Under the pieces are notes generated by a model. The model was not told the origin of the DNA and ran no database searches. It was given only the letters and a program-made list of their open reading frames with translations. A program made the translations under genes and the position numbers. Source: Sphingosinicella sp. CPCC 101087 (lineage in GTDB: Bacteria > Pseudomonadota > Alphaproteobacteria > Sphingomonadales > Sphingomonadaceae). From it: DNA of 64,000 bases. The stretch lies in the NCBI RefSeq assembly GCF_004151485.1, contig NZ_SBFF01000003.1:124001-188000 (forward strand), given 5' to 3'. Position 1 is the stretch's first letter, and each line of letters opens with the position of its first letter. Shown here piece by piece: positions 1 to 64,000 of the stretch.

Positions 1-962
1 GCCAGCCGCCCCGCCGGCGCAAGCCCGGCGGCGGCGACGTCACCTCGCTGGACGAGTTCCTGAAAAAGAGCCGCGCGCGCTTCGGCCGGGGGTTCCCGCC
101 GCAGGACGGGCGGCCTTATTGGCTGTACGGGCTCGTCGCCTTCGTCATTCTGTGGGTCCTGTTCACGAGCGTGCACCGGATCAGCCCGCAGGAACGCGGC
201 GTCGTCACCTTTCTCGGCGAATATAGCCGCACCATTCAGCCCGGCATCGGCTTCACCTGGCCGGCGCCGATCGGCCGAGTGGAGAAGCTCGACGTCGAGA
301 ATATCCGCACCATCACCATTCCCGAGAATACGGGAACGGAGAATCTGATCCTGACCGGCGACCAGAACGTCATCGATCTCGCTTACTCGGTGCGCTGGAA
401 CATCAAGGATCCGCAGCGCTTCCTCTTCCAGATCGCCGAGCCGGAGCAGACGATCCGCGAGGTCGCCGAAAGCGCGATGCGCGCCGTCGTCGCGCGGGTC
501 TCGCTCGACGACGCGATCGGCGCCGGCCGGTCGGACGTCGAGCAGAGCGTCGAGCAGAACATGCAGCAGCTGCTCGACGATTATGGCGCCGGCGTCCGGA
601 TCCAGGGCGTGGCGATCAACCAGTCGGTTCCGCCGGCAGCGGTGAACGAGGCCTTCCTGCAGGTCTCCGCCGCGCAGCAACAGGCGCAGAGCTACATGAA
701 CGACGCACGCGCCTATGCGCTCCAGATCACCGCCAAGGCGCAGGGCGACGCCGCCGCGTTCGAGAAGGTCTATGCCGAATTCCGCGCCGCGCCCGAAGTG
801 ACCCGGCGACGCATGTATTACGAGACGATGGAGCGGATCCTCTCCCGAGTCGACACGACCATCATCGAGGCGCCGGGCGTGACACCCTATCTCCCGCTGC
901 CCGAAGTGCAGCGGCGGCAGTCCCGGCCGCAACAGCAGCCGCAGGCGGAGCAGGCGCAATGA
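1..962 (+). CDS. hflK: HflK, FtsH protease regulatory subunit (5' end outside window)
   Basis: Stomatin/prohibitin (SPFH) membrane protein that with HflC surrounds and modulates the FtsH protease. The reading frame is open from the window edge (first complete codon at base 3), so the start lies upstream. Visible in order: a Pro/Arg/Gly-rich cytoplasmic stretch, one hydrophobic segment (about bases 120-170, YWLYGLVAFVILWVLFTS), then the SPFH core beginning RISPQERGVV and a Gln-rich tail. A GTG at 171 is not the real start because the membrane anchor precedes it. The stop overlaps the hflC start in ATGA, as expected for a co-translated hflKC pair. Identification rests on family resemblance plus this pairing. 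Confidence 0.93.
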   Translation, partial: QPPRRRKPGGGDVTSLDEFLKKSRARFGRGFPPQDGRPYWLYGLVAFVILWVLFTSVHRISPQERGVVTFLGEYSRTIQPGIGFTWPAPIGRVEKLDVENIRTITIPENTGTENLILTGDQNVIDLAYSVRWNIKDPQRFLFQIAEPEQTIREVAESAMRAVVARVSLDDAIGAGRSDVEQSVEQNMQQLLDDYGAGVRIQGVAINQSVPPAAVNEAFLQVSAAQQQAQSYMNDARAYALQITAKAQGDAAAFEKVYAEFRAAPEVTRRRMYYETMERILSRVDTTIIEAPGVTPYLPLPEVQRRQSRPQQQPQAEQAQ

Positions 963-1816
963 ACCCGATCGTCAGGAACCCGATCGCGCTGATCTTCGTC
1001 GCCATTCTGCTGCTGGTGGTGATCGGCAGCACCTTCGCGATCGTGCCCGAAACCAAGCAGGCGGTGATCGTCAGGTTCGGCGAGCCGGAGCGGATCCTCA
1101 ACCGCTACCGTCCCAACGAGATGTTCGGCGCCAGCGGCGCGGGCCTTACCGCGCGCCTGCCCTTCGTCGATCGGATCGTCTGGATCGACAAGCGCATCCA
1201 GTCGATCGAGATGGAAAACCAGCAGGTTCTCTCGACCGACCAGTTGCGGCTGCAGGTCGACGCTTATGCGCGCTATCGGATCGTCGATCCGCTGCGAATG
1301 TATATCGCGGCGCGGTCCGAGCAGAATGTCAGCGAGCAGCTTCGCCCGATTCTCGGCTCGGCCTTGCGCAACGAGCTCGGTCGGCGGCCGTTCGCGGCCC
1401 TGCTCAGCCCGGAGCGCGGGCAGATGATGGACAATATCCAGAACGCGCTCAATCGGGTCGCCGTCCAATATGGAGCGCAGATCGTCGACGTACGCATCAA
1501 GCGCGCCGACCTTCCCGACGGCACGCCGCTCGAATCCGCTTACGAGCGGATGCGCACGGCGCGCCAGCAGGAGGCGCGATCCATCCAGGCCCAGGGGCTG
1601 AAGCAGGCGCAGATCATCCGCGCCGAGGCGGACGCCGAGGCCGCGGCGACGTATGCCGGAGCGTTCAGCCAGGATCCGGCCTTCTACGATTTCTACCGCG
1701 CCATGCAGTCCTACGAAGCCAGCTTCCTCAGCAACGGGGACGCACAGGGCGGCCGGACCAACATCATCCTCTCGCCGGATAATGAGTATCTCCGGCAGTT
1801 TACCGGCCCGCGTTGA
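959..1816 (+). CDS. hflC: HflC, FtsH protease regulatory subunit
   Basis: Second SPFH partner of the HflKC complex, anchored in the inner membrane with its bulk in the periplasm. The 285-residue product starts with a single N-terminal membrane segment (about residues 8-28, ALIFVAILLLVVIGSTFAIV) followed by VPETKQAVIVRFGEP, the classic start of the HflC prohibitin domain, and ends with an Ala/Glu-rich coiled region (AEADAEAAATYA). The ATG overlaps the hflK stop by 4 nt. degP follows after 119 nt; hflKC next to a DegP-type protease is a common alphaproteobacterial arrangement and groups envelope proteolysis functions. Confidence 0.95.
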   Translation: MNPIVRNPIALIFVAILLLVVIGSTFAIVPETKQAVIVRFGEPERILNRYRPNEMFGASGAGLTARLPFVDRIVWIDKRIQSIEMENQQVLSTDQLRLQVDAYARYRIVDPLRMYIAARSEQNVSEQLRPILGSALRNELGRRPFAALLSPERGQMMDNIQNALNRVAVQYGAQIVDVRIKRADLPDGTPLESAYERMRTARQQEARSIQAQGLKQAQIIRAEADAEAAATYAGAFSQDPAFYDFYRAMQSYEASFLSNGDAQGGRTNIILSPDNEYLRQFTGPR

Positions 1817-1935
1817 GGGGCGGCCGAACGGGTCATTCAATTTCCGTTCAGCCACCCCATCTAGCCTGAGAAGCCAAGTCGGCCGGACCGCCGTTTCCCG
1901 GCGGCCCGGCCGAGACGGAGAAGGAGATCGCACAC

Positions 1936-3492
1936 GTGCGTTACGTCTATGGAGTCACAGCGGCCATTCTTCTGGGCGGAGCCGCGACGACGCTGACCCT
2001 GAATCCCGTCGGCGCGCAGACGGCGCAGAACGAGCCGGGAGCCATTGCGGCGGCGACGCCGCGGCCTGGGGCGCCGATGAGCTTCGCCGACCTGGCTGAG
2101 CGCCTCCAGCCTGCCGTCGTGAACATCTCCACCCGGCAGAGCGTGCAGGTTCAGCAGCGCCGGCTGCCGCCGGGCCTGGAAGAATTTTTCCGCCGCTTCG
2201 GCGCGCCGATCCCGGAGGGCGAAGGTGACGGCTCCGTCACCCAGCGCGGCGGATCCTTGGGCTCCGGTTTCATCATTTCTCCGGACGGCTATATCGTGAC
2301 CAACAATCACGTCGTCGCGCCGGCCCGGTCGGACGCCGTCGTCGAGCAGATCACCGTCACGCTGGCGGACCGGACCGAATATGAAGCGGAGGTCGTCGGC
2401 CGCGACGAGCTTTCCGACCTGGCCGTCCTGAAGGTCAATGCGGACCAGCCGCTACCCTTCGTCCGTTTCGGCGATTCGACCCAGGTGCGGGTCGGCGACT
2501 GGGTGGTGGCGATCGGCAACCCGTTCGGCCTCGGCGGCACCGTGACCGCCGGCATCGTCTCGGCCGTCCACCGCAATATCGGCGCCAGCCTTTATGATCG
2601 CTACATCCAGACCGATGCCTCGATCAACTCGGGCAATTCGGGCGGGCCTATGTTCGATCTCAACGGCAACGTCATCGGCATCAACACGGCCTTGATCTCG
2701 CCCACCGGCGGCAATGTCGGCATCGGCTTTGCGATTCCGGCAGAGCAGGTCCGCCCGGTGGTCGAGGCGCTGCGCCAGGGCGAACGCGTGCGGCGCGGTT
2801 ATGTCGGCGTCGGGCTCCAGTCGATAGATGAGGGAGTCGCTGCGGCACTCGGCATCGATCGCAACCGCGGCGAACTGATCCGGACGGTAACGCCCGGCGG
2901 GCCCGCCGATCGCGCCGGCGTTCGTCAGGGCGATGTTGTGATCAGCGTCGCCGGCCAGCCCGTCACGCCCGATCAGACGCTCGCTTATCTCGTCTCCCGC
3001 CAACCGGTCGGTTCGCGCGTCCCGTTCGAGCTCATTCGCGATGGCCAGCGTCGGACCGTGACCGTCACCATTGCCGAACGCCCGACGGAGGACGAACTCG
3101 CGCGGCTCAACAATCTCGAGCCGGACGAGCCTTCGGTTCCCGAGCCGGGCAAGGAGGATGAGCAGTCCGCCGGGCAACGTTCCACCCAGGGCAGCCTCGG
3201 CCTCAGCGTCCAGACCCTGACCCCCGACATCGCCCGGCGTCTGCAGATTTCGGAGCCCGGCCTGCGCGGAGTCGTTGTGGCCGCGGTCGATCCGGAGAGC
3301 GATGCCGGCCAGAAGGGCATCCGCGCTGGCGACGTCATCCTGTCGATCAATCAGACGGTGACGCCGACTCCCGAGGCGGCCGCCCAGGTGATCGCGGCCG
3401 CGCGCCGCGCCGGCCGGAACACGGTGCTGTTGCTGGTGCGGCGCGGCAATACGCCGCCGGCCTTCATCGGCGTCGAGCTGACCCGGGGCTGA
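1936..3492 (+). CDS. degP: Do-type periplasmic serine protease DegP/DegQ
   Basis: 518-residue HtrA-family protease/chaperone that degrades or refolds damaged periplasmic proteins. It has a signal peptide (residues 1-28, cleavage near VGAQ), a trypsin-like domain with triad H125 (TNNHVV), D161 (SDLAVL) and S235 (GNSGGP), then two PDZ domains (about 285-380 and 420-515). The start is GTG at 1936, preceded by AAGGAG at 1921-1926. DegP, DegQ and MucD-type paralogues cannot be separated by eye, so the symbol is the generic one. Length and architecture are normal for the family. A hairpin follows the stop. Confidence 0.93.
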   Translation: MRYVYGVTAAILLGGAATTLTLNPVGAQTAQNEPGAIAAATPRPGAPMSFADLAERLQPAVVNISTRQSVQVQQRRLPPGLEEFFRRFGAPIPEGEGDGSVTQRGGSLGSGFIISPDGYIVTNNHVVAPARSDAVVEQITVTLADRTEYEAEVVGRDELSDLAVLKVNADQPLPFVRFGDSTQVRVGDWVVAIGNPFGLGGTVTAGIVSAVHRNIGASLYDRYIQTDASINSGNSGGPMFDLNGNVIGINTALISPTGGNVGIGFAIPAEQVRPVVEALRQGERVRRGYVGVGLQSIDEGVAAALGIDRNRGELIRTVTPGGPADRAGVRQGDVVISVAGQPVTPDQTLAYLVSRQPVGSRVPFELIRDGQRRTVTVTIAERPTEDELARLNNLEPDEPSVPEPGKEDEQSAGQRSTQGSLGLSVQTLTPDIARRLQISEPGLRGVVVAAVDPESDAGQKGIRAGDVILSINQTVTPTPEAAAQVIAAARRAGRNTVLLLVRRGNTPPAFIGVELTRG

Positions 3493-3509
3493 CCTGACTC
3501 GGATCTCGG

Positions 3510-3543
3510 TTCCGTCGTCCCGACCGATGTCGGAACGACGGAA
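3510..3543. terminator. Hairpin between convergent degP and panE-like gene
   Basis: TTCCGTCGTCCCGA (3510-3523) pairs with TCGGAACGACGGAA (3530-3543) around a 6-nt loop. The 14-bp stem has one G-T position. It sits between two convergent genes and could end transcription from both sides. There is no strong T tract, so factor-independent activity is uncertain. Confidence 0.6.
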
Positions 3544-3563
3544 CTAAGTGATGGTGCGCCGGG

Positions 3564-4592
3564 CTAGTAGCCGAAGCCGGGGAGGGCGCGCCCCTCCAGC
3601 ACATGCTCGCGCAATTCGTCGGAGCTCCAGCTTCTCTCGACTCCAGCCTCAGCCTGCTTGACCAGGGCGACGATCCGCTCGTTGACCGGGGCGCGGCGGC
3701 CGAGACGCCTGGCGAGCGCGACCACTTCGCCGTTGAGCCAATCGATTTCGGTCGGCCGGCCGGCAGCGAAATCGTCGGCCATCGAGGAACGGGCGCGGGC
3801 GTCGATCTTCTGGGTCTTGAGGACGACCCGGCGGAACAGGAAGTCCGGCGCGGCGATAACGTGCGGCAGCAGCTTGGGCGGAAACGGTCCGATCTGGGCA
3901 GGGCGGATTCCCGCTGCTTCGAGCAGTTCGAGCGCCTCGACCTGCGAAGCCGCCACGATCCGGCGATAGCCGCGCTCGCCCAACTGCTCGAGCAGGGTCC
4001 GGCCCGACAGCGCGTTGACCGCATTGTTGAGGTTGATCAGCAGCTTTCCCCAGGCAACGCCGATCATGTCGTTGGATAATCGCAGCGCGCCGGGGCCGTG
4101 GCCTGAAGCTTCGGCAAGGCCGCGAGTCGCCGGATGGTCCTCCGCCCAGAGCATTCCCGTGACGCCCTTGTGCCAGCGTCCATTGCCGAGCCGCGCGACA
4201 TTGAACGGAACCATGCCCCGGAGCACGGTGAATGCGGGAAGCGCCGACTTCAGCCGGTCTGCATTGCCGATGCCGTTCTGGAAGCTGATCAGTACCGCGT
4301 CGCGCCGCGCATGCTTTCTGATCTCCTTCGCCGCCTCATCGGTGGCGTGGCTCTTGACGCACAAGGCGACCAGGTCGGCTTTGGCCATCGCGCGGGGATT
4401 GGTAGAGAATTCGACCTCGTCCGGCCGCGCTTCGATCCGCCGGCCTTCGCTGTCGGTGGCGGTCAGGCCGTTGGCGGCGATTTCGTCCCTGACGCTCCGG
4501 CGGCCGATCAGCACGACGTCGAGTCCGGCGGCGGCCCATGCGGCGCCGATATAGCAGCCTACCGACCCGGCCCCCATGATGGCGATTCGCAT
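3564..4592 (-). CDS. panE: 2-dehydropantoate 2-reductase (ketopantoate reductase) family
   Basis: 342-residue NADPH-dependent reductase of the PanE/ApbA family, which reduces ketopantoate to pantoate in pantothenate/CoA synthesis. The N-terminal Rossmann motif MRIAIMGAGSVGCYIGAA and the downstream ALCVKSHAT and SFQNGIGN motifs are typical of the family. It lies 9 nt downstream of queF on the same strand, probably one transcript. PanB, the preceding pathway enzyme, is encoded at the other end of this window (59368). Some PanE homologues act on other 2-oxo acids, so the substrate is inferred. Confidence 0.82.
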   Translation of the reverse strand: MRIAIMGAGSVGCYIGAAWAAAGLDVVLIGRRSVRDEIAANGLTATDSEGRRIEARPDEVEFSTNPRAMAKADLVALCVKSHATDEAAKEIRKHARRDAVLISFQNGIGNADRLKSALPAFTVLRGMVPFNVARLGNGRWHKGVTGMLWAEDHPATRGLAEASGHGPGALRLSNDMIGVAWGKLLINLNNAVNALSGRTLLEQLGERGYRRIVAASQVEALELLEAAGIRPAQIGPFPPKLLPHVIAAPDFLFRRVVLKTQKIDARARSSMADDFAAGRPTEIDWLNGEVVALARRLGRRAPVNERIVALVKQAEAGVERSWSSDELREHVLEGRALPGFGY

Positions 4593-4601
4593 GGCGGCAG
4601 A

Positions 4602-5048
4602 TCAGCCCCGGCCGCGATAGGCCGGTACGCCCTGATCCGGGATCCATAGGCCGGCGGGAGGCTCGCCGGACTGCCAGAAGACGTCGATCGGCATCCCGCC
4701 CCGCGGATACCAATAGCCGCCGATGCGCAGCCACAGGGGCTTCATTTCTGCCTGGAGGCGTTCGGCGATGCCGACCGTCACAGCCTCGTGGAAGCCGCAA
4801 TGGTTGCGGAAGGCGGCGAGGAACAGCTTCAGCGACTTGGATTCGACGATCGTCTCGGCGGGAGCATAATCGATGACGATGTGGGCGAAATCCGGCTGTC
4901 CGGTGACCGGGCAGAGGGAGGTGAATTCGGGCGCCGTGAACCGCACCAGATAGGGGTGTCCCAGTCGCGGATTGGGGACGTAATCGAGCTTCGCCTCCTC
5001 GGGGGAGGCGGGCAGTGCGCTGGTCCGGCCGAGATGGGTCAGGTCCAT
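4602..5048 (-). CDS. queF: NADPH-dependent 7-cyano-7-deazaguanine reductase QueF
   Basis: 148-residue unimodular QueF, which reduces preQ0 to preQ1 in queuosine tRNA-modification synthesis. The diagnostic residues are present: nucleophilic C46 in [14 protein letters not shown]53, and the family signature ESKSLKLF at 69-76. The T-fold protein is of usual length for the short QueF type. It is transcribed divergently from the gene at 5129 and precedes the panE-like gene. I looked for a preQ1 riboswitch in the 80-nt divergent gap and saw no convincing one. Confidence 0.93.
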
Positions 5049-5128
5049 GGGGCTGCTCTAGCCATTCGGCAGCTCCCTGTCATGACCTCCGCATTGGCGG
5101 GGCCATCGGCCTCGGCTAGGGGAATGGG

Positions 5129-6199
5129 ATGGAATCGCCGCCGATCTTCACGCGACGAGGCGCCGTCTTTTCCTCCTGGCTGGGACTCGCGCTGGCCGCG
5201 GGCGCGGCGGTGGTGCTGCTCTGGTTCATGCAGAAGGTCGTCACGGCGCTCTTGATGCTGTTCTTCGCGGTGGTGGTCGCGATCGCCCTCTCGGCAGCGG
5301 TCAACTGGTTCATCCGCCGCGGCCTGGAGCGCCGATGGGCAGCCTTGCTCACGCTCCTCCTCTTCTTCGCCACGATCGGGCTGCTGGGCGCGCTGGTGAT
5401 CCCGCCGATGGTGAGCCAGCTTCTCCTCCTCACGCGGGAGCTTCCGGCCTTCGTTGCGAGCCTTCAGGCGCAGATGGCCTCGCTGCTCGACCGCTATCCC
5501 GATCTGCAGCCGTTCATCGGCGGCAACGGCGCCGCCGCCGAAGCCGGGCCAAGTGCGCTGGAGCTGTTCCGCGGCGTCAGCGGCATCTCGCTGTCGCTGC
5601 TTGCCGGTCTCGCTTTCACCCTGATCTTCTTCACCACCGTCGCCTACATCGTTGTCGATCCGCGGCCGATGATCCGGGCTTATTATGCCAGCCTTCCGCT
5701 CGCCCATCGCCGCGCCGGCATGCGCGCCTATCGCCGCGCCAGCACGGCGGTGATCGGCTGGACGGAGGCGAGCCTGGTGGTCGGAGCCATCCAGGCGGTG
5801 GCGGTCTTTGCCTTCCTGACCGCGATGGAGATTCCCGGCGCCCTGGTCTGGGCGGCACTCGCCTTCTTCGCCGATTTCATCCCGCGAATCGGCGGCTATG
5901 TCATGGCGGTGCCGCCGGTCATCCTGTCGCTCACCCTCGGTCCGCTGACCGCCGTCTGGGTCGCCCTCTTCTATCTCGTCAGCAACGAGATACTCGGCAG
6001 CGTCGTCGCCCCGAAGATACGGGGCGCCAGGATGCAGCTCCATCCGGTGCTGCTGATCTTCTTCACGCTGGCCTTCGCGCTCGCCTTCGGCCTCCTCGGA
6101 GCGATCGTCGCGACGCCGGCGGCCGCCTTCGCTTCCGCTTATTACAGCGAATTCTATCTCCGGCGCCCCTTGCCGCGAACCGCCGTCACCGGCGCCTGA
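5129..6199 (+). CDS. AI-2E family (PerM/TqsA-like) membrane protein
   Basis: 356-residue polytopic inner-membrane protein of the AI-2E transporter superfamily. Two N-terminal membrane helices (about 15-35 and 35-60), a third near 68-90, a soluble segment (about 95-150), then five or so C-terminal helices. The region FADFIPRIGGYVMAVPPVI matches the conserved central motif of the family (F-x-P-x-x-G). Substrates differ among members (autoinducer-2, ions, unknown), so no specific function is claimed. The ATG at 5129 has a purine-rich sequence (AGGGGA) upstream. Confidence 0.85.
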   Translation: MESPPIFTRRGAVFSSWLGLALAAGAAVVLLWFMQKVVTALLMLFFAVVVAIALSAAVNWFIRRGLERRWAALLTLLLFFATIGLLGALVIPPMVSQLLLLTRELPAFVASLQAQMASLLDRYPDLQPFIGGNGAAAEAGPSALELFRGVSGISLSLLAGLAFTLIFFTTVAYIVVDPRPMIRAYYASLPLAHRRAGMRAYRRASTAVIGWTEASLVVGAIQAVAVFAFLTAMEIPGALVWAALAFFADFIPRIGGYVMAVPPVILSLTLGPLTAVWVALFYLVSNEILGSVVAPKIRGARMQLHPVLLIFFTLAFALAFGLLGAIVATPAAAFASAYYSEFYLRRPLPRTAVTGA

Positions 6200-6266
6200 A
6201 CGGCTTTTGCCCCGGCGGTGGACGTGCCATAGGATCGGCGGTCCGACTTTCCCGGGGGAATCAGCC

Positions 6267-7775
6267 TTGATCAAACGCCGTCTTTCCGCCCTGCTCATGC
6301 TCGCCCTTGCGACCGGCCTCACGGGCGCCGTCGCCGCGCAGGAACCTCCCGCCGCCGAGAAGGCCAAGGGCCCCCCTGCCGATCGCGAGCCGGTCGTCTC
6401 GGTCACGCGCCATTCGGGCACGTTCGGAGGGCAGCGCATCTCCTATACCGCCACCACGGGCGAAACCTTCCTGCGCGCCGAAGACGGCACGCCCCGTGCG
6501 TCGATCTTCTCGGTCTCCTATGTGCGCGAGCCGCGCGACTCCAGCCGGCCCGTCACCTTCCTGTTCAATGGCGGGCCCGGCTCGGGATCGGTGTGGCTCC
6601 ACATGGGCGCCTTCGGCCCTCGCCGCGTCGCCATCCCCTCGGACGGCACGGACGACGGGGCGCCGCCTTATCCGATCGTCGACAATCCCGAGAGCCTGCT
6701 CGACGTCACCGACATCGTGTTCATCGATCCGGTCGGCACCGGGTTCAGTCACGCGCTCGGGGAGACCGATCCGACCGATTATTGGGGCGTCACCAAGGAC
6801 GCCCGCTCGATCGCCCAGTTCATCCGGCTGTGGCTGAACGAGAATGACCGCTGGAACTCGCCCAAATATCTCGGCGGCGAGAGCTATGGCACGACCCGCA
6901 CGGCGGCCGTCCTCAACCAGCTGGAAGGCGCCTATAACGATGTCAGCCTGAACGGTATCATCCTGATCTCCACGGTGCTCGATCTCGGCGCCGGCGCCGA
7001 CACGCCGGGCAACGAGATGACCCACATCCTCAATCTGCCCTCGATGGCGGCGACCGCGCTCTATCACGGCAAGGCTCAGGCGCCGTCGGTCGAGCAGTTC
7101 GTGGAGGAGGCGCGTCGCTTCGCGACCGGCCCTTATGCCCATGCCCTGCTCCAGGGTGCCGCCCTGGGCGCCGAGGAACGCGCCTCGGTCCGGAGTGAGC
7201 TGGCCCGCTTCACGGGCCTTTCCGAGACCTATCTCGAGCAGGCCGACCTGCGCGTCACGCCGTCCCGTTTCTACAAGGAGCTGCTGCGCGACCGGGGCGT
7301 CACCATCGGCCGGCTCGACAGCCGCTACACCGGCCGGGACTATGACAATGCCGGCGAGACTCCGGACAACGATCCCAGTTTCTTCGGAATCGACGCCGGC
7401 TACACCGCCGCGATCAACCAGCATGTGCGCGAGGTGCTGGAGTTCAGGACCGACCGCTCCTACGTCACCATCGGCTCGGTCGGCCCCTGGGACTGGCGGC
7501 TCGGCGGCGGCCGCGACAATGACGTCTATGTCAACGTCGCGCCCTATATCGGCCGCGCGCTGAGGGAGAATAGCGGCCTTCGCGTGTTCGTCGGCCAGGG
7601 CTATTACGATTTCGCCACGCCCTTCTTCGCCGCCGAATATGCGCTGAGCCGGACCGGAATCCCGCAGGATCGGATCCATTGGGAATATTATGGGTCTGGT
7701 CACATGATGTACGTGCGCGACGAAGACCGAGTGAAGCTGAGCGAGGACGTGCGGGCCTTCATCCGGAATCGATGA
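6267..7775 (+). CDS. Secreted serine carboxypeptidase, peptidase family S10
   Basis: 502-residue exported S10-family peptidase that would remove C-terminal residues from peptides in the periplasm. The TTG at 6267 is chosen over an upstream in-frame ATG (6207) because it directly begins a signal peptide (IKRRLSALLMLALATG to AVAAQ) and has a GGGGGA box at 6254-6259. NGGPGSGS (about 101-108) and nucleophile S206 in GGESYGTT are S10 hallmarks; the C-terminal GSGHMMY supplies the catalytic His. The stop overlaps the next gene in ATGA, indicating translational coupling to the SDR gene. Confidence 0.88.
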   Translation: MIKRRLSALLMLALATGLTGAVAAQEPPAAEKAKGPPADREPVVSVTRHSGTFGGQRISYTATTGETFLRAEDGTPRASIFSVSYVREPRDSSRPVTFLFNGGPGSGSVWLHMGAFGPRRVAIPSDGTDDGAPPYPIVDNPESLLDVTDIVFIDPVGTGFSHALGETDPTDYWGVTKDARSIAQFIRLWLNENDRWNSPKYLGGESYGTTRTAAVLNQLEGAYNDVSLNGIILISTVLDLGAGADTPGNEMTHILNLPSMAATALYHGKAQAPSVEQFVEEARRFATGPYAHALLQGAALGAEERASVRSELARFTGLSETYLEQADLRVTPSRFYKELLRDRGVTIGRLDSRYTGRDYDNAGETPDNDPSFFGIDAGYTAAINQHVREVLEFRTDRSYVTIGSVGPWDWRLGGGRDNDVYVNVAPYIGRALRENSGLRVFVGQGYYDFATPFFAAEYALSRTGIPQDRIHWEYYGSGHMMYVRDEDRVKLSEDVRAFIRNR

Positions 7776-8557
7776 CGATGGATCTCGGAATATCCGGCCG
7801 AAACGCGATCGTCTGCGCCTCCAGCCGCGGCCTCGGCCGCGCCTGCGCCGAGGCGCTGGCGCGCGCCGGAGTGCGGGTCGTCGTCAACGGTCGCGATCCG
7901 GAACGGCTCGCCCGCGTGCGCGACGAGATCGCCGCTTCCACGGGGACCGAGATCCTCGCCGTCGCCGCCGACGTCTCGACGGCCGAAGGGCGCGAGGCGC
8001 TGATCGGCGCGCTTCCGCAGGTGGACATTCTCGTCAACAACAATGGCGGGCCGCCGCCGCGCGACTTTCGGAAGGTCGATCACGACGCGCTGATCGCCGG
8101 CCTCGAGGCGAACATGATCGCGCCGATCGCTCTGATCCAGTCCGTCGTCGACGGGATGGCGGAGCGCGGTTTCGGGCGGATCGTCAACATCACCTCGGGT
8201 TCGGTAAAGGCGCCGCTCGCCGGACTCGACCTGTCCAGCGGCGCCCGCGCCGGGCTGACCGGCTTCGTCGCCGGCGTCGCCCGCTCGGTCGCCCGCTCGA
8301 ACGTAACGATCAACAATCTCCTGCCCGGCGCGTTCGACACCGACCGGATCGCGGCATTGATGAACGATCAGGCGCGGCAGAGCGGCCGCAGCGCCGACGA
8401 GATCCGCGGGCAGCGCGAGCGCTCGATTCCGGCCGGCCGCTTCGGACGGCCGGCCGAGTTCGGCGCCGCCTGCGCCTTCCTCTGCTCGGCCGATGCCGGC
8501 TACATCACCGGCCAGAGCATCCTGATCGACGGCGGGGCGTTTCCGGGCATTCTCTGA
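7772..8557 (+). CDS. SDR-fold protein lacking the YxxxK catalytic pair
   Basis: 261-residue short-chain dehydrogenase/reductase-like protein. The coenzyme-binding part is recognisable (IVCASSRGLGRA near 13-24, VNNNGG near 88-93) and the C-terminus has the usual GQSILIDGG. At the catalytic site, where classical SDRs have Tyr-x-x-x-Lys, it has SSGAR (155-159), so Tyr is Ser and Lys is Arg. An SDR subgroup of this kind occurs among 3-oxoacyl-ACP-reductase-like proteins, but its chemistry is unclear to me. Start at the ATG (7772) overlapping the S10 peptidase stop; ATG 7778 is an alternative. Confidence 0.82.
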   Translation: MTMDLGISGRNAIVCASSRGLGRACAEALARAGVRVVVNGRDPERLARVRDEIAASTGTEILAVAADVSTAEGREALIGALPQVDILVNNNGGPPPRDFRKVDHDALIAGLEANMIAPIALIQSVVDGMAERGFGRIVNITSGSVKAPLAGLDLSSGARAGLTGFVAGVARSVARSNVTINNLLPGAFDTDRIAALMNDQARQSGRSADEIRGQRERSIPAGRFGRPAEFGAACAFLCSADAGYITGQSILIDGGAFPGIL

Positions 8558-8649
8558 GAGACTTCCTGCGGTCCGTCCGCACGACGATCCCAGGGATTCC
8601 CTTCCGGGGGAGAATGACGTTAGTGGTCCCGCAGACGCCGGAGGTGTGA

Positions 8650-9488
8650 ATGGATTCCCTGGTTTCGACGGAGTGGCTCGAACGAGAGCTCGGCGCCGAA
8701 GATCTGCGCATCATCGACGCCAGCTTCTTCCTGCCCGGTTCCGGCCGGGATGCGCGGGCCGAGCATGAACAGGCGCACGTTCCGGGCGCCCTGTTCCTCG
8801 ACCTGGACGAGGTGAGCGACGCCGACAGCCCGTTCCCTCATATGCTTCCGCCGGCCCACAAATTCGTCAGCCGGATGCAGTCGCTGGGTGCTCGCGATGG
8901 CGCCCGCTTCGTCGTCTACGACAATTCGCCGCTGCACAGCGCAGCGCGGCTCTGGTGGATGTTGCGGGCCTTCGGTGCCCATCACGTCGCTCTGCTCGAT
9001 GGCGGATTCCAGAAATGGACTGCCGAAGGCCGGCCGGTGGAAAGCGGGCACAAGGCTCATCGCCACGGCCACTTCAGCGCGAGGTTCGACGAGACGACGG
9101 TCGCTTCAAAATCCGATCTGCTCCAGCTTGTCGACGCGGGCAGCCACGAGATCGTCGACGCCCGCTCCGCCGAGCGCTATGCCGGCGCCGAGCCGGAGCC
9201 GCGGCCCGGCCTCGCTTCGGGCCACATTCCGGGATCGCGCAACCTGCCGCAGGCGAGCCTGTTCAATGCCGACAATAGCTGGAAGCGGGACGAGGCGCTG
9301 CGCGCGGCCTTCGATGCCGCCGGGGTCGATCTCGGCAAGCCTATGGTGACGACCTGCGGGTCGGGCGTTACCGCGGCCGTCCTGCTGTTCGGCGCGCATC
9401 TGCTCGGCAAGCAGGACGTCCGGCTCTATGACGGCAGCTGGTCCGAATGGGGCGCCGACCCCGACACGCCGAAGGCGAAGGGAGTAGC

Positions 9489-9492
<4 letters not shown>
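8650..9492 (+). CDS. sseA: 3-mercaptopyruvate sulfurtransferase
   Basis: 280-residue protein with two rhodanese domains (about 5-135 and 155-275). The active-site loop CGSGVTA, with C236, is the mercaptopyruvate-sulfurtransferase form rather than thiosulfate sulfurtransferase (CRKGVTA). It transfers sulfur from 3-mercaptopyruvate to thiophilic acceptors. The stop overlaps the metC start by 4 nt (ATGA), so the two sulfur-amino-acid enzymes are probably translated together. The 92-nt leader upstream contains no riboswitch I could recognise. Confidence 0.92.
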
Positions 9493-10654
<1,162 letters not shown>

Positions 10655-10658
<4 letters not shown>

Positions 10659-11968
10659 TGACGAGCCTGGCCGCGGACCTGGGTATCGTCCTTCCGGAAG
10701 CTCCGGACCTCATTGCGCTGGCCATGGCGGCATCGGTCATCGCTGCCGCCCTCCTCTTCGGATGGGCGGCGGGCAAGTGGGCCGGGCCGAAGCTCGTGCA
10801 CTTGTTCGAGCGGAAGAGCGGAGCCCCCGCCGAAGGCCTCGTGCCGCGCTTATGCGCGGTGCTGCGCTACCTCATCGTCTGGCTGACCGCGTCGATCGCG
10901 CTCGGCATCCACGACTGGCCGCCTCTGCCGACATTTCTCCTCGGCCTCACCGCAGCGCTCTCTGCCGCTCTGGCCGTGCGTCAGATCGGACGCGGGCTCA
11001 ATCTGCTGCGATGGGTGGCGCTGCTGCTGTCGGCCTTCCTGTTCGTCGCCATCCTCGCGGGCTCGGTCGGCGGTCTCGATCCTATCGCCAGCGCCCTGGA
11101 CCACGTCGCGTTCACCATCGGCCGGCGGCGCCTGTCTCTCCTCGTCATCGTCCAGCTCGCCTTCGCCATCCTGGCCATCTACGTGCTCGTGCGGCTCGCC
11201 ATTCGGCTGGTTGGGCACCTGATTCAGGGCGCGGGCAGCCTCGACCCGACCCAGCGGCTCCTCACGCAGAAGCTCGCGGCCATCGCCATCATCACGCTGG
11301 CCTTCTTCGTCGGAATCGACCTCGTTGGAATCGACCTCACCGCGCTCGCCGTCTTCTCGGGCGCGCTGGGCCTCGCCGTCGGCTTCGGCCTGCAGAAGAC
11401 GATCGGCAACCTGATCGCGGGAATCATCCTGTTGATGGACCGATCGATCAAGCCCGGCGACGTGATCTCGGTCGGCGAGACGTTCGGCTCGGTCAGCAAG
11501 ATCGGTGTGCGGGCGGTCTCGATCGTTACCCGCGAGGGCAAGGAATATCTGATCCCCAACGAGATCCTGATGACCGAGGAAGTCGTCAACTGGTCCTATT
11601 CGACCCGCGACGTCCGGATCAGCATCCCGGTCTCCGTCGCCTACGACTGCGACGTCAAGCTGGCCCAGCGCCTGATGATCGAAGCGGCGATGGCCGCGTC
11701 GCGGGTGCTCGAAAGCCCCAAGCCCGTCGCGTGGATGACCGGCTTCGGCGACAATTCGATAGAGCATGAGATCCGCGTTTGGATACGCGATCCGGAGGCG
11801 GGTCTCGGCAACGTCCGATCCGACATCCTCAACCGGGTGTGGGAATCGTTCCAGAAGAACGGCGTGAGCGTCCCGTTCCCGCAGCGCGACATCAGGGTGA
11901 AGGAATGGCCCGTGCCCGCACCGCCTGCCGAACCGGCCGACGCGGCGCGAATCGGAAAGGATCAATGA
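10655..11968 (+). CDS. MscS-family small-conductance mechanosensitive channel
   Basis: 437-residue membrane protein. Roughly five hydrophobic segments precede the pore-lining helix region, which reads ALAVFSGALGLAVGFGLQKT (the Ala/Gly-rich TM3 signature of MscS), followed by the beta domain (PGDVISVGETFGSVSKIGVR and VPNEIL-like IPNEIL). It would release solutes during hypo-osmotic shock. GTG at 10655 overlaps the metC stop by 4 nt; ATG at 10658 is equally possible. The 3' end overlaps the opposite-strand gene at 11962 by 7 nt. Confidence 0.9.
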
Positions 11969-12327
11969 TCGGCGTCGGCGAGCAGACCGGCCATCTCGAC
12001 CAGCGCCCCGTCGATTCGGGCGGCGAGGCGCGCCGCCGCGGCGCGCGGCGCCGAAGTTCCGGCGGCGGCAAGCAGGGCTTCCACGCCCGCGGCTGCCCAG
12101 GCCGTGGCCTCGCCCGCGAGCGCGTCGAAACGGCGCTGCACGATCGGCAGTGCGCGGTCGTAGGCGGCGCTGACCCGTGCGGCTTCGTCCAGTCGGGCGT
12201 CGCCCGCCGCGGCATCGCTGCGGCCGGCGATTCGTTCTACCAATCGCAATGCTTCGCGAAGCTGGGCCACCTGCCGGCCCGGATCGGCTCCGGGTGCGGC
12301 GGAGGGGAAGGGCGCCTGATGCGTCAT
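11962..12327 (-). CDS. Hypothetical protein, Ala-rich helical
   Basis: 121-residue protein I do not recognise. It is rich in Ala, Arg and Leu with long predicted helices (for example VAQLREALRLVERIAG and YDRALPIVQRRFDALAG) and has no signal peptide or membrane segment. It fits tail-to-tail against mscS with a 7-nt overlap and fills an otherwise empty interval before the divergent porin gene, which supports it being real. An open frame on the opposite strand (11779-12342) is also present; that one overlaps mscS and is less likely. Confidence 0.55.
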   Translation of the reverse strand: MTHQAPFPSAAPGADPGRQVAQLREALRLVERIAGRSDAAAGDARLDEAARVSAAYDRALPIVQRRFDALAGEATAWAAAGVEALLAAAGTSAPRAAAARLAARIDGALVEMAGLLADADH

Positions 12328-12417
12328 GGCGTGCGAGGCTAACGCCCGGCCGCTAAGGAAGCGCTAACGCCGGGACCGCACTTGCTGCACTGGGAGCGGG
12401 TTCCTTGAGGAGTTTCG

Positions 12418-13176
12418 ATGCTTAGACAAATCTTCCCAGCCGTCGCTCTCATCGCTGCCGCGCCGGCATGGGCGCAGGACGAGGCCACCGAGGCGCCGCT
12501 CGGCGTCGCGCCCGGAGGCATCGACGTCCGTGCCGAGTTCGAGCTGATGACCGATTATCGCTTTCGAGGCATATCGCGCTCCGACGAGGATCCGGCGGCG
12601 CAGGCGACGGTCAACCTGACCCATGGCAGCGGCATTTATGCCGGAGCGCGCGGGACGACACTGAAGGGAACGGACAGCTTCAGGCAGCGCGATCCCGGTT
12701 TCGGCGATCTCGGGGATGCCCAATTCGATCTCTATGTCGGCTATGGCGGCCGGCTCGGCGGCGGCTTCGAGGTGGATGCCGGCGCGCTTTACTATGTCTT
12801 TGCCGGGGGCGAAGGCCCCACCGATTATGTCGAGCCTTATGCCTCGCTCTCTTACCTGATCGGCCCGCTCTATGCGACCGCGGGCGCGAAATATGCGCCG
12901 AGCCAGGAAGCCATCGGCGACGAGGAGATGCTCTATCTGTTCGGTCAGCTCGACGTCACGATCCCCTTCCGTCCGTGGAGCTTCACCGCTTCGGCCGGCC
13001 GCCAGGATTGGGGCCGCTTCGGCGACTATTGGACCTGGACGCTCGGAGTCGAGCATCACCTTCGGATCGGCGGCCTTTCGGGGGCGCGCGTCGGTCTGCG
13101 CTATGTCGATACCGGCCTGGCGGGGACGCCCGGCCAGGATGCCGCGCTGGCGCTCTACGGCCGCCTCAGCTTCTGA
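12418..13176 (+). CDS. TorF-family putative porin
   Basis: 252-residue outer-membrane beta-barrel protein of the TorF/Gcw_chp family. It has a signal peptide ending at APAWAQ (residue 19-20), followed by the family opening FELMTDYRFRGISRSDEDPA and repeated amphipathic strands rich in Tyr and Gly (YVGYGGRLGG, YASLSYLIG, GLRYVDTGL). It ends in an aromatic residue (Phe), typical for BAM substrates. TorF-type proteins are common in sphingomonads and other proteobacteria. Their permeant is not established. GAGGAG-like sequence precedes the ATG. Confidence 0.87.
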   Translation: MLRQIFPAVALIAAAPAWAQDEATEAPLGVAPGGIDVRAEFELMTDYRFRGISRSDEDPAAQATVNLTHGSGIYAGARGTTLKGTDSFRQRDPGFGDLGDAQFDLYVGYGGRLGGGFEVDAGALYYVFAGGEGPTDYVEPYASLSYLIGPLYATAGAKYAPSQEAIGDEEMLYLFGQLDVTIPFRPWSFTASAGRQDWGRFGDYWTWTLGVEHHLRIGGLSGARVGLRYVDTGLAGTPGQDAALALYGRLSF

Positions 13177-13211
13177 AGCGGCCTTCCGGCCAAGCCGCCG
13201 CCCGAAATGAA

Positions 13212-13622
13212 TCAGTTGGGGATCTGGACCGAGGCTTCCTGGCCGTCGCCCTCGGGAAGCTGGGCGATGGTCTGGACGAGCGTGCCGCGATTGACGACCC
13301 GGGTTTCCGGGTCGCCCGCCACGGAACGGGCGCCGAGCACGGCTTCGTCGGCGCCGGCGGCCTCGAGCATCTCGCTTTCGACCGCGCTGCGCGCCTGCGG
13401 ACCGCCGAACAGGGCCTGAAGCGCCTGGGCGCGAACGTCGCTGCCGACGTCGGCTTCGCCCGGAGCGGGCGGCGTGAGAGCGAAATCGGGCGGAACCACC
13501 AGAGGTGCGTTGCGGCTCACCGCGAACTCGTCGGGGCGGTCGCGGCTGAACGGGCCGCCGCCGCCGCAGCCGGCGAGGAGGAGGACGGCGGAGCCGGCCA
13601 TGACCAGGTGAGACAGACGCAT
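13212..13622 (-). CDS. DUF3035 family lipoprotein
   Basis: 136-residue lipoprotein. The signal peptide MRLSHLVMAGSAVLLLAGCGG has a clear lipobox (LAGC, Cys at 19). The mature part contains PDEFAVSRNAPLVVPPDF, the conserved opening of DUF3035 proteins (beta-barrel assembly-associated in some alphaproteobacteria by annotation, function unproven). It starts 2 nt after the lspA stop; since LspA removes lipoprotein signal peptides, this gene encodes a direct client of its neighbour. Confidence 0.85.
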   Translation of the reverse strand: MRLSHLVMAGSAVLLLAGCGGGGPFSRDRPDEFAVSRNAPLVVPPDFALTPPAPGEADVGSDVRAQALQALFGGPQARSAVESEMLEAAGADEAVLGARSVAGDPETRVVNRGTLVQTIAQLPEGDGQEASVQIPN

Positions 13623-13624
13623 TT

Positions 13625-14167
13625 TCAGGCTTCCTTTTTCGACGCCTTCCCATCGCGCATCAGCAGCGCCCGGACAAGCAAAAGCAGCACCCCGATGGTA
13701 ATGGCAGCGTCCGCGACATTGAAGACCAAAAAGGGCCGCCATTCGCCGAAGTGAAGGTCCGCAAAGTCGACGACGAAGCCGAAACGCGCCCGATCGAGAA
13801 TGTTGCCGAGCGCGCCGCCGAGTATCAGCGCGAGCGCCGTCGAATCGTCGCGCCGCCGCTCGCGCCACATCCAGGCGGCGACGAGCAGGGCGATCACGGA
13901 GGTCATCGCCACCAGCAGCCAGCGTCCCATCTCGCTGCCGGCGCTGAGCAGGCCGAGCGACACGCCGCGATTTTCCACCCAGCGCAGGTTGAAGAAGGAC
14001 GTGATCTTGATCTCGAGGTCCGGCTGACCTGCGAGGTTGAGCGGGTACGTCACCACCCATTTCGTCGCCTGATCGAAGACGAAGACCAGGAAGGCGATGA
14101 CGAAGGCGGTGGCTCGGTTGCGGCGGAGGCGAAGCTCGACCGGCGCCTGGCGGGACGGCTCAGCCAT
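13625..14167 (-). CDS. lspA: Lipoprotein signal peptidase (signal peptidase II)
   Basis: 180-residue inner-membrane aspartyl protease that cleaves prolipoprotein signal peptides. Four hydrophobic segments are visible, starting with FVIAFLVFVFDQATKW. The family motifs NRGVSLGLL and ILGGALGNILDR plus VVDFADLHF carry the two catalytic aspartates. Length is normal. The start codon overlaps the end of ileS by 8 nt, preserving the widespread ileS-lspA pair; the order ribF-ileS-lspA on this strand is also conserved. Confidence 0.94.
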   Translation of the reverse strand: MAEPSRQAPVELRLRRNRATAFVIAFLVFVFDQATKWVVTYPLNLAGQPDLEIKITSFFNLRWVENRGVSLGLLSAGSEMGRWLLVAMTSVIALLVAAWMWRERRRDDSTALALILGGALGNILDRARFGFVVDFADLHFGEWRPFLVFNVADAAITIGVLLLLVRALLMRDGKASKKEA

Positions 14168-17120
14168 TCACCACCCCGTCGCACCGGCCGCACAAGGCGC
14201 CATCCTCGGTCACTTCGGGCAAATGCCGCCAGCAGCGGCCGCATTTGAGACGGTCGGTCCTCGTCACTTCGATCCTGTCGCTCTGGCCTGGCATCACTTC
14301 CGACACGATGTAGATTTCCGCAAGATCGGCAAGCGCCTCGTCGGTGATGTCGAGTGCCAGATCGGGATAGAGGATCCTGGCTTCCAGGCTCGAACCTATC
14401 ACTTTCTCCCGCCGGAGCGGCTCGATCGCCTCGGTCACCCGCTCGCGGCTGGCACGGATCAGGTCCCATTTCCGGCCCAGTTCCTCGTCGCGCCAGGCCG
14501 GATCCACTTCCGGCCATTCGAGCAGGTGGACCGATTCCCCCTGGGGATAGCGCGTCGTCCACACCTCCTCGGTGGTGAAGCACAACACAGGGCTCAGCCA
14601 ACGCACCAGGGCGTGGAACACATGGTCGAGGACCGTCCGGTAGGCGCGCCGCTTGGCGCTGCCGAGCGGCAGCATCGGCCCGACGTCGCAATAGAGTGCG
14701 TCCTTTCGGATGTCGAAGAAGAAGGCCGACAGCTCGTCATTGGCGAAGCCCATGAGCAGCCGGACGTAGCGGTTGAACTCGAAGGCCTCGATGGCTTCCC
14801 CGAGTTCCGCCCCCAGCGAGGCCAGCCGGTGCAGCACCCAGCGTTCGAGCTCGGGCATCGCTTCGATCGCAACCGCTTCGTCGGCGCCGAAGCCTTCGAG
14901 CGCGCCCAGCAGGTAGCGGAAGGTGTTCCTAAGCTTGCGATAGGCGTCGGTGGTGGTGGCGAGCACCTCCTTGCCGATCTTCACGTCCTCGAAATAGTCG
15001 GTGGAAGCGACCCACAGGCGAAGAATGTCCGCGCCATTGTCGCGCATCACCGCGAGGGGATCGACGACGTTGCCGACGCTCTTCGACATCTTCCGGCCTT
15101 GCGCGTCGAGCGCGAAGCCGTGAGTGAGGACGGACGCATATGGCGCGCGTCCGCGCGTGCCGCAGCTTTCCAGCAGCGACGACTGGAACCAGCCGCGATG
15201 CTGGTCGGTGCCCTCGCAATAGACGTCGGCGCGCACGTTTTCGCCGTAGCGCGCCTCGATCACGTAGCTGTGGGTCGATCCGCTGTCGAACCAGACGTCG
15301 AGAATGTCGTTGACCGGCTCGTAATCCTCGAGCCGATAGCCGTTACCGAGCAGGGCCTGATGGTCGGCCTGGAACCAGGCATCGGCGCCGCCTTCGTGAA
15401 AGGCGCGGATGATCCGGCTGTTGACGGCGGGATCGCGCAGATAGTCGCCGGTCCTGCGGTCCACGTAGAGCGCGATCGGAACACCCCAGGCGCGCTGGCG
15501 GCTGATCACCCAGTCCGGCCGCCCCTCCACCATCGCGCGGATGCGGTTCTTCGATTTGCCCGGCACCCACCGCGTCTCGTCGATCGCCGCCAGCGCCGTT
15601 CCCCGCAGAGTAAGCCCCTCCCCCTGAGGGGAGGGGTTGGGGTCGGGGCTGTCGGGAAGCGGTTCCGGGCTGTTGCTCACCCGCCGCGGAAATCCGGCCA
15701 GCGGTGACTCCGTCGCCGGGGACACCGCCGCGTCATTCCCCTGCGCCAGCGGCTTGTCCATAGAGATGAACCATTGCGGCGTGCAGCGGTAGATGATCTT
15801 CGCCTTGGACCGCCAGCTGTGCGGGTAGCTGTGGCGGAAGTCGGCGGAGGCGGAAAGCAGCGCGCCGGCCTCGCGCAGGTCCGAGTTGATCGGTCCGTCC
15901 GGTGCGTTGAACTTGTTGTTGATGACGCTCCCCTGGCCGCCGAGCCACAGCCAGTCCTCGCGATAGCGGCCGTCGTCGGTGACCGCGAACACCGGATCGA
16001 TCCCCGCCGCCTTGCAGACCAGGAAATCCTCCTCGCCATGGTCGGGCGCCATGTGGACGAGCCCGGTGCCGGCATCGGTGGTGACATGGTCGCCGGGCAG
16101 GAAGGGGCGGGGCTTGGCAAAGAAGCCGCCGAGATGATGCATCGGGTGACGAGCGACCGCTCCGTCGAAATGCCCTGCTCCGAAATAGGAGTGAACCAGA
16201 TCGCTGTTGTCCTCCACCGTCGGGGCGAGACGTTTGAGAAACGAAGGCACGAGTTCCTTCGCAACGACGAGGCGCTTGCCACTCAGCCCCGCAAGCTGGG
16301 GGTGCGCCGAGAGCTCCCCGCTCTTGATCTCAAACAGCGCGTATTCGATATCCGGGCCGTATGCGATCGCCTGGTTGACCGGGATCGTCCAGGGAGTGGT
16401 TGTCCATATCAGGGCGAGTGCGCCAACCAATTCTGGGAATTGGGGCGCTTCGACAATCTCGAAGCCCACGTCGATCTGGGTCGAGACGATCTCCTCATAC
16501 TCGACCTCGGCCTCGGCCAAGGCGGTCTTCTCGACCGGGCTCCACATGACCGGCTTGGCGCCGCGATAGAGCTGGCCGCTCTCGGCGAACTTCATGAGCT
16601 CCTCGACGATCTTCGCCTCGGCCTCGTATTTCATCGTCAGATAGGGATCGTCCCACTCGCCCTGGACGCCGAGCCGCTGGAACTGCTCCGACTGCACCTC
16701 AACCCATTTCTCGGCATAGGCCCGGCATTCGGCCCGGAACTGCGCCCGGGGCACGTCGTCCTTGTCGAGCTTCTTCTTGCGATATTGCTCCTCGACCTTC
16801 CATTCGATCGGCAGGCCGTGGCAGTCCCAGCCGGGAATATAGGGGGCGTCCTTGCCGAGCAGCGACTGCGAGCGGACGACCAGATCCTTCAGGATCTTGT
16901 TCATCGCATGGCCCATATGGATGTCGCCATTGGCGTAAGGCGGGCCGTCGTGGAGGATGAAGCGCGTCCGGCCGGCGCGCAGATTGCGCAGCTGCGCGTA
17001 CAGCTTCGTCTCGGCCCAGCGCGCCAGGATAGCCGGCTCCTTCTGGGCGAGGCCGGCCTTCATCGGGAAATCGGTCTTCGGCAGGAAGACCGTGTCGCGG
17101 TAGTCGGGTTTTTCGGACAT
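14160..17120 (-). CDS. ileS: Isoleucyl-tRNA synthetase with an in-frame insertion
   Basis: 986-residue class I synthetase that charges tRNA-Ile and edits valine. HIGH-type motif HMGH at 68-71, KMSKS at 677-681, and a C-terminal zinc-binding segment (CGRCWRH ... CGRC). Between FISMDKPL and TLRGTALAAIDETRW, where relatives have a short loop, there are about 45 additional residues (459-503), Pro/Ser/Asp-rich and containing PNPSPQGEG; the DNA carries a perfect 9-bp GC-rich palindrome. The frame is intact across it. The loop lies between the editing domain and the second half of the catalytic core, so the enzyme is probably still functional; it is presumably essential. Confidence 0.96.
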   Translation of the reverse strand: MSEKPDYRDTVFLPKTDFPMKAGLAQKEPAILARWAETKLYAQLRNLRAGRTRFILHDGPPYANGDIHMGHAMNKILKDLVVRSQSLLGKDAPYIPGWDCHGLPIEWKVEEQYRKKKLDKDDVPRAQFRAECRAYAEKWVEVQSEQFQRLGVQGEWDDPYLTMKYEAEAKIVEELMKFAESGQLYRGAKPVMWSPVEKTALAEAEVEYEEIVSTQIDVGFEIVEAPQFPELVGALALIWTTTPWTIPVNQAIAYGPDIEYALFEIKSGELSAHPQLAGLSGKRLVVAKELVPSFLKRLAPTVEDNSDLVHSYFGAGHFDGAVARHPMHHLGGFFAKPRPFLPGDHVTTDAGTGLVHMAPDHGEEDFLVCKAAGIDPVFAVTDDGRYREDWLWLGGQGSVINNKFNAPDGPINSDLREAGALLSASADFRHSYPHSWRSKAKIIYRCTPQWFISMDKPLAQGNDAAVSPATESPLAGFPRRVSNSPEPLPDSPDPNPSPQGEGLTLRGTALAAIDETRWVPGKSKNRIRAMVEGRPDWVISRQRAWGVPIALYVDRRTGDYLRDPAVNSRIIRAFHEGGADAWFQADHQALLGNGYRLEDYEPVNDILDVWFDSGSTHSYVIEARYGENVRADVYCEGTDQHRGWFQSSLLESCGTRGRAPYASVLTHGFALDAQGRKMSKSVGNVVDPLAVMRDNGADILRLWVASTDYFEDVKIGKEVLATTTDAYRKLRNTFRYLLGALEGFGADEAVAIEAMPELERWVLHRLASLGAELGEAIEAFEFNRYVRLLMGFANDELSAFFFDIRKDALYCDVGPMLPLGSAKRRAYRTVLDHVFHALVRWLSPVLCFTTEEVWTTRYPQGESVHLLEWPEVDPAWRDEELGRKWDLIRASRERVTEAIEPLRREKVIGSSLEARILYPDLALDITDEALADLAEIYIVSEVMPGQSDRIEVTRTDRLKCGRCWRHLPEVTEDGALCGRCDGVVNG
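15612..15746 (-). repeat. Palindromic repeat-like insertion inside ileS
   Basis: About 135 nt (45 codons) that appear additional to the conserved IleRS sequence. The core is CCCCTCCCC (15615-15623), a 4-nt loop CTGA, and GGGGAGGGG (15628-15636), a perfect 9-bp hairpin. Short palindromes of this G/C composition are frequent REP-like intergenic elements in sphingomonads and related groups. Here the element reads through in frame without a stop. The outer boundaries are estimated from where conserved IleRS sequence resumes. Confidence 0.6.
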
Positions 17121-17180
17121 CGGCGGCGGGCTTAGCGGCGGCGCCTGCTCAGGTCCAGTTCGCGTGCCACGGCGGGGCGC

Positions 17181-18107
17181 TCAGCCCGCCAGCCGCCGCC
17201 TTGCCTCCTGGGCATCTTCGGCCATTCGCGCCTTCAGCGCGTCCAGGTCGCCGAACATCATTTCATCGCGGATGAAGGAGACGAGTTCGACCTCGACCCT
17301 GCGGCCGTACAGGTCTTCTTCGAAGTCGAAGAAATAGGGTTCGAGCAGCTCGCGCGGCGGATCGAACATCGGCCGCGTTCCGAGATTGGCGACTCCCTCG
17401 ATCAGGCGCCCATCATCCAGCCGGCCGCGTACCGCATAGATGCCGAAGCGCGGCCGCAGATAGTGACCCAGGGCAATGTTGGCGGTCGGGTAGCCGAGCA
17501 CGCGGCCGCGCTTGTCGCCGTGCTCGACCACGCCTTCGATGGTGAAGGGGCGGGTGAGCAGGCGCGTTGCCGTCTCGCAGTCGCCGGCATGCAGGGCTTC
17601 GCGGATCCAGGTGGAGGAGACCGGGCGGTCATCCTCGGTGACCGGCGCCACCGATTCAACCGAGATCCGGTTGGCGCGGCCGAGCATCTTCAACAGCGTG
17701 ATGTCGCCGCCGCGGGCCTTGCCGAAGGTGAAGTCCTCGCCGGTGGCGACACCGGCCGCGCCGATCCGCCGTCCCAGCCATTCGGTGACGAAGTCGGGCG
17801 GCGAGACGTCGGCGAACTCGGCATCGAATTCGAAGACCAGCATCGCATCGACGCCGGCGGCGAGGAGCAGGCGCTCGCGTTGCTCGAGCGTCGTCAGCCG
17901 GAACCAGGGCGATTCCGGCCGGAAGAAGCGCATGGGATGCGGATCGAAGGTGGCGACCAGCGCCGGCCGCCCCTCTGCCCGGGCGCGATTCACGGCGCGC
18001 CCGACCACGGCCTGATGACCGCGGTGAAAACCGTCGAAATTGCCCAGCGCGACGATCCCGCCGCGAAGCTGGGTCGGAACCGCCGAGCTCCCATGCAGGC
18101 GCTCCAT
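17181..18107 (-). CDS. ribF: Bifunctional riboflavin kinase / FAD synthetase
   Basis: 308-residue enzyme making FMN from riboflavin and then FAD. The N-terminal adenylyltransferase domain has GNFDGFHRGHQAV (about 22-34) and the second motif SSTWIREAL (about 163-171). The C-terminal kinase domain begins near residue 185 with RPFTIEGVVEHGDKRGRVLGYPTAN written here in parts: FTIEGVVEHGDKRG and LGYPTANI. The ATG at 18107 was chosen over a farther upstream one because the sequence before it is not family-like. It sits between folA and ileS on the same strand. Confidence 0.93.
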   Translation of the reverse strand: MERLHGSSAVPTQLRGGIVALGNFDGFHRGHQAVVGRAVNRARAEGRPALVATFDPHPMRFFRPESPWFRLTTLEQRERLLLAAGVDAMLVFEFDAEFADVSPPDFVTEWLGRRIGAAGVATGEDFTFGKARGGDITLLKMLGRANRISVESVAPVTEDDRPVSSTWIREALHAGDCETATRLLTRPFTIEGVVEHGDKRGRVLGYPTANIALGHYLRPRFGIYAVRGRLDDGRLIEGVANLGTRPMFDPPRELLEPYFFDFEEDLYGRRVEVELVSFIRDEMMFGDLDALKARMAEDAQEARRRLAG

Positions 18108-18139
18108 GGACCGGCTATAGAAAGGGTACCGCGAAATGC

Positions 18140-18631
18140 CTAGCGGCGGCGTTCGAGCCGGACGAAGCTGAAGGCGGGGTGGCCGTCTCCGGCGGAATGA
18201 TCCTCCCGCCAGGTTTCGGTCCACTGATCGGGATCGAAAGAGGGCATGAAGGTGTCGCCCTGGGCGTCGAAATGGACTTCGGTGAGCTCGACCCGGTCGG
18301 CTTCGGGCAGGAAGAGGGCGAAGATCTCGGTACCCCCGACGACGGCAATTTCAGGGACATCGCCTGCGAGAGCGAGCGCCTGAGCCTTGTCGCGGGCGAC
18401 CTCGGCGCCTTCGGCCGACCAGGCGGGCGAGCGAGTCAACACGATGTGGCGTCGGCCGGGCAGCGGCCCGCCCAGGCTCTCGAAGGTCCGCCGGCCCATC
18501 ACCATCGGCTTGCCCATCGTCAGCTGCTTGTATCGCTTCAGATCGGCCGAAAGGCGCCAGGGCAGGCACCCGTCCTTGCCGATGACGCCATTGTCCGCGC
18601 GGGCCAGGTAGAAGACGATCTCCGGCTTCAG
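18140..18631 (-). CDS. folA: Dihydrofolate reductase, probable CTG start
   Basis: DHFR reduces dihydrofolate to tetrahydrofolate and works with the thymidylate synthase encoded just upstream. The first in-frame ATG (18517) would delete the essential N-terminus. Extending the frame gives [32 protein letters not shown] and [13 protein letters not shown], the full DHFR start with the catalytic acid D30. No ATG, GTG or TTG occurs in that stretch. The CTG at 18631 gives a normal 163 residues, overlaps the thyA stop as CTGA, and is preceded by GAGGT at 6-nt spacing. The function is secure; the start codon is an inference. Confidence 0.88.
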
Positions 18632-19422
18632 ACCGCTACCTCGGCCTTGATGTGCGGGTGCGGATCATATTCCGTTATCTCGAAATCCTCCGGCGCATAT
18701 TGGTCCATTCCGCCCGGGTGGCGCAGCAGGGTCAGCTTCGGCAGACTCCGCGGCTCGCGGCCGAGCTGCTCTCGCGCCTGGTCGAGATGGTTGAGGTAGA
18801 GGTGGCAGTCGCCGCCGGTCCAGACGAACGTGCCGGGTTCCAGTCCGCATTGCTGGGCGAGCATGTGGGTCAGGAGCGCGTAACTCGCGATGTTGAAAGG
18901 GAGGCCGAGGAAGACGTCGGCGCTGCGCTGGTAGAGCTGGAGGTGGAGCTTGCCGTCCGCCACCTGGGTCTGGAACAGGCAGTGGCATGGCGCCAGGGCC
19001 ATGAGGTGGATCTCGGCGGGATTCCAGGCGGTGACGATCTGGCGGCGCGAGGCCGGATCGCGCCTGATCAGGTCGACGAGATTGGTGATCTGGTCGATCT
19101 CCCGCCCGTCCGGCGCCTGCCAGCGGCGCCATTGCTTGCCGTAGACCGGGCCCAGGTCGCCGGTCTCGTCGGCCCATTCGTCCCATATGCTGACCCGTTG
19201 CTCCTGCAGCCAGCGCACGTTGGTGTCGCCGCGGAGAAACCACAGCAACTCGACGATGATCGAGCGCAGGTGCAGCTTCTTGGTGGTCAGCAGCGGGAAC
19301 CCGTCGGCGAGGTCGAATCGCATTTGGTGCCCGAACCGGCTGAGCGTCCCGACGCCGGTGCGGTCCTTCTGCTCGACCCCGGTTTCGAGAATCAGCTGCA
19401 ACAGGTCGAGATAGGCGCGCAT
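18628..19422 (-). CDS. thyA: Thymidylate synthase
   Basis: 264-residue ThyA, which methylates dUMP to dTMP using methylene-tetrahydrofolate and releases dihydrofolate, regenerated by the coupled folA product. Family features include [17 protein letters not shown] near the start, the nucleophile Cys in LAPCHCLFQ, and [19 protein letters not shown] for dUMP binding. Length is the short bacterial form. The gene opens the cluster thyA-folA-ribF-ileS-lspA on this strand. Confidence 0.96.
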
Positions 19423-19490
19423 GGGGGTCTTATGGCGCGCGGGCGCGGTCGGCGCCAGCCTGCGGGCGTCCCGAATTCAGCGCGCCGATC

Positions 19491-20237
19491 CTAGGCCGGA
19501 CAGGTTCGTATCTCCGACGGCTCGGGCTTGGGGCCGTGGCGCTTGAAGGCGGCGAAATAAGTCTCGGTATCGGGCAGCCGGTCGAACCGGGTGAGCTCGT
19601 AGCCAACGGCGTTGAACTCGCAGACCAGCAGGCGCGGCGGCGTGCCGTGCCGGTCGGTGGGCCGGTCGGCGTCGACGACGATGACGCTTCCGTCGCGAGT
19701 CAGGTCGTCGTGCAGGTGCCACAGAAACTCGCTGGGCCGGGCGATCTCGTGGTACATGTGGATCATCAGGATCCGGTCGAACGAGGCATCGGGAAGTTGC
19801 GGGTCGTTCGCTTGCCCCAGCTTCAGAGCGACGTTGTCGAGCCGCTCGCGCTGCACGCGCTCGCCCAGCTCCTGGATGGTCGCCGGAACGATGTCCTCGG
19901 CGAGCACGCGACCGTCGCGGCCGACCATCGGCGACAGGCGCACGGTATAATAGCCTTCGCCGGCGCCGATGTCCGCGATCGACATTCCGGGCCGGATCTC
20001 GGCGAGGCGCATCACCGCCTCGAACTCGCCGATACTGTCGCGGGCGTCCTCGTTGAGATAGCGGGAAGAGACGATCGGCGCGACCGGCCGCTGCGGTTCG
20101 GGAAAAGGCGAGGGCTCCGGCGCCGGCTCGCCGCAGGCGCCGAGCAGGAGAAAGGGTAGGAACAGCAGCGCGAAGAGCCTGGATCCCCGGCCGTGGGGGA
20201 GAGCGCTTCGAGCGATCATTCCGCGCTTATTCGACAT
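19491..20237 (-). CDS. Lipoprotein with SAM-dependent methyltransferase fold
   Basis: 248-residue protein with a lipoprotein signal peptide (LLGACGE lipobox, Cys about 35) followed by a class I methyltransferase core. [14 protein letters not shown] is the SAM-binding motif I, and [14 protein letters not shown] and [10 protein letters not shown] follow in the expected order. An exported methyltransferase-like lipoprotein is unusual because SAM is cytoplasmic, yet this type recurs in proteobacteria; its substrate is unknown. The ATG at 20237 overlaps the prfB 3' end by 11 nt; ATG 20219 would give a tidier signal peptide. Confidence 0.8.
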
Positions 20238-21354
20238 CTTCCACTTCGACCTTCTCGCCGGTCACGCGCTGCGACAATGCCGCCGCCATGAACCGGTCGA
20301 GGTCGCCGTCGAGCACGTCCGCGGGCGCGGTCGAGGTGACGCCGGTCCGCAGGTCCTTCACCAGCTGATAGGGCTGGAGCACGTAGGATCGGATCTGGTG
20401 GCCCCAGCCGATGTCCGACTTGGCCGCATGCTCGGCGCTCGCCTCAGCTTCCCGCCGCTGCAGCTCGGCCTCGTAGAGCCGAGCCTTCAGCATCTTCATC
20501 GCCTCGGCCCGGTTCTTGTGCTGCGAGCGCTGGTTCTGGCAGGCGACGATGATCCCGGAAGGCAGGTGGGTGATCCGGACCGCGCTGTCGGTCGTGTTCA
20601 CATGCTGTCCGCCGGCGCCGGAGGAACGATAGGTGTCGATCTTGAGGTCGCCTTCATTGACCTCGATATCGATATCGTCATCGATCACCGGATAGACCCA
20701 GACGCTCGAGAAGCTGGTGTGGCGGCGGGCGTTCGAGTCATAGGGACTGATCCGCACCAGCCGGTGAACACCGCTTTCGGTCTTGGCATAGCCGTAGGCA
20801 TTCTCGCCCTTGACCAGAAGGGTGGCCGACTTGATGCCCGCCTGCTCCCCGGCATGATAGTCGACCAGCTCGACCTTCATGCCGTGCCGCTCGGCCCAGC
20901 GCGTGTACATGCGCTGGAGCATCTCGGCCCAATCCTGGCTTTCGGTGCCTCCAGCGCCCGCATTGACCTCGATATAGGCGTCGTTGGCATCCGCTTCGCC
21001 CGCGAGCAGAGCAGCGACCTTGTCGCGCTCGGCGCGCTCGGCCAGCGAGGCAAGCGACTTCACCGCATCGTCGACGAGAGATTCGTCGCCCTCTGCCTCG
21101 GCCAGCTCCATGAGCTCGACCGTGTCGGCCAGGTCCTGCTCGATCGAGCGGGTCGCGCCGATCGCCTCGTCGAGGCGCCGCCGCTCCCGCATCACGTCCT
21201 GGGCCGCCTTGGGATCGTCCCACAAGGTCGGGTCCTCGACCCGCGCATTGAGCTCGTCCAGACGCCTCAGCGCCTGGTCCCAGTCGAGGAACCGGCGCAG
21301 CAGGTCGAGGGCCGACCTTATCTGGTCGATGGAGGCTTGCGCTTCCGCGCGCAT
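20227..21354 (-). CDS. prfB: Peptide chain release factor 2
   Basis: 375-residue RF2 that terminates translation at UGA and [19 protein letters not shown] contains the GGQ hydrolysis motif; the codon-recognition tripeptide appears as SPY in [15 protein letters not shown] (SPF in E. coli RF2). The reading frame is continuous from the ATG, including the position where enterobacterial prfB has its programmed +1 frameshift ([15 protein letters not shown]), so no autoregulatory frameshift is used here. It lies 110 nt downstream of mrcA, separated by a set of hairpins. Confidence 0.95.
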
Positions 21355-21377
21355 GTCATGGTCTCCAAAGGACTGTA

Positions 21378-21465
21378 CCCCGGCGAAAGCCGGGGCTCAG
21401 AAGCTGTTTGTTCGGGACTGGATCCCGGCCTGCGCCGGGATACGGTCCGCGCCTGCGTGCGGACC
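21378..21465. repeat. Three consecutive REP-like palindromes between mrcA and prfB
   Basis: Three hairpins in tandem: CCCCGGC/GCCGGGG with a GAAA loop (21378-21395), ATCCCGGC/GCCGGGAT with loop CTGC (21422-21441), and GGTCCGC/GCGGACC with an 8-nt loop (21444-21465). The first two have the composition of the REP-type palindromes common between sphingomonad genes. The third abuts the mrcA stop codon. Together they probably stop transcription or protect 3' ends on the minus strand. Confidence 0.65.
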
Positions 21466-24020
21466 TAGTAAATCCCGCCCTCTCTTTGCAAGAAGTCGCT
21501 GTCGCGCGGCGCATCCGACCGGGCGGCGGCCCGGCGGGTCCGCGCCTGCGCGGCATAGTCGATCTCGTCGCGCGCCACCGTGCGCCGCGGTTCGCTCTCC
21601 GGCTTGAACGCTTCCCAGATGACGGCTGCACGCGGATCGGTTCCGGGCCATTCGCCGAACACCCGCCGACCCGAGCGCCGATCGATCCGCACCATCCTGA
21701 CCCCCTGCGGCGCCCGGAAGGGTACGACCGGCATGCCTTCGAAGGCGATGCGGGCGAACTGGCGGAAGATCGGCGCGGCCAGCGTGCCCCCCTGGGCATA
21801 GCCGCCCATCGGACGGGGCTGGTCGAAGCCCATATAGACGCCCGCGACGATGTCGGCCGATCCGCCGATGAACCAGACGTTGGTCGGCCCGCTGGTCGTG
21901 CCCGTCTTGCCGAACAGCGGCCGGTTGAGGTCGCGCAGGCTCGTCGCCGTGCCGCGCTGGACGACTCCTTCGAGCATGTGGACGACCTGATAGGCCGTCA
22001 TCGGATCGACGATCTGACGGGTGCGCAGCGGCGGCCTCGGCATCGGCCGACCGTCCCAGTCCCCGAAGGTCCCGTCGGCATTCTTGGGATTGCAGCCTTC
22101 GCACGGGCGGGTGTCGGCGCGCCAGATCACCTTGCCGTGGCGATCCTGGACGTAGTCGATCAGGGTCGGCGTCTGGGCGCGGCCCTGATTGGCGAAGATG
22201 GCGAAGGCGTTCACCATCCGCATCACCGTCGTGTCGCCGGCGCCGAGGGCGATCGGGAGATAGGGGATTCGCGAATAGTCGCCGACGCCCATCTGCTGCG
22301 CCCGGCGCACCACCTGGTTCATGCCGATCTGGTTGGCGGTCCGGACCGTCATCAGGTTGCGCGACTGCTCCAGGCCCCAGCGCATCGTCTGCGGGCCGGC
22401 ATAGCCCCCCGAGAAGTTGCGGAAGCATTTCGCGGTCGGCGTGCCCTGATTGGTGCAGAACGGACCGTCGACGATGAGCGTCGCCGGCGTCATGCCGTTG
22501 TCGAGCGCGGCGGAATAGACGATCGGCTTGAAGGTCGACCCGGGCTGGCGCATCGCCTGGGTGGCCCGGTTGAAGTCCGAGAGACGCGAATCGAACCCGC
22601 CCTGCATCGCGCGGATGCGCCCGGAGCCCACCTCCTCGACGACGATCGCTCCCGAGACTTCCGGAACGGTGCGCAGCGCCCAGGCATTACCTTCCTGTTC
22701 GACCGCGATGATGTCGCCGGGGTCGAGCGCGGCGAAGGCCGGCCCGCCGCCGCCGCGGCGCGGCATCGACGCAAGAGAGGCAGGAAGCGTCCCGGTGCTT
22801 CCGTCCGTGAAGCCGATCGTGGCGCTGCTCCCTTCCTTGGAAAGCACCACTGCCGCCCGCCAGTCGTCATAGCCGACCCCGAACGGAGCGCCCGCGAGCT
22901 GGGAGCGCCAGTCGCGCGCCATGTCGACGGTGAGGCCGGGATCGCGCCAGCCGCGGCCTCGCTCGTACCGCATCAGGCCGTCGCGCAGGGCGTTTTCGGC
23001 CGCCTCCTGCATCCGAGGGTCATAGGCGGTGCGGACCCACAGACCGCCGGCATAGACGCTGTTCGGGCTATCCTCGGCGCTGTCGCCGAACCGCTCGACC
23101 AGCGCGCGCCGCACTTCCTCCATGTAATAGCCGCCGACATTCTCGAAGCTGCCGCTTCCGCCGCGGACCGTGGCAAGCGGCTCGGCGGCCGCCGCGTCGC
23201 GTTCGGCGGCCGAGATGAAGCCGTTGCGAGCCATCTCGGACAGCACCCAGTTGCGCCGCTCGAGCGCGCGCTCGCGGTGGCGCACGGGATCGTAGTTCGA
23301 CGGGGCCTTGGGGAGGACGGCGAGATAGGCCGACTCCGCCAGGCCGAGGTCCTGAACGTCCTTGTCGAAATAGGCCCGGGCGGCGGCCTGCACGCCGTAA
23401 GCGTTCCGTCCGAGGAAGATCTGGTTGAGGTAGAGCTCGAGAATCTGCTGCTTCTCGAGCACCGATTCGATCCGGCGGGCGAGGAAGGCTTCGCGAATCT
23501 TGCGGGTCACCGAATATTCGTCGCCGACGAAGAATATCTTCGCGACCTGCTGGGTGATGGTCGATCCGCCGCGCGCCCGCTCTCCCGTGCCGGACTTGGA
23601 GATATAGTCGATGACCGCGCCGGCCAGGCCGGGATAGTCGAGCCCCTCATGTTCGAAGAAAGTTCGGTCCTCGGCGGCGAGGAAGGCATTGATGAGCTGC
23701 CGCGGGAACTCCTCATAAGCGAGCTGTACCCGGCGCTCGCGCGCGAAGCTCTGCACCGGCTCGCCGTTGATGTCGCGGACGTAGCTCGGCAGCACCGGCT
23801 CGTAGGTGAGCAGGGACTCCGCCGAAGGCAGGTCCCGCGCGAAGAGCAGCCAGAGCATGAAGTAAGCGAGGATCGGCAGCGCCAGCAGCACCGCCAGCAC
23901 CTTCACCCATCTTTTCTTCCAGGCGCGGCGCACCGCTTGGCCGAAAGCGGCCATGCCGCCCCCGAACCGGCCGAAGTCGCGCCTGAGGGTTATACGCTCC
24001 GAGGCTTGTTCCGAACTCAT
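21465..24020 (-). CDS. mrcA: Penicillin-binding protein 1A (bifunctional)
   Basis: 851-residue peptidoglycan synthase. A cytoplasmic N-terminus and one membrane helix (about 33-58, VLAVLLALPILAYFMLWLLF) lead into the GT51 glycosyltransferase with AAEDRTFFEHEGLD and GGSTITQQVAK. An OB-like linker follows, then the transpeptidase with SxxK (GSTFKP), SxN (SRN) and KTG (FGKTGTTSG). It ends about 30 residues after a basic segment. Clustered with amiC upstream, so the two wall enzymes are adjacent, although a hairpin (24091-24110) separates them. Confidence 0.95.
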   Translation of the reverse strand: MSSEQASERITLRRDFGRFGGGMAAFGQAVRRAWKKRWVKVLAVLLALPILAYFMLWLLFARDLPSAESLLTYEPVLPSYVRDINGEPVQSFARERRVQLAYEEFPRQLINAFLAAEDRTFFEHEGLDYPGLAGAVIDYISKSGTGERARGGSTITQQVAKIFFVGDEYSVTRKIREAFLARRIESVLEKQQILELYLNQIFLGRNAYGVQAAARAYFDKDVQDLGLAESAYLAVLPKAPSNYDPVRHRERALERRNWVLSEMARNGFISAAERDAAAAEPLATVRGGSGSFENVGGYYMEEVRRALVERFGDSAEDSPNSVYAGGLWVRTAYDPRMQEAAENALRDGLMRYERGRGWRDPGLTVDMARDWRSQLAGAPFGVGYDDWRAAVVLSKEGSSATIGFTDGSTGTLPASLASMPRRGGGGPAFAALDPGDIIAVEQEGNAWALRTVPEVSGAIVVEEVGSGRIRAMQGGFDSRLSDFNRATQAMRQPGSTFKPIVYSAALDNGMTPATLIVDGPFCTNQGTPTAKCFRNFSGGYAGPQTMRWGLEQSRNLMTVRTANQIGMNQVVRRAQQMGVGDYSRIPYLPIALGAGDTTVMRMVNAFAIFANQGRAQTPTLIDYVQDRHGKVIWRADTRPCEGCNPKNADGTFGDWDGRPMPRPPLRTRQIVDPMTAYQVVHMLEGVVQRGTATSLRDLNRPLFGKTGTTSGPTNVWFIGGSADIVAGVYMGFDQPRPMGGYAQGGTLAAPIFRQFARIAFEGMPVVPFRAPQGVRMVRIDRRSGRRVFGEWPGTDPRAAVIWEAFKPESEPRRTVARDEIDYAAQARTRRAAARSDAPRDSDFLQREGGIY

Positions 24021-24090
24021 CGAGATGGCGGCTCTAGCGGAATGGGCGCCATGGGTGAAGCGCCCTGTGGCGAATATGAGGGTCAGGCAC

Positions 24091-24110
24091 GCGGCTCCAC
24101 CGGGAGCCGC
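24091..24110 (-). terminator. Hairpin after amiC
   Basis: GCGGCTCC and GGAGCCGC form a perfect 8-bp stem with a 4-nt loop, 22 nt beyond the amiC stop and 71 nt before the mrcA start. No T run follows on the minus strand, so it may attenuate rather than fully stop amiC-mrcA read-through. Confidence 0.5.
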
Positions 24111-24131
24111 TCCCCGGAAGGTCGCTCGCCG

Positions 24132-25007
24132 TCATGCGTCGGGCAGGAACCGGCGCGCGAAATGCGCCTCGATGGCACGGCGCATGCCCTCGGCGATCTG
24201 GCGGCGGCCCGCTTCCGACTGGACGTAGGCGGAGTCGACCGCATTGGTGAGGTAGCCCGATTCGAACAGGATCGAGGGGATGTCCGGCGCCTTGAGGACG
24301 ACGAAGTCCGCGAATCGATGCCAGTCGGGCCGGAACGGGAAGACCGGGGCCGCTTCGCGGTGGAGCAAGCGGGCGAAGTCGGCCGAGACGTTCATGCTCT
24401 CGCGCTGGGCGAGATCGATCAGGATGAGGTTCACGTTCGGATCCGGGCTCAGCCGTGCGCCGCCGATCAGGCCCGCCGCATTCTCCCGCGCCGCAAGCAA
24501 GGCCGCCTCGCGATCCGAGGCCACTTCGGAAAGCGTGTAGACGGTCGCGCCGCGCGCCTGGTCGTTGCTGGGCGCGGCGTCGGCATGAATCGAGATGAAC
24601 AGGTCTGCGCCGAGCCGCCGAGCGACGGCATAGCGATCGTGCAGGTCGAGATAGGAATCGCCGTCGCGGGTCAGTGCGACCCGCACGCGACCCGATCGTG
24701 CGAGGTCGTCCCTGATCGCCCGCGCAAGCGCCAGCGTGATGTCCTTCTCCCGGGTTCCGCCGAAGGGGGAGGTGGCGCCGGGGTCGCGCCCGCCATGGCC
24801 CGGATCGATCACCACGAGCGGCGGGCTGGCGCCGCGCGCGCGGGTCACGGCCGGCAGCGGCCCATCCGCCGGCGCCTTTGCGAGCTTCTCGGGCGGGTCG
24901 AGCGCAATCGTCACGCCGCCGCCTTGCCCGCCCGTGCCGGGATAGACGTCGCCGACGATCAGGGCGGGGCCGAGCATCGTGGCGAGCAGGGTCAGCAACC
25001 ACATCAT
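24132..25007 (-). CDS. amiC: N-acetylmuramoyl-L-alanine amidase (Amidase_3)
   Basis: 291-residue exported zinc amidase that splits peptidoglycan by removing stem peptides, usually at septation. A hydrophobic N-terminus (MMWLLTLLATMLGPALIVG) serves as signal. The Amidase_3 domain starts at VVIDPGHGGRDPGA (zinc His), with the Glu ligand in GGTREKDITLALA and the second His in ISIHADAAP. No AMIN domain is present, so the symbol indicates the AmiA/B/C family only. A start at 24990-25007 is supported by the position of the hydrophobic segment. Confidence 0.88.
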   Translation of the reverse strand: MMWLLTLLATMLGPALIVGDVYPGTGGQGGGVTIALDPPEKLAKAPADGPLPAVTRARGASPPLVVIDPGHGGRDPGATSPFGGTREKDITLALARAIRDDLARSGRVRVALTRDGDSYLDLHDRYAVARRLGADLFISIHADAAPSNDQARGATVYTLSEVASDREAALLAARENAAGLIGGARLSPDPNVNLILIDLAQRESMNVSADFARLLHREAAPVFPFRPDWHRFADFVVLKAPDIPSILFESGYLTNAVDSAYVQSEAGRRQIAEGMRRAIEAHFARRFLPDA

Positions 25008-25143
25008 CGGTGCATCCTGCCGCCAGCGCGCCCGTGCGGTCCAGCAAAATGCGCCCTTTTCCGCCCGCGGCGGTTGCCGCTGGCCCCCCGCAGTGCTAGC
25101 AGCCGACTATCGCGCCGGGACTTGCCCCCGCGATGGGAATTCG

Positions 25144-25165
25144 CCGGCGTGACGCCGGTTTCTTT
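25144..25165 (+). terminator. Terminator-like hairpin upstream of rne
   Basis: CCGGCG, loop TGA, CGCCGG (25144-25158) followed by TTTCTTT (25159-25165). This is the only hairpin in the area with a T-rich tail. No plus-strand gene precedes it, so it would either attenuate a long rne leader transcript or end a short untranslated RNA. Confidence 0.5.
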
Positions 25166-25360
25166 AGGTTGACGCTGCATGTGGTATCCTTCCGTCACGC
25201 TGACGCGCCGCCCCTCGGGCGGAGGCGTGCCTGACGGACGGCCGGCAAGGCGATCAGGACCAGCGACCGGCCTGCCCCGCGCAGCAGATGCGAAATTCTA
25301 CCTTTCAACCCGGACATCCGACGCGCGGCCCGTTTCAGCCGCGCGGACGTCCATATTCGA

Positions 25361-25401
25361 GCGCGCATGCCGCGGAACGGAAAGTTCCGCGGCAAGCGCG
25401 T
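25361..25401 (+). promoter_or_regulatory. Long hairpin just before the rne ribosome-binding site
   Basis: TGCCGCGGAAC (25368-25378) pairs perfectly with GTTCCGCGGCA (25384-25394) around loop GGAAA. After one A-A mismatch the stem extends six more pairs (GCGCGC with GCGCGT). GGAG (25402-25405) and the ATG at 25414 follow at once. The position suggests control of RNase E translation or autoregulated decay, by analogy with the E. coli rne leader hairpin hp2; there is no sequence similarity claim. Confidence 0.6.
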
Positions 25402-25413
25402 GGAGTGACATTG

Positions 25414-27954
25414 ATGACCATGCGCATGCTGATCGACGCGCGCCACCCGGAAGAGACCCGTGTGGCCGTGATCAAGGGAAATCGAATCGAGGAATTTGAT
25501 TTCGAGTCCGCCGAGCACAAGCAGCTCAAGGGAAATATCTACCTAGCCAAAGTCACGCGGGTCGAGCCGTCGCTGCAGGCGGCGTTCGTCGACTATGGTG
25601 GCAACCGCCACGGCTTCCTGGCCTTCTCCGAAATCCATCCGGATTATTACCAGATCCCGAAGGAAGATCGCGAAGCGCTCCTGCGCGAGGAGGCGGAGCA
25701 TGCCGCCGAGGAGGCGCAGCTGCGCGCCGCGGAGATCGAGCGCGAGGAGGACGGGGAAGGCGGGCTCGTCGAGGTCGACGACGTTCCGATGTCGGCGGAG
25801 GACGACGAGGAGGGCGGCGAGGAATCGGCGGCTCCGGTTCCCGCCGAGGAAGCGGAGAACGGCTCCGAGGAGAGCGCCGCCGAAAATCTGCGCCGCCGGC
25901 GCCAGGCGCTGCGCCGCCGCTACAAGATCCAGGACGTGATCCGGCGCCGCCAGGTCCTGCTCGTCCAGGTGGTCAAGGAGGAACGCGGCAACAAGGGCGC
26001 GGCGCTCACCACCTATCTGAGCCTTGCCGGCCGCTATTGCGTGCTGATGCCGAACACCAGCCATGGCGGCGGGATCAGCCGGAAGATCTCGAACGGTACC
26101 GACCGCAAGCGGCTGAAGCAGATCATGGCCGATCTCAGGCTGCCGTCGACGATGGGCCTGATCGTCCGCACGGCCGGGCTGTCGCGGACCAAGACCGAGA
26201 TCAAGCGCGACTTCGACTATCTCGCGCGGCTTTGGGACGAGATCAGGGACAAGACGCTGCATTCGTCGGCGCCGGCTCTGATCTATCTCGACAGCGACCT
26301 GATCAAGCGGGCGATCCGCGACATCTACAATCGCGACATAGACGAGGTGATCGTCGAAGGCGACGAAGGCTATCGCGACGCGCGCGCCTTCATGAAGCTG
26401 CTGATGCCGAGCCACGTCCGGCGGGTGAAGCAATATGTCGACCCGGTGCCCCTGTTCCAGCGATACGGCGCCGAGGACCAGCTTTCCGCCATGTACCAGC
26501 CGGTCGTGCAGCTCAAATCGGGCGGTTATGTGGTGATCAACCCGACCGAGGCCCTGGTCTCGATCGACATCAATTCGGGCCGTTCGACCCGAGAGCACAA
26601 TATCGAGCAGACCGCCTTCCAGACCAATCTCGAGGCGGCCCACGAAATCGCCCGGCAGCTCCGCCTGCGCGACATGGCCGGCCTCGTCGTCATCGACTTC
26701 ATCGACATGGAATCGAGCGGGCATATCCGCAAGGTCGAGAAGGCGATGAAGGAGGCGCTCAAGAACGACCGGGCGCGGATCCAGGTCGGACGAATCTCCT
26801 CCTTCGGCCTGCTCGAGATGAGCCGCCAGCGCCTGCGCACCGGCGTGCTCGAGGCTTCGACGCGGCCGTGCCCTCATTGCGAAGGCACCGGCCTGATGCG
26901 GACCGCTTCTTCGGCCGGTCTTTCCGCCTTGAGGATGCTCGAGGACGAGGCCGCGCGCGGCCGTGGCTCGCGCATCGTGCTGCGCGCCGGCCGCGAGGCC
27001 GCCGTGTACCTCCTCAACCGCAAGCGCGACGAGATCGTCGATGTCGAGCGTCGTTACGGCGTCACGATCGAGGTGCTCATCGAGGAATCGTTCGAGAGCG
27101 CGCGGATGACCGTCGAATCCCTCGGCCCGCCGCCGGCCGAACGGCCGCGTGCCGTACCGATCGCGCCGGTCGAGGCCGAGGACGAGGAGGAGCTTCCCGA
27201 GGAAGAGGAAGAAGAAGAGCCGGAAGCGGAAGACGAACGAGACGAAGAGGAGGCCGCGCCGCGCGGACCGAAAGCTTCGGCCGAAACGCATGAGGAGCGG
27301 GAGGGCCGCCGCCGTCGGCGTCGGCGCGGCCGCCGCGGCGGCCGCCGTCGGGATCGCGAAGGCGAGCCGTCGGCAGACGAGACCATGCCCGTCGGGGAGC
27401 CGCTGGCAGCGGCCGCGCCCGACGAGGAAGCTCCGGCAGAGCCGGCACCGGTCGAGGATGCTGCGCCGATCGAGGAAGCCGAGCCCGCGAAGAAGACGCG
27501 CCGCCGGCCGCGTGCCCGCAAGCGCGAGGCGGTAGCGGAAGAGACGGTCGCCGAGGAAACGTCCGCGGCCCCGACCGAGCCTGCGGCCGCCGAGCCCGTT
27601 GCAGCCGAGATTGCTCCGGAAGCGGCCGCGGCCGAGCCTGCGGCCAAGCCGAAGCGGACGCGTCGCCGCAAGACCGCGGACGTTGCCGAGGCCGGTGGCG
27701 ATGGACCGGTGCCGGCAACCGAAGGCCCGGCGCCGGCGCCCGAAGCGCCGAAGCCAGCGGCCGATGCCGCCCGGGAGGCTGCCAATGACAGCAGCCCCGC
27801 CCGACGCACCCGCGCGCCCCGCAAGGTCGCGCCGGCCCCCGTCGCGCCCGAGCCGGAGCCGGCAACGCCGGCCGAGACCAACGAGCGTGAGGACTCGGAA
27901 GGAGAAGGGGGATCGCCCCGCCGCGGCTGGTGGCAGCGGACGTTCGGCGCCTGA
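25414..27954 (+). CDS. rne: Ribonuclease E
   Basis: 846-residue RNase E/G-family endonuclease for rRNA processing and mRNA decay. The start at 25414 (MTMRMLIDARHPEE) has GGAG upstream; farther upstream in-frame ATG adds non-family sequence. The S1 RNA-binding region begins near 36 and is interrupted by an acidic then basic insert (about 85-170). Catalytic D385 lies in SIDINSG, a second Asp in VVIDFIDM, and the zinc-link is CPHC (C486, C489). From about 590 the tail is disordered, alternating Glu-rich and Arg-rich blocks with Ala/Pro runs, as expected for the degradosome scaffold. Confidence 0.95.
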   Translation: MTMRMLIDARHPEETRVAVIKGNRIEEFDFESAEHKQLKGNIYLAKVTRVEPSLQAAFVDYGGNRHGFLAFSEIHPDYYQIPKEDREALLREEAEHAAEEAQLRAAEIEREEDGEGGLVEVDDVPMSAEDDEEGGEESAAPVPAEEAENGSEESAAENLRRRRQALRRRYKIQDVIRRRQVLLVQVVKEERGNKGAALTTYLSLAGRYCVLMPNTSHGGGISRKISNGTDRKRLKQIMADLRLPSTMGLIVRTAGLSRTKTEIKRDFDYLARLWDEIRDKTLHSSAPALIYLDSDLIKRAIRDIYNRDIDEVIVEGDEGYRDARAFMKLLMPSHVRRVKQYVDPVPLFQRYGAEDQLSAMYQPVVQLKSGGYVVINPTEALVSIDINSGRSTREHNIEQTAFQTNLEAAHEIARQLRLRDMAGLVVIDFIDMESSGHIRKVEKAMKEALKNDRARIQVGRISSFGLLEMSRQRLRTGVLEASTRPCPHCEGTGLMRTASSAGLSALRMLEDEAARGRGSRIVLRAGREAAVYLLNRKRDEIVDVERRYGVTIEVLIEESFESARMTVESLGPPPAERPRAVPIAPVEAEDEEELPEEEEEEEPEAEDERDEEEAAPRGPKASAETHEEREGRRRRRRRGRRGGRRRDREGEPSADETMPVGEPLAAAAPDEEAPAEPAPVEDAAPIEEAEPAKKTRRRPRARKREAVAEETVAEETSAAPTEPAAAEPVAAEIAPEAAAAEPAAKPKRTRRRKTADVAEAGGDGPVPATEGPAPAPEAPKPAADAAREAANDSSPARRTRAPRKVAPAPVAPEPEPATPAETNEREDSEGEGGSPRRGWWQRTFGA

Positions 27955-28137
27955 CGCTTCACTCTCGCAATCGTGCGGACGGAAGCCCGCAACCGCGGGC
28001 CGAACCGAGATGGCGGGGACGCGGAAAATAGGCGAAAACCGGGAAACTGGGGCCAGGGGCGACTCGTTGGAGGCGCTTCCTGCCCCGGGCTCCCGCTGTC
28101 GTGCGGCGGCCAAGCCCTTTCATGTCGGGTTCAGGCG

Positions 28138-29556
28138 ATGACGAAGATAGCGCGCAACATGGCTGGAGCTTCATTCCCGCGGCCCCGCGCCGCGGCGCGC
28201 GGGACGGCGTCGTTCATGGTCCGGCTGCTGATGCTGGTCGCGCTGAGCTTCGTCGCCGTCGCCCGTCCGGCGGCGGCCCAGTCCATCCTGCGCGATGCGG
28301 AGACCGAGGCGCTGCTGCGGGACATGTCGAGGCCTCTGATCGAGGCGGCCGGGCTGCAGCCCGGCAACGTCCAGATCGTCCTCATCCACAATCAGGAGAT
28401 AAACGCCTTCGTCGTCGGCGGTCAGGCCGTCTATATCCACTCCGGGCTGATCACCTCGGCAGACAATGCCAACGAGGTGCAGGGCGTGATCGCGCACGAA
28501 CTCGGGCATATCACCGGCGGCCACATCATCCGGCTGAATGAAGGCGCTCAGCAGGCGACGGGAATCATGATCCTGTCGCTGATTCTCGGCGCGGCCGCGA
28601 TGGCGGCGGGCGCGGGCGAGGCAGGAATGGGCGTGCTCGCTGCCGGCCAGCAGGCCGCTTTGGGTAGCTTCCTCGCTTTCTCGCGGACGCAGGAATCCTC
28701 CGCCGACGCGGCGGGCGCCTTGTATCTCAGCCGGGCGGGGATCAGCGGCCGCGGCTCGCTGGCCTTCTTCGAGCGTCTCCAGGACCTGGAGTTCCGCATG
28801 AACATCCCGCAGGACAACGGCTATGCGCGGACTCACCCGCTGAACAGCGAGCGTCTCGCGATGCTGACCAACGTCTACGAGTCGGATCCGGCCTGGGGTC
28901 GGCCGCCCGATCCTGCGCAGGAGGAAAGATTCCAGCGCGTCCGGGCCAAGCTCATCGGCTTTGTCGAGGATCCTCGCAACGTGATGACGCGCTATCCGGA
29001 GAGCGACAAGTCGATTCCGGCCCGCTATGCCCGAGCCTATGCTTGGCACCGGTCCGCTCATCCGGATCGCGCCCTCGAGGAATCCGAAGCCCTGCTGGTC
29101 GCCAAACCCAACGATCCCTATTTCCTGGAACTCAAGGGCCAGATCCTGCTCGAGTCCGGCCATCCGGACGAAGCGCTGGAATCGCTGCGACAGGCCGTGG
29201 CGCTCCAACCCGACCAGCCGCTCATCGCGGCCTTGTTCGGCCATGCGCTGATCGCCACCGAGGATCCGCGTAATTTCGAGGAGGCAAAGCGCGTGCTCAG
29301 GGTCGCCGTTCAGCGCGATAACGACAATCCCTTCGCCTGGTACCAGCTCGGTATCGTCTATGACCGCGAGGGCGACCAGGCGCGCGCTGCGCTCGCGACC
29401 GCGGAGCGCTATAACCTGACCGGCCAGCCCCAGCTGGCGCTCGCCAATGCCGAGCAGGCGCTGATGGGCATACCGGTCGGCACGCCCGACTGGCTGCGGG
29501 CGCAGGACATCGCGATGGTGTCCCGCAGCCAGGTCCAGCGGCAGCGCGACCGCTGA
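28138..29556 (+). CDS. M48-family metalloprotease with TPR region (BepA-like)
   Basis: 472-residue periplasmic metalloprotease. A signal peptide (MVRLLMLVALSFVAVARPAAAQ, about 27-48) precedes the M48 domain with HELGH (H120, E121, H124) and the third ligand region QESSADAAG. The C-terminal half contains TPR-like repeats (YFLELKGQILLESGHPDEAL, AWYQLGIVYDREGD). This is the BepA/YfgC architecture, which in E. coli supports outer-membrane protein and LPS-transport assembly. The stop overlaps the DsbA-like gene by 1 nt, suggesting a joint envelope role. ATG 28216 is an alternative start. Confidence 0.88.
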   Translation: MTKIARNMAGASFPRPRAAARGTASFMVRLLMLVALSFVAVARPAAAQSILRDAETEALLRDMSRPLIEAAGLQPGNVQIVLIHNQEINAFVVGGQAVYIHSGLITSADNANEVQGVIAHELGHITGGHIIRLNEGAQQATGIMILSLILGAAAMAAGAGEAGMGVLAAGQQAALGSFLAFSRTQESSADAAGALYLSRAGISGRGSLAFFERLQDLEFRMNIPQDNGYARTHPLNSERLAMLTNVYESDPAWGRPPDPAQEERFQRVRAKLIGFVEDPRNVMTRYPESDKSIPARYARAYAWHRSAHPDRALEESEALLVAKPNDPYFLELKGQILLESGHPDEALESLRQAVALQPDQPLIAALFGHALIATEDPRNFEEAKRVLRVAVQRDNDNPFAWYQLGIVYDREGDQARAALATAERYNLTGQPQLALANAEQALMGIPVGTPDWLRAQDIAMVSRSQVQRQRDR

Positions 29557-30251
29557 TGACCGACGACAAGCGGCCGGGCGGGGGCGGCTGGAAAATCCCT
29601 CTTCTGGCGGGATTAGTCGGGATCCTGGTTGGCGCCGGCATCATGCTCGCGGCGAATGGCTATTTCATCCGGTCCTACCTGCTCGAGCATCCCGAAGTCC
29701 TGCCGGAGGCGATGGACCGGCTGCGGGCGCGCGAGTCGGCTCAGGCCGTGGACCGGAACCGCGAGGCGTTGGAGACGCCGTTCCACGGCGCCTGGGCCGG
29801 CGCCGACGACGCCGATGTCGTGCTGGTCGAATTCTTCGATTATGCCTGCAGCTTCTGCCGCGCTTCGAACTCGGACGTCGAGCGGCTGCTTCGCGAGGAT
29901 CCGCGGCTCAAGGTGGTGTGGCGCGAATATCCGGTGCTCGGTCCTTCCAGCGAGGAGGCGGCGATCGCCAGCCTCGCCGCGGCCAAGGCCGGACGCTTCA
30001 GACCGTTTCACGATGCCCTGTTCGCGGCCGGACGCCCCACCGGCCCGAGTATCGCCGCCGCGCGTGACGCGGCCCGCGTCCCCGGCGCGACCCTGACTGC
30101 CGAGTTCCGGGCCGAGCTCGAGCGCAATTTCGAGCTTGGGCGAGCGATCGGCGCGAGCGGCACGCCCACCTTCGTCATCGGCGACCAGGTGCTCCAGGGG
30201 GCGGTCGGCTACGAAGCGCTCAAGGAAGCGGTGGAGGCGGCACGCCAATAG
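29556..30251 (+). CDS. DsbA-family thiol:disulfide oxidoreductase
   Basis: 231-residue thioredoxin-fold protein. An N-terminal membrane anchor (about 14-34) places the domain in the periplasm. The redox motif is C98-S-F-C101 in FFDYACSFC, with the cis-proline in SGTPTFVIGDQ. This is the DsbA/DsbG-like 'thioredoxin_4' type found often in alphaproteobacteria. It follows the M48 protease without a gap (TGATG), so oxidative folding and quality control are expressed together. Confidence 0.88.
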   Translation: MTDDKRPGGGGWKIPLLAGLVGILVGAGIMLAANGYFIRSYLLEHPEVLPEAMDRLRARESAQAVDRNREALETPFHGAWAGADDADVVLVEFFDYACSFCRASNSDVERLLREDPRLKVVWREYPVLGPSSEEAAIASLAAAKAGRFRPFHDALFAAGRPTGPSIAAARDAARVPGATLTAEFRAELERNFELGRAIGASGTPTFVIGDQVLQGAVGYEALKEAVEAARQ

Positions 30252-30286
30252 CTATCTGAGAGCTTCGGATCAGCCGGACCGGCGCG

Positions 30287-30946
30287 TTACGCCTTGAACC
30301 CCTGCGCGACGACGTACCATTCCGACGAGCCCTTGCGGCTGGCCGGCGGCTTGGCGTGCTTCACGGTGGCGAAGCGCCGCTTCAGTTCGGCGACGAGCTC
30401 GGCATCGGCGCCGCCGGCGAGCACCTTGGCCACGAACGCGCCGCCCGGGCGCAGCACCTCCACGGCGAATTCGAGCGCTGCCTCGACGAGCCCCATCGTA
30501 CGCAGATGATCGGTGGGGGGATGGCCGACGGTGTTCGCCGCCATGTCGGAGAGGATCAGGTCGGCCGGGCCGCCGAGCGCCTCCTTGAGCCGGTCGGGCG
30601 CGGTCTCGTCCATGAAGTCCATCTGCAGAATCGTCGCGCCGTCGATCGGGTCGGTCGGCAGCAGGTCGATCCCGACCACCGTGGCCTGCGGCGCCTGCCT
30701 GCGCACGATCTGGGTCCAGCCGCCCGGAGCGATGCCGAGATCGACAACCTTCCGGACGCCTCGGAGGAAACCGAACCGTTCGTCGAGCTCGATCAGCTTG
30801 TAGGCGGCCCGGGAGCGATAGCCTTCGGCCTTGGCGCGGCGCACATAGGGATCGTTGAGCTGGCGCTCGAGCCAGCGCGTCGAGGAAAGGCGCCGTCCCT
30901 TCGCGGTCTTGACCCTCGTCCGCGGACCCCCGCCGGCACGGGTCAT
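30287..30946 (-). CDS. rlmE: 23S rRNA (uridine-2'-O)-methyltransferase RlmE
   Basis: 219-residue FtsJ/RrmJ family enzyme that methylates U2552 in the ribosomal A loop. [27 protein letters not shown] (SAM motif I) and [13 protein letters not shown] carry the family signature, with the catalytic Lys at the start of SRAAYK and in AKVLAGG. The basic N-terminus is usual. The start overlaps the ppx/gppA stop by 4 nt. Confidence 0.95.
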
Positions 30947-31995
30947 ATCGGGTGGCCGTCGCGCGCCATCAGCGAGCGCAGGATTCCCTCGCGTATGCCG
31001 CGGTCGGCAACGCCCAGCGTCTCGGCGGGCCAGATGTCCATGATCGCCTCGAGGATGGCGCAGCCGGCGACGACCAGGTCGGCGCGCTCGTGGCCTATGC
31101 AGGGGAAACGCGCCCGCTCCTCATGACTCATCGTCGACAGCATGGTGCTGATCTCGCGCATCGCCGCCGCGGGCATGCGCAGGCCGTCGACGGCTCGCCG
31201 GTCGTAGCTCGGCAAGGCAAGGTGAACGCTGGCCAGGGTCGTCACCGTCCCGCTGGTCCCCATCAGCCTGATATCGTCCTTGCTGGCCGGCAGCAGCTCG
31301 GTGAAATGGCGGAAGGCATGGCGGACGCGCTCCCGCATTCGCCCGTAGGCCGCCAGCCTTTCCTCGTTCGTGGGGAATTCGCGGCCCTCGCTCTCCGTGA
31401 GCGAATAGACGCCCCAGGGTGCGCTCCACCAGCATTTGATCCGCGGATCGCCGCCATCGGTGTCGATCAGAACCAGCTCGGTCGAACCGCCGCCGATGTC
31501 GAAGATCAGCGCCGGCCCGTCGCCGGGCTCGAGCAGCCGGTGGCAGCCCAGCATGGCGAGCCGCGCTTCCTCTTCCGGCGAGATGATGTCGAGGCAGATT
31601 CCCGTTTCGCGCCGAACGCGCTCGACGAACTGGCGGCCGTTGACCGCGCGCCGGCAGGCTTCGGTGGCCACCGAGCGGGCGAGGCTTACCCGTCGGCGCC
31701 TCAATTTTTCGGCGCATATGGCGAGCGCTGCCACCGCCCGATCCTGGGCCGCCTCGCTGATCTTCCCGCTGGTCGCCATGCCCTCGCCGAGCCGAACCAC
31801 GCGCGAGAAAGCGTCGACCACGGTGAACCCGGCCTCGTTCGGCCGCGCCACCAGGAGCCGGCAATTATTGGTGCCGAGGTCGATCGCGCCGTAAGTGTGC
31901 CGGGCACCGCGGCCGCGGAAGGAAGAGCTGGGGAGGTCCGCCTCGGCCGGGTCTGGAGCCGGCGCTTGCGGAGCCATTGCGGCTTGCTGCGGCAT
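30943..31995 (-). CDS. Exopolyphosphatase / pppGpp phosphohydrolase (Ppx/GppA)
   Basis: 350-residue ASKHA-fold phosphatase acting on polyphosphate or pppGpp. [18 protein letters not shown] is the phosphate-1 motif and [16 protein letters not shown] the phosphate-2 motif. The short length (no C-terminal HD domain) matches the alphaproteobacterial Ppx form. Start at 31995 follows AAGAGAAG; an in-frame ATG at 32043 is possible but lies very close to a promoter-like sequence. It overlaps rlmE, a conserved pairing. Ppx versus GppA preference is not decidable here. Confidence 0.88.
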
Positions 31996-32057
31996 GACCG
32001 GACTTCTCTTATATTCTCGTTTCAGACGGCCAAGGCCGTCCATTGACTTGTGACCTT

Positions 32058-32084
32058 TCTATACAAAGCCGCTTTTCCCGGCAA
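32058..32084 (-). promoter_or_regulatory. Possible sigma-70 promoter for ppx/gppA-rlmE
   Basis: On the minus strand TTGCCG (32084-32079) and TATAGA (32063-32058) are separated by 15 nt, somewhat short. Transcription would begin near 32051, about 56 nt before the preferred start codon. Confidence 0.4.
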
Positions 32085-32176
32085 GGCGGGGGGCGAGGGA
32101 GGCGCCCGGCGCGCTCCTCTGCGCCGCCGCACGGCGTTGACAGCCCCTGCGTCCCTTCCTATCTCCCGGCGCTCGC

Positions 32177-32250
32177 TGCCCCGTCGTCTAATGGTAAGAC
32201 TACGGACTCTGAATCCGTCAATCGTGGTTCGAATCCACGCGGGGCATCCA
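32177..32250 (+). tRNA. tRNA-Gln, anticodon CUG
   Basis: 74-nt cloverleaf including an encoded CCA. Acceptor stem TGCCCCG/CGGGGCA (perfect 7 bp), D stem GTCT/AGAC, anticodon stem ACGGA/TCCGT with loop CTCTGAA (anticodon CTG), T stem CGTGG/CCACG with TTCGAAT loop. It begins with U1-A72, a recognised tRNA-Gln identity feature. The discriminator base is T rather than the G of E. coli tRNA-Gln. Confidence 0.95.
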
Positions 32251-32303
32251 TTTCACCCGAGACACAGGCTGGTAGAGCGACCGTTTCGCCGCTCGCCCTT
32301 GCG

Positions 32304-33677
32304 TTATGCCGGGTCGAGCAGGGCTCCCATCTCCGCGAGCGTTTCGGCTTCCATGATGCGGGACGCCATGACCTGCGCTTGCCTGCCCGTTACCGGGCGC
32401 TCGGCCCGCGCGGCGCAGTCCACGAACTTGGCGGTCAGCGCCTCGTCGCCGATGGGTTCCTCGGGGTGGCCGGCGGCGTGAGCGACGTTCAGCTGGTGCT
32501 CGGCGCCGTCGTCCGCGACGATCCTCACCGATCCCGAGGCGGCGTGGCGATGGTCCCAGTCCGGATGGTCGATCGCGACGACCTTGCGCGCGCAGGCGAG
32601 CAGGACCGGATCGTTGCGGGCCTCCGCGCAGAACGAATCGAGCCCGACCGAGCCGTGGACGAGGGCGGCCGCGAGCGTGAACGGAATGCTGAACTTGGCG
32701 TCGATCGACGTGACCGGCGCGGCCTTGGTCGCGGCCGGCGTGACCAGCATCTGCTGGACGGGGCCCACCATCACTTCGATCCGCGAAATCCGCTCATGAT
32801 CGAAGCCGGGCCGCTTCCTCAGCTCCAGCGCCGCCTGGATATAAGCGTGGGTGCCGCGGCAGCTAGGCCATGGCTTGAAGCTGACACGTTCGCCGAGGAA
32901 GGTCGTTCCCAGCCCGTCCAGCAGGGGAGAAGGATCGGGCGGAGCGCCGGCATAAGCCGCAAAGAACCCGCTCTTCCCTTCGAGAGGTGCCTGGAAGCTC
33001 CTGGCACCGTTCTTCGCCAGATCCACCGCCGTTACTGCGGCGCGGGCGACGAAGCCTTCGCGCACCGCCCGAATCGGCGAGGTCGCATCATGCTTGATCT
33101 CTCCGGGAAAGCTTGCCTGGCACAAAGCCAGGCCGATCGCATGCAGGGTCTCTTCCGCGCTCAGCCCGAGTAAACGCGCGCAGCCGGCGGTCGCGCCGAT
33201 CAGGCCGAACAGTGGCGGCGGGTACCAACCCCTCCGGTCCAGCGGCTGCACCGCCGCCAGCGAAAGCCGGCAGCAAAGGTCGCACCCGGCCGCCATTGCG
33301 GTGATGAAGGTCTTGCCGCCGATCCCCTCGCTCTCGGCCAAAGCGAGCAGTGCCGGGACCAGGCCGGCATTGGGATGGGCGGGGCCCGCATCGAACGTAT
33401 CGCCATAATCGAGCGCATGGGCGAGGGCGCCGTTCGCCAAGGCGGCGGCTTCGACCGGGACGCTTGCCGCCCCTCCGATCAGACGGGCTCGGCCTCGGCC
33501 GCGCTGCGCAAGCGCGAGTCTCCGGTAAGGGCGGGCTTCCTCGGCGAGCCCGCTTGCCGCGAGCATGACTCCCATCGAGTCGAGCAAGGCGCGCTTGGTT
33601 GCGTGCACCGTCGCGCGCGGAAGCTGGTCGTAGGCGGTTCCCGCCACATGTTCGGCCAGGATCCGGGTGAGATTCAT
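32304..33677 (-). CDS. MmgE/PrpD family protein
   Basis: 457-residue protein of the MmgE/PrpD family, which includes 2-methylcitrate dehydratase, cis-aconitate decarboxylase and iminodisuccinate epimerase. Family features: N-terminal helical domain with LANGALAHALDYGDTFD and HPNAGLVPALLALAE, and the later KPWPSCRGTHAYIQA and DAKFSIPFTLAAALV motifs. The real start is ATG 33677, with AGGAG 8 nt upstream; the frame continues open farther upstream but is not coding there. An operator palindrome ends 12 nt before the start. The substrate is unknown; context suggests catabolism of the compound handled by the adjacent operon. Confidence 0.88.
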   Translation of the reverse strand: MNLTRILAEHVAGTAYDQLPRATVHATKRALLDSMGVMLAASGLAEEARPYRRLALAQRGRGRARLIGGAASVPVEAAALANGALAHALDYGDTFDAGPAHPNAGLVPALLALAESEGIGGKTFITAMAAGCDLCCRLSLAAVQPLDRRGWYPPPLFGLIGATAGCARLLGLSAEETLHAIGLALCQASFPGEIKHDATSPIRAVREGFVARAAVTAVDLAKNGARSFQAPLEGKSGFFAAYAGAPPDPSPLLDGLGTTFLGERVSFKPWPSCRGTHAYIQAALELRKRPGFDHERISRIEVMVGPVQQMLVTPAATKAAPVTSIDAKFSIPFTLAAALVHGSVGLDSFCAEARNDPVLLACARKVVAIDHPDWDHRHAASGSVRIVADDGAEHQLNVAHAAGHPEEPIGDEALTAKFVDCAARAERPVTGRQAQVMASRIMEAETLAEMGALLDPA

Positions 33678-33688
33678 GGACGGGCTCC

Positions 33689-33702
33689 TGAAAGCGCTTT
33701 CA
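33689..33702. promoter_or_regulatory. LacI-family operator upstream of the MmgE/PrpD gene
   Basis: Perfect 14-bp palindrome TGAAAGCGCTTTCA with a central CG, the classical shape of LacI/GalR-family operators. It lies immediately before the ribosome-binding site of the minus-strand gene. The identical sequence occurs at 34804-34817. Confidence 0.8.
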
Positions 33703-33760
33703 TCAGCGGCTAGCGGCGTGCGCTCCGCTTGTCGAGCCGCCTCACGGAGCCGGCGGACGG

Positions 33761-34762
33761 TCAGGCGCTCTCGCGCGCGATGATCCGGAAGCCCACGTCG
33801 ATCCGTCTCGCCTCGAGCGATTCGCCGGCCATGCGCTTGCGCAGCACCTTCATCGCTTCCTCGGCCACGCGGCTGCCATCGACGTCGACCGAGGTGATGG
33901 TCGGTCGCATGTCCCCGGCGAGGCGCAGGTTGCCGAAGCCGGTGACGGCGACGTCGTCCGGTACCTTCACCCCGGCGGCCTGGGCCTCGACGATGAGCCC
34001 CTGAGCGATCCAGTCGGAGCCGCACACCACCACGTCCGGCCGGTGCGGCAGGTCTGCCAATCCCCGATAGGCGAGGCGTCCCTGGCCGAAATGGGTCGGT
34101 ACCTCGACCTCGAGGCTGCTCGGCTCCGCGCCGCCGTCCATCATCCACTGCTCGGCGAAGGCTCGGCCGCGGCGCTGCGAGCGGGTAGAGCGTGGTACGA
34201 CCAGATGGGGCCGCCTGTACCCCCGCTGTCTCAGGAATCGCGCCATCTCCGCGCCGGCCCGCGCATGAGAGAAGCCGATGGCGACGTCGATCGGTTCCTC
34301 CGGCAGGCCCCAGGTCTCGATGACCGTGATCGGATGCCGCCTCAGCCGGTCGCGCATCGCCTCGTCGGTGACGATGCCCGTGAGGATGATGGCGTCGACG
34401 CGCCAGGACAAGGCAGCGTTGATCTGCGACTCGAGGCGGCGATTGTCGGGCCCGGTCAACGCCAGCATGACGCTGTTCCCTTCATTCGCGAGGCCGTCGA
34501 TCATCGCCTCCATCGTGTCGTTGAAGACGGATTGGGCGATCTCGGGAACGAAGGCGGCAATCAGACGGGACCGCTTCGACGCGAGGGCGCCGGCGTTGAG
34601 ATTGGGGAGGTAGCCGGTCTCGGCGATCGCCGCCCGGATCCGTTCGGAGGTCAGTCTCGCGACCGTCGCCGGACGATTCAGGAATCGTGAAACCGTTGCC
34701 GGCGAGACTCCGGCAAGAGCGGCCACGTCGCTGATCTTAGGGGGCGGGATGCCGTCTTCCAT
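33761..34762 (-). CDS. LacI-family transcriptional regulator
   Basis: 333-residue repressor-type regulator. The N-terminal helix-turn-helix reads ISDVAALAGVSPATVSRFLN (10-29), followed by the hinge (about 50-63, ending GALASKRS) and a periplasmic-binding-protein-like effector domain (about 65-330). Two identical palindromes flank the gene at 33689 and 34804, so it most likely controls both the MmgE/PrpD gene and the P450 operon, and perhaps itself. The effector is unknown; a sugar, organic acid or aromatic compound would all fit the family. Confidence 0.93.
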   Translation of the reverse strand: MEDGIPPPKISDVAALAGVSPATVSRFLNRPATVARLTSERIRAAIAETGYLPNLNAGALASKRSRLIAAFVPEIAQSVFNDTMEAMIDGLANEGNSVMLALTGPDNRRLESQINAALSWRVDAIILTGIVTDEAMRDRLRRHPITVIETWGLPEEPIDVAIGFSHARAGAEMARFLRQRGYRRPHLVVPRSTRSQRRGRAFAEQWMMDGGAEPSSLEVEVPTHFGQGRLAYRGLADLPHRPDVVVCGSDWIAQGLIVEAQAAGVKVPDDVAVTGFGNLRLAGDMRPTITSVDVDGSRVAEEAMKVLRKRMAGESLEARRIDVGFRIIARESA

Positions 34763-34802
34763 CCGAGGGATATGGCGCGGCCACGATCAAAGAGAAAGCC
34801 TG

Positions 34803-34831
34803 TTGAAAGCGCTTTCATTCCGCGTTATCCA
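34803..34831 (+). promoter_or_regulatory. Promoter candidate of the P450 operon
   Basis: TTGAAA (34803-34808) and TATCCA (34826-34831) with a 17-nt spacer. The -35 box is inside the operator palindrome, so a bound repressor would block RNA polymerase. The predicted start site falls at or just before the P450 ATG (34839). Confidence 0.5.
34804..34817. promoter_or_regulatory. LacI-family operator between regulator and P450 operon
   Basis: Second exact copy of TGAAAGCGCTTTCA, 22 nt before the P450 start and 41 nt before the regulator start. Placement in the divergent promoter region is typical for an autoregulating local repressor. Confidence 0.85.
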
Positions 34832-34838
34832 CATTGTT

Positions 34839-36017
34839 ATGAGTCATGACTTTGACCCTATCCAGCCGGAAACGTTCGACAGTCCGCACGCTTTGTATCG
34901 ACGGCTGCGGAGCGAATGCCCGGTCGCGCACAGCGATGCGTGGGGCGGCTTCTGGGCGCTGATGAAGCACGAGGACGTGGTCGAGGCGGCTTCGGACTGG
35001 CGGACCTTCATCACCTCGCGACAGAATGTGGTCCCGAAGGTGGCCTTCACCGGCCGGCGGCCACCACTTCACCTCGATCCGCCGGAACACACGCCGTACC
35101 GGCGGGCCCTGGCGCCGCTGCTGACCGAAAGGAAGGTGGCGCGGCTCGAGCCGGCCGTCCGAAGGATCTGCCGCAGCCTGCTCGACGGGATGGTGGCGGC
35201 CGGCGGCGGCGACGTGTGCGGCGACTTTTCGGCGCCGATGACGGTGGAAGTCTTCGCCAACTGGATGAATCTCGAGGCGGAAGCGGTGGCCGACCTGACC
35301 CAGGCCGGGCGGCGCTACAATATCGCCGTCCAGTCCAACGACATCGAGGCGACGCAGGAAAACAGCCTGCTCCTCTACCAGATGGCCCGCTCGGTGGTGG
35401 AGGACCGCCGCCGCAACCCGTTGCCGGTCGACGAGGACGCCGCCAGCGCCCTGCTCGCGGTCCGGGTCGACGGAGAGCCGCTCCCCGAGGAACTGATCGT
35501 CGGCACGATCCGCCAGGTGCTCGTCGTCGGCCTGATCGCGCCGACCGTCGTCGTCGGATCGATCGCGGTTCATCTCGGCCGGGACCTGGCTCTGCAGGAC
35601 CGGCTCCGCGACGAGCCGATCCTGATTCCGGCCGCCGTCGACGAACTGCTTCGCCTTTATACCCCTTATCGCGGATTTGCCCGAACCGCGGTGCGCGACG
35701 TCAACATCGGCGGGCGCCTCATTCCCGAGGGCGAGCCCATCGCCTTGGTCTATGCCTCCGCCAATCGCGACGAGGCGGTTTTCGAGGATCCCGACCTGTT
35801 CCGGCTCGACCGGCCGAACATGAAGGAATCGGTGGCGTTCGGGCGCGGGCCCCATACCTGTGTCGGCACCGCCTTGGGCCGGCTCGAGCTGATCGTCGCG
35901 ATCGAGGAACTGCTGAAGGCTGCGCCCCGCTTCGTTCTTGCCGGAGAGGTAAAGCCGACGCGTTTCCCGGAGATCGGCGCGCTGGAGGTCCCGATCCGCT
36001 TCGAGGCGCGGAGGTGA
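34839..36017 (+). CDS. Cytochrome P450 with unusual I-helix
   Basis: 392-residue soluble bacterial P450. Heme-binding loop FGRGPHTCVG with ligand C341; ExxR at E269-R272 (ELLR); HLDPPEHTPYRR (78-89) matches the C-helix region. The I-helix, where most P450s have (A/G)Gx(D/E)TT, reads VVGLIAPTVVVG (229-240): acid and threonine are replaced by Ile and Ala-Pro. No ferredoxin or reductase gene is nearby. The ATG lacks a clear ribosome-binding site. First gene of the LacI-controlled operon, overlapping the next gene by 4 nt (GTGA). Substrate unknown. Confidence 0.92.
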   Translation: MSHDFDPIQPETFDSPHALYRRLRSECPVAHSDAWGGFWALMKHEDVVEAASDWRTFITSRQNVVPKVAFTGRRPPLHLDPPEHTPYRRALAPLLTERKVARLEPAVRRICRSLLDGMVAAGGGDVCGDFSAPMTVEVFANWMNLEAEAVADLTQAGRRYNIAVQSNDIEATQENSLLLYQMARSVVEDRRRNPLPVDEDAASALLAVRVDGEPLPEELIVGTIRQVLVVGLIAPTVVVGSIAVHLGRDLALQDRLRDEPILIPAAVDELLRLYTPYRGFARTAVRDVNIGGRLIPEGEPIALVYASANRDEAVFEDPDLFRLDRPNMKESVAFGRGPHTCVGTALGRLELIVAIEELLKAAPRFVLAGEVKPTRFPEIGALEVPIRFEARR

Positions 36018-37135
36018 GCGCCGTCATTCTCGGCACGGGCGACCTCGCCATGGATCGCGAGGATTATGACGCCTGCTTCGCCGCGACGCGAGACGTGCTC
36101 CGCGGGGCGGCGGTCACGTTCGGACAGCTCGAGACCAGTTTCGCCGAGCGTGGAGGCCGGCTCCCCCAGGCACGGCATGCGGTCCTCGCCCGACCCGACG
36201 GGGCGGCGGCGCTGGGCCGCGCGGGCTTCGACGTCGTCTCCTTCGCCGGCAATCACTGCCTCGACTGGGGCAACGAGGCCTTCTTCGAGACCCTCTCCAA
36301 TCTCGCCGCGGCGGGTGTGCGCGTCGTGGGCGCGGGCGCGGACATCGCCGCCGCCCGCAGGCCGGTCCGCCTCTCGCTCGACGATGGCACGACCGTCGCC
36401 TTCCTCGCTTATTCGAGCATCCTTCCGATGAGCTACTGGGCGGATGAGCGCCGGCCGGGCTGCGCACCGATGCGCGCCTTCACCGTCTACGAACAGATCG
36501 AGCATGATCAGCCGGGAACGCCGGCGCGGATCCACAGCTATCCCCACCGGGCCGACCTTGCGGCGATGGAAGACGATATACGGGCGGCGAAGCGCGAATC
36601 GGACCTGGTCATCGTCTCGCACCACTGGGGCATCCATTTCGTGCGGGCGACGATCGCCGATTATCAGCGGGACGTCGCCAGGGCGGCGATCGCAGCCGGC
36701 GCCGACGCCATCTTCGGCCACCATGCCCACATCCTCAAGGGCGCGGAGATCATCGACGGCAAGCCCGTCTTCTACTCGCTTTGCAACTTCGCCACCGACC
36801 TGCGGATGGATCCGGCCCACGCGGCCAGCAAGAGCTTTCAGGAAATCAGGGCGCTGGCGGAGGAGTGGGAGCCGGATTTCGACAGCCTCTACAATTTCCC
36901 GAAGGCGGCCCGGCTTTCGATGGTGGCCCGGCTCGAAGTGGCGGCGGGGCGCGTCATCCGCGCCGGTTTCCTGCCAGTCGTGATCGGGCGGGATGCCGTC
37001 CCGCAATTCGCCCCGTCCGGCAGCGCCGACCATGAGGCTGTCATCGACTATATGGCGGCCGTCACGGAGGAGGCCGGGCTGAACGCCCGCTATCGCAGCG
37101 GCGACGACATGGTCGAGCTGGAGGCCGGATCATGA
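36014..37135 (+). CDS. CapA-family metallophosphatase-like protein, cytoplasmic
   Basis: 373-residue protein of the CapA/PGA_cap (poly-gamma-glutamate capsule-type) calcineurin-like fold. Expected metal ligands are present: D10 in ILGTGDLAMD, E40 in FGQLETSF, N80-H81 in FAGNHCLDWG, the His pair in VIVSHHWGIH and GHHAHILKGAEI. Unlike capsule CapA proteins it has no signal peptide or membrane anchor, so it should act in the cytoplasm. GTG at 36014 is required because GxGD lies directly after it. It is coupled to both neighbours by 4-nt overlaps. A hydrolytic step on a P450 product is a guess. Confidence 0.8.
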   Translation: MSAVILGTGDLAMDREDYDACFAATRDVLRGAAVTFGQLETSFAERGGRLPQARHAVLARPDGAAALGRAGFDVVSFAGNHCLDWGNEAFFETLSNLAAAGVRVVGAGADIAAARRPVRLSLDDGTTVAFLAYSSILPMSYWADERRPGCAPMRAFTVYEQIEHDQPGTPARIHSYPHRADLAAMEDDIRAAKRESDLVIVSHHWGIHFVRATIADYQRDVARAAIAAGADAIFGHHAHILKGAEIIDGKPVFYSLCNFATDLRMDPAHAASKSFQEIRALAEEWEPDFDSLYNFPKAARLSMVARLEVAAGRVIRAGFLPVVIGRDAVPQFAPSGSADHEAVIDYMAAVTEEAGLNARYRSGDDMVELEAGS

Positions 37136-38157
37136 GCCCGATCCGCCGCTTCCCGCTGGAAGGCTGGGTCTTCCTCTATTTCCTCTTCTACCTGCCCAAT
37201 GTCATCGTCACGAAGCTGATCACGAGCGTCCCGCACGAGACGCTCGGACGGCCGCTCACCGGTCTCGAGACGCTCCCTGCGACGCTGATCATCAACACGG
37301 TGATGACCTACCTGTTCATCTGGTGGTCGGGCTGGCACCGCGACGCGCACGGCATCCGGATCCTTGGCCGGCGGATACCGGTCCCGACCCGATACACCCT
37401 GCTTTCGGGCGTCGGCACGGCGATGATCCTCTTCACCGTACCGCTTTCCTACACCTTCGCCGGGGTCAGCATTCCCTTCATCCAGCTGCTGATGCGCGGC
37501 GACATCCTGCTGATCGCGCCGATCATCGACCTCCTGTTCGGCCGCAAGGTCCATTGGTGGAGCTGGGCGGCCCTGGCGATGGTCGCCGGCGCGCTGGTCG
37601 TCACGCTTAGCGACCGAGGCGGACTGAACCTCCCGCCGTTGGCGATCCTGACGGTGATCGTCTACACGGCCGGCTACTTCCTGCGCCTCGCGGTCATGAA
37701 CCGGGTGTCGAAGGGCCAGGATCCGGCTGCCGTTCGCCGCTATTTCGTCGAGGAGAAGGTCTTCGCGCTCCCGCTCTCGGTGGCGGCGCTGGCGGCGATC
37801 TCCGCCTCGGGCTTCGGCACCCAGGCCGGTGAACTCGGCTTCGGCTTCATCCATGTCTGGACCGATCCGGTCATCGTGTGGCTCGTGCTGATCGCCGGGA
37901 CGCTGACCTTCGTGTCCGTCTTCTCCATCATCATCCTACTCGACCCGCACGAGAACGCCTATTGCGTGCCGCTGGAGCGGGCCTCGAGCCTGCTGGCCGG
38001 AATCATCGCCGCATACGTGCTCGCGGCGGGCTGGGGGCTCCAGATGCCGCGGATGGCCGAGCTCATCGGCGCCATCATCCTGATCAGCGCCATCGTCCTT
38101 CTGTCCGTGGCGCCCCGCCTTCGAAAAAGCAGGGCCGCCGCCCGAGCCGAAACCTGA
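37132..38157 (+). CDS. DMT/EamA-like inner-membrane permease
   Basis: 341-residue polytopic protein with about ten hydrophobic segments in two similar halves, resembling drug/metabolite transporters. The first half begins GWVFLYFLFYLPNVIV, the second near PPLAILTVIVYTAGYFLRL. Two acidic-basic cytoplasmic loops (NRVSKGQDPAAVRRYFVEEK) separate them. It is coupled to the CapA-like gene through ATGA and stands before the outer-membrane receptor, so it is the likely inner-membrane step of uptake. Family assignment is by topology and should be treated as tentative. Confidence 0.7.
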   Translation: MSPIRRFPLEGWVFLYFLFYLPNVIVTKLITSVPHETLGRPLTGLETLPATLIINTVMTYLFIWWSGWHRDAHGIRILGRRIPVPTRYTLLSGVGTAMILFTVPLSYTFAGVSIPFIQLLMRGDILLIAPIIDLLFGRKVHWWSWAALAMVAGALVVTLSDRGGLNLPPLAILTVIVYTAGYFLRLAVMNRVSKGQDPAAVRRYFVEEKVFALPLSVAALAAISASGFGTQAGELGFGFIHVWTDPVIVWLVLIAGTLTFVSVFSIIILLDPHENAYCVPLERASSLLAGIIAAYVLAAGWGLQMPRMAELIGAIILISAIVLLSVAPRLRKSRAAARAET

Positions 38158-38219
38158 ACGCCGTCCAGCCGCCGGAAGCCGACGCGAGCTCGGTGGGCGG
38201 ACATCAAGGGGAGGAAATA

Positions 38220-40868
38220 ATGAGCTACGCGAACTGCCGTACCCGCTTGCCGGTCCGTTCGTCGATCGTGACGATAGCGCTGCTCTCGGCCGCTGCCGGC
38301 TGGGCGCAGGCCCCGGAACCTTCGCGGCCCGCCGACGAGGCCGCCCGGCCGGCCGGCGACGCTGCGACGGACGACAGCACGATCGTCATCACGGGCAGCC
38401 GAATCCGCGGAGTCGAGGCGATCGGATCCAACGTCATCGCGGTGGATCAGGAACGGATCGCCCAGACCCCGGTTCTCTCGACCAACGACCTTCTGCGCCG
38501 CGTGCCGCAGGTCGTCTCCCTCGGCGCCAACCGCCAGGGCGGGACGGCTCAGAACGGCGCGGCCAATGCGACCCGCGGCGCCGGAATCAACCTTCGCGGC
38601 ATCGGCACCAACGCTACCCTGCTCCTTTACGACGGCAAGCGCTTCCCGCCGCAGGGCACGCAGGGTCAATATACCGACCCCTCGGTGCTGCCGGCCATCG
38701 CCTTGGCCCGGGTCGAAGTCGTGGCCGACGGCGCCTCGGCCATCTACGGGTCGGACGCCATTGCCGGCGTCGTCAACTTCATCCTGCGCAAGAATTTCGA
38801 CGGAATCGAGCTGCGGGCACGGTCCGGCTTCACCGAAGAAGGCCATGACGAGCAGCAGCTGGCGGGAATCGCCGGCTATGACTGGGACAGCGGCTCGGTG
38901 ATGCTTGCGGCCGAATATACCCGCAACTCGCCCTTGTGGTCGGACGACCTCGACTTCTACCAGGCGGACAACCGGTTCCGCGGGGGGCGCGATCTCCGCC
39001 CCACCTTCTGCAATCCGGGGACGATCAGCGTCGGCGGATCGACCTATGCGATCCCGCGCGGCGGCGTCTCGCCCGCCAATGTGGGCGACCTCGTCGCGGG
39101 CACGGCCAATCGCTGCTTCTACGAGACGGCGGTCATTCCGAGCCAGGAACGCATCAACGTCGTCGCGGCGATATCCCAGGACATCGGGGAGAGGATCCGG
39201 GTCTTCGCTGACGGATTCTATTCCTACCGGGATGGTATCATCCCGGCGAACAACACCTTCACGGCCACCGTGCCGAGCACCAATCCGTTCTTCGTGTCGC
39301 CGGTGCCGGGCGCGACTTCGGTCAACGTGACCTATTCGCTCGTTCCGGAACTGGGATTGTCGCTCAATCCCTATCGCGGCGAATCCTGGAACGTCATGGG
39401 CGGCGTCGAGGCGGACCTGTTCGCCGACTGGGTCGGAACCGTTTATTACTCGCACGGCGAATCCGAGGACGTGGCGGATCGGCGGCTCGGCGTGAACAAT
39501 GCCGCGCTCAACGCGGCGCTTGCAGACACCAATCCCGCCACCGCCCTCAACGTCTTCGGCGGTCTCAACAACCCCGAGACGCTTGCGCGGATTCGCGACA
39601 ACTTCTTCATCATCACCGGCCGGACCCGGCTCGACGTGGCGAACCTCCAGCTCGACGGGTCGGTCTTAGACCTGCCCGGCGGAGCGGTGCGCCTCGCAGT
39701 GGGTGGAGAATATCGGAAGGAATACACCTTTACCGACCTGATCACGGGCAGCAGCGCTTCGCAGACGAGCACGGCCGACAGCGGTTCCAGAAACGTGAAG
39801 GCGGTGTTCGGCGAGCTCTTCGTGCCCATCGTCGGGAGCGCCAATGCGCGGCCCGGGCTGCAGGAACTCTCCTTGTCGCTGGCGGCGCGCTACGAGCATT
39901 ACAGCGACTTCGGAGACACGACCAATCCGAAACTCGGCCTGACCTACCGGCCGTTCCGCAGCCTGACGCTTCGGGGCACGTACGGAACCTCGTTCCGGGC
40001 GCCGACCTTCACCGAGGTTTCGACGGTCGGCGGCGGGGCCGGTCTCTATTACGACACGCTTCCGTTCACGGCCGGCAACCTGACCGGAATCGGCATTGCG
40101 GGCGGAAATCCGGACCTTCAGCCCGAGACGGCGACGACCTGGTCGGTGGGGGCAGAGTTCGCCCCGCGGGGACTCGGGCTGGTCGCGACCGCCACCTATT
40201 TCGACATCGACTATAAGGACCAGATCCAGGCGCTCCGCGGGACGCCCGGGATACTCACCAATCCGCTCTACGCGTCGTTCGTGACCCTGAACCCGACGCC
40301 CGAGCAGGTCCAGGCCCTGCTCGACTCCGGCCTGCCGATCAACTCGGCGATCAACCCGTCGCTGGTGCAGTTCATCGTCGATGGTCGCCGGCAGAATCTG
40401 GGTCGGTCACTGGTCAGCGGAGTCGATTTCGGCCTCACCTATCAATGGGAATGGGGCGATGTCGGCTTCGATGTGGGCGCCCAGGGCACCTATTTCACGC
40501 GCTACAAGTTCGAGCCCGTCCCGGGGGTCGGGGCCTCCGACGTGCTCGGCACGATCAATTTCAGCCAGAAGTTCCGCTCTCAAGCGGATCTCGGCGTCCG
40601 CTGGGGAGAATTCCAGGGGCGCGTGACGTGGAACCATCTCGCAGGCTACCGCAACACGACGGTGAATCCGGTCCAGCAGGTCGGCGACTATGACACGGTC
40701 GACCTGTTCCTTGGATGGGACATAAGCGAACGGTTCCGCTTCTCGATCGACGTGCGCAACCTGTTCGACGAGGATCCTCCCTTCGTCGACAGCGCGACGG
40801 GATACGACCCCCAGTCGTCCAACCCCGTCCCGCGTCTGATCTCGGTCACGGCTGGGGTCCGGTTCTGA
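38220..40868 (+). CDS. TonB-dependent outer-membrane receptor
   Basis: 882-residue receptor. A signal peptide (cleavage near GWAQA, about 31) is followed by the TonB-box/plug region DSTIVITGSRIRGVEAIGSN and LRRVPQVVSLG. The plug includes GTNATLLLYDGKRFP and SAIYGSDAIAGVVNFIL, the barrel has many aromatic strands and ends in GVRF. The plug style (GSRI, IYGSDAIAGV) is that of the large sphingomonad/xanthomonad receptors used for carbohydrates and aromatics, not classical siderophore receptors. AAGGGGAGG at 38207-38214 gives a strong ribosome-binding site. The tannase-family gene follows with 1-nt overlap. Confidence 0.93.
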   Translation: MSYANCRTRLPVRSSIVTIALLSAAAGWAQAPEPSRPADEAARPAGDAATDDSTIVITGSRIRGVEAIGSNVIAVDQERIAQTPVLSTNDLLRRVPQVVSLGANRQGGTAQNGAANATRGAGINLRGIGTNATLLLYDGKRFPPQGTQGQYTDPSVLPAIALARVEVVADGASAIYGSDAIAGVVNFILRKNFDGIELRARSGFTEEGHDEQQLAGIAGYDWDSGSVMLAAEYTRNSPLWSDDLDFYQADNRFRGGRDLRPTFCNPGTISVGGSTYAIPRGGVSPANVGDLVAGTANRCFYETAVIPSQERINVVAAISQDIGERIRVFADGFYSYRDGIIPANNTFTATVPSTNPFFVSPVPGATSVNVTYSLVPELGLSLNPYRGESWNVMGGVEADLFADWVGTVYYSHGESEDVADRRLGVNNAALNAALADTNPATALNVFGGLNNPETLARIRDNFFIITGRTRLDVANLQLDGSVLDLPGGAVRLAVGGEYRKEYTFTDLITGSSASQTSTADSGSRNVKAVFGELFVPIVGSANARPGLQELSLSLAARYEHYSDFGDTTNPKLGLTYRPFRSLTLRGTYGTSFRAPTFTEVSTVGGGAGLYYDTLPFTAGNLTGIGIAGGNPDLQPETATTWSVGAEFAPRGLGLVATATYFDIDYKDQIQALRGTPGILTNPLYASFVTLNPTPEQVQALLDSGLPINSAINPSLVQFIVDGRRQNLGRSLVSGVDFGLTYQWEWGDVGFDVGAQGTYFTRYKFEPVPGVGASDVLGTINFSQKFRSQADLGVRWGEFQGRVTWNHLAGYRNTTVNPVQQVGDYDTVDLFLGWDISERFRFSIDVRNLFDEDPPFVDSATGYDPQSSNPVPRLISVTAGVRF

Positions 40869-42433
40869 TGCGCGGGTTCAAGGCGGGGACGATCCTGGCA
40901 GCGGCGGGCCTGGCGCTCGCTTCGGCCGCTGAGCCGGCCGCCGCCCAGGACTGCTCCCGTCTCGAAGGCCGGCATCCTGGGTCGGTGACCGTGGTGCGGG
41001 CGAGCGAGGTGCAGGCTGCGGGTGGCTGGACCCCGGTGCCGGCGGCGGAGCAAAGATGGCCCTCCGTCCAGGTTTCGCTCTGCCGGGTCGAGGGCGTGAT
41101 CGAGGAGAATATCGGCTTCGAGCTCTGGCTACCCTTGCCGGCGCGCTGGAACGGACGGCTGCTGGCCGCCGGGGTGGGCGGGCCTGCCGGCTTCTTCAAC
41201 TATGGAGACATGAGCCGGCGCGCGAATGAAGGGTTCGCCACGGTCAGCACCGACAGCGGGCACAAGGCGTCGAACGACCGCTGGATGGCCGACCCGCAGG
41301 CCCGGGTCGATTACGAGCATCGGGCGACGCACCTCACCACCGTGGCGGCGCGCGAGCTCGTTCGTCGCTTTTACGGTCGGGAGGCGACCCGGCGCTACTT
41401 CCTGGGCTGCTCGGGCGGTGGGCGGCAGGGCCTCAAGGAGATGCAGAACTATCCGGACGATTATCACGGCATAGTCTCGGGCGCCCCCGGACCCAACATG
41501 CCGCTGAACTCGATCAGGATGATGTGGTTCTCGCTGCTCCAGAAGTGGCAGCCGCAAGCAGCGCTGAACGATTCGGACTGGGCCCTCTACGAGTCGGCGG
41601 CGACGCGCGCCTGCGACATGACCGACGGCCTGAGCGACGGGATCATCGGCAACCCTCTGGCCTGCAGCTTCGACACCACGACCCTGCTCTGCCCGGAGGA
41701 GGAGACCAGGGGCTGTCTCACGCCGCAGAAGCTCGCCATGCTCCAGGCGATCATCGCGCCGATGCCCGACGAGAAGGGGCGGCCGATGGACGACGGGCTG
41801 TTCCCAGGGGTCAGGACCCGGCCCGGACCGCCTTCGCCGCTGCTGCGGGCGATGTGGGCGGATGCCGTGTACGACGATCCCGAGTGGGACGAGGACCGCT
41901 TCCAGCGCACCCGCGACCTCGAAGCCGTCTACCGGACCATGCCCGAGCTGCGGGCCGACCGCACCGACATCGCGCCCTTCATCGCCGCTGGCGGCAAGGC
42001 GATCATCTATCAGGGCTGGCAGGATCCCTCGGTCGTGGCGGGCCCGACCATCGACTATTATCAGGCGCTGGCCGCCGCCAATGGCGGAGTCGAAGCGCTG
42101 GCCGAAGCCGTCAGGCTGTTCCTCGCGCCGGGCATGCTTCATTGCCGCGGCGGCCCCGGCGCCGACCAGTTCGGCGGGTCGGGACAGGAGACGGCGTCTG
42201 GAGATCCCTCGCGGGACATATTGTGGGCGCTGATCGCGTGGGTGGAGCAGGGTCGTCCGCCGGACACCATCGTCGCGCGGAAGATTGAGGATGGCCGAAC
42301 CCGGTTCGCCCGGCCGCTCTGCCGCTTTCCGCAAAGCGCCCGCTATGACGGGAGCGGCGATCCGAGCGAAGCGGGCTCGTTCCGCTGCGCGCCCGACCCG
42401 CAGCTCACCCGATACGGTGCGGCGGAGCGATGA
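40868..42433 (+). CDS. Exported tannase/feruloyl-esterase family hydrolase
   Basis: 521-residue alpha/beta hydrolase of the tannase and feruloyl esterase family. Signal peptide ends near PAAAQD (27-28). Catalytic serine S182 in GCSGGGRQ; D386 in YQGWQDPS; H425 in MLHCRGG. C181 and C426 form the CS-D-HC arrangement in which a disulfide links the residues next to Ser and His, a hallmark of the family. It would release phenolic acids such as ferulate or gallate from esters outside the inner membrane. Exact ester unknown. Its stop overlaps the next hydrolase (ATGA). Confidence 0.9.
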   Translation: MRGFKAGTILAAAGLALASAAEPAAAQDCSRLEGRHPGSVTVVRASEVQAAGGWTPVPAAEQRWPSVQVSLCRVEGVIEENIGFELWLPLPARWNGRLLAAGVGGPAGFFNYGDMSRRANEGFATVSTDSGHKASNDRWMADPQARVDYEHRATHLTTVAARELVRRFYGREATRRYFLGCSGGGRQGLKEMQNYPDDYHGIVSGAPGPNMPLNSIRMMWFSLLQKWQPQAALNDSDWALYESAATRACDMTDGLSDGIIGNPLACSFDTTTLLCPEEETRGCLTPQKLAMLQAIIAPMPDEKGRPMDDGLFPGVRTRPGPPSPLLRAMWADAVYDDPEWDEDRFQRTRDLEAVYRTMPELRADRTDIAPFIAAGGKAIIYQGWQDPSVVAGPTIDYYQALAAANGGVEALAEAVRLFLAPGMLHCRGGPGADQFGGSGQETASGDPSRDILWALIAWVEQGRPPDTIVARKIEDGRTRFARPLCRFPQSARYDGSGDPSEAGSFRCAPDPQLTRYGAAER

Positions 42434-43737
42434 AGATCCTCCTCCTCGCCCTGATGGCGCTGGCAGGAAGCCAACCGGCTACCGAGAGCGCGACCGCCGA
42501 GGGCCGGACGCCGGCAGGGGGCCGATGGGCTGCGGAATATCCGGCGAACTGGAACGGGACCTTGCTCCTGTGGAGCCGCGGTTATGGCAGCAGCGACACC
42601 GTCGCTACCGCACCGCGCGGGACCCGCGAGCTGCTGCTGCGCCGGGGATATGCGCTTGCGGGGACCGAATATTCCGCCTCGGGATGGGCAGTCGAGGAAG
42701 CCGTGCCCGACCAGATCGCGACGCTGAAGGCGGTGAGCGAGCGGTTCGGACCGCCCAGGCGGGTCATCGCCTGGGGCGCCTCCATGGGTGGCCTGATCAC
42801 GATCGCGCTCGCTGAACGGCACCCCGACCGCTTCGTCGGGGCACTCAGTTCGTGCGGATCCATCGGGGGCTCGATCGGAATGATGAACATGGCGCTCGAT
42901 GGCGCTTTCGCGTTCAAGACCCTGCTCGCGCCCGAAAGCGACATCCGGCTGGTCGAGGTCGACGACGACAGGGTGAACGCCGCGCGGGTGCGCGCCGCGC
43001 TCGAGGCGGCGCAGCGAACGCCCGCGGGGCGGGCGCGGATCGCGCTGGCCGCAGCCTTGGCGGGGCTGCCGCACTGGACGGATCCCCGGGCGAGCGAGCC
43101 CGCCGAGGGTGATCATGCCGAGCAGCAGAGGCAGGCCGCGGCCGCCTTCGTCTTCGGAACCTTCCTGCCGCGTGTGGACCAGGAGAAGAGGGCGGGGGGC
43201 ATCTTTTCATGGAATAGCGGCATCGACTACCGCGCCCAGCTTCGGGCCAGCGAGCGCTACGCGCATGTCAGCGCCCTCTATCGCGAGGCCGGTCTCGATC
43301 TGGAAGCGGATCTGGACCGACTCAATGCCGCTCCCCGCATCGCCGCCGACCCGGTGGCCGTTGCCTATATGCGGGACAATTACGTTCCCAGCGGGCAGCT
43401 CCGGATCCCGGTGCTGAGCTATCATGAGATCGGCGACGGAGCGACTTCGGCCCGCCTTCAGACCGCCTATCGGGATATCGTCCGTCGCGCCGGCCGCGAG
43501 GACATGTTCCGTGCAGCCTGGGTGAGGCGCGCGGGACATTGCGGCTTCGCCGCGGCGGAGCATCTCGCCGCCCTGGAGGCGCTCGAGACCAGGATAGCCA
43601 TTGATCGCTGGCCGGCGTCCCCGGAGCGGCTCAACGACCTGGCCGAGAAGGTCGGGGAGGGCGAGGGACGCTTCACCCGCTTCCGCCCGCCGCCGCCGCT
43701 CCGCCCCTGCAGCGCATTCGAGAGGATTTGCCGATGA
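42430..43737 (+). CDS. Exported alpha/beta hydrolase
   Basis: 435-residue predicted alpha/beta-hydrolase-fold enzyme. A short signal peptide (MKILLLALMALAGSQPATES) is followed by a core whose opening (YPANWNGTLLLWSRGYG) resembles the tannase opening (LPARWNGRLLAAGVGG). Nucleophile S118 in AWGASMGGL and probable catalytic H370 in RAGHCGF. Between them is a helical cap (about 150-300). I do not recognise a specific family beyond serine hydrolase. Coupled to both neighbours by ATGA overlaps, so it probably acts on the same substrate or a product of the upstream esterase. Confidence 0.75.
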   Translation: MKILLLALMALAGSQPATESATAEGRTPAGGRWAAEYPANWNGTLLLWSRGYGSSDTVATAPRGTRELLLRRGYALAGTEYSASGWAVEEAVPDQIATLKAVSERFGPPRRVIAWGASMGGLITIALAERHPDRFVGALSSCGSIGGSIGMMNMALDGAFAFKTLLAPESDIRLVEVDDDRVNAARVRAALEAAQRTPAGRARIALAAALAGLPHWTDPRASEPAEGDHAEQQRQAAAAFVFGTFLPRVDQEKRAGGIFSWNSGIDYRAQLRASERYAHVSALYREAGLDLEADLDRLNAAPRIAADPVAVAYMRDNYVPSGQLRIPVLSYHEIGDGATSARLQTAYRDIVRRAGREDMFRAAWVRRAGHCGFAAAEHLAALEALETRIAIDRWPASPERLNDLAEKVGEGEGRFTRFRPPPPLRPCSAFERICR

Positions 43738-44621
43738 AGAGTCTGATCGCCGCATTCCTGCTCGTGGCTGGCGAGCCGCAGTCCGCCGGCTCGGGGCCGA
43801 CGCCCGCCATCATGGTGTCCGAAGCGACCCTCCCCACCCATACCGTCTATCGCCCCGCGAACCTCGATCGGGGCGACCGCCTCCCTCTGCTCGTCTGGGG
43901 CAATGGCGGCTGCGTCAATCTGGGCAACAGCGCCGCCGAGTTCCTGACCGAAATCGCATCCCACGGCTATCTCGTGGTCGCCGTCGGGCCGATCGGCTCT
44001 CCGCCGGCGAGGGCGCCCCGTCCCGCATCTGCCGAAACGCCTCGTCCGCACGATCCGGACGGTGTCTGGCGGCCGCAGACCGACACCAGGGCGATGATCC
44101 GCGCGATCGACTGGGCGCTCGACGAGAACAGCCGGACCGACAGCCCCTATCGGGGCCGGATCGATCCCACGCGCATCGCCGTCGCCGGACACAGCTGCGG
44201 AGGGCTGCTCGCGCTCGACGCCAGCCGCGATCCGCGCGTGACCACGAGCCTGATCATGAACAGCGGGGCCCTCAACGATGGCACGCACCCGCAAGGCGTG
44301 GAGGTCACCAAGGCCTCGCTTCAGCAGATTCACGGGCCAATCCTCTACGTGACCGGCGGACCGGATGACGTGGCCCATCCCAACGCGGTCGACGATGTCA
44401 GCCGGATCCGGCACGTGCCCGTCGTCCTGGCATATGACGCTTCCGGCCATGGCGGCACCTATCGCCAGCCGCGCGGCGGGGCCTATGCCCGAATCGCCGT
44501 GGACTGGCTCGATTGGCGGTTGAAGGGCGATGCCGAGGCCGCGGCTGCCTTCCTGGAAGGCGGCCGGCTGCGCAGCGATCCGGCCTGGACGATCAGGCCC
44601 GGCCAGCCCCGGAGGGAATGA
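43734..44621 (+). CDS. Exported alpha/beta hydrolase (dienelactone-hydrolase/chlorophyllase-like)
   Basis: 295-residue alpha/beta hydrolase with a short hydrophobic N-terminus (MKSLIAAFLLVAGEPQ). LPLLVWGNGGC (50-60) forms the oxyanion region, nucleophile S154 lies in VAGHSCGGLLALDA, with probable D211 or D212 in VTGGPDD and H239 in ASGHGG. This layout resembles dienelactone-hydrolase and PET-hydrolase-like folds. The ATG at 43734 overlaps the previous stop and is preceded by AGAGGA. It is the last gene of the LacI-controlled operon before a 190-nt gap. Confidence 0.78.
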   Translation: MKSLIAAFLLVAGEPQSAGSGPTPAIMVSEATLPTHTVYRPANLDRGDRLPLLVWGNGGCVNLGNSAAEFLTEIASHGYLVVAVGPIGSPPARAPRPASAETPRPHDPDGVWRPQTDTRAMIRAIDWALDENSRTDSPYRGRIDPTRIAVAGHSCGGLLALDASRDPRVTTSLIMNSGALNDGTHPQGVEVTKASLQQIHGPILYVTGGPDDVAHPNAVDDVSRIRHVPVVLAYDASGHGGTYRQPRGGAYARIAVDWLDWRLKGDAEAAAAFLEGGRLRSDPAWTIRPGQPRRE

Positions 44622-44811
44622 GCCGCAAGGCGTCTCCGCCGGAAAGGCGATATTCGGAGCTTTGCGGCCGGCGGGGAGCCCTTTCGCAAGTGCGGCGACT
44701 TCCACGGCCGACCCGTGCGGCCCGTTCGCCGGACCGACCGAGACCCTTCCCCCTTTCCGCCGCAACGTCTTTCGCCTTCACGCCTCCCCTATCTCGCGCT
44801 AGCGCCGACTC

Positions 44812-45570
44812 ATGTGTGTCCTGGCCTTCGCCTGGCGAGCCCATCCGCGCTGGCACCTCGTGGCCGCCGGCAATCGCGACGAGCTTCATGCCCGTCCCGC
44901 CGCGCCCCTCGGGCGCTGGGACGACGGCAGCGGGATCATCGCCGGTCGCGACCTGCAATCCGGCGGCAGCTGGATGGGCGTTTCGGAGCAGGGACGCTTT
45001 GCCGTGGTGACCAACTTGCGAGGCTACGGTCCGCCGCAGCCCAAGCGGGTTTCGCGCGGTGCGCTGGTCAGCGATCCGCTCGCCGGCCGGGGCCGCTTCG
45101 CCGAGCTCCGGACGGACGAACTCGCGGCCTTCAACCCGTTCAACCTGATCGTGGCCGACGGCGATCGCGCCGATTTCCTGACCAATCGTCCCGAGCCCCT
45201 TCGTCGCCGGCTGGAACCTGGCGTCTACGGCCTTTCCAACGGACCCCTCGACGCGCCCTGGCCGAAGACGCTGCGGCTGAAGGAAGGGCTGAGCGCCTGG
45301 CTCGATGAACCCCATGCCGGGACCGAGGCGCTGCTCGCCCTTCTCCGCGACGATAGCCTGCCAGCCGACGCAACCGAGATTGCGCCTTCGGACGTGCCTG
45401 ACGAGCCGCCGCTTTCATCCATCTTCATCCGCCATCCGCTGTACGGCACACGCTGCAGCACGGTCGTCGCCGTGGACGACCAGGGCGAGGGCCTCATCGT
45501 GGAGCGCCAATACCGCGGCGACGGCGAGGCGGACGGAGACACGAGCCTCGCCTTCCGCTGGGACATCTGA
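44812..45570 (+). CDS. NRDE/TANGO2 family protein
   Basis: 252-residue protein of the NRDE (TANGO2) family. It starts MCVLAFAW with Cys2 at the mature N-terminus, as in Ntn-hydrolase-like folds, then the name-giving AAGNRDELHARP (17-28), GGRD-type IAGRDLQSGGSWMG, and YGLSNGPLDAPWPK. Members are linked to heme handling or acyl-CoA metabolism in other organisms, without a settled bacterial function. Upstream 190 nt (44622-44811) contain no clear element. It appears to be a single-gene unit. Confidence 0.88.
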   Translation: MCVLAFAWRAHPRWHLVAAGNRDELHARPAAPLGRWDDGSGIIAGRDLQSGGSWMGVSEQGRFAVVTNLRGYGPPQPKRVSRGALVSDPLAGRGRFAELRTDELAAFNPFNLIVADGDRADFLTNRPEPLRRRLEPGVYGLSNGPLDAPWPKTLRLKEGLSAWLDEPHAGTEALLALLRDDSLPADATEIAPSDVPDEPPLSSIFIRHPLYGTRCSTVVAVDDQGEGLIVERQYRGDGEADGDTSLAFRWDI

Positions 45571-45669
45571 GGGCCGGAGCGCGATCCTGCAGCGCAGGCG
45601 CCGCATGCCACGCAATTCCCATCGCCGCCGTGCCGGGCTATGGCGTCGGCACCCATTCGAGGAGAGACG

Positions 45670-47349
<1,680 letters not shown>

Positions 47350-48285
47350 ATGGCCGGCGCGGAGGACATGGACCGCCTGCTGGCCGAAGTGCTGGCGGCG
47401 ACGGCGCCTCTTCGCGGCAGCGGCCGCGTCGCCACCTACATTCCGGCGCTGGCTGACGTCGATCCGAACCGCTTCGGAATCGCCTTCGCCGATGGGACGG
47501 GCGAGGTGCACGGCGCCGGCGATTGCGACGTTCCCTTCTCGATCCAGTCCATCTCGAAGGTGTTCACCCTGGCGCTGGCGCTGGAGCGGGTCGGACCCGC
47601 TTTGTGGGACAAGGTGGGGCGCGAGCCGTCTGGAAGCGCGTTCAATTCGATCGTCCAGCTCGAGCACGAGCAGGGCAAGCCCCGAAATCCGCTGATCAAC
47701 CCCGGCGCGATCGTCGTCACCGATCAGCTGGTCGGCGATGGCGGCGCGGATGCGGCGATCGACCGGCTGCTCGCCTTCCTGCGCGTCGAGGCGGGCGACG
47801 GGAGCATCCGGGTGGACGACGCGGTGGCGGCTTCCGAAGCGGCGACCGGCGCCCGCAATCGAAGCCTCGCCTGGTTTATGAAGAGCTTCGGTATCCTCAC
47901 CAACGACGTCGAGACGGTGCTGTCGGCCTATTTCCGCCACTGTGCGCTGGCGATGAGCTGCCGGCAGCTCGCCCGCGCCGGCCTGTTCCTCGCCTTCGAC
48001 GGCCGCGATCCGTGCACGGGCCGGGAAGTGGTCGCCTGGCACCGGGCCCGCCGCATCAACAGCGTGATGATGCTGTGCGGCCATTACGACAATTCGGGCG
48101 AGTTCGCGTTTCGAGTCGGGCTGCCCGGCAAGAGCGGGGTCGGCGGCGGCATCCTGGCCGTCGCTCCGGGCCACGGGACGATCGCGGTCTGGTCGCCGGG
48201 GCTCAACGAAGCGGGCACGAGCGCGGCCGGCGCTGCGGCGCTCGAAGCGCTCGTCGAGCGCACCGGCTGGTCGGTCTTCTTCTGA
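47350..48285 (+). CDS. glsA: Glutaminase A (serine-dependent)
   Basis: 311-residue beta-lactamase-fold glutaminase converting glutamine to glutamate and ammonia. The catalytic pair S67 and K70 is in [19 protein letters not shown] and the C-terminal [11 protein letters not shown] are further family marks. Length is typical. It immediately follows the M49-like gene, supplying a plausible route from glutamine-containing peptides to glutamate. Confidence 0.95.
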
Positions 48286-48452
48286 AGTGGATTGGGCGCG
48301 CGGCGCGTTCGTCGCCTGCGACCGCCCTTTCGTCGGACGGCCGGGGCGGCGGTCGAACCGATCCGCAGGCTTCGTCGCAATCCTGATGTCCTGACCGCTG
48401 CCGCGGCCTAGCCGGGGCACCCGCGGCGGCTGCCGCCGGAAGGGAGATCGAG

Positions 48453-48551
48453 ATGACCGCCGAAGCGTTCCGCACCGCCTCGACCTGCGTCGCCGCCATG
48501 TTCGTCGGCGCGATGATGCTGACGGTCGCGACTTCGCCGCTCTTTGCCTAG
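48453..48551 (+). CDS. Small membrane protein candidate (32 aa)
   Basis: A 32-codon frame: basic/polar start (MTAEAFRTAST) followed by one hydrophobic segment (CVAAMFVGAMMLTVATSPLF). AAGGGAG (48440-48446) is an excellent ribosome-binding site, and a CGGCGG/CCGCCG hairpin lies just before it. It stands alone between glsA and the cydAB operon. I believe similar one-helix proteins occur in related genomes, but cannot check; function unknown. Confidence 0.55.
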   Translation: MTAEAFRTASTCVAAMFVGAMMLTVATSPLFA

Positions 48552-48684
48552 CGCCGCGTCCGGGAACGCCCCGGACGCGCCCGCCGGCGGGCGATCCCGA
48601 CTCCTTCGCGCGACAAACAAACGTTCGACCCGGCCCGCGGTTCGGCTATAGCGCGGCGCATCGTCACGAGGGAGGGTCCCCACC

Positions 48685-50121
48685 TTGACCGACGCCGCCA
48701 CCGCCTTGCTGCTGGCGCGGCTGCAGTTCGCCTTCACGGTGAGCTTTCACTTCATCTTTCCGGCCTTCTCGATCGGCCTGGCCTCCTATCTCGCGGTGCT
48801 CGAAGGGCTGTGGCTCAAGACGGGGCGCGACCGCTATCTCAACCTGTTCCGCTACTGGCTGAAGATCTTCGCCATCACCTTCGCGATGGGCGTCGTTTCC
48901 GGGATCGTCATGTCCTACCAGTTCGGAACCAATTGGTCGGTCTTCTCGGACCGCGCCGGCCCGATCATTGGGCCGCTCATGGCCTATGAGGTGCTGACCG
49001 CCTTCTTCCTGGAAGCCGGCTTCCTGGGCGTGATGCTGTTCGGCATGGACAAGGTCGGCAAGGGTCTGCACTTCGCCGCGACCCTGATGGTCGCCGTGGG
49101 GACCGTAATCTCCGCCTTCTGGATTCTCAGCGTCAACAGCTGGATGCACACGCCGGTCGGTTGGGCGCTGAACGAGGCCGGACAGTTCGTTCCGGCCGCG
49201 GGCTGGCTCGAGATCATCTTCAATCCGAGCTTCCCCTACCGTCTCGTGCACACCGTCACGGCCGCTTACCTGACCACCGCTCTGGTCGTCGGTGGGGTCG
49301 GCGCCTGGCACCTGCTGCACCGCCGCGACACGCCCGAGGTGCGCAAGATGTTCTCGATGGCGATGTGGATGCTGGCTCTGGTCGCGCCGGTGCAGATGGT
49401 CGTCGGAGACCTTCACGGGCTCAACACGCTCGAGCACCAGCCCGCCAAGGTCGCGGCGATGGAGGGTCATTTCCGCAGCTATCCGGACGGCGCACCGCTC
49501 ATCCTGTTCGGAATCCCGGATTCGGAGCGGGAGACGGTCCATGCCAGCGTCGAGATCCCGCATCTGTCGTCGCTGATCCTGCATCATGACTGGAACGCCC
49601 CGGTAAAGGGCCTCTCAGCTTATCCTCCCGACGAGCGGCCGCCCGCCGGAATCATCTTCTGGTCGTTCCGCATCATGGTCGGCCTCGGCCTGCTGATGTT
49701 CGGCCTCGGGCTGCTCAGCCTTTGGGCGCGGTTGCGCAAGCGCCTGTACGACTGGCCGCTGCTCCACCGATTCGCTCTGGTGATGGGCCCGGCGGGATTC
49801 GTCGCCGTGATCGCCGGCTGGGTGACGACGGAGGTCGGCCGCCAGCCCTGGGTGATCTATGGCCAGCTGCGCACGGCCGATGCCGTATCGCCGATCGCCG
49901 CGCCGGCCGTCAGCGCATCCTTGCTCGCCTTCGTGATCGTCTATTTCACCGTCTTCGCCGCCGGGACCGTCTACATCTTGCGCCTGATGGCGCATGCGCC
50001 GCACGCCGGCGAGACCGGCATCGCCGGCGCACCGATCCGCACCGCCGGAATCACCCCGGCGCCATCGGTGAATGAGCGCGGCGCCGAGACGCGGCCGGAC
50101 CGTAGCGAGGAGGCGTCATGA
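48685..50121 (+). CDS. cydA: Cytochrome bd-type quinol oxidase subunit I (CioA/CydA)
   Basis: 478-residue inner-membrane oxidase subunit carrying hemes b and d. H22 in SFHFIFPAFSIGLAS is the heme b595-type ligand near the N-terminus; GRQPWVIYGQLRTADAVS is the conserved C-terminal motif. The quinol loop is short, as in the cyanide-insensitive (CIO) subtype. Start TTG at 48685 with GGGAGGG upstream. The stop overlaps cydB in ATGA. The oxidase gives respiration at low oxygen and resistance to respiratory inhibitors. Confidence 0.94.
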   Translation: MTDAATALLLARLQFAFTVSFHFIFPAFSIGLASYLAVLEGLWLKTGRDRYLNLFRYWLKIFAITFAMGVVSGIVMSYQFGTNWSVFSDRAGPIIGPLMAYEVLTAFFLEAGFLGVMLFGMDKVGKGLHFAATLMVAVGTVISAFWILSVNSWMHTPVGWALNEAGQFVPAAGWLEIIFNPSFPYRLVHTVTAAYLTTALVVGGVGAWHLLHRRDTPEVRKMFSMAMWMLALVAPVQMVVGDLHGLNTLEHQPAKVAAMEGHFRSYPDGAPLILFGIPDSERETVHASVEIPHLSSLILHHDWNAPVKGLSAYPPDERPPAGIIFWSFRIMVGLGLLMFGLGLLSLWARLRKRLYDWPLLHRFALVMGPAGFVAVIAGWVTTEVGRQPWVIYGQLRTADAVSPIAAPAVSASLLAFVIVYFTVFAAGTVYILRLMAHAPHAGETGIAGAPIRTAGITPAPSVNERGAETRPDRSEEAS

Positions 50122-51116
50122 TCGACCTCACCATCATCTGGGCCTTCATCATCGCCTTTGCGGTGGCGGCTTATGTCGTGATGGACGGATTCGATCTCGG
50201 AATCGGAATCCTCTTTCCCAGCTTCCCGGTCGGCCGGGAGCGCGACCAGGCCATGAACGCGATTGCGCCGGTGTGGGACGGCAACGAGACCTGGCTGGTC
50301 ATGGGCGGCGGCGGCCTGCTTGCCGCTTTTCCCCTGGCTTATGCGATCGTGCTGCCGGCGCTCTATGCGCCGCTGATCGCGATGCTGCTCGGCCTGGTCT
50401 TCCGCGGCGTCGCCTTCGAGGCGCGCTGGCGCGATCCCGGCCATCGCCGTTGGTGGGACGTCGGCTTCTTTGGAGGCTCGCTGGTGGCGACCTTCATGCA
50501 GGGCGTCACCCTCGGCGCGCTCCTCCAGGGCATCACCGTCGACGGACGGGCCTATGCCGGCGGGTGGTGGGAATGGCTGTCGCCGTTCAGCCTCCTGACG
50601 GGCGCCAGCCTCGTGGCCGGCTATGCCCTGCTCGGCGCCTGCTGGCTGATCTGGAAGACGAGCGGACCGCTGCAGGACAATGTCCGGCGCTGGGCGCGGC
50701 GGCTGCTGCCGGCGCTGCTGCTCGCCATCGGGGCGGTGAGCCTCGCGACGCCGTTCGTCGAGCCGCAATATTTCTATCGCTGGTTCGAATGGCCGGGCAT
50801 GCTGGTGACCGTCCCGATGCCGTTGCTCGTCCTGTTCGCGGCCTGGATGTGCTGGCGGGCGCTGTCGCGGCCGCGCGATGCCGCGCCCTTCCTCTGGGCG
50901 CTCGCGCTCTTCCTGCTGTCGATGGTCGGGCTCGGCGTCTCGATCTGGCCGGACGTCATTCCGGGCCGCGTCACGATCTGGGAGGCTGCGGCGCCGCATT
51001 CGAGCCAATTGTTCATGCTGGTCGGCGCCGCCATCCTCGTGCCCGTCATCCTCGTTTATACCGGCTGGGCCTATTGGGTGTTCCGCGGCAAGGTCGGCGA
51101 GGAGGGCTACCACTGA
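50118..51116 (+). CDS. cydB: Cytochrome bd-type quinol oxidase subunit II
   Basis: 332-residue polytopic partner of CydA. It begins with IWAFIIAFAVAAYVVMDGFDLGIGILFP, the CydB signature (VMDGFDLG), and has NAIAPVWDGNETWLV, another hallmark. About eight membrane helices are visible. A GGAGG sequence near its 3' end (51101-51105) serves as the ribosome-binding site for the small third gene, whose start overlaps the cydB stop. Confidence 0.95.
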   Translation: MIDLTIIWAFIIAFAVAAYVVMDGFDLGIGILFPSFPVGRERDQAMNAIAPVWDGNETWLVMGGGGLLAAFPLAYAIVLPALYAPLIAMLLGLVFRGVAFEARWRDPGHRRWWDVGFFGGSLVATFMQGVTLGALLQGITVDGRAYAGGWWEWLSPFSLLTGASLVAGYALLGACWLIWKTSGPLQDNVRRWARRLLPALLLAIGAVSLATPFVEPQYFYRWFEWPGMLVTVPMPLLVLFAAWMCWRALSRPRDAAPFLWALALFLLSMVGLGVSIWPDVIPGRVTIWEAAAPHSSQLFMLVGAAILVPVILVYTGWAYWVFRGKVGEEGYH

Positions 51117-51232
51117 CGCCATCGCCGCGCCCGTTCTGGAAGCGCCTCGGCTGGTTCGTGCTCTTGTGGGCGGCGGGCGTGGCGGCCGTCTCCGCGGTCG
51201 CCTACGCCCTGCGCTGGTGGATCAACCCCTGA
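51113..51232 (+). CDS. DUF2474 small membrane protein of the cyd operon, probable CTG start
   Basis: 39-residue protein with a short basic, aromatic N-terminus (TPSPRPFWKRLGW) and one membrane helix (FVLLWAAGVAAVSAVAYAL), the DUF2474 pattern found after CIO-type cydAB. It probably stabilises the oxidase, as CydX does for bd-I, though this is inference. No ATG, GTG or TTG lies near the N-terminus (the only GTG is inside the helix). CTG at 51113 overlaps the cydB stop in CTGA and has GGAGG at 7-nt spacing, making it the best start. Confidence 0.8.
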   Translation: MTPSPRPFWKRLGWFVLLWAAGVAAVSAVAYALRWWINP

Positions 51233-51239
51233 CGGCAGT

Positions 51240-53099
51240 TCAGGCGGTGCGCATCCAGTCCTGTACTCGCCGTTCCAGCACGGTCAGCGGCATCGATCCG
51301 GCGAGCAGCACGACGTCGTGGAAGGCCTTGATGTCGAACCGCTCGCCCATCGTCCGCTCCGCCTCGGCGCGCAGGTTGGCGATCACGGTCTGGCCGATCT
51401 TGTAGGCGCAGGCCTGGCCGGGCCAGACGCAGTAGCGTTCGATCTCGCGCACGGCGGAACCCTCGGGCTCGGCGGCATTGTCGACCATGTAGCGCACCGC
51501 CTGCTCGCGGCTCCAGCGCTTGTGGTGCATGCCGCTGTCGACCACCAGGCGCACCGCGCGGAACAGGTAGCTCTGCAGATAGCCGATCCGGCCGAACGGA
51601 TCGTCTTCATAGACGCCGAGCTCGTCCGCGACGCGCTCCGCGTAGAGCGCCCATCCTTCATTGTAGGCCGAGAAGCCCTGGGTACGGCGATAGAGCGGCA
51701 GCTCGCCCGCCTCGCGCGCCAGCGAGACCTGGAAATGGTGGCCCGGCACCGCCTCGTGATAGGAGAGGGTAGGCAGGCCGAGGCTCGGCCGCTCGTGCGT
51801 GTCGCGCAGGTTGATGTAATAAGCCCCCGGACGTGACCCGTCGAGCGACGCGCCCTGATAATAGCCGCCGGGCGCGCCGATCTCGATCTCTACCGGAACG
51901 CGCCGTATCTGGACGCGGGAGGTCGGGATCCGGTTGAACATGCGCGGCAGGCGCGGCGTGATTTCCTCGACCTGGCGGTTCAGGGCCGCGAGCAGCTCGG
52001 CGCGGCCGGCGTCGGTGTTCGGGTAGAGGAAGCGTTCTTCCTCGTTCATCGCGTTGAGCCGGTCGCCGACCGATCCCTGGGTATAACCCTGCGCCTTGAG
52101 CATCGTGTCGAGCTCGGCATGGAGCTCGGCGACCTGCTCGAGCCCGGTGCGGTGGATCTCGTCGCCGGTCATCGTGGTCGTCGTGTTGGCGCGAATGCCC
52201 CAGTCGTAATAGGCCTCGCCCTCGGGCAGCCGCCAGACTCCGGCATCGTGCACGGCGTTCGTGCGCAGATCGCGCAGCAGCGCGATCTGGGCGTCGAGCC
52301 CGGCGGCGACCGGACCCGAGACCAAAGCCGTCGCCCGTGCCTCCCAATCCCCCTCGATGCCCTGTTCGCGGGTGCGGCGGACGAGCGACCGGACGAGGGT
52401 GGATTCGGCCGCCGGGCCTTCGCGTAGCCGGCTGATGCTGGCGATCGTCTTGTCGAGGATGAAGTCGGGAGCAACCACGCCCAGCGAGGCGTCGTGCCGC
52501 AGCCGCTCCGTCTCCTGCTGCAGGTTGCGGGCGAAATCCTCGACGCGGTCGAGATAATATTCGGCGTCCTGGCGGTCGCCGATTGGATGCTGCGTGTCGA
52601 GGAAGTCCGGAACGCCGTAATAGCTGCCGCCGAGCTGGCTCAGCACGTAGAGCGCGGGCCGCCCGCCGGCGCTGCCATAGCGGAAGCGCGCACCCTGGGC
52701 GTTCACCGACCAGCGGAACTGGGCGATGTCGTAGTTGAGCCGGCCGGCCTCGGAGAGGCCTTCGCGTTCGAACCCTTCGATCTGCCGGAGCCGCTCGACG
52801 GACTGGGCGCGCTCCTCATTGATCTCGGCGAGCGAAGATTCGCCGAGCCTGCCGCGCAGCTGCGCGAGCTCGCCGGTGTCGAGGCCGAGGTTGGTGGCGA
52901 AGGTGGGGTTGTCGAGAAGGTCCTCGCGGAACCAGCCGTCGAGCATCGCGTCGAGCGCCGCGTCGCGCTCGCCGGCGGCCTGCGCCTCGGCGGGCTGGGC
53001 CTGTGCCAGCGCCCGGACGGGGAGGCCGCCGAAAGCGAGAAAGCCGAGCGCGGTCGAGCTGGCGAGGAAGGTGCGGCGGTCGAGCAAGGCGGTCTCCAT
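51240..53099 (-). CDS. Tat-exported DUF885 family protein
   Basis: 619-residue DUF885 protein. The start ATG 53099 begins a twin-arginine signal (LDRRTFLASSTALGFLAFGG, cleavage near ALAQA). The body is mostly helical; TLSYHEAVPGHHFQ provides an HExxH-like zinc motif and EGWALYAERVADELG the downstream acidic ligand, as in the metallopeptidase-like members of this family. Substrates of bacterial DUF885 proteins are generally unknown. It converges on the DUF2474 gene with a 7-nt gap, and stands head-to-head with a truncated RTX gene. Confidence 0.88.
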   Translation of the reverse strand: METALLDRRTFLASSTALGFLAFGGLPVRALAQAQPAEAQAAGERDAALDAMLDGWFREDLLDNPTFATNLGLDTGELAQLRGRLGESSLAEINEERAQSVERLRQIEGFEREGLSEAGRLNYDIAQFRWSVNAQGARFRYGSAGGRPALYVLSQLGGSYYGVPDFLDTQHPIGDRQDAEYYLDRVEDFARNLQQETERLRHDASLGVVAPDFILDKTIASISRLREGPAAESTLVRSLVRRTREQGIEGDWEARATALVSGPVAAGLDAQIALLRDLRTNAVHDAGVWRLPEGEAYYDWGIRANTTTTMTGDEIHRTGLEQVAELHAELDTMLKAQGYTQGSVGDRLNAMNEEERFLYPNTDAGRAELLAALNRQVEEITPRLPRMFNRIPTSRVQIRRVPVEIEIGAPGGYYQGASLDGSRPGAYYINLRDTHERPSLGLPTLSYHEAVPGHHFQVSLAREAGELPLYRRTQGFSAYNEGWALYAERVADELGVYEDDPFGRIGYLQSYLFRAVRLVVDSGMHHKRWSREQAVRYMVDNAAEPEGSAVREIERYCVWPGQACAYKIGQTVIANLRAEAERTMGERFDIKAFHDVVLLAGSMPLTVLERRVQDWMRTA

Positions 53100-53218
53100 T
53101 CTCTGCAGGGATAAGGGCGTAGCTTGGGGTTGTTTTGGGCGCAACTGTGGTCGCTCTTGAACCCATTGCCTTTCCAGGACCCACCTTTCTACCGTCAGCT
53201 TCGTCAACGCTATGGTAG

Positions 53219-54229
53219 AGCTTCACCCTCGCCAACTATGTCGAGAACCTGATTCTCACCGGGGCGGCGGCGATCGACGGCACCGGCAACGGCCATGGTA
53301 ATCAGCTCACCGGCAATTCGGCCAACAATCTGCTGGACGGGGCGCGCGGCAAGGACCTGATGCGCGGCCGCGGCGGCAACGACACCTATGTGGTCGATCA
53401 TGCCGCCGACAAGGTGGAGGAGCTGGCCGGAGAAGGCGTCGACCGGGTGCGAAGCTCGGTGGACTATATTCTGCCCGATCATGTCGAGAACCTCCTGCTG
53501 ATCGGGAATGCCACGATCAGCGGCACCGGCAATGCCGGGACGAACCAGCTGGTCGGCAACCGCGGGTCCAATCTGCTCGATGGCGGCGCCGGTGCCGACG
53601 AGATGCGCGGCGGGACCGGCAACGACACCTATGTCGTCGACGAGGCCGGCGACCAGGTGATCGAGCTGGCAGGCGAAGGGGCGGATCGGGTGAAGAGCGC
53701 GATCAGCTACACGCTGACCGACAATGTCGAGCACCTGTCGCTGACCGGGCGCGAGGCGATCAACGGGACGGGCAACGCGCTCGCCAACCGGATCTACGGC
53801 AACAAGGGGTCGAACACGCTGGAAGGCGAAGGCGGCAACGACCTTCTGAGGGGCGGCGACCGCTTCGACCGGCTGTTCGGGGGCGAGGGCAACGACATCC
53901 TCGAAGGGGGGATCGACGCCGATCGCTTCTACTTCGACACGCCGCTCGGCCGCGCCAATGTCGACACCATCCTGGACTTCACCCAAAGCGAGGACAGCAT
54001 CTTCCTCGACGATGCGGTCTTCCGCGCGCTGCCTTCCGGTGCGCTGGCTTCCGACGCGCTCGCGATCGGCAGCGCGGCGAGCACGGCCGCCCACCGGATC
54101 GTCTACAACCCCGTCACCGGCGCCCTGCTCTACGACGCCGACGGCGAAGGCGGCGGCGCTGCGATCCAGTTCGCTACTTTGGACAACCATCCGCCGGCTT
54201 TGGCGGCCACTGACTTCGTCGTCTTCTGA
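53219..54229 (+). pseudogene. 5'-truncated RTX-type calcium-binding repeat protein
   Basis: The frame encodes tandem modules of the type NDTYVVD...G...GEGxDxVxSSVxYxLxxxVENLxLTG plus nonapeptide turns (GGAGADEMRGG, GGEGNDILEGG) and a C-terminal block of secreted calcium-binding proteins (VDTILDFTQSEDSIFLDD). Repeat sequence starts abruptly at 53219, directly after an in-frame TAG (53216-53218), with no start codon or N-terminal domain. The first ATG is 53360, inside a repeat. Such proteins are usually exported by type I secretion via their C-terminus, so a short product from 53360 is conceivable, but remnant is more likely. Confidence 0.75.
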
Positions 54230-54297
54230 CGTGCGGGTCGGGCGGGCCCGCGACCGGCCGAGCAAGTCCTGCCTGACTCCTGCCGAGCGGAATTAAC

Positions 54298-54325
54298 GCG
54301 ATCATCGATGCCCGTCGATGATCGC
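54298..54325 (+). terminator. 11-bp palindrome downstream of the RTX remnant
   Basis: GCGATCATCGA (54298-54308) pairs perfectly with TCGATGATCGC (54315-54325) around a 6-nt loop. It could end transcription from the RTX remnant, but lacks a T tract; a protein-binding site is the alternative. Confidence 0.4.
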
Positions 54326-54521
54326 CGGCGGGGACGGGCAGCATGCACGATCCGCCGCGTCCGGAGCTGGTGGAACGCGTTGCGAGGCTCTGCGCTGATG
54401 AGCCCGTTCCCGGTGAACGTGCTGTGGCGTGCCGCCACCTGCGGGCGAATCGACATCCCCTTCCGCGGCGGCTTTCGGCGCGGGAAGCCGCCTGAACCCT
54501 CGCCGGGATTCGCCTTCGACC

Positions 54522-54550
54522 TTGTTGCACCGCAACATCGCCGCTATATG
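54522..54550 (+). promoter_or_regulatory. Promoter candidate for typA
   Basis: TTGTTG (54522-54527) and TATATG (54545-54550) with a 17-nt spacer, 38 nt before the typA start. This is the only AT-rich -10-like site in the region. Confidence 0.5.
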
Positions 54551-54588
54551 GACGGGACATATTTCCCGCTAAAAAGAGTTGAACGAAG

Positions 54589-56421
54589 ATGAGCCTGCGC
54601 AACGTGGCGATCATCGCCCACGTCGATCACGGCAAGACGACCCTTGTCGACCAGCTGTTCCGCCAGTCCGGCACCTTCCGCGACAATCAGCGCGTGGAGG
54701 AACGGGCGATGGATTCGAACGACCTCGAGAAGGAGCGCGGGATCACCATCCTCGCCAAGTGCACCTCGGTCGAGTGGGAGCATGGCGGCGAGACGACGCA
54801 TATCAACATCGTGGACACGCCGGGCCACGCCGATTTCGGCGCCGAAGTCGAGCGCATCCTGTCGATGGTCGACGGGGTGATCCTGCTCGTCGATGCGGCC
54901 GAGGGCCCAATGCCGCAGACCAAGTTCGTCACCGGCAAGGCGCTCGCGCTCGGCCTGAAGCCGATCGTCGTCGTCAACAAGATCGACCGGCCCGACGCGC
55001 GGCCGGCCGAGGTGCTCGACGAGGTGTTCGAGCTCTTCCTCAGCCTCGACGCCAATGACGAGCAGCTCGACTTTCCGACGCTCTATGCGAGCGGCCGCGC
55101 CGGCTATGCCGGCCGCAGCGACGATGTCCGTTCGGGCGATCTCAACCCCCTTTTCGAGACCATCGTCAGCCACGTGCCGGCGCCGGGGCTCGATCCGGAC
55201 GGGCCGTTCAAGATGCTCGTTACCCTGCTCGATCGTGACCCCTTCCTCGGCCGCATCCTGACCGGCCGGATCGAGAGCGGCCGGCTCCAGGTCAACATGC
55301 CGATCAATGCGATCGACGTCGACGGCAAGGCGGTCGAGGTCGGACGCGCGACGAAGGTGTTCGCCTTTCGCGGCCTCGAGCGCGTGCCGGTCGAGACGGC
55401 GGAAGCGGGCGATATCGTCGCCATCGCCGGCCTCACCAAGGCGACCGTCTCGAACACGATCGCCGATCCGGCCGTGACCGAGCCGCTGCCTGCGCGCCCG
55501 ATCGATCCACCGACGCTGGCGATGAGCTTCGCGGTCAACGACAGCCCCTATGCGGGCCGCGACGGCGACAAGGTGCAGAGCCGCGTGATCCGCGACCGGC
55601 TGGCGCGCGAGGCCGAGGGCAATGTCGCGATCCGGATCACCGAGAGCGCCGAGAAGGACGCCTATGAGGTCGCCGGCCGCGGTGAGCTGCAGCTCGGCGT
55701 GCTCATCGAGACGATGCGCCGCGAAGGTTTCGAACTGTCGATCAGCCGGCCGCGGGTGCTCTTCCGCGACGGCCCCAATGGCCGCGAGGAGCCGTACGAG
55801 ACGGTCGTCATCGACGTCGATGACGAGCATAGCGGCACGGTCGTCGAGAAAATGGCCCAGCGCAAGGCCGAGATGACCGACATGCGCCCGTCCGGCGGCG
55901 GCAAGACGCGCCTCACCTTCTCGGCGCCGTCGCGCGGCCTGATCGGCTATCACGGCGAGTTCCTGTCCGACACCCGCGGCACCGGGATCATGAACCGCCT
56001 GTTCGAGAAATACGGTCCCTATAAGGGCCCGATCCAGGGCAGGCAGAACGGCGTCCTCATCTCGATGGAGAAGGGCGAGGCGGTGGCCTATGCGCTGAAC
56101 ATGCTCGAGGAGCGCGGCATCCTGTTCATCTCGCCCGGCGATGCGCTTTACGAGGGAATGGTGATTGGCGAGAATGCCAAGCCTCAGGACCTCGAGGTCA
56201 ATCCGCTGAAGTCCAAGCAGCTCACGAACTTCCGCGCCTCGGGCGGCAAGGACGACAGCATCCGCCTGACGCCGCCGCGCCGGATGACGCTGGAGCAGGC
56301 GATCGCCTACATTCAGGACGACGAACTGGTCGAGGTCACGCCGAAGGTGATCCGCATCCGCAAGCGCTACCTCGATCCCCACGAGCGCAAGCGCCAGTCG
56401 CGCAAGGCCGAGGCGGCATAA
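54589..56421 (+). CDS. typA: Ribosome-associated GTPase TypA/BipA
   Basis: 610-residue translational GTPase. G1 AHVDHGKTTL (about 10-19), switch I with ERGITILAK, G3 DTPGHADFG and G4 NKIDRPDAR are intact. EF-G-like domains III and V and the BipA-specific C-terminal domain follow (GRGELQLGVLIE, SRGLIGYHGEFL, NMLEERGILFISPGD). BipA assists 50S assembly and stress or cold adaptation. Length is typical. It is a single-gene unit. Confidence 0.96.
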   Translation: MSLRNVAIIAHVDHGKTTLVDQLFRQSGTFRDNQRVEERAMDSNDLEKERGITILAKCTSVEWEHGGETTHINIVDTPGHADFGAEVERILSMVDGVILLVDAAEGPMPQTKFVTGKALALGLKPIVVVNKIDRPDARPAEVLDEVFELFLSLDANDEQLDFPTLYASGRAGYAGRSDDVRSGDLNPLFETIVSHVPAPGLDPDGPFKMLVTLLDRDPFLGRILTGRIESGRLQVNMPINAIDVDGKAVEVGRATKVFAFRGLERVPVETAEAGDIVAIAGLTKATVSNTIADPAVTEPLPARPIDPPTLAMSFAVNDSPYAGRDGDKVQSRVIRDRLAREAEGNVAIRITESAEKDAYEVAGRGELQLGVLIETMRREGFELSISRPRVLFRDGPNGREEPYETVVIDVDDEHSGTVVEKMAQRKAEMTDMRPSGGGKTRLTFSAPSRGLIGYHGEFLSDTRGTGIMNRLFEKYGPYKGPIQGRQNGVLISMEKGEAVAYALNMLEERGILFISPGDALYEGMVIGENAKPQDLEVNPLKSKQLTNFRASGGKDDSIRLTPPRRMTLEQAIAYIQDDELVEVTPKVIRIRKRYLDPHERKRQSRKAEAA

Positions 56422-56487
56422 GCCTCGCCGCGAACCGTCGCGGGAAGGGAAGGGGAGAAGCCACCGTCGCGAAGGCGGCTCATCCCC

Positions 56488-56892
56488 TCACTTCGCTGCA
56501 GCCATTGCGAGCACCTTCTTCCATTCCTCCTCGCGCACCGGCGCGACCGAGAGGCGTGACTGGCGGATCAGCTCCATCTTCGCCAGTCCCGGCTCGGCCT
56601 TGATCTCCTTCAGCGTCACCGGCTTCGGCAGCGGCCGCACCGGCTCGACCTGGACCGAAACCCAGTCCGCGTCTTTCGGGTCCGGCTGCCCTTCCCGAGA
56701 GATGCGCATGATGCCGACGACCGCCTTTTCCGCCATGCTATGGTAGAAGAAGGCTTCGTCGCCCACTTTCATCGCCTTGAGGTGCAGGCGCGCGGAATTG
56801 TTGCGCACTCCGTCCCACTCGGTCCCGCCGTCGCGTACCAGGTCGTCCCAGCCATATGCGGACGGCTCCGATTTCATCAGCCAATAGGCCAT
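56488..56892 (-). CDS. EVE domain protein
   Basis: 133-residue protein consisting of an EVE (PUA-like) domain: MAYWLMKSEPSAYGWDDL at the start, GVRNNSARLHLKAMKVGDEAFFYHS in segments GVRNNSARLHL and MKVGDEAFFYHS, then VGIMRISREGQPDP. Eukaryotic relatives (Thyn1) bind modified bases in DNA. The start at 56892 fits the family; an earlier ATG (56967) adds unrelated sequence. Converges on typA with a weak CCGCGA/TCGCGG hairpin (56428-56443) between them. Confidence 0.9.
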   Translation of the reverse strand: MAYWLMKSEPSAYGWDDLVRDGGTEWDGVRNNSARLHLKAMKVGDEAFFYHSMAEKAVVGIMRISREGQPDPKDADWVSVQVEPVRPLPKPVTLKEIKAEPGLAKMELIRQSRLSVAPVREEEWKKVLAMAAAK

Positions 56893-57089
56893 GCCTCTCG
56901 CGCTCCTTTCGCCTCTGCCCGCTTTCCCCGTAGAGCGCTCCCCGCAAAAGTGGGAAGCAAGAATCAAGTCCTGAGGCCCACGGACATGCCTGATCCCTCG
57001 GACAAGAGAGTGCGACGGATAAACGGATCTGGACGTTTCCCGACCGTCAACGGTTTCCGTTCCGCCGCGAACGGTCTAGAGCATGGCCC

Positions 57090-57605
57090 ATGACGGCTCA
57101 ACGCATGGCCATCCTCGCCTGCCTGTTTCTCGCCGCCTGCGGCGAGCCGGCGCGTCTGGACGAAAGCGGGCAGGGTTCGACCACGCCGCCTTATGTCCGG
57201 GCCGAATCGAGTCCGACCCTCCTTTCCGACCTTGTCCAGCCGGTGAGGGTCGGCGAGCTCGGCCCGAACTTCGCCGCCTGCAACGGGCGGGGTGCCGTGC
57301 GCGAGAGGGTCACCGAGGGGGCGATTCCGGTGCGCGCGGCGCCGTTCGAGCCGGCCGAGCAGATCGACCAGCTCGGTGTGAGTTCCCAATTCTTCATCTG
57401 CTCGCGGACCAACGATCAGCGCTGGTTCGGGATCGTCTATGACGAGGGCGGCCGGGCGAGCGAACGCTGCGGCGTGTCCGCCCCGATCCCTGCGCGACGC
57501 GACTATCAGGGGCCTTGCGCGGCGGGCTGGGTTTCGAGCTACTCGGTGCGGATGATCTCCGGCGTGCCGGACGAAGTACCATTGGACGCTCCGCCAACCG
57601 ATTGA
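57090..57605 (+). CDS. Hypothetical lipoprotein
   Basis: 171-residue protein with lipoprotein signal (MAILACLFLAACGEP; lipobox LAAC, Cys about 17). The mature part begins with a polar linker and has an SH3-like feel (VTEGAIPVRAAPFEPAEQIDQL ... FFICSRTNDQRWFGIVYDE), possibly a bacterial SH3 domain; it contains several Cys. No family recognised with certainty. The 290 nt following it (57606-57895) show no gene I can support. Confidence 0.7.
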   Translation: MTAQRMAILACLFLAACGEPARLDESGQGSTTPPYVRAESSPTLLSDLVQPVRVGELGPNFAACNGRGAVRERVTEGAIPVRAAPFEPAEQIDQLGVSSQFFICSRTNDQRWFGIVYDEGGRASERCGVSAPIPARRDYQGPCAAGWVSSYSVRMISGVPDEVPLDAPPTD

Positions 57606-57895
57606 TTTCAGGGATAGATTGAAAAGGTTCCGCGGCTCGTCGCGGACTCTGCCCCGTCCGCCGCCTCACCCGGGCCAAGGCCTTGCTTCGGCGAGCCGGA
57701 GAGGTCATCTGCCCTCTCACTGATAGCGAGCGGGAGCCGCCACAGTCAACGAACGGTCGTCGTGCCCAGGCGCGGCGAAGGGTCGCACAGTCGGCCCGAC
57801 GGTCGGCGACGGCAGCCAAGCAAGTCGGGGGAGGCCAGAGACCGGATGCATCCTGCATCCGCCGGTCCGGCCCACCGCACATGAAACGGAACTGA

Positions 57896-58585
57896 ATGAT
57901 TCGCACGGTTCGCGCCGCGGGCATTGCCGTGGCTGCCTCAGCCCTTGCCGCCGCGGCGGTATTCAGCAACCCACTGCAGGCCGATGCGGGCAATATCGCG
58001 CCCCAGGCTTCACACTATCTGGACCATGCCGGGGCTTCGGCCGAGGTGGTCGACATCGGACTGAACGGACCCGAGAGCGAGACCGGGGCGGAGAGCGAGC
58101 GGAACGAGCGCTTCGGCCAGTTTGCCGATCACATGATCGCGCTGGCCGACCAGGCGCTGCCCCGCCCCCGCACCCTTGGCGAACTGGTGAGCAGCCACCA
58201 GGCGGTCGACACCGCGAATCGCGAACAGGACTGCCTCGCCAACGCCGTCTACTTCGAGGCGCGCGGCGAGCCGCTGGAGGGTCAGCTCGCCGTCGCCGAA
58301 GTCGTGCTGAACCGCGCCCGTTCCGGCCGTTATCCCCGGACGATCTGCGAGGTCGTCACCCAGCCCTGGCAATTCTCGTTCGTTCGGCGCGGAATCATTC
58401 CGCGCGCCAATCGCCGCTCCGAATCCTGGCGCCGCGCCGTCGCCGTCGCCCGCATCGCCGAAGCCGGGGCGAGCCGCCTGCTCCCGGACGACGTGCTCTG
58501 GTATCATGCAGACTATGTCAGCCCGAGCTGGGGCCGTCGCCTGGACCGCAACACCAAGATCGGGCTCCATATCTTCTACAGCTGA
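57896..58585 (+). CDS. SleB-type cell wall hydrolase (Hydrolase_2)
   Basis: 229-residue exported protein. Signal peptide (AGIAVAASALAAAAVFSNP, about 9-27), a low-complexity linker to about 105, then the hydrolase core: CLANAVYFEARGEPLEGQLA with catalytic Glu, VAEVVLNRARSGRYPRTICEVV and QFSFVRRG. This matches the SleB/CwlJ-like lytic enzyme domain widespread in sphingomonads and rhizobia. It presumably remodels peptidoglycan. Confidence 0.9.
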   Translation: MIRTVRAAGIAVAASALAAAAVFSNPLQADAGNIAPQASHYLDHAGASAEVVDIGLNGPESETGAESERNERFGQFADHMIALADQALPRPRTLGELVSSHQAVDTANREQDCLANAVYFEARGEPLEGQLAVAEVVLNRARSGRYPRTICEVVTQPWQFSFVRRGIIPRANRRSESWRRAVAVARIAEAGASRLLPDDVLWYHADYVSPSWGRRLDRNTKIGLHIFYS

Positions 58586-58607
58586 GCGATTCCTCTTCGC
58601 CAGCCTG

Positions 58608-59198
58608 TCAGGTCACCGTACCGGGCTGCCCGAGCGTCCGGAACGTGATCGAATAGCGTAGCGCCTCGACCGGCGGGATGCTGTGCTCCCATTCGGTTCG
58701 CGATGCCCCTCGTAGAAGATATGCCGAGCGAGGTGCGGCGGGGAGGGTGAATCGCTCCCAACTCGCACCGCGCCGGCGGCGAAAGCGCAGGGGCGCCGCC
58801 GAGAGCAGGGAGATCCCCATCACATCGCCGAATACGGGCCGGTCCCGGTGCCAACCCAGGCCGGCACCCTCCCCATATTCGATCAGCAGCGCATGCTCGA
58901 TCGCCGCGGCCCCTATTCCCGCAAATGCGGCCGCGCGCTCGCGCAACGGCAGCAGCCAGTCGGGCATCGGATCCGTCGGCGCCAGGCCGCTGCCGTCGAA
59001 GCGATAGTTCCAGCCGAACGACACCGTCCGGCGCTTGCCCACAAATCCCTGAAACTCGAACGGCTTGAACGGAAGGGCTTCGAGACGGGCAACGATGGTG
59101 CGCTCTTCCTCGAGCGTAAGGAAGTCCGGTCGATAGGCCAGGCCTTCCGGGCCAACGGGCGGCGTTTCGCCGAACAGATCGGGTTGACGGCTCGTCAT
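58608..59198 (-). CDS. AlkB-like 2-oxoglutarate/Fe(II) dioxygenase
   Basis: 196-residue dioxygenase of the AlkB family. The iron ligands are GWHRDRP (HxD) and H in EWEHSIPPV; the 2-oxoglutarate-binding Arg is in RYSITFRTL. MTSRQPDLFGETP at the start (59198) resembles the DLFG beginning of alphaproteobacterial AlkB homologues. It likely repairs alkylated nucleic acid, though some family members have other roles. Converges on the SleB gene. Confidence 0.87.
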   Translation of the reverse strand: MTSRQPDLFGETPPVGPEGLAYRPDFLTLEEERTIVARLEALPFKPFEFQGFVGKRRTVSFGWNYRFDGSGLAPTDPMPDWLLPLRERAAAFAGIGAAAIEHALLIEYGEGAGLGWHRDRPVFGDVMGISLLSAAPLRFRRRRGASWERFTLPAAPRSAYLLRGASRTEWEHSIPPVEALRYSITFRTLGQPGTVT

Positions 59199-59367
59199 GC
59201 TGCGGCACGCAGGCGCTCGGCGAGACGCGTCGGTCGGGACAGCTTCACGATTCGGCGCGGCGCCATTTGCGGAGAATGGCGCTCGGGTGAGCGGCGCGCC
59301 AGTGGTCTTGCGGATCGCGAAGTGATCTTTTGCCACCGTCGGCGGGATGGGCTAGTTCGGCGATCCT

Positions 59368-60225
59368 ATGTCTACCTATACGATCGACACGGCTACTAGT
59401 CGTGCCACGCCGAGCCCGGCGCCGATGAAGCGTCTGACCGCGCCGGCGATCATGGCGCGCAAGAGCGGAGAGCCTATCGTCGCGCTCACTGCCTACACGA
59501 TGCGGATGGCGCAGCTGCTCGATCCGCATTGCGATCTGCTGCTGGTCGGCGACAGCCTCGGGCAGGTCATCTACGGGCTGCCCTCGACCATTCCCGTCAG
59601 CCTCGAAATGATGTGCGCCCACGGCGCCGCCGTCGTGCGCGGCTCCTGGCATGCGCTCGTTGCCGTCGACATGCCGTTCGGCTCGTACGAGGAAGGGCCG
59701 GAACAGGCATTCCGAAGCGCGGCGCGGATCCTCAAGGAGACCGGTGCGGCGGCAGTGAAGCTCGAGGGCGGCGAGGCCATGGCGGCAACCGTCGCCTTCC
59801 TGGTGCGGCGCGGCATTCCGGTGATCGGCCATGTCGGCCTGACTCCCCAAGCGGTGAACGCGCTCGGCGGCTACCGCGCCCGCGGCCGCGACGAAGCGGA
59901 GGCGAAGAAGATCCTCGGCGACGCCCGCGCCGTCGCCGATGCGGGCTGCTTCGCCCTGGTCCTCGAAGGGGTGATGGAGGAGATTGCGGTCGAGGCGACG
60001 CGCTCCGTCGCATGCCCGACGATCGGCATCGGCGCATCGGTCGAATGTGACGGACAGATATTGGTGACCGAGGACATGATGGGGCTGTTCGAGCGGACGC
60101 CCCGGTTCGTGAAGAGGTTCGGGGATCTCGCCGCGGAGATCGGCGCGGCCGCAGCCGCTTATGCCGCCGATGTCAGGACGCGCGCCTTTCCGACGTCCGA
60201 GCAGACCTATCAGCCCTGGACGTGA
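59368..60225 (+). CDS. panB: 3-methyl-2-oxobutanoate hydroxymethyltransferase
   Basis: 285-residue PanB, first step of pantothenate synthesis: 2-oxoisovalerate plus methylene-tetrahydrofolate to ketopantoate. [14 protein letters not shown] carries the Mg2+ Asp, [15 protein letters not shown] and [12 protein letters not shown] follow in correct order. It has a 30-residue leader before the core ([21 protein letters not shown]). Together with the panE-like gene (3564) the window carries two successive pathway steps. Confidence 0.95.
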
Positions 60226-60347
60226 GGACTTTCCCTTCGCACGAGCCACCGGTAAGGAGCGCTTCGGGCTCGCCTTTCGGCGTGCTCGTACGCGTGCCAG
60301 CGATCCGGGCAGTGCGGACGCGCTTCCCCTGAATTTGGAGAGAGGTT

Positions 60348-61094
60348 TTGGCGATCAAGCCGAATGAGTCCGACACCTTTCTGAGGGAAGTCGACGAGGA
60401 GCTTCGCAAGGAGCGGATGAACCGGCTGTTCGCGCGCTACGGCTGGTTGATCATTGCCGGGGTCCTGCTGCTGCTCGCCGCCATCGGCGGCGTCATCTGG
60501 TGGAAGCATCATCAGCGGGAGTTGGCCGCGGGCCAGGGCGAGACGCTGCTCGAAGCGCTCGCGACGATGGACGCCGGCAACCGCGACGCGGCGGCGCCGA
60601 AGGTGGCGGAGCTCGCCGGCAGCGATATCGAAGGCTATCGCGCCGCGGCCTTGTTCGCGCGAGCGACGGCCGAGGCGGAAGCGGGGAACCAGGCCGCTGC
60701 CGTCGCGACCTTGAAGTCGATCGCCGAAGATGCCCAGCTCGCAGAACCTTACCGCCAGGCGGCGCTCGTCCGCCAGACGACCCTGGAGTTCGATCAACTG
60801 CAGCCGCAGGCGGTGATCCAGCGGCTCGGGCCGCTGGCCCGTCCGGGCCAGGCCTGGTTCGGAACCGCCGGCGAATTGGTCGGTATCGCTCATCTCAAGA
60901 TGCGCCGGCCCGATTTGGCCGGTCCGCTGTTCGCCCAGATCGGCCGCGACCAGACCGTGCCTCCGTCGATTCGTACAAGGGCCATTCAGATGGCCGGGTC
61001 ATTAGGGATCAACGCCATGCCCGAGCAGGCAGCTTCGGGCGCGGAGCCGCAGGCCCCGGCCGACTCGGCCGCAACGAAGGGTGAAGCCGAATGA
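60348..61094 (+). CDS. YfgM-like membrane-anchored TPR protein
   Basis: 248-residue single-pass protein: cytoplasmic N-terminus (SDTFLREVDEELRKERMNRL), membrane helix (about 31-51, YGWLIIAGVLLLLAAIGGVIW), then a TPR-like periplasmic domain (about 60-215) and a Gln/Ala-rich end. This matches YfgM/DUF2133-type ancillary SecYEG subunits. TTG start at 60348 with GGAGAGAGG upstream. The order yfgM-bamB-der is conserved in proteobacteria and here the stop overlaps bamB in ATGA. Confidence 0.87.
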   Translation: MAIKPNESDTFLREVDEELRKERMNRLFARYGWLIIAGVLLLLAAIGGVIWWKHHQRELAAGQGETLLEALATMDAGNRDAAAPKVAELAGSDIEGYRAAALFARATAEAEAGNQAAAVATLKSIAEDAQLAEPYRQAALVRQTTLEFDQLQPQAVIQRLGPLARPGQAWFGTAGELVGIAHLKMRRPDLAGPLFAQIGRDQTVPPSIRTRAIQMAGSLGINAMPEQAASGAEPQAPADSAATKGEAE

Positions 61095-62410
61095 AGCGTA
61101 TCATCGTCGCGTTGACCGCCGTCAGTCTTCTGGCCGGCTGCGGGATCTTTCGCGGCTCGCGCGGCCCGACCACGCCGACGGTCGGCGAACGCATTCCGGT
61201 CCTCGCTTCCGAGAGCGACGTCGAGGTCGACCCGGCGTTGGCCGGCATTCCCGTCAGTTTGCCCGCGCCCGTCGCGAACCGCGACTGGCCGCAGCCGGGC
61301 GGCAATCCCTCCAAGTCGATGGGCCATGTCGCGCTTGCCGATTCGATCACGCAAGCCTGGAGCGTCAGCATCGGCCAGGGCAGCAGCGTTCGGGGACGGC
61401 TGGCGGCGGAGCCGGTGATTGGCGACGGGCGAGTCTATACGATCGATACCCGAGCCACCGTCCGCGCATTCGACGCCGATACCGGCGCCCAGCTCTGGTC
61501 CAGACAGGTCCGCGGCGAGAACTCGCCGAGAGAGGCCCTGTACGGCGGGGGCGTCAGCTTCGATGGTGGCCGCGTTTATGCCACCAATGGCGCCGGCGAC
61601 GCTGCGGCGCTCGACGCCGCGACCGGCGAGGTCGTTTGGATGGTCAAGCCCGGCGGCCCCCTGCGCGGCGCCCCGACCGTCGGCAATGAAAATGTCTATG
61701 CGGTCAGCCAGGACAACCAGCTCTACGCGCTCAACGTTGCCAATGGCGAGACCCGCTGGACCGGCGCCGGCTCGTTCGAGCTGGCCGGCGTGTTCGGGAC
61801 AGCGGCGCCCGCTTTCGCGCAGAGCACCGTCGTCGCGGGCTTCTCGTCGGGCGAGCTCACCGCTTATCGCTACGAGAACGGCCAGGTCGTCTGGCAGGAC
61901 GCGCTGGCCCGCACCGGGGTCAGCACCGTCGTGGGCACCATCTCCGACATCGATGCGGATCCCGTGATCGATCAGGGCCGGGTCTTCGCCGTAGGGCAGG
62001 GCGGCCGCATGGTCGCCGTCGAGTTGATCACCGGCCAGCGCGCCTGGGAGATCAACATTGCCGGCATCTCGACGCCGTGGGTCGCCGGAGACTGGGTCTA
62101 TGTCGTGACCGATCGGGCGCAGCTGCTGGCGATCGCCCGCGCGTCCGGGCGGATCCGCTGGATTTCCCAGTTGCCCCGCTATCGCGATCCGGAGGATCGC
62201 GAGGGACCGATCTTCTGGCGCGGACCGGTGCTTGCCGGCAACCGGCTGGTTCTGACCAGCTCACGGGGCCAGATCGCCTACGTCTCGCCGATCGATGGCG
62301 CGATCCAGGCGACGACCGAGACCCGTTCGCCCATCTCGCTTCCGCCGGTCGTCGCCAACAATACGCTGTACATATTGGACGACTCCGGCCGGCTGACCGC
62401 CTGGCGCTAG
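61091..62410 (+). CDS. bamB: BamB, outer-membrane assembly beta-propeller lipoprotein
   Basis: 439-residue lipoprotein (signal MKRIIVALTAVSLLAGCG, Cys17) with a PQQ-type eight-bladed propeller. Repeated blades follow (VYTIDTRATVRAFDADTGA, DAAALDAATGEVVW, NQLYALNVANGETRW, SGRLTAW). BamB binds BamA and helps fold outer-membrane proteins. It sits between yfgM and der exactly as in E. coli, which supports the name. Confidence 0.93.
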   Translation: MKRIIVALTAVSLLAGCGIFRGSRGPTTPTVGERIPVLASESDVEVDPALAGIPVSLPAPVANRDWPQPGGNPSKSMGHVALADSITQAWSVSIGQGSSVRGRLAAEPVIGDGRVYTIDTRATVRAFDADTGAQLWSRQVRGENSPREALYGGGVSFDGGRVYATNGAGDAAALDAATGEVVWMVKPGGPLRGAPTVGNENVYAVSQDNQLYALNVANGETRWTGAGSFELAGVFGTAAPAFAQSTVVAGFSSGELTAYRYENGQVVWQDALARTGVSTVVGTISDIDADPVIDQGRVFAVGQGGRMVAVELITGQRAWEINIAGISTPWVAGDWVYVVTDRAQLLAIARASGRIRWISQLPRYRDPEDREGPIFWRGPVLAGNRLVLTSSRGQIAYVSPIDGAIQATTETRSPISLPPVVANNTLYILDDSGRLTAWR

Positions 62411-62471
62411 CCGACGGGCACGAGATCCAATCGGTTGACCCTGCGCCGCCGAGGGGGCAGGGGCACCGACC

Positions 62472-63812
62472 ATGTCCAGATTGCCGACCGTCGCCATCGT
62501 GGGCCGGCCCAACGTCGGCAAGTCCACCCTGTTCAACCGGCTGGTGGGCCGAAAGGTCGCTCTGGTCGATGATCGGCCGGGTGTGACCCGCGATCGACGC
62601 GAAGGCGAGGCGACCCTGCTGGGGCTCGACTTCCGGGTCATCGATACCGCCGGCTATGAGGACGAGGACCCGGACACCCTGCCGGGCCGGATGCGCGCCC
62701 AGACCATTGCCGCCGTGCGCGAGGCCGATGTCGCCTTGTTCCTGATCGACGCCCGCGCCGGAATGACCCCGCTCGACGAGGAGATCGCCCGCTGGCTGCG
62801 CTCGGAAAGCACGCCGGTCGTCCTCGCCGCCAACAAGGCGGAAGGCCGATCCGGCGAGGCCGGAATCCTCGAGGCCTTCGCCCTCGGTCTGGGCGAGCCG
62901 ATCGCGATGAGCGCCGAGCATGGCGAGGGCGTCGTCGACCTGTTCGAGCACCTGCGCCCCTATGTCGAGCGCGAGCCCGGCGATGAAGAAGAGGCCGAGG
63001 CCGAAGGCCCGCTCAAGCTGGCGATCGTCGGAAGGCCGAATGCCGGCAAGTCCACCTTGATCAACCGCATGCTCGAGCAGGAGCGCCTGATCACCGGCCC
63101 GGAGGCCGGGATCACCCGCGATTCCATCGCGATCGATTGGGAATATCGCGGCAGACCGGTTCGGCTGATCGACACTGCCGGCATGCGCAAGCGCGCCAAG
63201 GTCGAGGACAAGCTCGAGAAGTTGTCGGTCGCAGACGCCCGGCGCGCGGTCGACTTCGCCGAGGTCGTGGTGCTGCTGCTCGACGGCACACGCGGGCTGG
63301 AGGCCCAGGATCTGAGGATCGCTTCCTACGTGCTCGAGGAGGGGCGCGCGCTGCTCGTGGCGATCAATAAATGGGACGTGGCCGAGGATGCCAGCCGCCT
63401 GTTCAACGGCATCAAGGCGGCGCTCGACGAGGGGCTCGCGCAAGCGCGCGGCGTTCCCCTGCTCACGGTTTCGGGCAAGACCGGCAAGGGGATCGACACC
63501 CTGCTCCAGGCGGCATTCGAAGTTCGCGACACCTGGTCGGCCCGAGTCTCGACCGGTCAACTCAACCGGTGGTTCGAGGAAGCGGTCGAAAAGAACCCGC
63601 CGCCCGCGCCCGGTGGCAAGCGGATCAAGCTGCGCTACATCACCCAGGTCGGAACGCGCCCGCCCAGCTTCGTCCTGTTCGGCACGCGCACCGAAATGCT
63701 GCCGGAAAGTTACCGCCGCTATCTGGTCAACGGGATCCGCAAGGATCTCGGCTTTGGCGCCGTTCCGGTGCGCCTCGCCCTGCGCAGCTCCCAAAATCCG
63801 TTCGACCGGTGA
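62472..63812 (+). CDS. der: Ribosome biogenesis GTPase Der (EngA)
   Basis: 446-residue GTPase with two consecutive G domains: GRPNVGKSTLFNRLVG (10-25) and GRPNAGKSTLINRML (about 186-200), each with DxxG and NKxD motifs (NKAEGR lacks the Asp in the first, NKWD in the second). A KH-like C-terminal domain (KRIKLRYITQVGTRPPSF) completes it. Der assists 50S subunit maturation and is usually essential. Confidence 0.96.
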   Translation: MSRLPTVAIVGRPNVGKSTLFNRLVGRKVALVDDRPGVTRDRREGEATLLGLDFRVIDTAGYEDEDPDTLPGRMRAQTIAAVREADVALFLIDARAGMTPLDEEIARWLRSESTPVVLAANKAEGRSGEAGILEAFALGLGEPIAMSAEHGEGVVDLFEHLRPYVEREPGDEEEAEAEGPLKLAIVGRPNAGKSTLINRMLEQERLITGPEAGITRDSIAIDWEYRGRPVRLIDTAGMRKRAKVEDKLEKLSVADARRAVDFAEVVVLLLDGTRGLEAQDLRIASYVLEEGRALLVAINKWDVAEDASRLFNGIKAALDEGLAQARGVPLLTVSGKTGKGIDTLLQAAFEVRDTWSARVSTGQLNRWFEEAVEKNPPPAPGGKRIKLRYITQVGTRPPSFVLFGTRTEMLPESYRRYLVNGIRKDLGFGAVPVRLALRSSQNPFDR

Positions 63813-63916
63813 GCGCCAAGGAGGGTTCTCGCTCCTGAGGTGCGGACGATCCGTAAACGGCCCCTTTACCTCTGGCGGTTACGGTCCCGAATGCGCCGTT
63901 CGGCGAGGGATGGATC

Positions 63917-64000
63917 ATGGCGGACGCTAGCGGAGCATTGGTGGACTGGGTCGAGTTTGGTCGAATGCGGACCGAGCTCGGCGCCGATTTCATCAGGATA
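63917..64000 (+). CDS. Start of a probable Hpt-domain protein (cut by window end)
   Basis: The last 28 codons start with ATG 63917 and read MADASGALVDWVEFG then RMRTELGADFIRI. The pattern W-x-E-F-G-R-x-R-x-E-L-G-x-x-F-I/V-R-I resembles the opening helix of small Hpt phosphotransfer proteins of sphingomonads. Too short to be certain. Confidence 0.45.
   Translation, partial: MADASGALVDWVEFGRMRTELGADFIRI

Follow-up and report, generated by a model that had tools for sequence, protein, structure and literature searches.

A LacI-linked cluster of nine genes in Sphingosinicella sp. CPCC 101087 with a probable role in importing and degrading a plant phenolic ester

What might a bacterium import and degrade with a TonB-dependent receptor, exported hydrolases, a cytochrome P450, a CapA-like enzyme, and an MmgE/PrpD-family protein gathered around one LacI-type regulator? 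We analyzed a 64,000-nt stretch of the genome of Sphingosinicella sp. CPCC 101087 (the window) that carries such a set. The nine genes probably serve to import a plant phenolic ester and break it down. On balance, we favor the more specific reading that this LacI-controlled island uses a plant hydroxycinnamate conjugate, namely an ester of a ferulate-, p-coumarate-, or caffeate-type acid. Hydroxycinnamate esters are common plant phenolics of soil, leaf, and root.

Gene Set of the Cluster

The open reading frames (ORFs) of all 9 genes (9/9) were intact. The features are as follows.

32304..33677, minus strand: MmgE/PrpD-family enzyme (PrpD), 457 aa; Pfam PF03972 and PF19305 (MmgE_PrpD N and C)
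33689..33702, no strand: predicted operator TGAAAGCGCTTTCA upstream of PrpD, 11 nt from the PrpD ATG
33761..34762, minus strand: LacI-family regulator; Pfam LacI
34804..34817, no strand: predicted operator TGAAAGCGCTTTCA between lacI and the P450 gene, 21 nt from the P450 ATG
34839..36017, plus strand: cytochrome P450, 392 aa; Pfam p450, heme motif FGRGPHTCVG
36014..37135, plus strand: CapA-like metalloenzyme, 373 aa; PF09587 (PGA_cap)
37132..38157, plus strand: predicted inner-membrane DMT-superfamily permease, 341 aa; fold matches of a structure model
38220..40868, plus strand: TonB-dependent outer-membrane receptor (TBDR); PF00593 and PF07715 (Plug)
40868..42433, plus strand: tannase/feruloyl-esterase, exported as judged by eye; PF07519, E 2e-89
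42430..43737, plus strand: Hyd8, alpha/beta-hydrolase, exported as judged by eye; GASMGG, weak Peptidase_S9/S33/Esterase matches
43734..44621, plus strand: Hyd9, alpha/beta-hydrolase, exported as judged by eye; GHSCGG, weak PETase/PAF-AH/Esterase matches

Four starts were preferred over those of the first ORF listing (PrpD, 33677; P450, 34839; tannase, 40868; Hyd9, 43734). The labels Hyd8, Hyd9, TBDR2, FerA-like, and LigC-like were coined in the present analysis. Genes overlapped by 4 nt at the P450/CapA, CapA/DMT, tannase/Hyd8, and Hyd8/Hyd9 junctions and by 1 nt at the TBDR/tannase junction, and a 62-nt gap separated the DMT permease and TBDR genes. The gene set and overlaps given in a preliminary description of this DNA were borne out by the intact ORFs, the family matches, and these junctions. 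A simple LacI sugar operon was rejected because none of the 9 genes encodes a glycosidase or sugar kinase. No integrase was seen by eye among the listed ORFs. The flanks were compared with same-genus genomes for signs of a recent island: an NRDE gene on the right flank was present in 5 of 26 genomes, this one included, and 0 of 8 other flank genes lay within 8-11 kb on either side of it in the 4 other genomes.

LacI and Its Predicted Operators

TGAAAGCGCTTTCA is a perfect 14-nt palindrome that occurs in 2 copies, both at the cluster. The genome (4,702,612 bases) has no further site at 0 or 1 mismatch, and a control pattern gave 0 sites in the same search. A looser 12-mer search allowing 2 mismatches added 4 sites in the window, for a total of 6 found against 2.88 expected, which is within chance. 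Among the relatives described below, a P450-upstream site with at most 2 mismatches was found in 44/50 LacI-bearing loci, 7/30 other loci, and 5/1600 shuffles. The operator pattern yielded 69 sites in the 50 LacI-bearing loci, near the starts of the P450, LacI, MFS, Hyd9, Hyd8, TBDR2, PrpD, and CapA genes; the P450 count in this search is circular because the regular expression was written after the P450-upstream result had been seen, and the counts for the other genes are not. Sites of the same motif lay near the starts of 4 of the 32 PrpD genes in those loci, and 0 of the 69 sites lay near the start of a hydratase/lyase, aldehyde dehydrogenase, or FerA gene. One operator site also precedes a MarR gene. 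The predicted sites suggest that LacI is a local regulator with operators solely beside its own cluster. Its best NCBIfam model was the HTH-type regulator GntR (209 bits, under the cut-off of 400), so that by family score it resembles GntR/IdnR regulators of the sugar-acid type, and we would guess that it senses a sugar-acid-like ligand.

The P450, CapA-like, and PrpD Enzymes

The I-helix of the P450 reads VVGLIAP, a stretch that aligns to AGNETT of CYP125 and has no acid-alcohol pair. Among 75 members of the P450 clade, the pair ([AG]Gx[DE]T) was found in none, VVGxxAP in 66, and LVGxxAP or AVGxxAP in 8 more, with the stretch not located in one; the heme motif was present in all 75. Judged by these residues, the clade appears to lack the mark of ordinary O2-activating P450s; if the favored reading is true, the cluster would mark out a P450 group whose residues for oxygen activation are non-standard. 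Because 8 of 80 P450 loci held the P450 without any other queried family (L109, L111, L135, L137, L139, L144, L149, and L153, some on short contigs), the P450 may act more widely than in this cluster.

The CapA-like protein scored 212 bits with PF09587 (cut-off, 27), and D10, E40, N80, H81, H204, H237, H239, and N258, which we take to be metal ligands, were invariant in 13/13 aligned sequences. No signal peptide was seen by eye in it or in PrpD. Its structure model (pLDDT 92.8) matched best the fold of MslH, a lasso-peptide C-terminal Trp epimerase (E 4e-27, TMq 0.82), at 23% identity; with the MslH equivalog NF038314 it scored 90.9 bits, below the cut-off of 700. H239 aligns with MslH H295, the residue mutated in a deposited structure according to its title (8ith). 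A stretch like RPGCAPMRAHTVYEQIEHDQPGTP was common to 12 of the 13 aligned sequences, the exception being a paralogue in the same genome, and was only partly present in MslH. The CapA membership proposed earlier is upheld by PF09587; because the fold is nearer the MslH epimerase than phosphatases, "metallophosphatase" should not be taken as the function. If the favored reading is true, the cluster would give a CapA-family enzyme a catabolic role. The closest solved relatives of PrpD were IDS-epimerase (PDB 2hp3/2hp0, E 1e-38) and cis-aconitate decarboxylase (E 2e-27). One NCBIfam model matched it, the 2-methylcitrate dehydratase equivalog, with 56.6 bits against a cut-off of 950.

These assignments also fit a different account, in which the other half of the conjugate would be a chiral hydroxy- or sugar acid (tartrate, malate, isocitrate, glucarate, or phenyllactate) that CapA and PrpD would epimerize or dehydrate and LacI would sense. 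The epimerase relatives of CapA and PrpD, the best scores of LacI with gluconate/idonate regulators, the best scores of a linked MFS protein with D-galactonate and HpaX models (below their cut-offs), and the fact that LacI-type sites stay off hydroxycinnamate enzyme genes are all in keeping with it. However, the matches of the four proteins are family resemblances under curated cut-offs or over large distances, and it is hard to see what the P450 would do to such an acid. We regard this account as rather unlikely.

Permease and Exported Hydrolases

The permease had no Pfam match. Its structure model (pLDDT 83.9) matched the DMT-superfamily folds of SLC35B1 (Foldseek E 4e-06), TPT, YddG, and LicB, which points to a DMT-superfamily transporter; this fold includes exporters. 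The tannase matched feruloyl esterase B-2 (E 9e-67) and MHETase (E 2e-54) in the PDB and carries the CS and HC elements (CSGGG 182 and HCRGG 426, in the 522-aa reading starting at 40865). By these matches it belongs to a family that includes hydroxycinnamoyl esterases, and also MHETase.

Recurrence in Relatives

P450 orthologues lie together with some or all of the other genes in Sphingomonas, Novosphingobium, Caulobacter, Massilia, Parahaliea, and other genera. We compared the loci of the best 80 of 224 P450 relatives, most of them covering at most 10 kb to either side and some ending at contig ends, with 20 control loci around other P450s. All controls were taken from the window's family as the next-best P450 matches, not as random ones (one was swapped for contig size). 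Genes were called with a home-made caller that may miss or mis-start genes. At 45% identity or more, a threshold that leaves out weaker matches, the 80 loci contained LacI in 50, the DMT permease in 41, CapA in 34, PrpD in 34, the tannase in 21, Hyd8 in 20, Hyd9 in 18, and the TBDR in 17. These cluster families were found in 0 of the 20 controls at that threshold, with one C5 match retained; with no threshold, the controls gave distant TBDR2 in 11/20, aldehyde dehydrogenase in 3, ECH in 2, and MarR, MFS2, and C8 in 1 each. The 80-locus set overlaps the set of searched genomes, L035, L036, L038, and L073 being the genomes of L085, L096, L150, and L099.

A chance cluster or strain-specific assembly was ruled out because the gene set recurs in these relatives. 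The preliminary description had named a lack of synteny outside this strain as evidence against a single system; the P450 orthologues are accompanied by some or all of these genes in several genera, and the operator upstream of the P450 is kept as well. Synteny and operator conservation agree with its view of a coherent, conserved, LacI-linked unit for uptake and ester degradation.

Link to Hydroxycinnamate Catabolism

Close relatives of p-hydroxycinnamoyl-CoA hydratase/lyase, its aldehyde dehydrogenase, or a FerA-like ligase lay within 10 kb in 14/80 P450 loci and in 0/20 controls; the other 66/80 had none of the three at 45% identity or more within the flanking DNA. Counted singly at this threshold, aldehyde dehydrogenase was found in 13 of the 80 loci, hydratase/lyase in 12, FerA-like ligase in 11, and PobA in 7, and each of the four in 0/20 controls. 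Some P450 loci adjoin protocatechuate-cleavage genes. The hydratase/lyase scored 476 and 453 bits, above the NF006588 cut-off of 276. The FerA-like label rests on the domain set and on the example of SYK-6, the best NCBIfam models being other CoA ligases under their cut-offs. Across the family, a hydratase/lyase over the cut-off was present in 13/13 genomes with the P450 and 45/236 without (Fisher p 1.9e-9, a test that ignores phylogeny and catabolic richness; the 13 genomes span 11 genera).

Within the window, no hydroxycinnamate genes were seen by eye among the listed ORFs flanking the cluster. In this genome, hydratase/lyase genes lie on C3, C34, and C8, contigs other than that of the window (C23). 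A second locus, on another contig, holds a CapA paralogue, an S15 hydrolase, a TBDR, and a Hyd9 paralogue and adjoins genes for MarR, aldehyde dehydrogenase, hydratase/lyase, an AMP-ligase, and PobA. The earlier suggestion of a plant phenolic ester is backed by the relatives' neighbors, the genome co-occurrence, and this second locus.

One candidate for the particular ester is a hydroxycinnamoyl quinate of the chlorogenate type; the cluster would then correspond, in alphaproteobacteria, to the Acinetobacter hca-qui-pob-pca island. Two Novosphingobium loci carry a glucose/quinate/shikimate-type PQQ dehydrogenase within 10 kb of the P450 (L132 and L143; 460 bits in L143, below the cut-off of 833) and a class II dehydroquinase (PF01220, 173 bits in L143; by near-identity in L132), and PobA and protocatechuate genes adjoin other P450 loci. 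However, quinate-type genes occurred in only 2/80 loci, and because both are Novosphingobium and nearly alike, the linkage is probably one event. The P450 is the sole close relative of the cluster genes there, esterases being absent; the best match in the present genome to this PQQ dehydrogenase is partial, at 36% identity; and quinate needs no P450, CapA, or PrpD. We think a quinate ester unlikely.

Less probable still is a role in detoxifying or scavenging some natural product of plant or microbial origin that the P450 inactivates, the hydroxycinnamate link then reflecting shared habitat: P450-only loci do occur and the DMT fold includes exporters, but import through TonB, the presence of three esterases, and the fact that hydroxycinnamate gene sets lie directly alongside in several genera argue against it. 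Degradation of a synthetic or natural aromatic diester of the terephthalate or phthalate type is very improbable, for although the tannase is homologous to MHETase, Hyd9 weakly matches PETase and BHET hydrolase models, and at one locus (L145) two ring-hydroxylating-oxygenase alpha subunits are encoded no more than 10 kb from the P450, it is hydroxycinnamate and protocatechuate genes that recur among the neighbors scanned in relatives, and the tannase scores better with feruloyl esterase B than with MHETase.

Proposed Pathway

For a plant hydroxycinnamate conjugate, the families suggest that the conjugate would cross the outer membrane through the TonB receptor, that its ester bonds would be cut in the periplasm by the tannase-type enzyme together with Hyd8 and Hyd9, and that the DMT permease would move a product across the inner membrane. 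The freed hydroxycinnamate would enter a MarR-linked, CoA-dependent pathway whose genes lie in other parts of the genome (CoA ligase, p-hydroxycinnamoyl-CoA hydratase/lyase, aldehyde dehydrogenase, PobA, and protocatechuate cleavage). Our guess is that the P450, the MslH-like CapA, and PrpD, under LacI, act on the non-aromatic half or on the intact or modified conjugate. Such an uptake-to-cleavage regulon in sphingomonads, caulobacters, and others, if real, would explain access to bound phenolics.

More tentatively, and with considerable doubt, we propose that proteobacteria widely share a hitherto undescribed route for the entire conjugate, in which the P450, CapA, and PrpD would together transform its chiral, non-aromatic half or provide a new way into it and LacI would sense that half. 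The P450, with no acid-alcohol pair, would perhaps work by substrate-assisted or peroxide-dependent chemistry, CapA as an MslH-like epimerase or a hydrolase, and PrpD as an IDS-epimerase-like enzyme.

Comparison with Known Systems

No report of this gene set was among the matches listed in a search of open-licence PMC text (titles and abstract starts), an absence that is weak evidence because only such text was covered. One similar system is a cluster of Acinetobacter baylyi ADP1 in which an esterase, a transporter, and a CoA-dependent hydroxycinnamate pathway are linked to pob and pca genes. It is not known to include a LacI regulon or any P450, CapA-like protein, DMT permease, or PrpD. This dca-pca-qui-pob-hca cluster, for chlorogenate and hydroxycinnamate catabolism, is named in a reference within PMC2265553.

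The sphingomonad genes for ferulate and p-coumarate (ferA, ferB, aldehyde dehydrogenase, and a MarR-type regulator) are of the same families that adjoin the cluster in relatives. They start from the free acid, whereas the present cluster would act upstream, in uptake and ester cleavage, and, unlike them, has its own LacI-type operator. The ferA and ferB genes of SYK-6 and Novosphingobium are named in PMC12997858.

MslH shares a fold with the CapA-like protein. Plant carbohydrate scavenging loci of the Xanthomonas type have a TonB receptor, LacI, and exported hydrolases in common with the cluster. In the present cluster, esterases replace glycosidases, and a P450, CapA, and PrpD are added. A TonB receptor with a regulator and hydrolases is described for such loci in PMC1790865. 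Finally, the cluster tannase resembles the feruloyl esterase B/tannase family (PF07519, including MHETase) in its family match and its CS and HC elements; unlike that family, it is genetically coupled to a TonB receptor, and its substrate is a predicted one.

Gene content and arrangement

All nine genes named in the preliminary description were found intact, and their layout was as it had stated:

32304-33677, leftward: MmgE/PrpD gene
33761-34762, leftward: lacI
34839-44621, rightward: P450, CapA-like protein, DMT permease, TonB receptor (TBDR), tannase-type esterase and two alpha/beta-hydrolases (Hyd8 and Hyd9)

The rightward genes overlap by 4, 4, 1, 4 and 4 nt, and a single 62-nt gap precedes the TonB receptor. 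By eye, signal-peptide-like N-termini were seen on the receptor and all three hydrolases, and none on P450, CapA or PrpD. Catalytic elements were present in the tannase (CSGGG and HCRGG), Hyd8 (GASMGG) and Hyd9 (GHSCGG), as were the P450 motif FGRGPHTCVG and the CapA motifs GD, GNH, SHHWG and GHHAH. The permease had no match among Pfam families; its predicted structure (pLDDT 83.9) resembles DMT-superfamily transporters.

A tRNA-Gln (CTG) gene lies at 32177-32250, about 53 bases from the cluster end. Genes for tRNA are a typical landmark of integration. No integrase was noticed by eye among the listed ORFs near this gene, and G+C content showed no marked change.

Conservation of the gene set

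Orthologues of the P450 (at least 49% identity) were found in 13 of 249 family genomes, own genome included, representing 11 genera; the next-best P450s listed in these genomes were at most 36% identical. Scanning named genomes yielded 224 P450 relatives, and the loci of the best 80 were kept. P450, CapA, DMT, TBDR and tannase matches occurred together in 17 of these 80 loci, all at 45% identity or more in 15, and the window's order P450-CapA-DMT-TBDR was kept in 14. Without a threshold, matches per 80 loci numbered 57 for LacI, 41 each for DMT and CapA, 38 each for PrpD and an MFS transporter, 36 for TBDR, 26 each for tannase and Hyd9, and 21 for Hyd8. Of the 34 loci with both CapA and DMT, 28 have DMT immediately after CapA. 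No cluster family was found at 45% identity in twenty 20-kb control loci around non-orthologous P450s.

Part or all of the set is carried by Sphingomonas, Novosphingobium, Sphingobium, Caulobacter, Asticcacaulis, Massilia and Parahaliea, and by metagenome bins of other groups. Within the genus, 3 of 25 other genomes had CapA orthologues (78-80% identity). Two of these three carry the set in two places about 65 kb apart, with P450, a second CapA, PrpD, MFS and a second receptor in one and CapA-DMT-TBDR-tannase in the other. The P450 was alone among the queried families in 8 of the 80 loci. Many Novosphingobium loci instead pair it with an MFS, a second receptor and two further proteins, one of CxxCH type and one OmpA-like; the P450 is thus not necessarily linked to the esterases.

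About 30 of the 80 loci have a conserved pair of proteins close to the P450 (e.g., L036:487-2756, L073:3431-5643 and L090:17568-19837). One protein has two CxxCH heme motifs, no Pfam match and a faint match to the MbnH family of NCBIfam; the other is weakly OmpA-like. One control locus (L174:15955-17460, genome G127) has this pair too, close to a different P450.

Hydroxycinnamate genes beside the cluster in relatives

Neighboring genes in relatives point to hydroxycinnamate as the chemistry of the cluster. In two genomes (G134 and G063), it lies beside genes for an aldehyde dehydrogenase, p-hydroxycinnamoyl-CoA hydratase/lyase, PobA and LigB/LigC-like proteins. Several Sphingomonas loci have a FerA-like ligase, the hydratase/lyase, aldehyde dehydrogenase, MarR and an aromatic-acid-type transporter (TIGR00895 score under the cut-off). 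Two Sphingomonas loci also encode, at the cluster edge and adjoining MarR- and transporter-type genes, a Rieske protein whose C-terminal domain is of VanA type (L083:19385-20413 and L087:19611-20645). Both kinds of protocatechuate cleavage adjoin the cluster in relatives. Locus L102 has LigB/LigC-like genes, two Amidohydro_2 proteins and one PrpF protein, and L084 likewise has two Amidohydro_2 proteins; we take these Amidohydro_2 and PrpF proteins to be LigI/LigJ/tautomerase. Locus L095 encodes a protocatechuate 3,4-dioxygenase beta subunit, another dioxygenase, a lyase and PobA, and L105 has a dioxygenase, a lyase and a hydrolase-CMD fusion.

At 45% identity or more, the 80 loci contained aldehyde dehydrogenase in 13, hydratase/lyase in 12, FerA-like ligase in 11, the transporter in 8 and PobA in 7. 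Any of the first three was present in 14 loci; the remaining 66 had no hydroxycinnamate gene at 45% in the flanking DNA examined, and none of the 20 control loci had one. No such gene adjoins the window's copy of the cluster.

Near the P450 in two closely similar Novosphingobium loci (L132:2255-4772 and L143:2262-4779) are a PQQ dehydrogenase of glucose/quinate/shikimate type and a class II dehydroquinase; quinate-type genes adjoin only these two loci, where esterases are absent. In Novosphingobium subterraneum, two ring-hydroxylating-oxygenase alpha subunits (L145:15171-19116) are encoded no more than 10 kb from the P450.

Genome-wide co-occurrence and a second locus

A hydratase/lyase over the NF006588 cut-off (276; own-genome copy 476, relative 453) was present in 13 of 13 P450-bearing genomes versus 45 of 236 others (Fisher p 1.9e-9, kinship ignored). 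The own genome has three such genes, on contigs C3, C34 and C8, with a LigB (78% identical) on C34 and a PobA over the TIGR02360 cut-off. The ester interpretation of the preliminary description is sharpened to a hydroxycinnamate conjugate.

The own genome repeats one logic twice, in the window cluster and at contig C3:151363-165991 (L078:9864-19901 plus L159:1-4992). At this second locus the genome's other CapA-family gene, a paralogue with 37% identity, is accompanied by genes for an S15 hydrolase, for a TonB receptor and for a paralogue of Hyd9, followed immediately by MarR, aldehyde dehydrogenase, hydratase/lyase, AMP-dependent ligase, MFS and PobA.

Candidate LacI operators

The palindrome TGAAAGCGCTTTCA occurs upstream of PrpD (33689-33702) and again between lacI and P450 (34804-34817), the only sites in the 4.70-Mb genome at 0 or 1 mismatch. 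A related site (at most 2 mismatches) lies in the 260 nt preceding the P450 in 44 of 50 loci with a LacI at least 45% identical, in 7 of 30 loci without one, and in 5 of 1600 shuffled upstream stretches. Across the whole of the 50 LacI-bearing loci there were 69 sites, of which 64 were close to a gene start, and a reversed control pattern gave 0. Nearby starts were those of P450 (41), LacI (23), MFS (16), Hyd9 (8), Hyd8 and TBDR2 (5 each), PrpD (4), CapA (2), MarR, TBDR and the C27 family (1 each) and others (2), some sites serving two divergent genes. No site was near the start of a hydratase/lyase, aldehyde dehydrogenase or FerA-like gene in these 50 loci. We infer that the LacI protein, which resembles sugar-acid regulators, binds these candidate operators.

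Proposed working and comparison with known systems

Judging from the protein families, the TonB receptor would import a conjugate and exported hydrolases would cleave its ester in the periplasm. The freed acid would enter the CoA pathway. The solved structure nearest to the tannase-type enzyme is fungal feruloyl esterase B. For the aromatic half, a MarR-type regulator adjoins the genes for hydroxycinnamate catabolism; the MarR-type regulator CouR is described as having p-coumaroyl-CoA as its ligand (PMC4737184).

The other half may be a chiral hydroxy acid or sugar acid sensed by LacI, as weakly suggested by the resemblances of CapA, PrpD, LacI and MFS taken together. The predicted CapA fold is like that of the epimerase MslH (TMq 0.82), which is reported to epimerize the C-terminus of a peptide (PMC9266682). 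The nearest solved relatives of PrpD are IDS-epimerase and cis-aconitate decarboxylase. The MFS of the related loci is similar to permeases for galactonate and 4-hydroxyphenylacetate, with scores under the cut-off.

In the P450 clade, the heme motif was found in 75 of 75 members and VGxxAP in 74 (one not located), and the I-helix acid-alcohol pair [AG]Gx[DE]T in 0 of 75. Normal O2 activation is doubtful because this pair is absent. Established P450 knowledge, as for P450eryF and CYP152, makes substrate-assisted or peroxide-dependent catalysis conceivable.

Aromatic-ester catabolism is an already known kind of system, and the cluster probably belongs to it; what is new is the variant, with its P450, CapA and PrpD.
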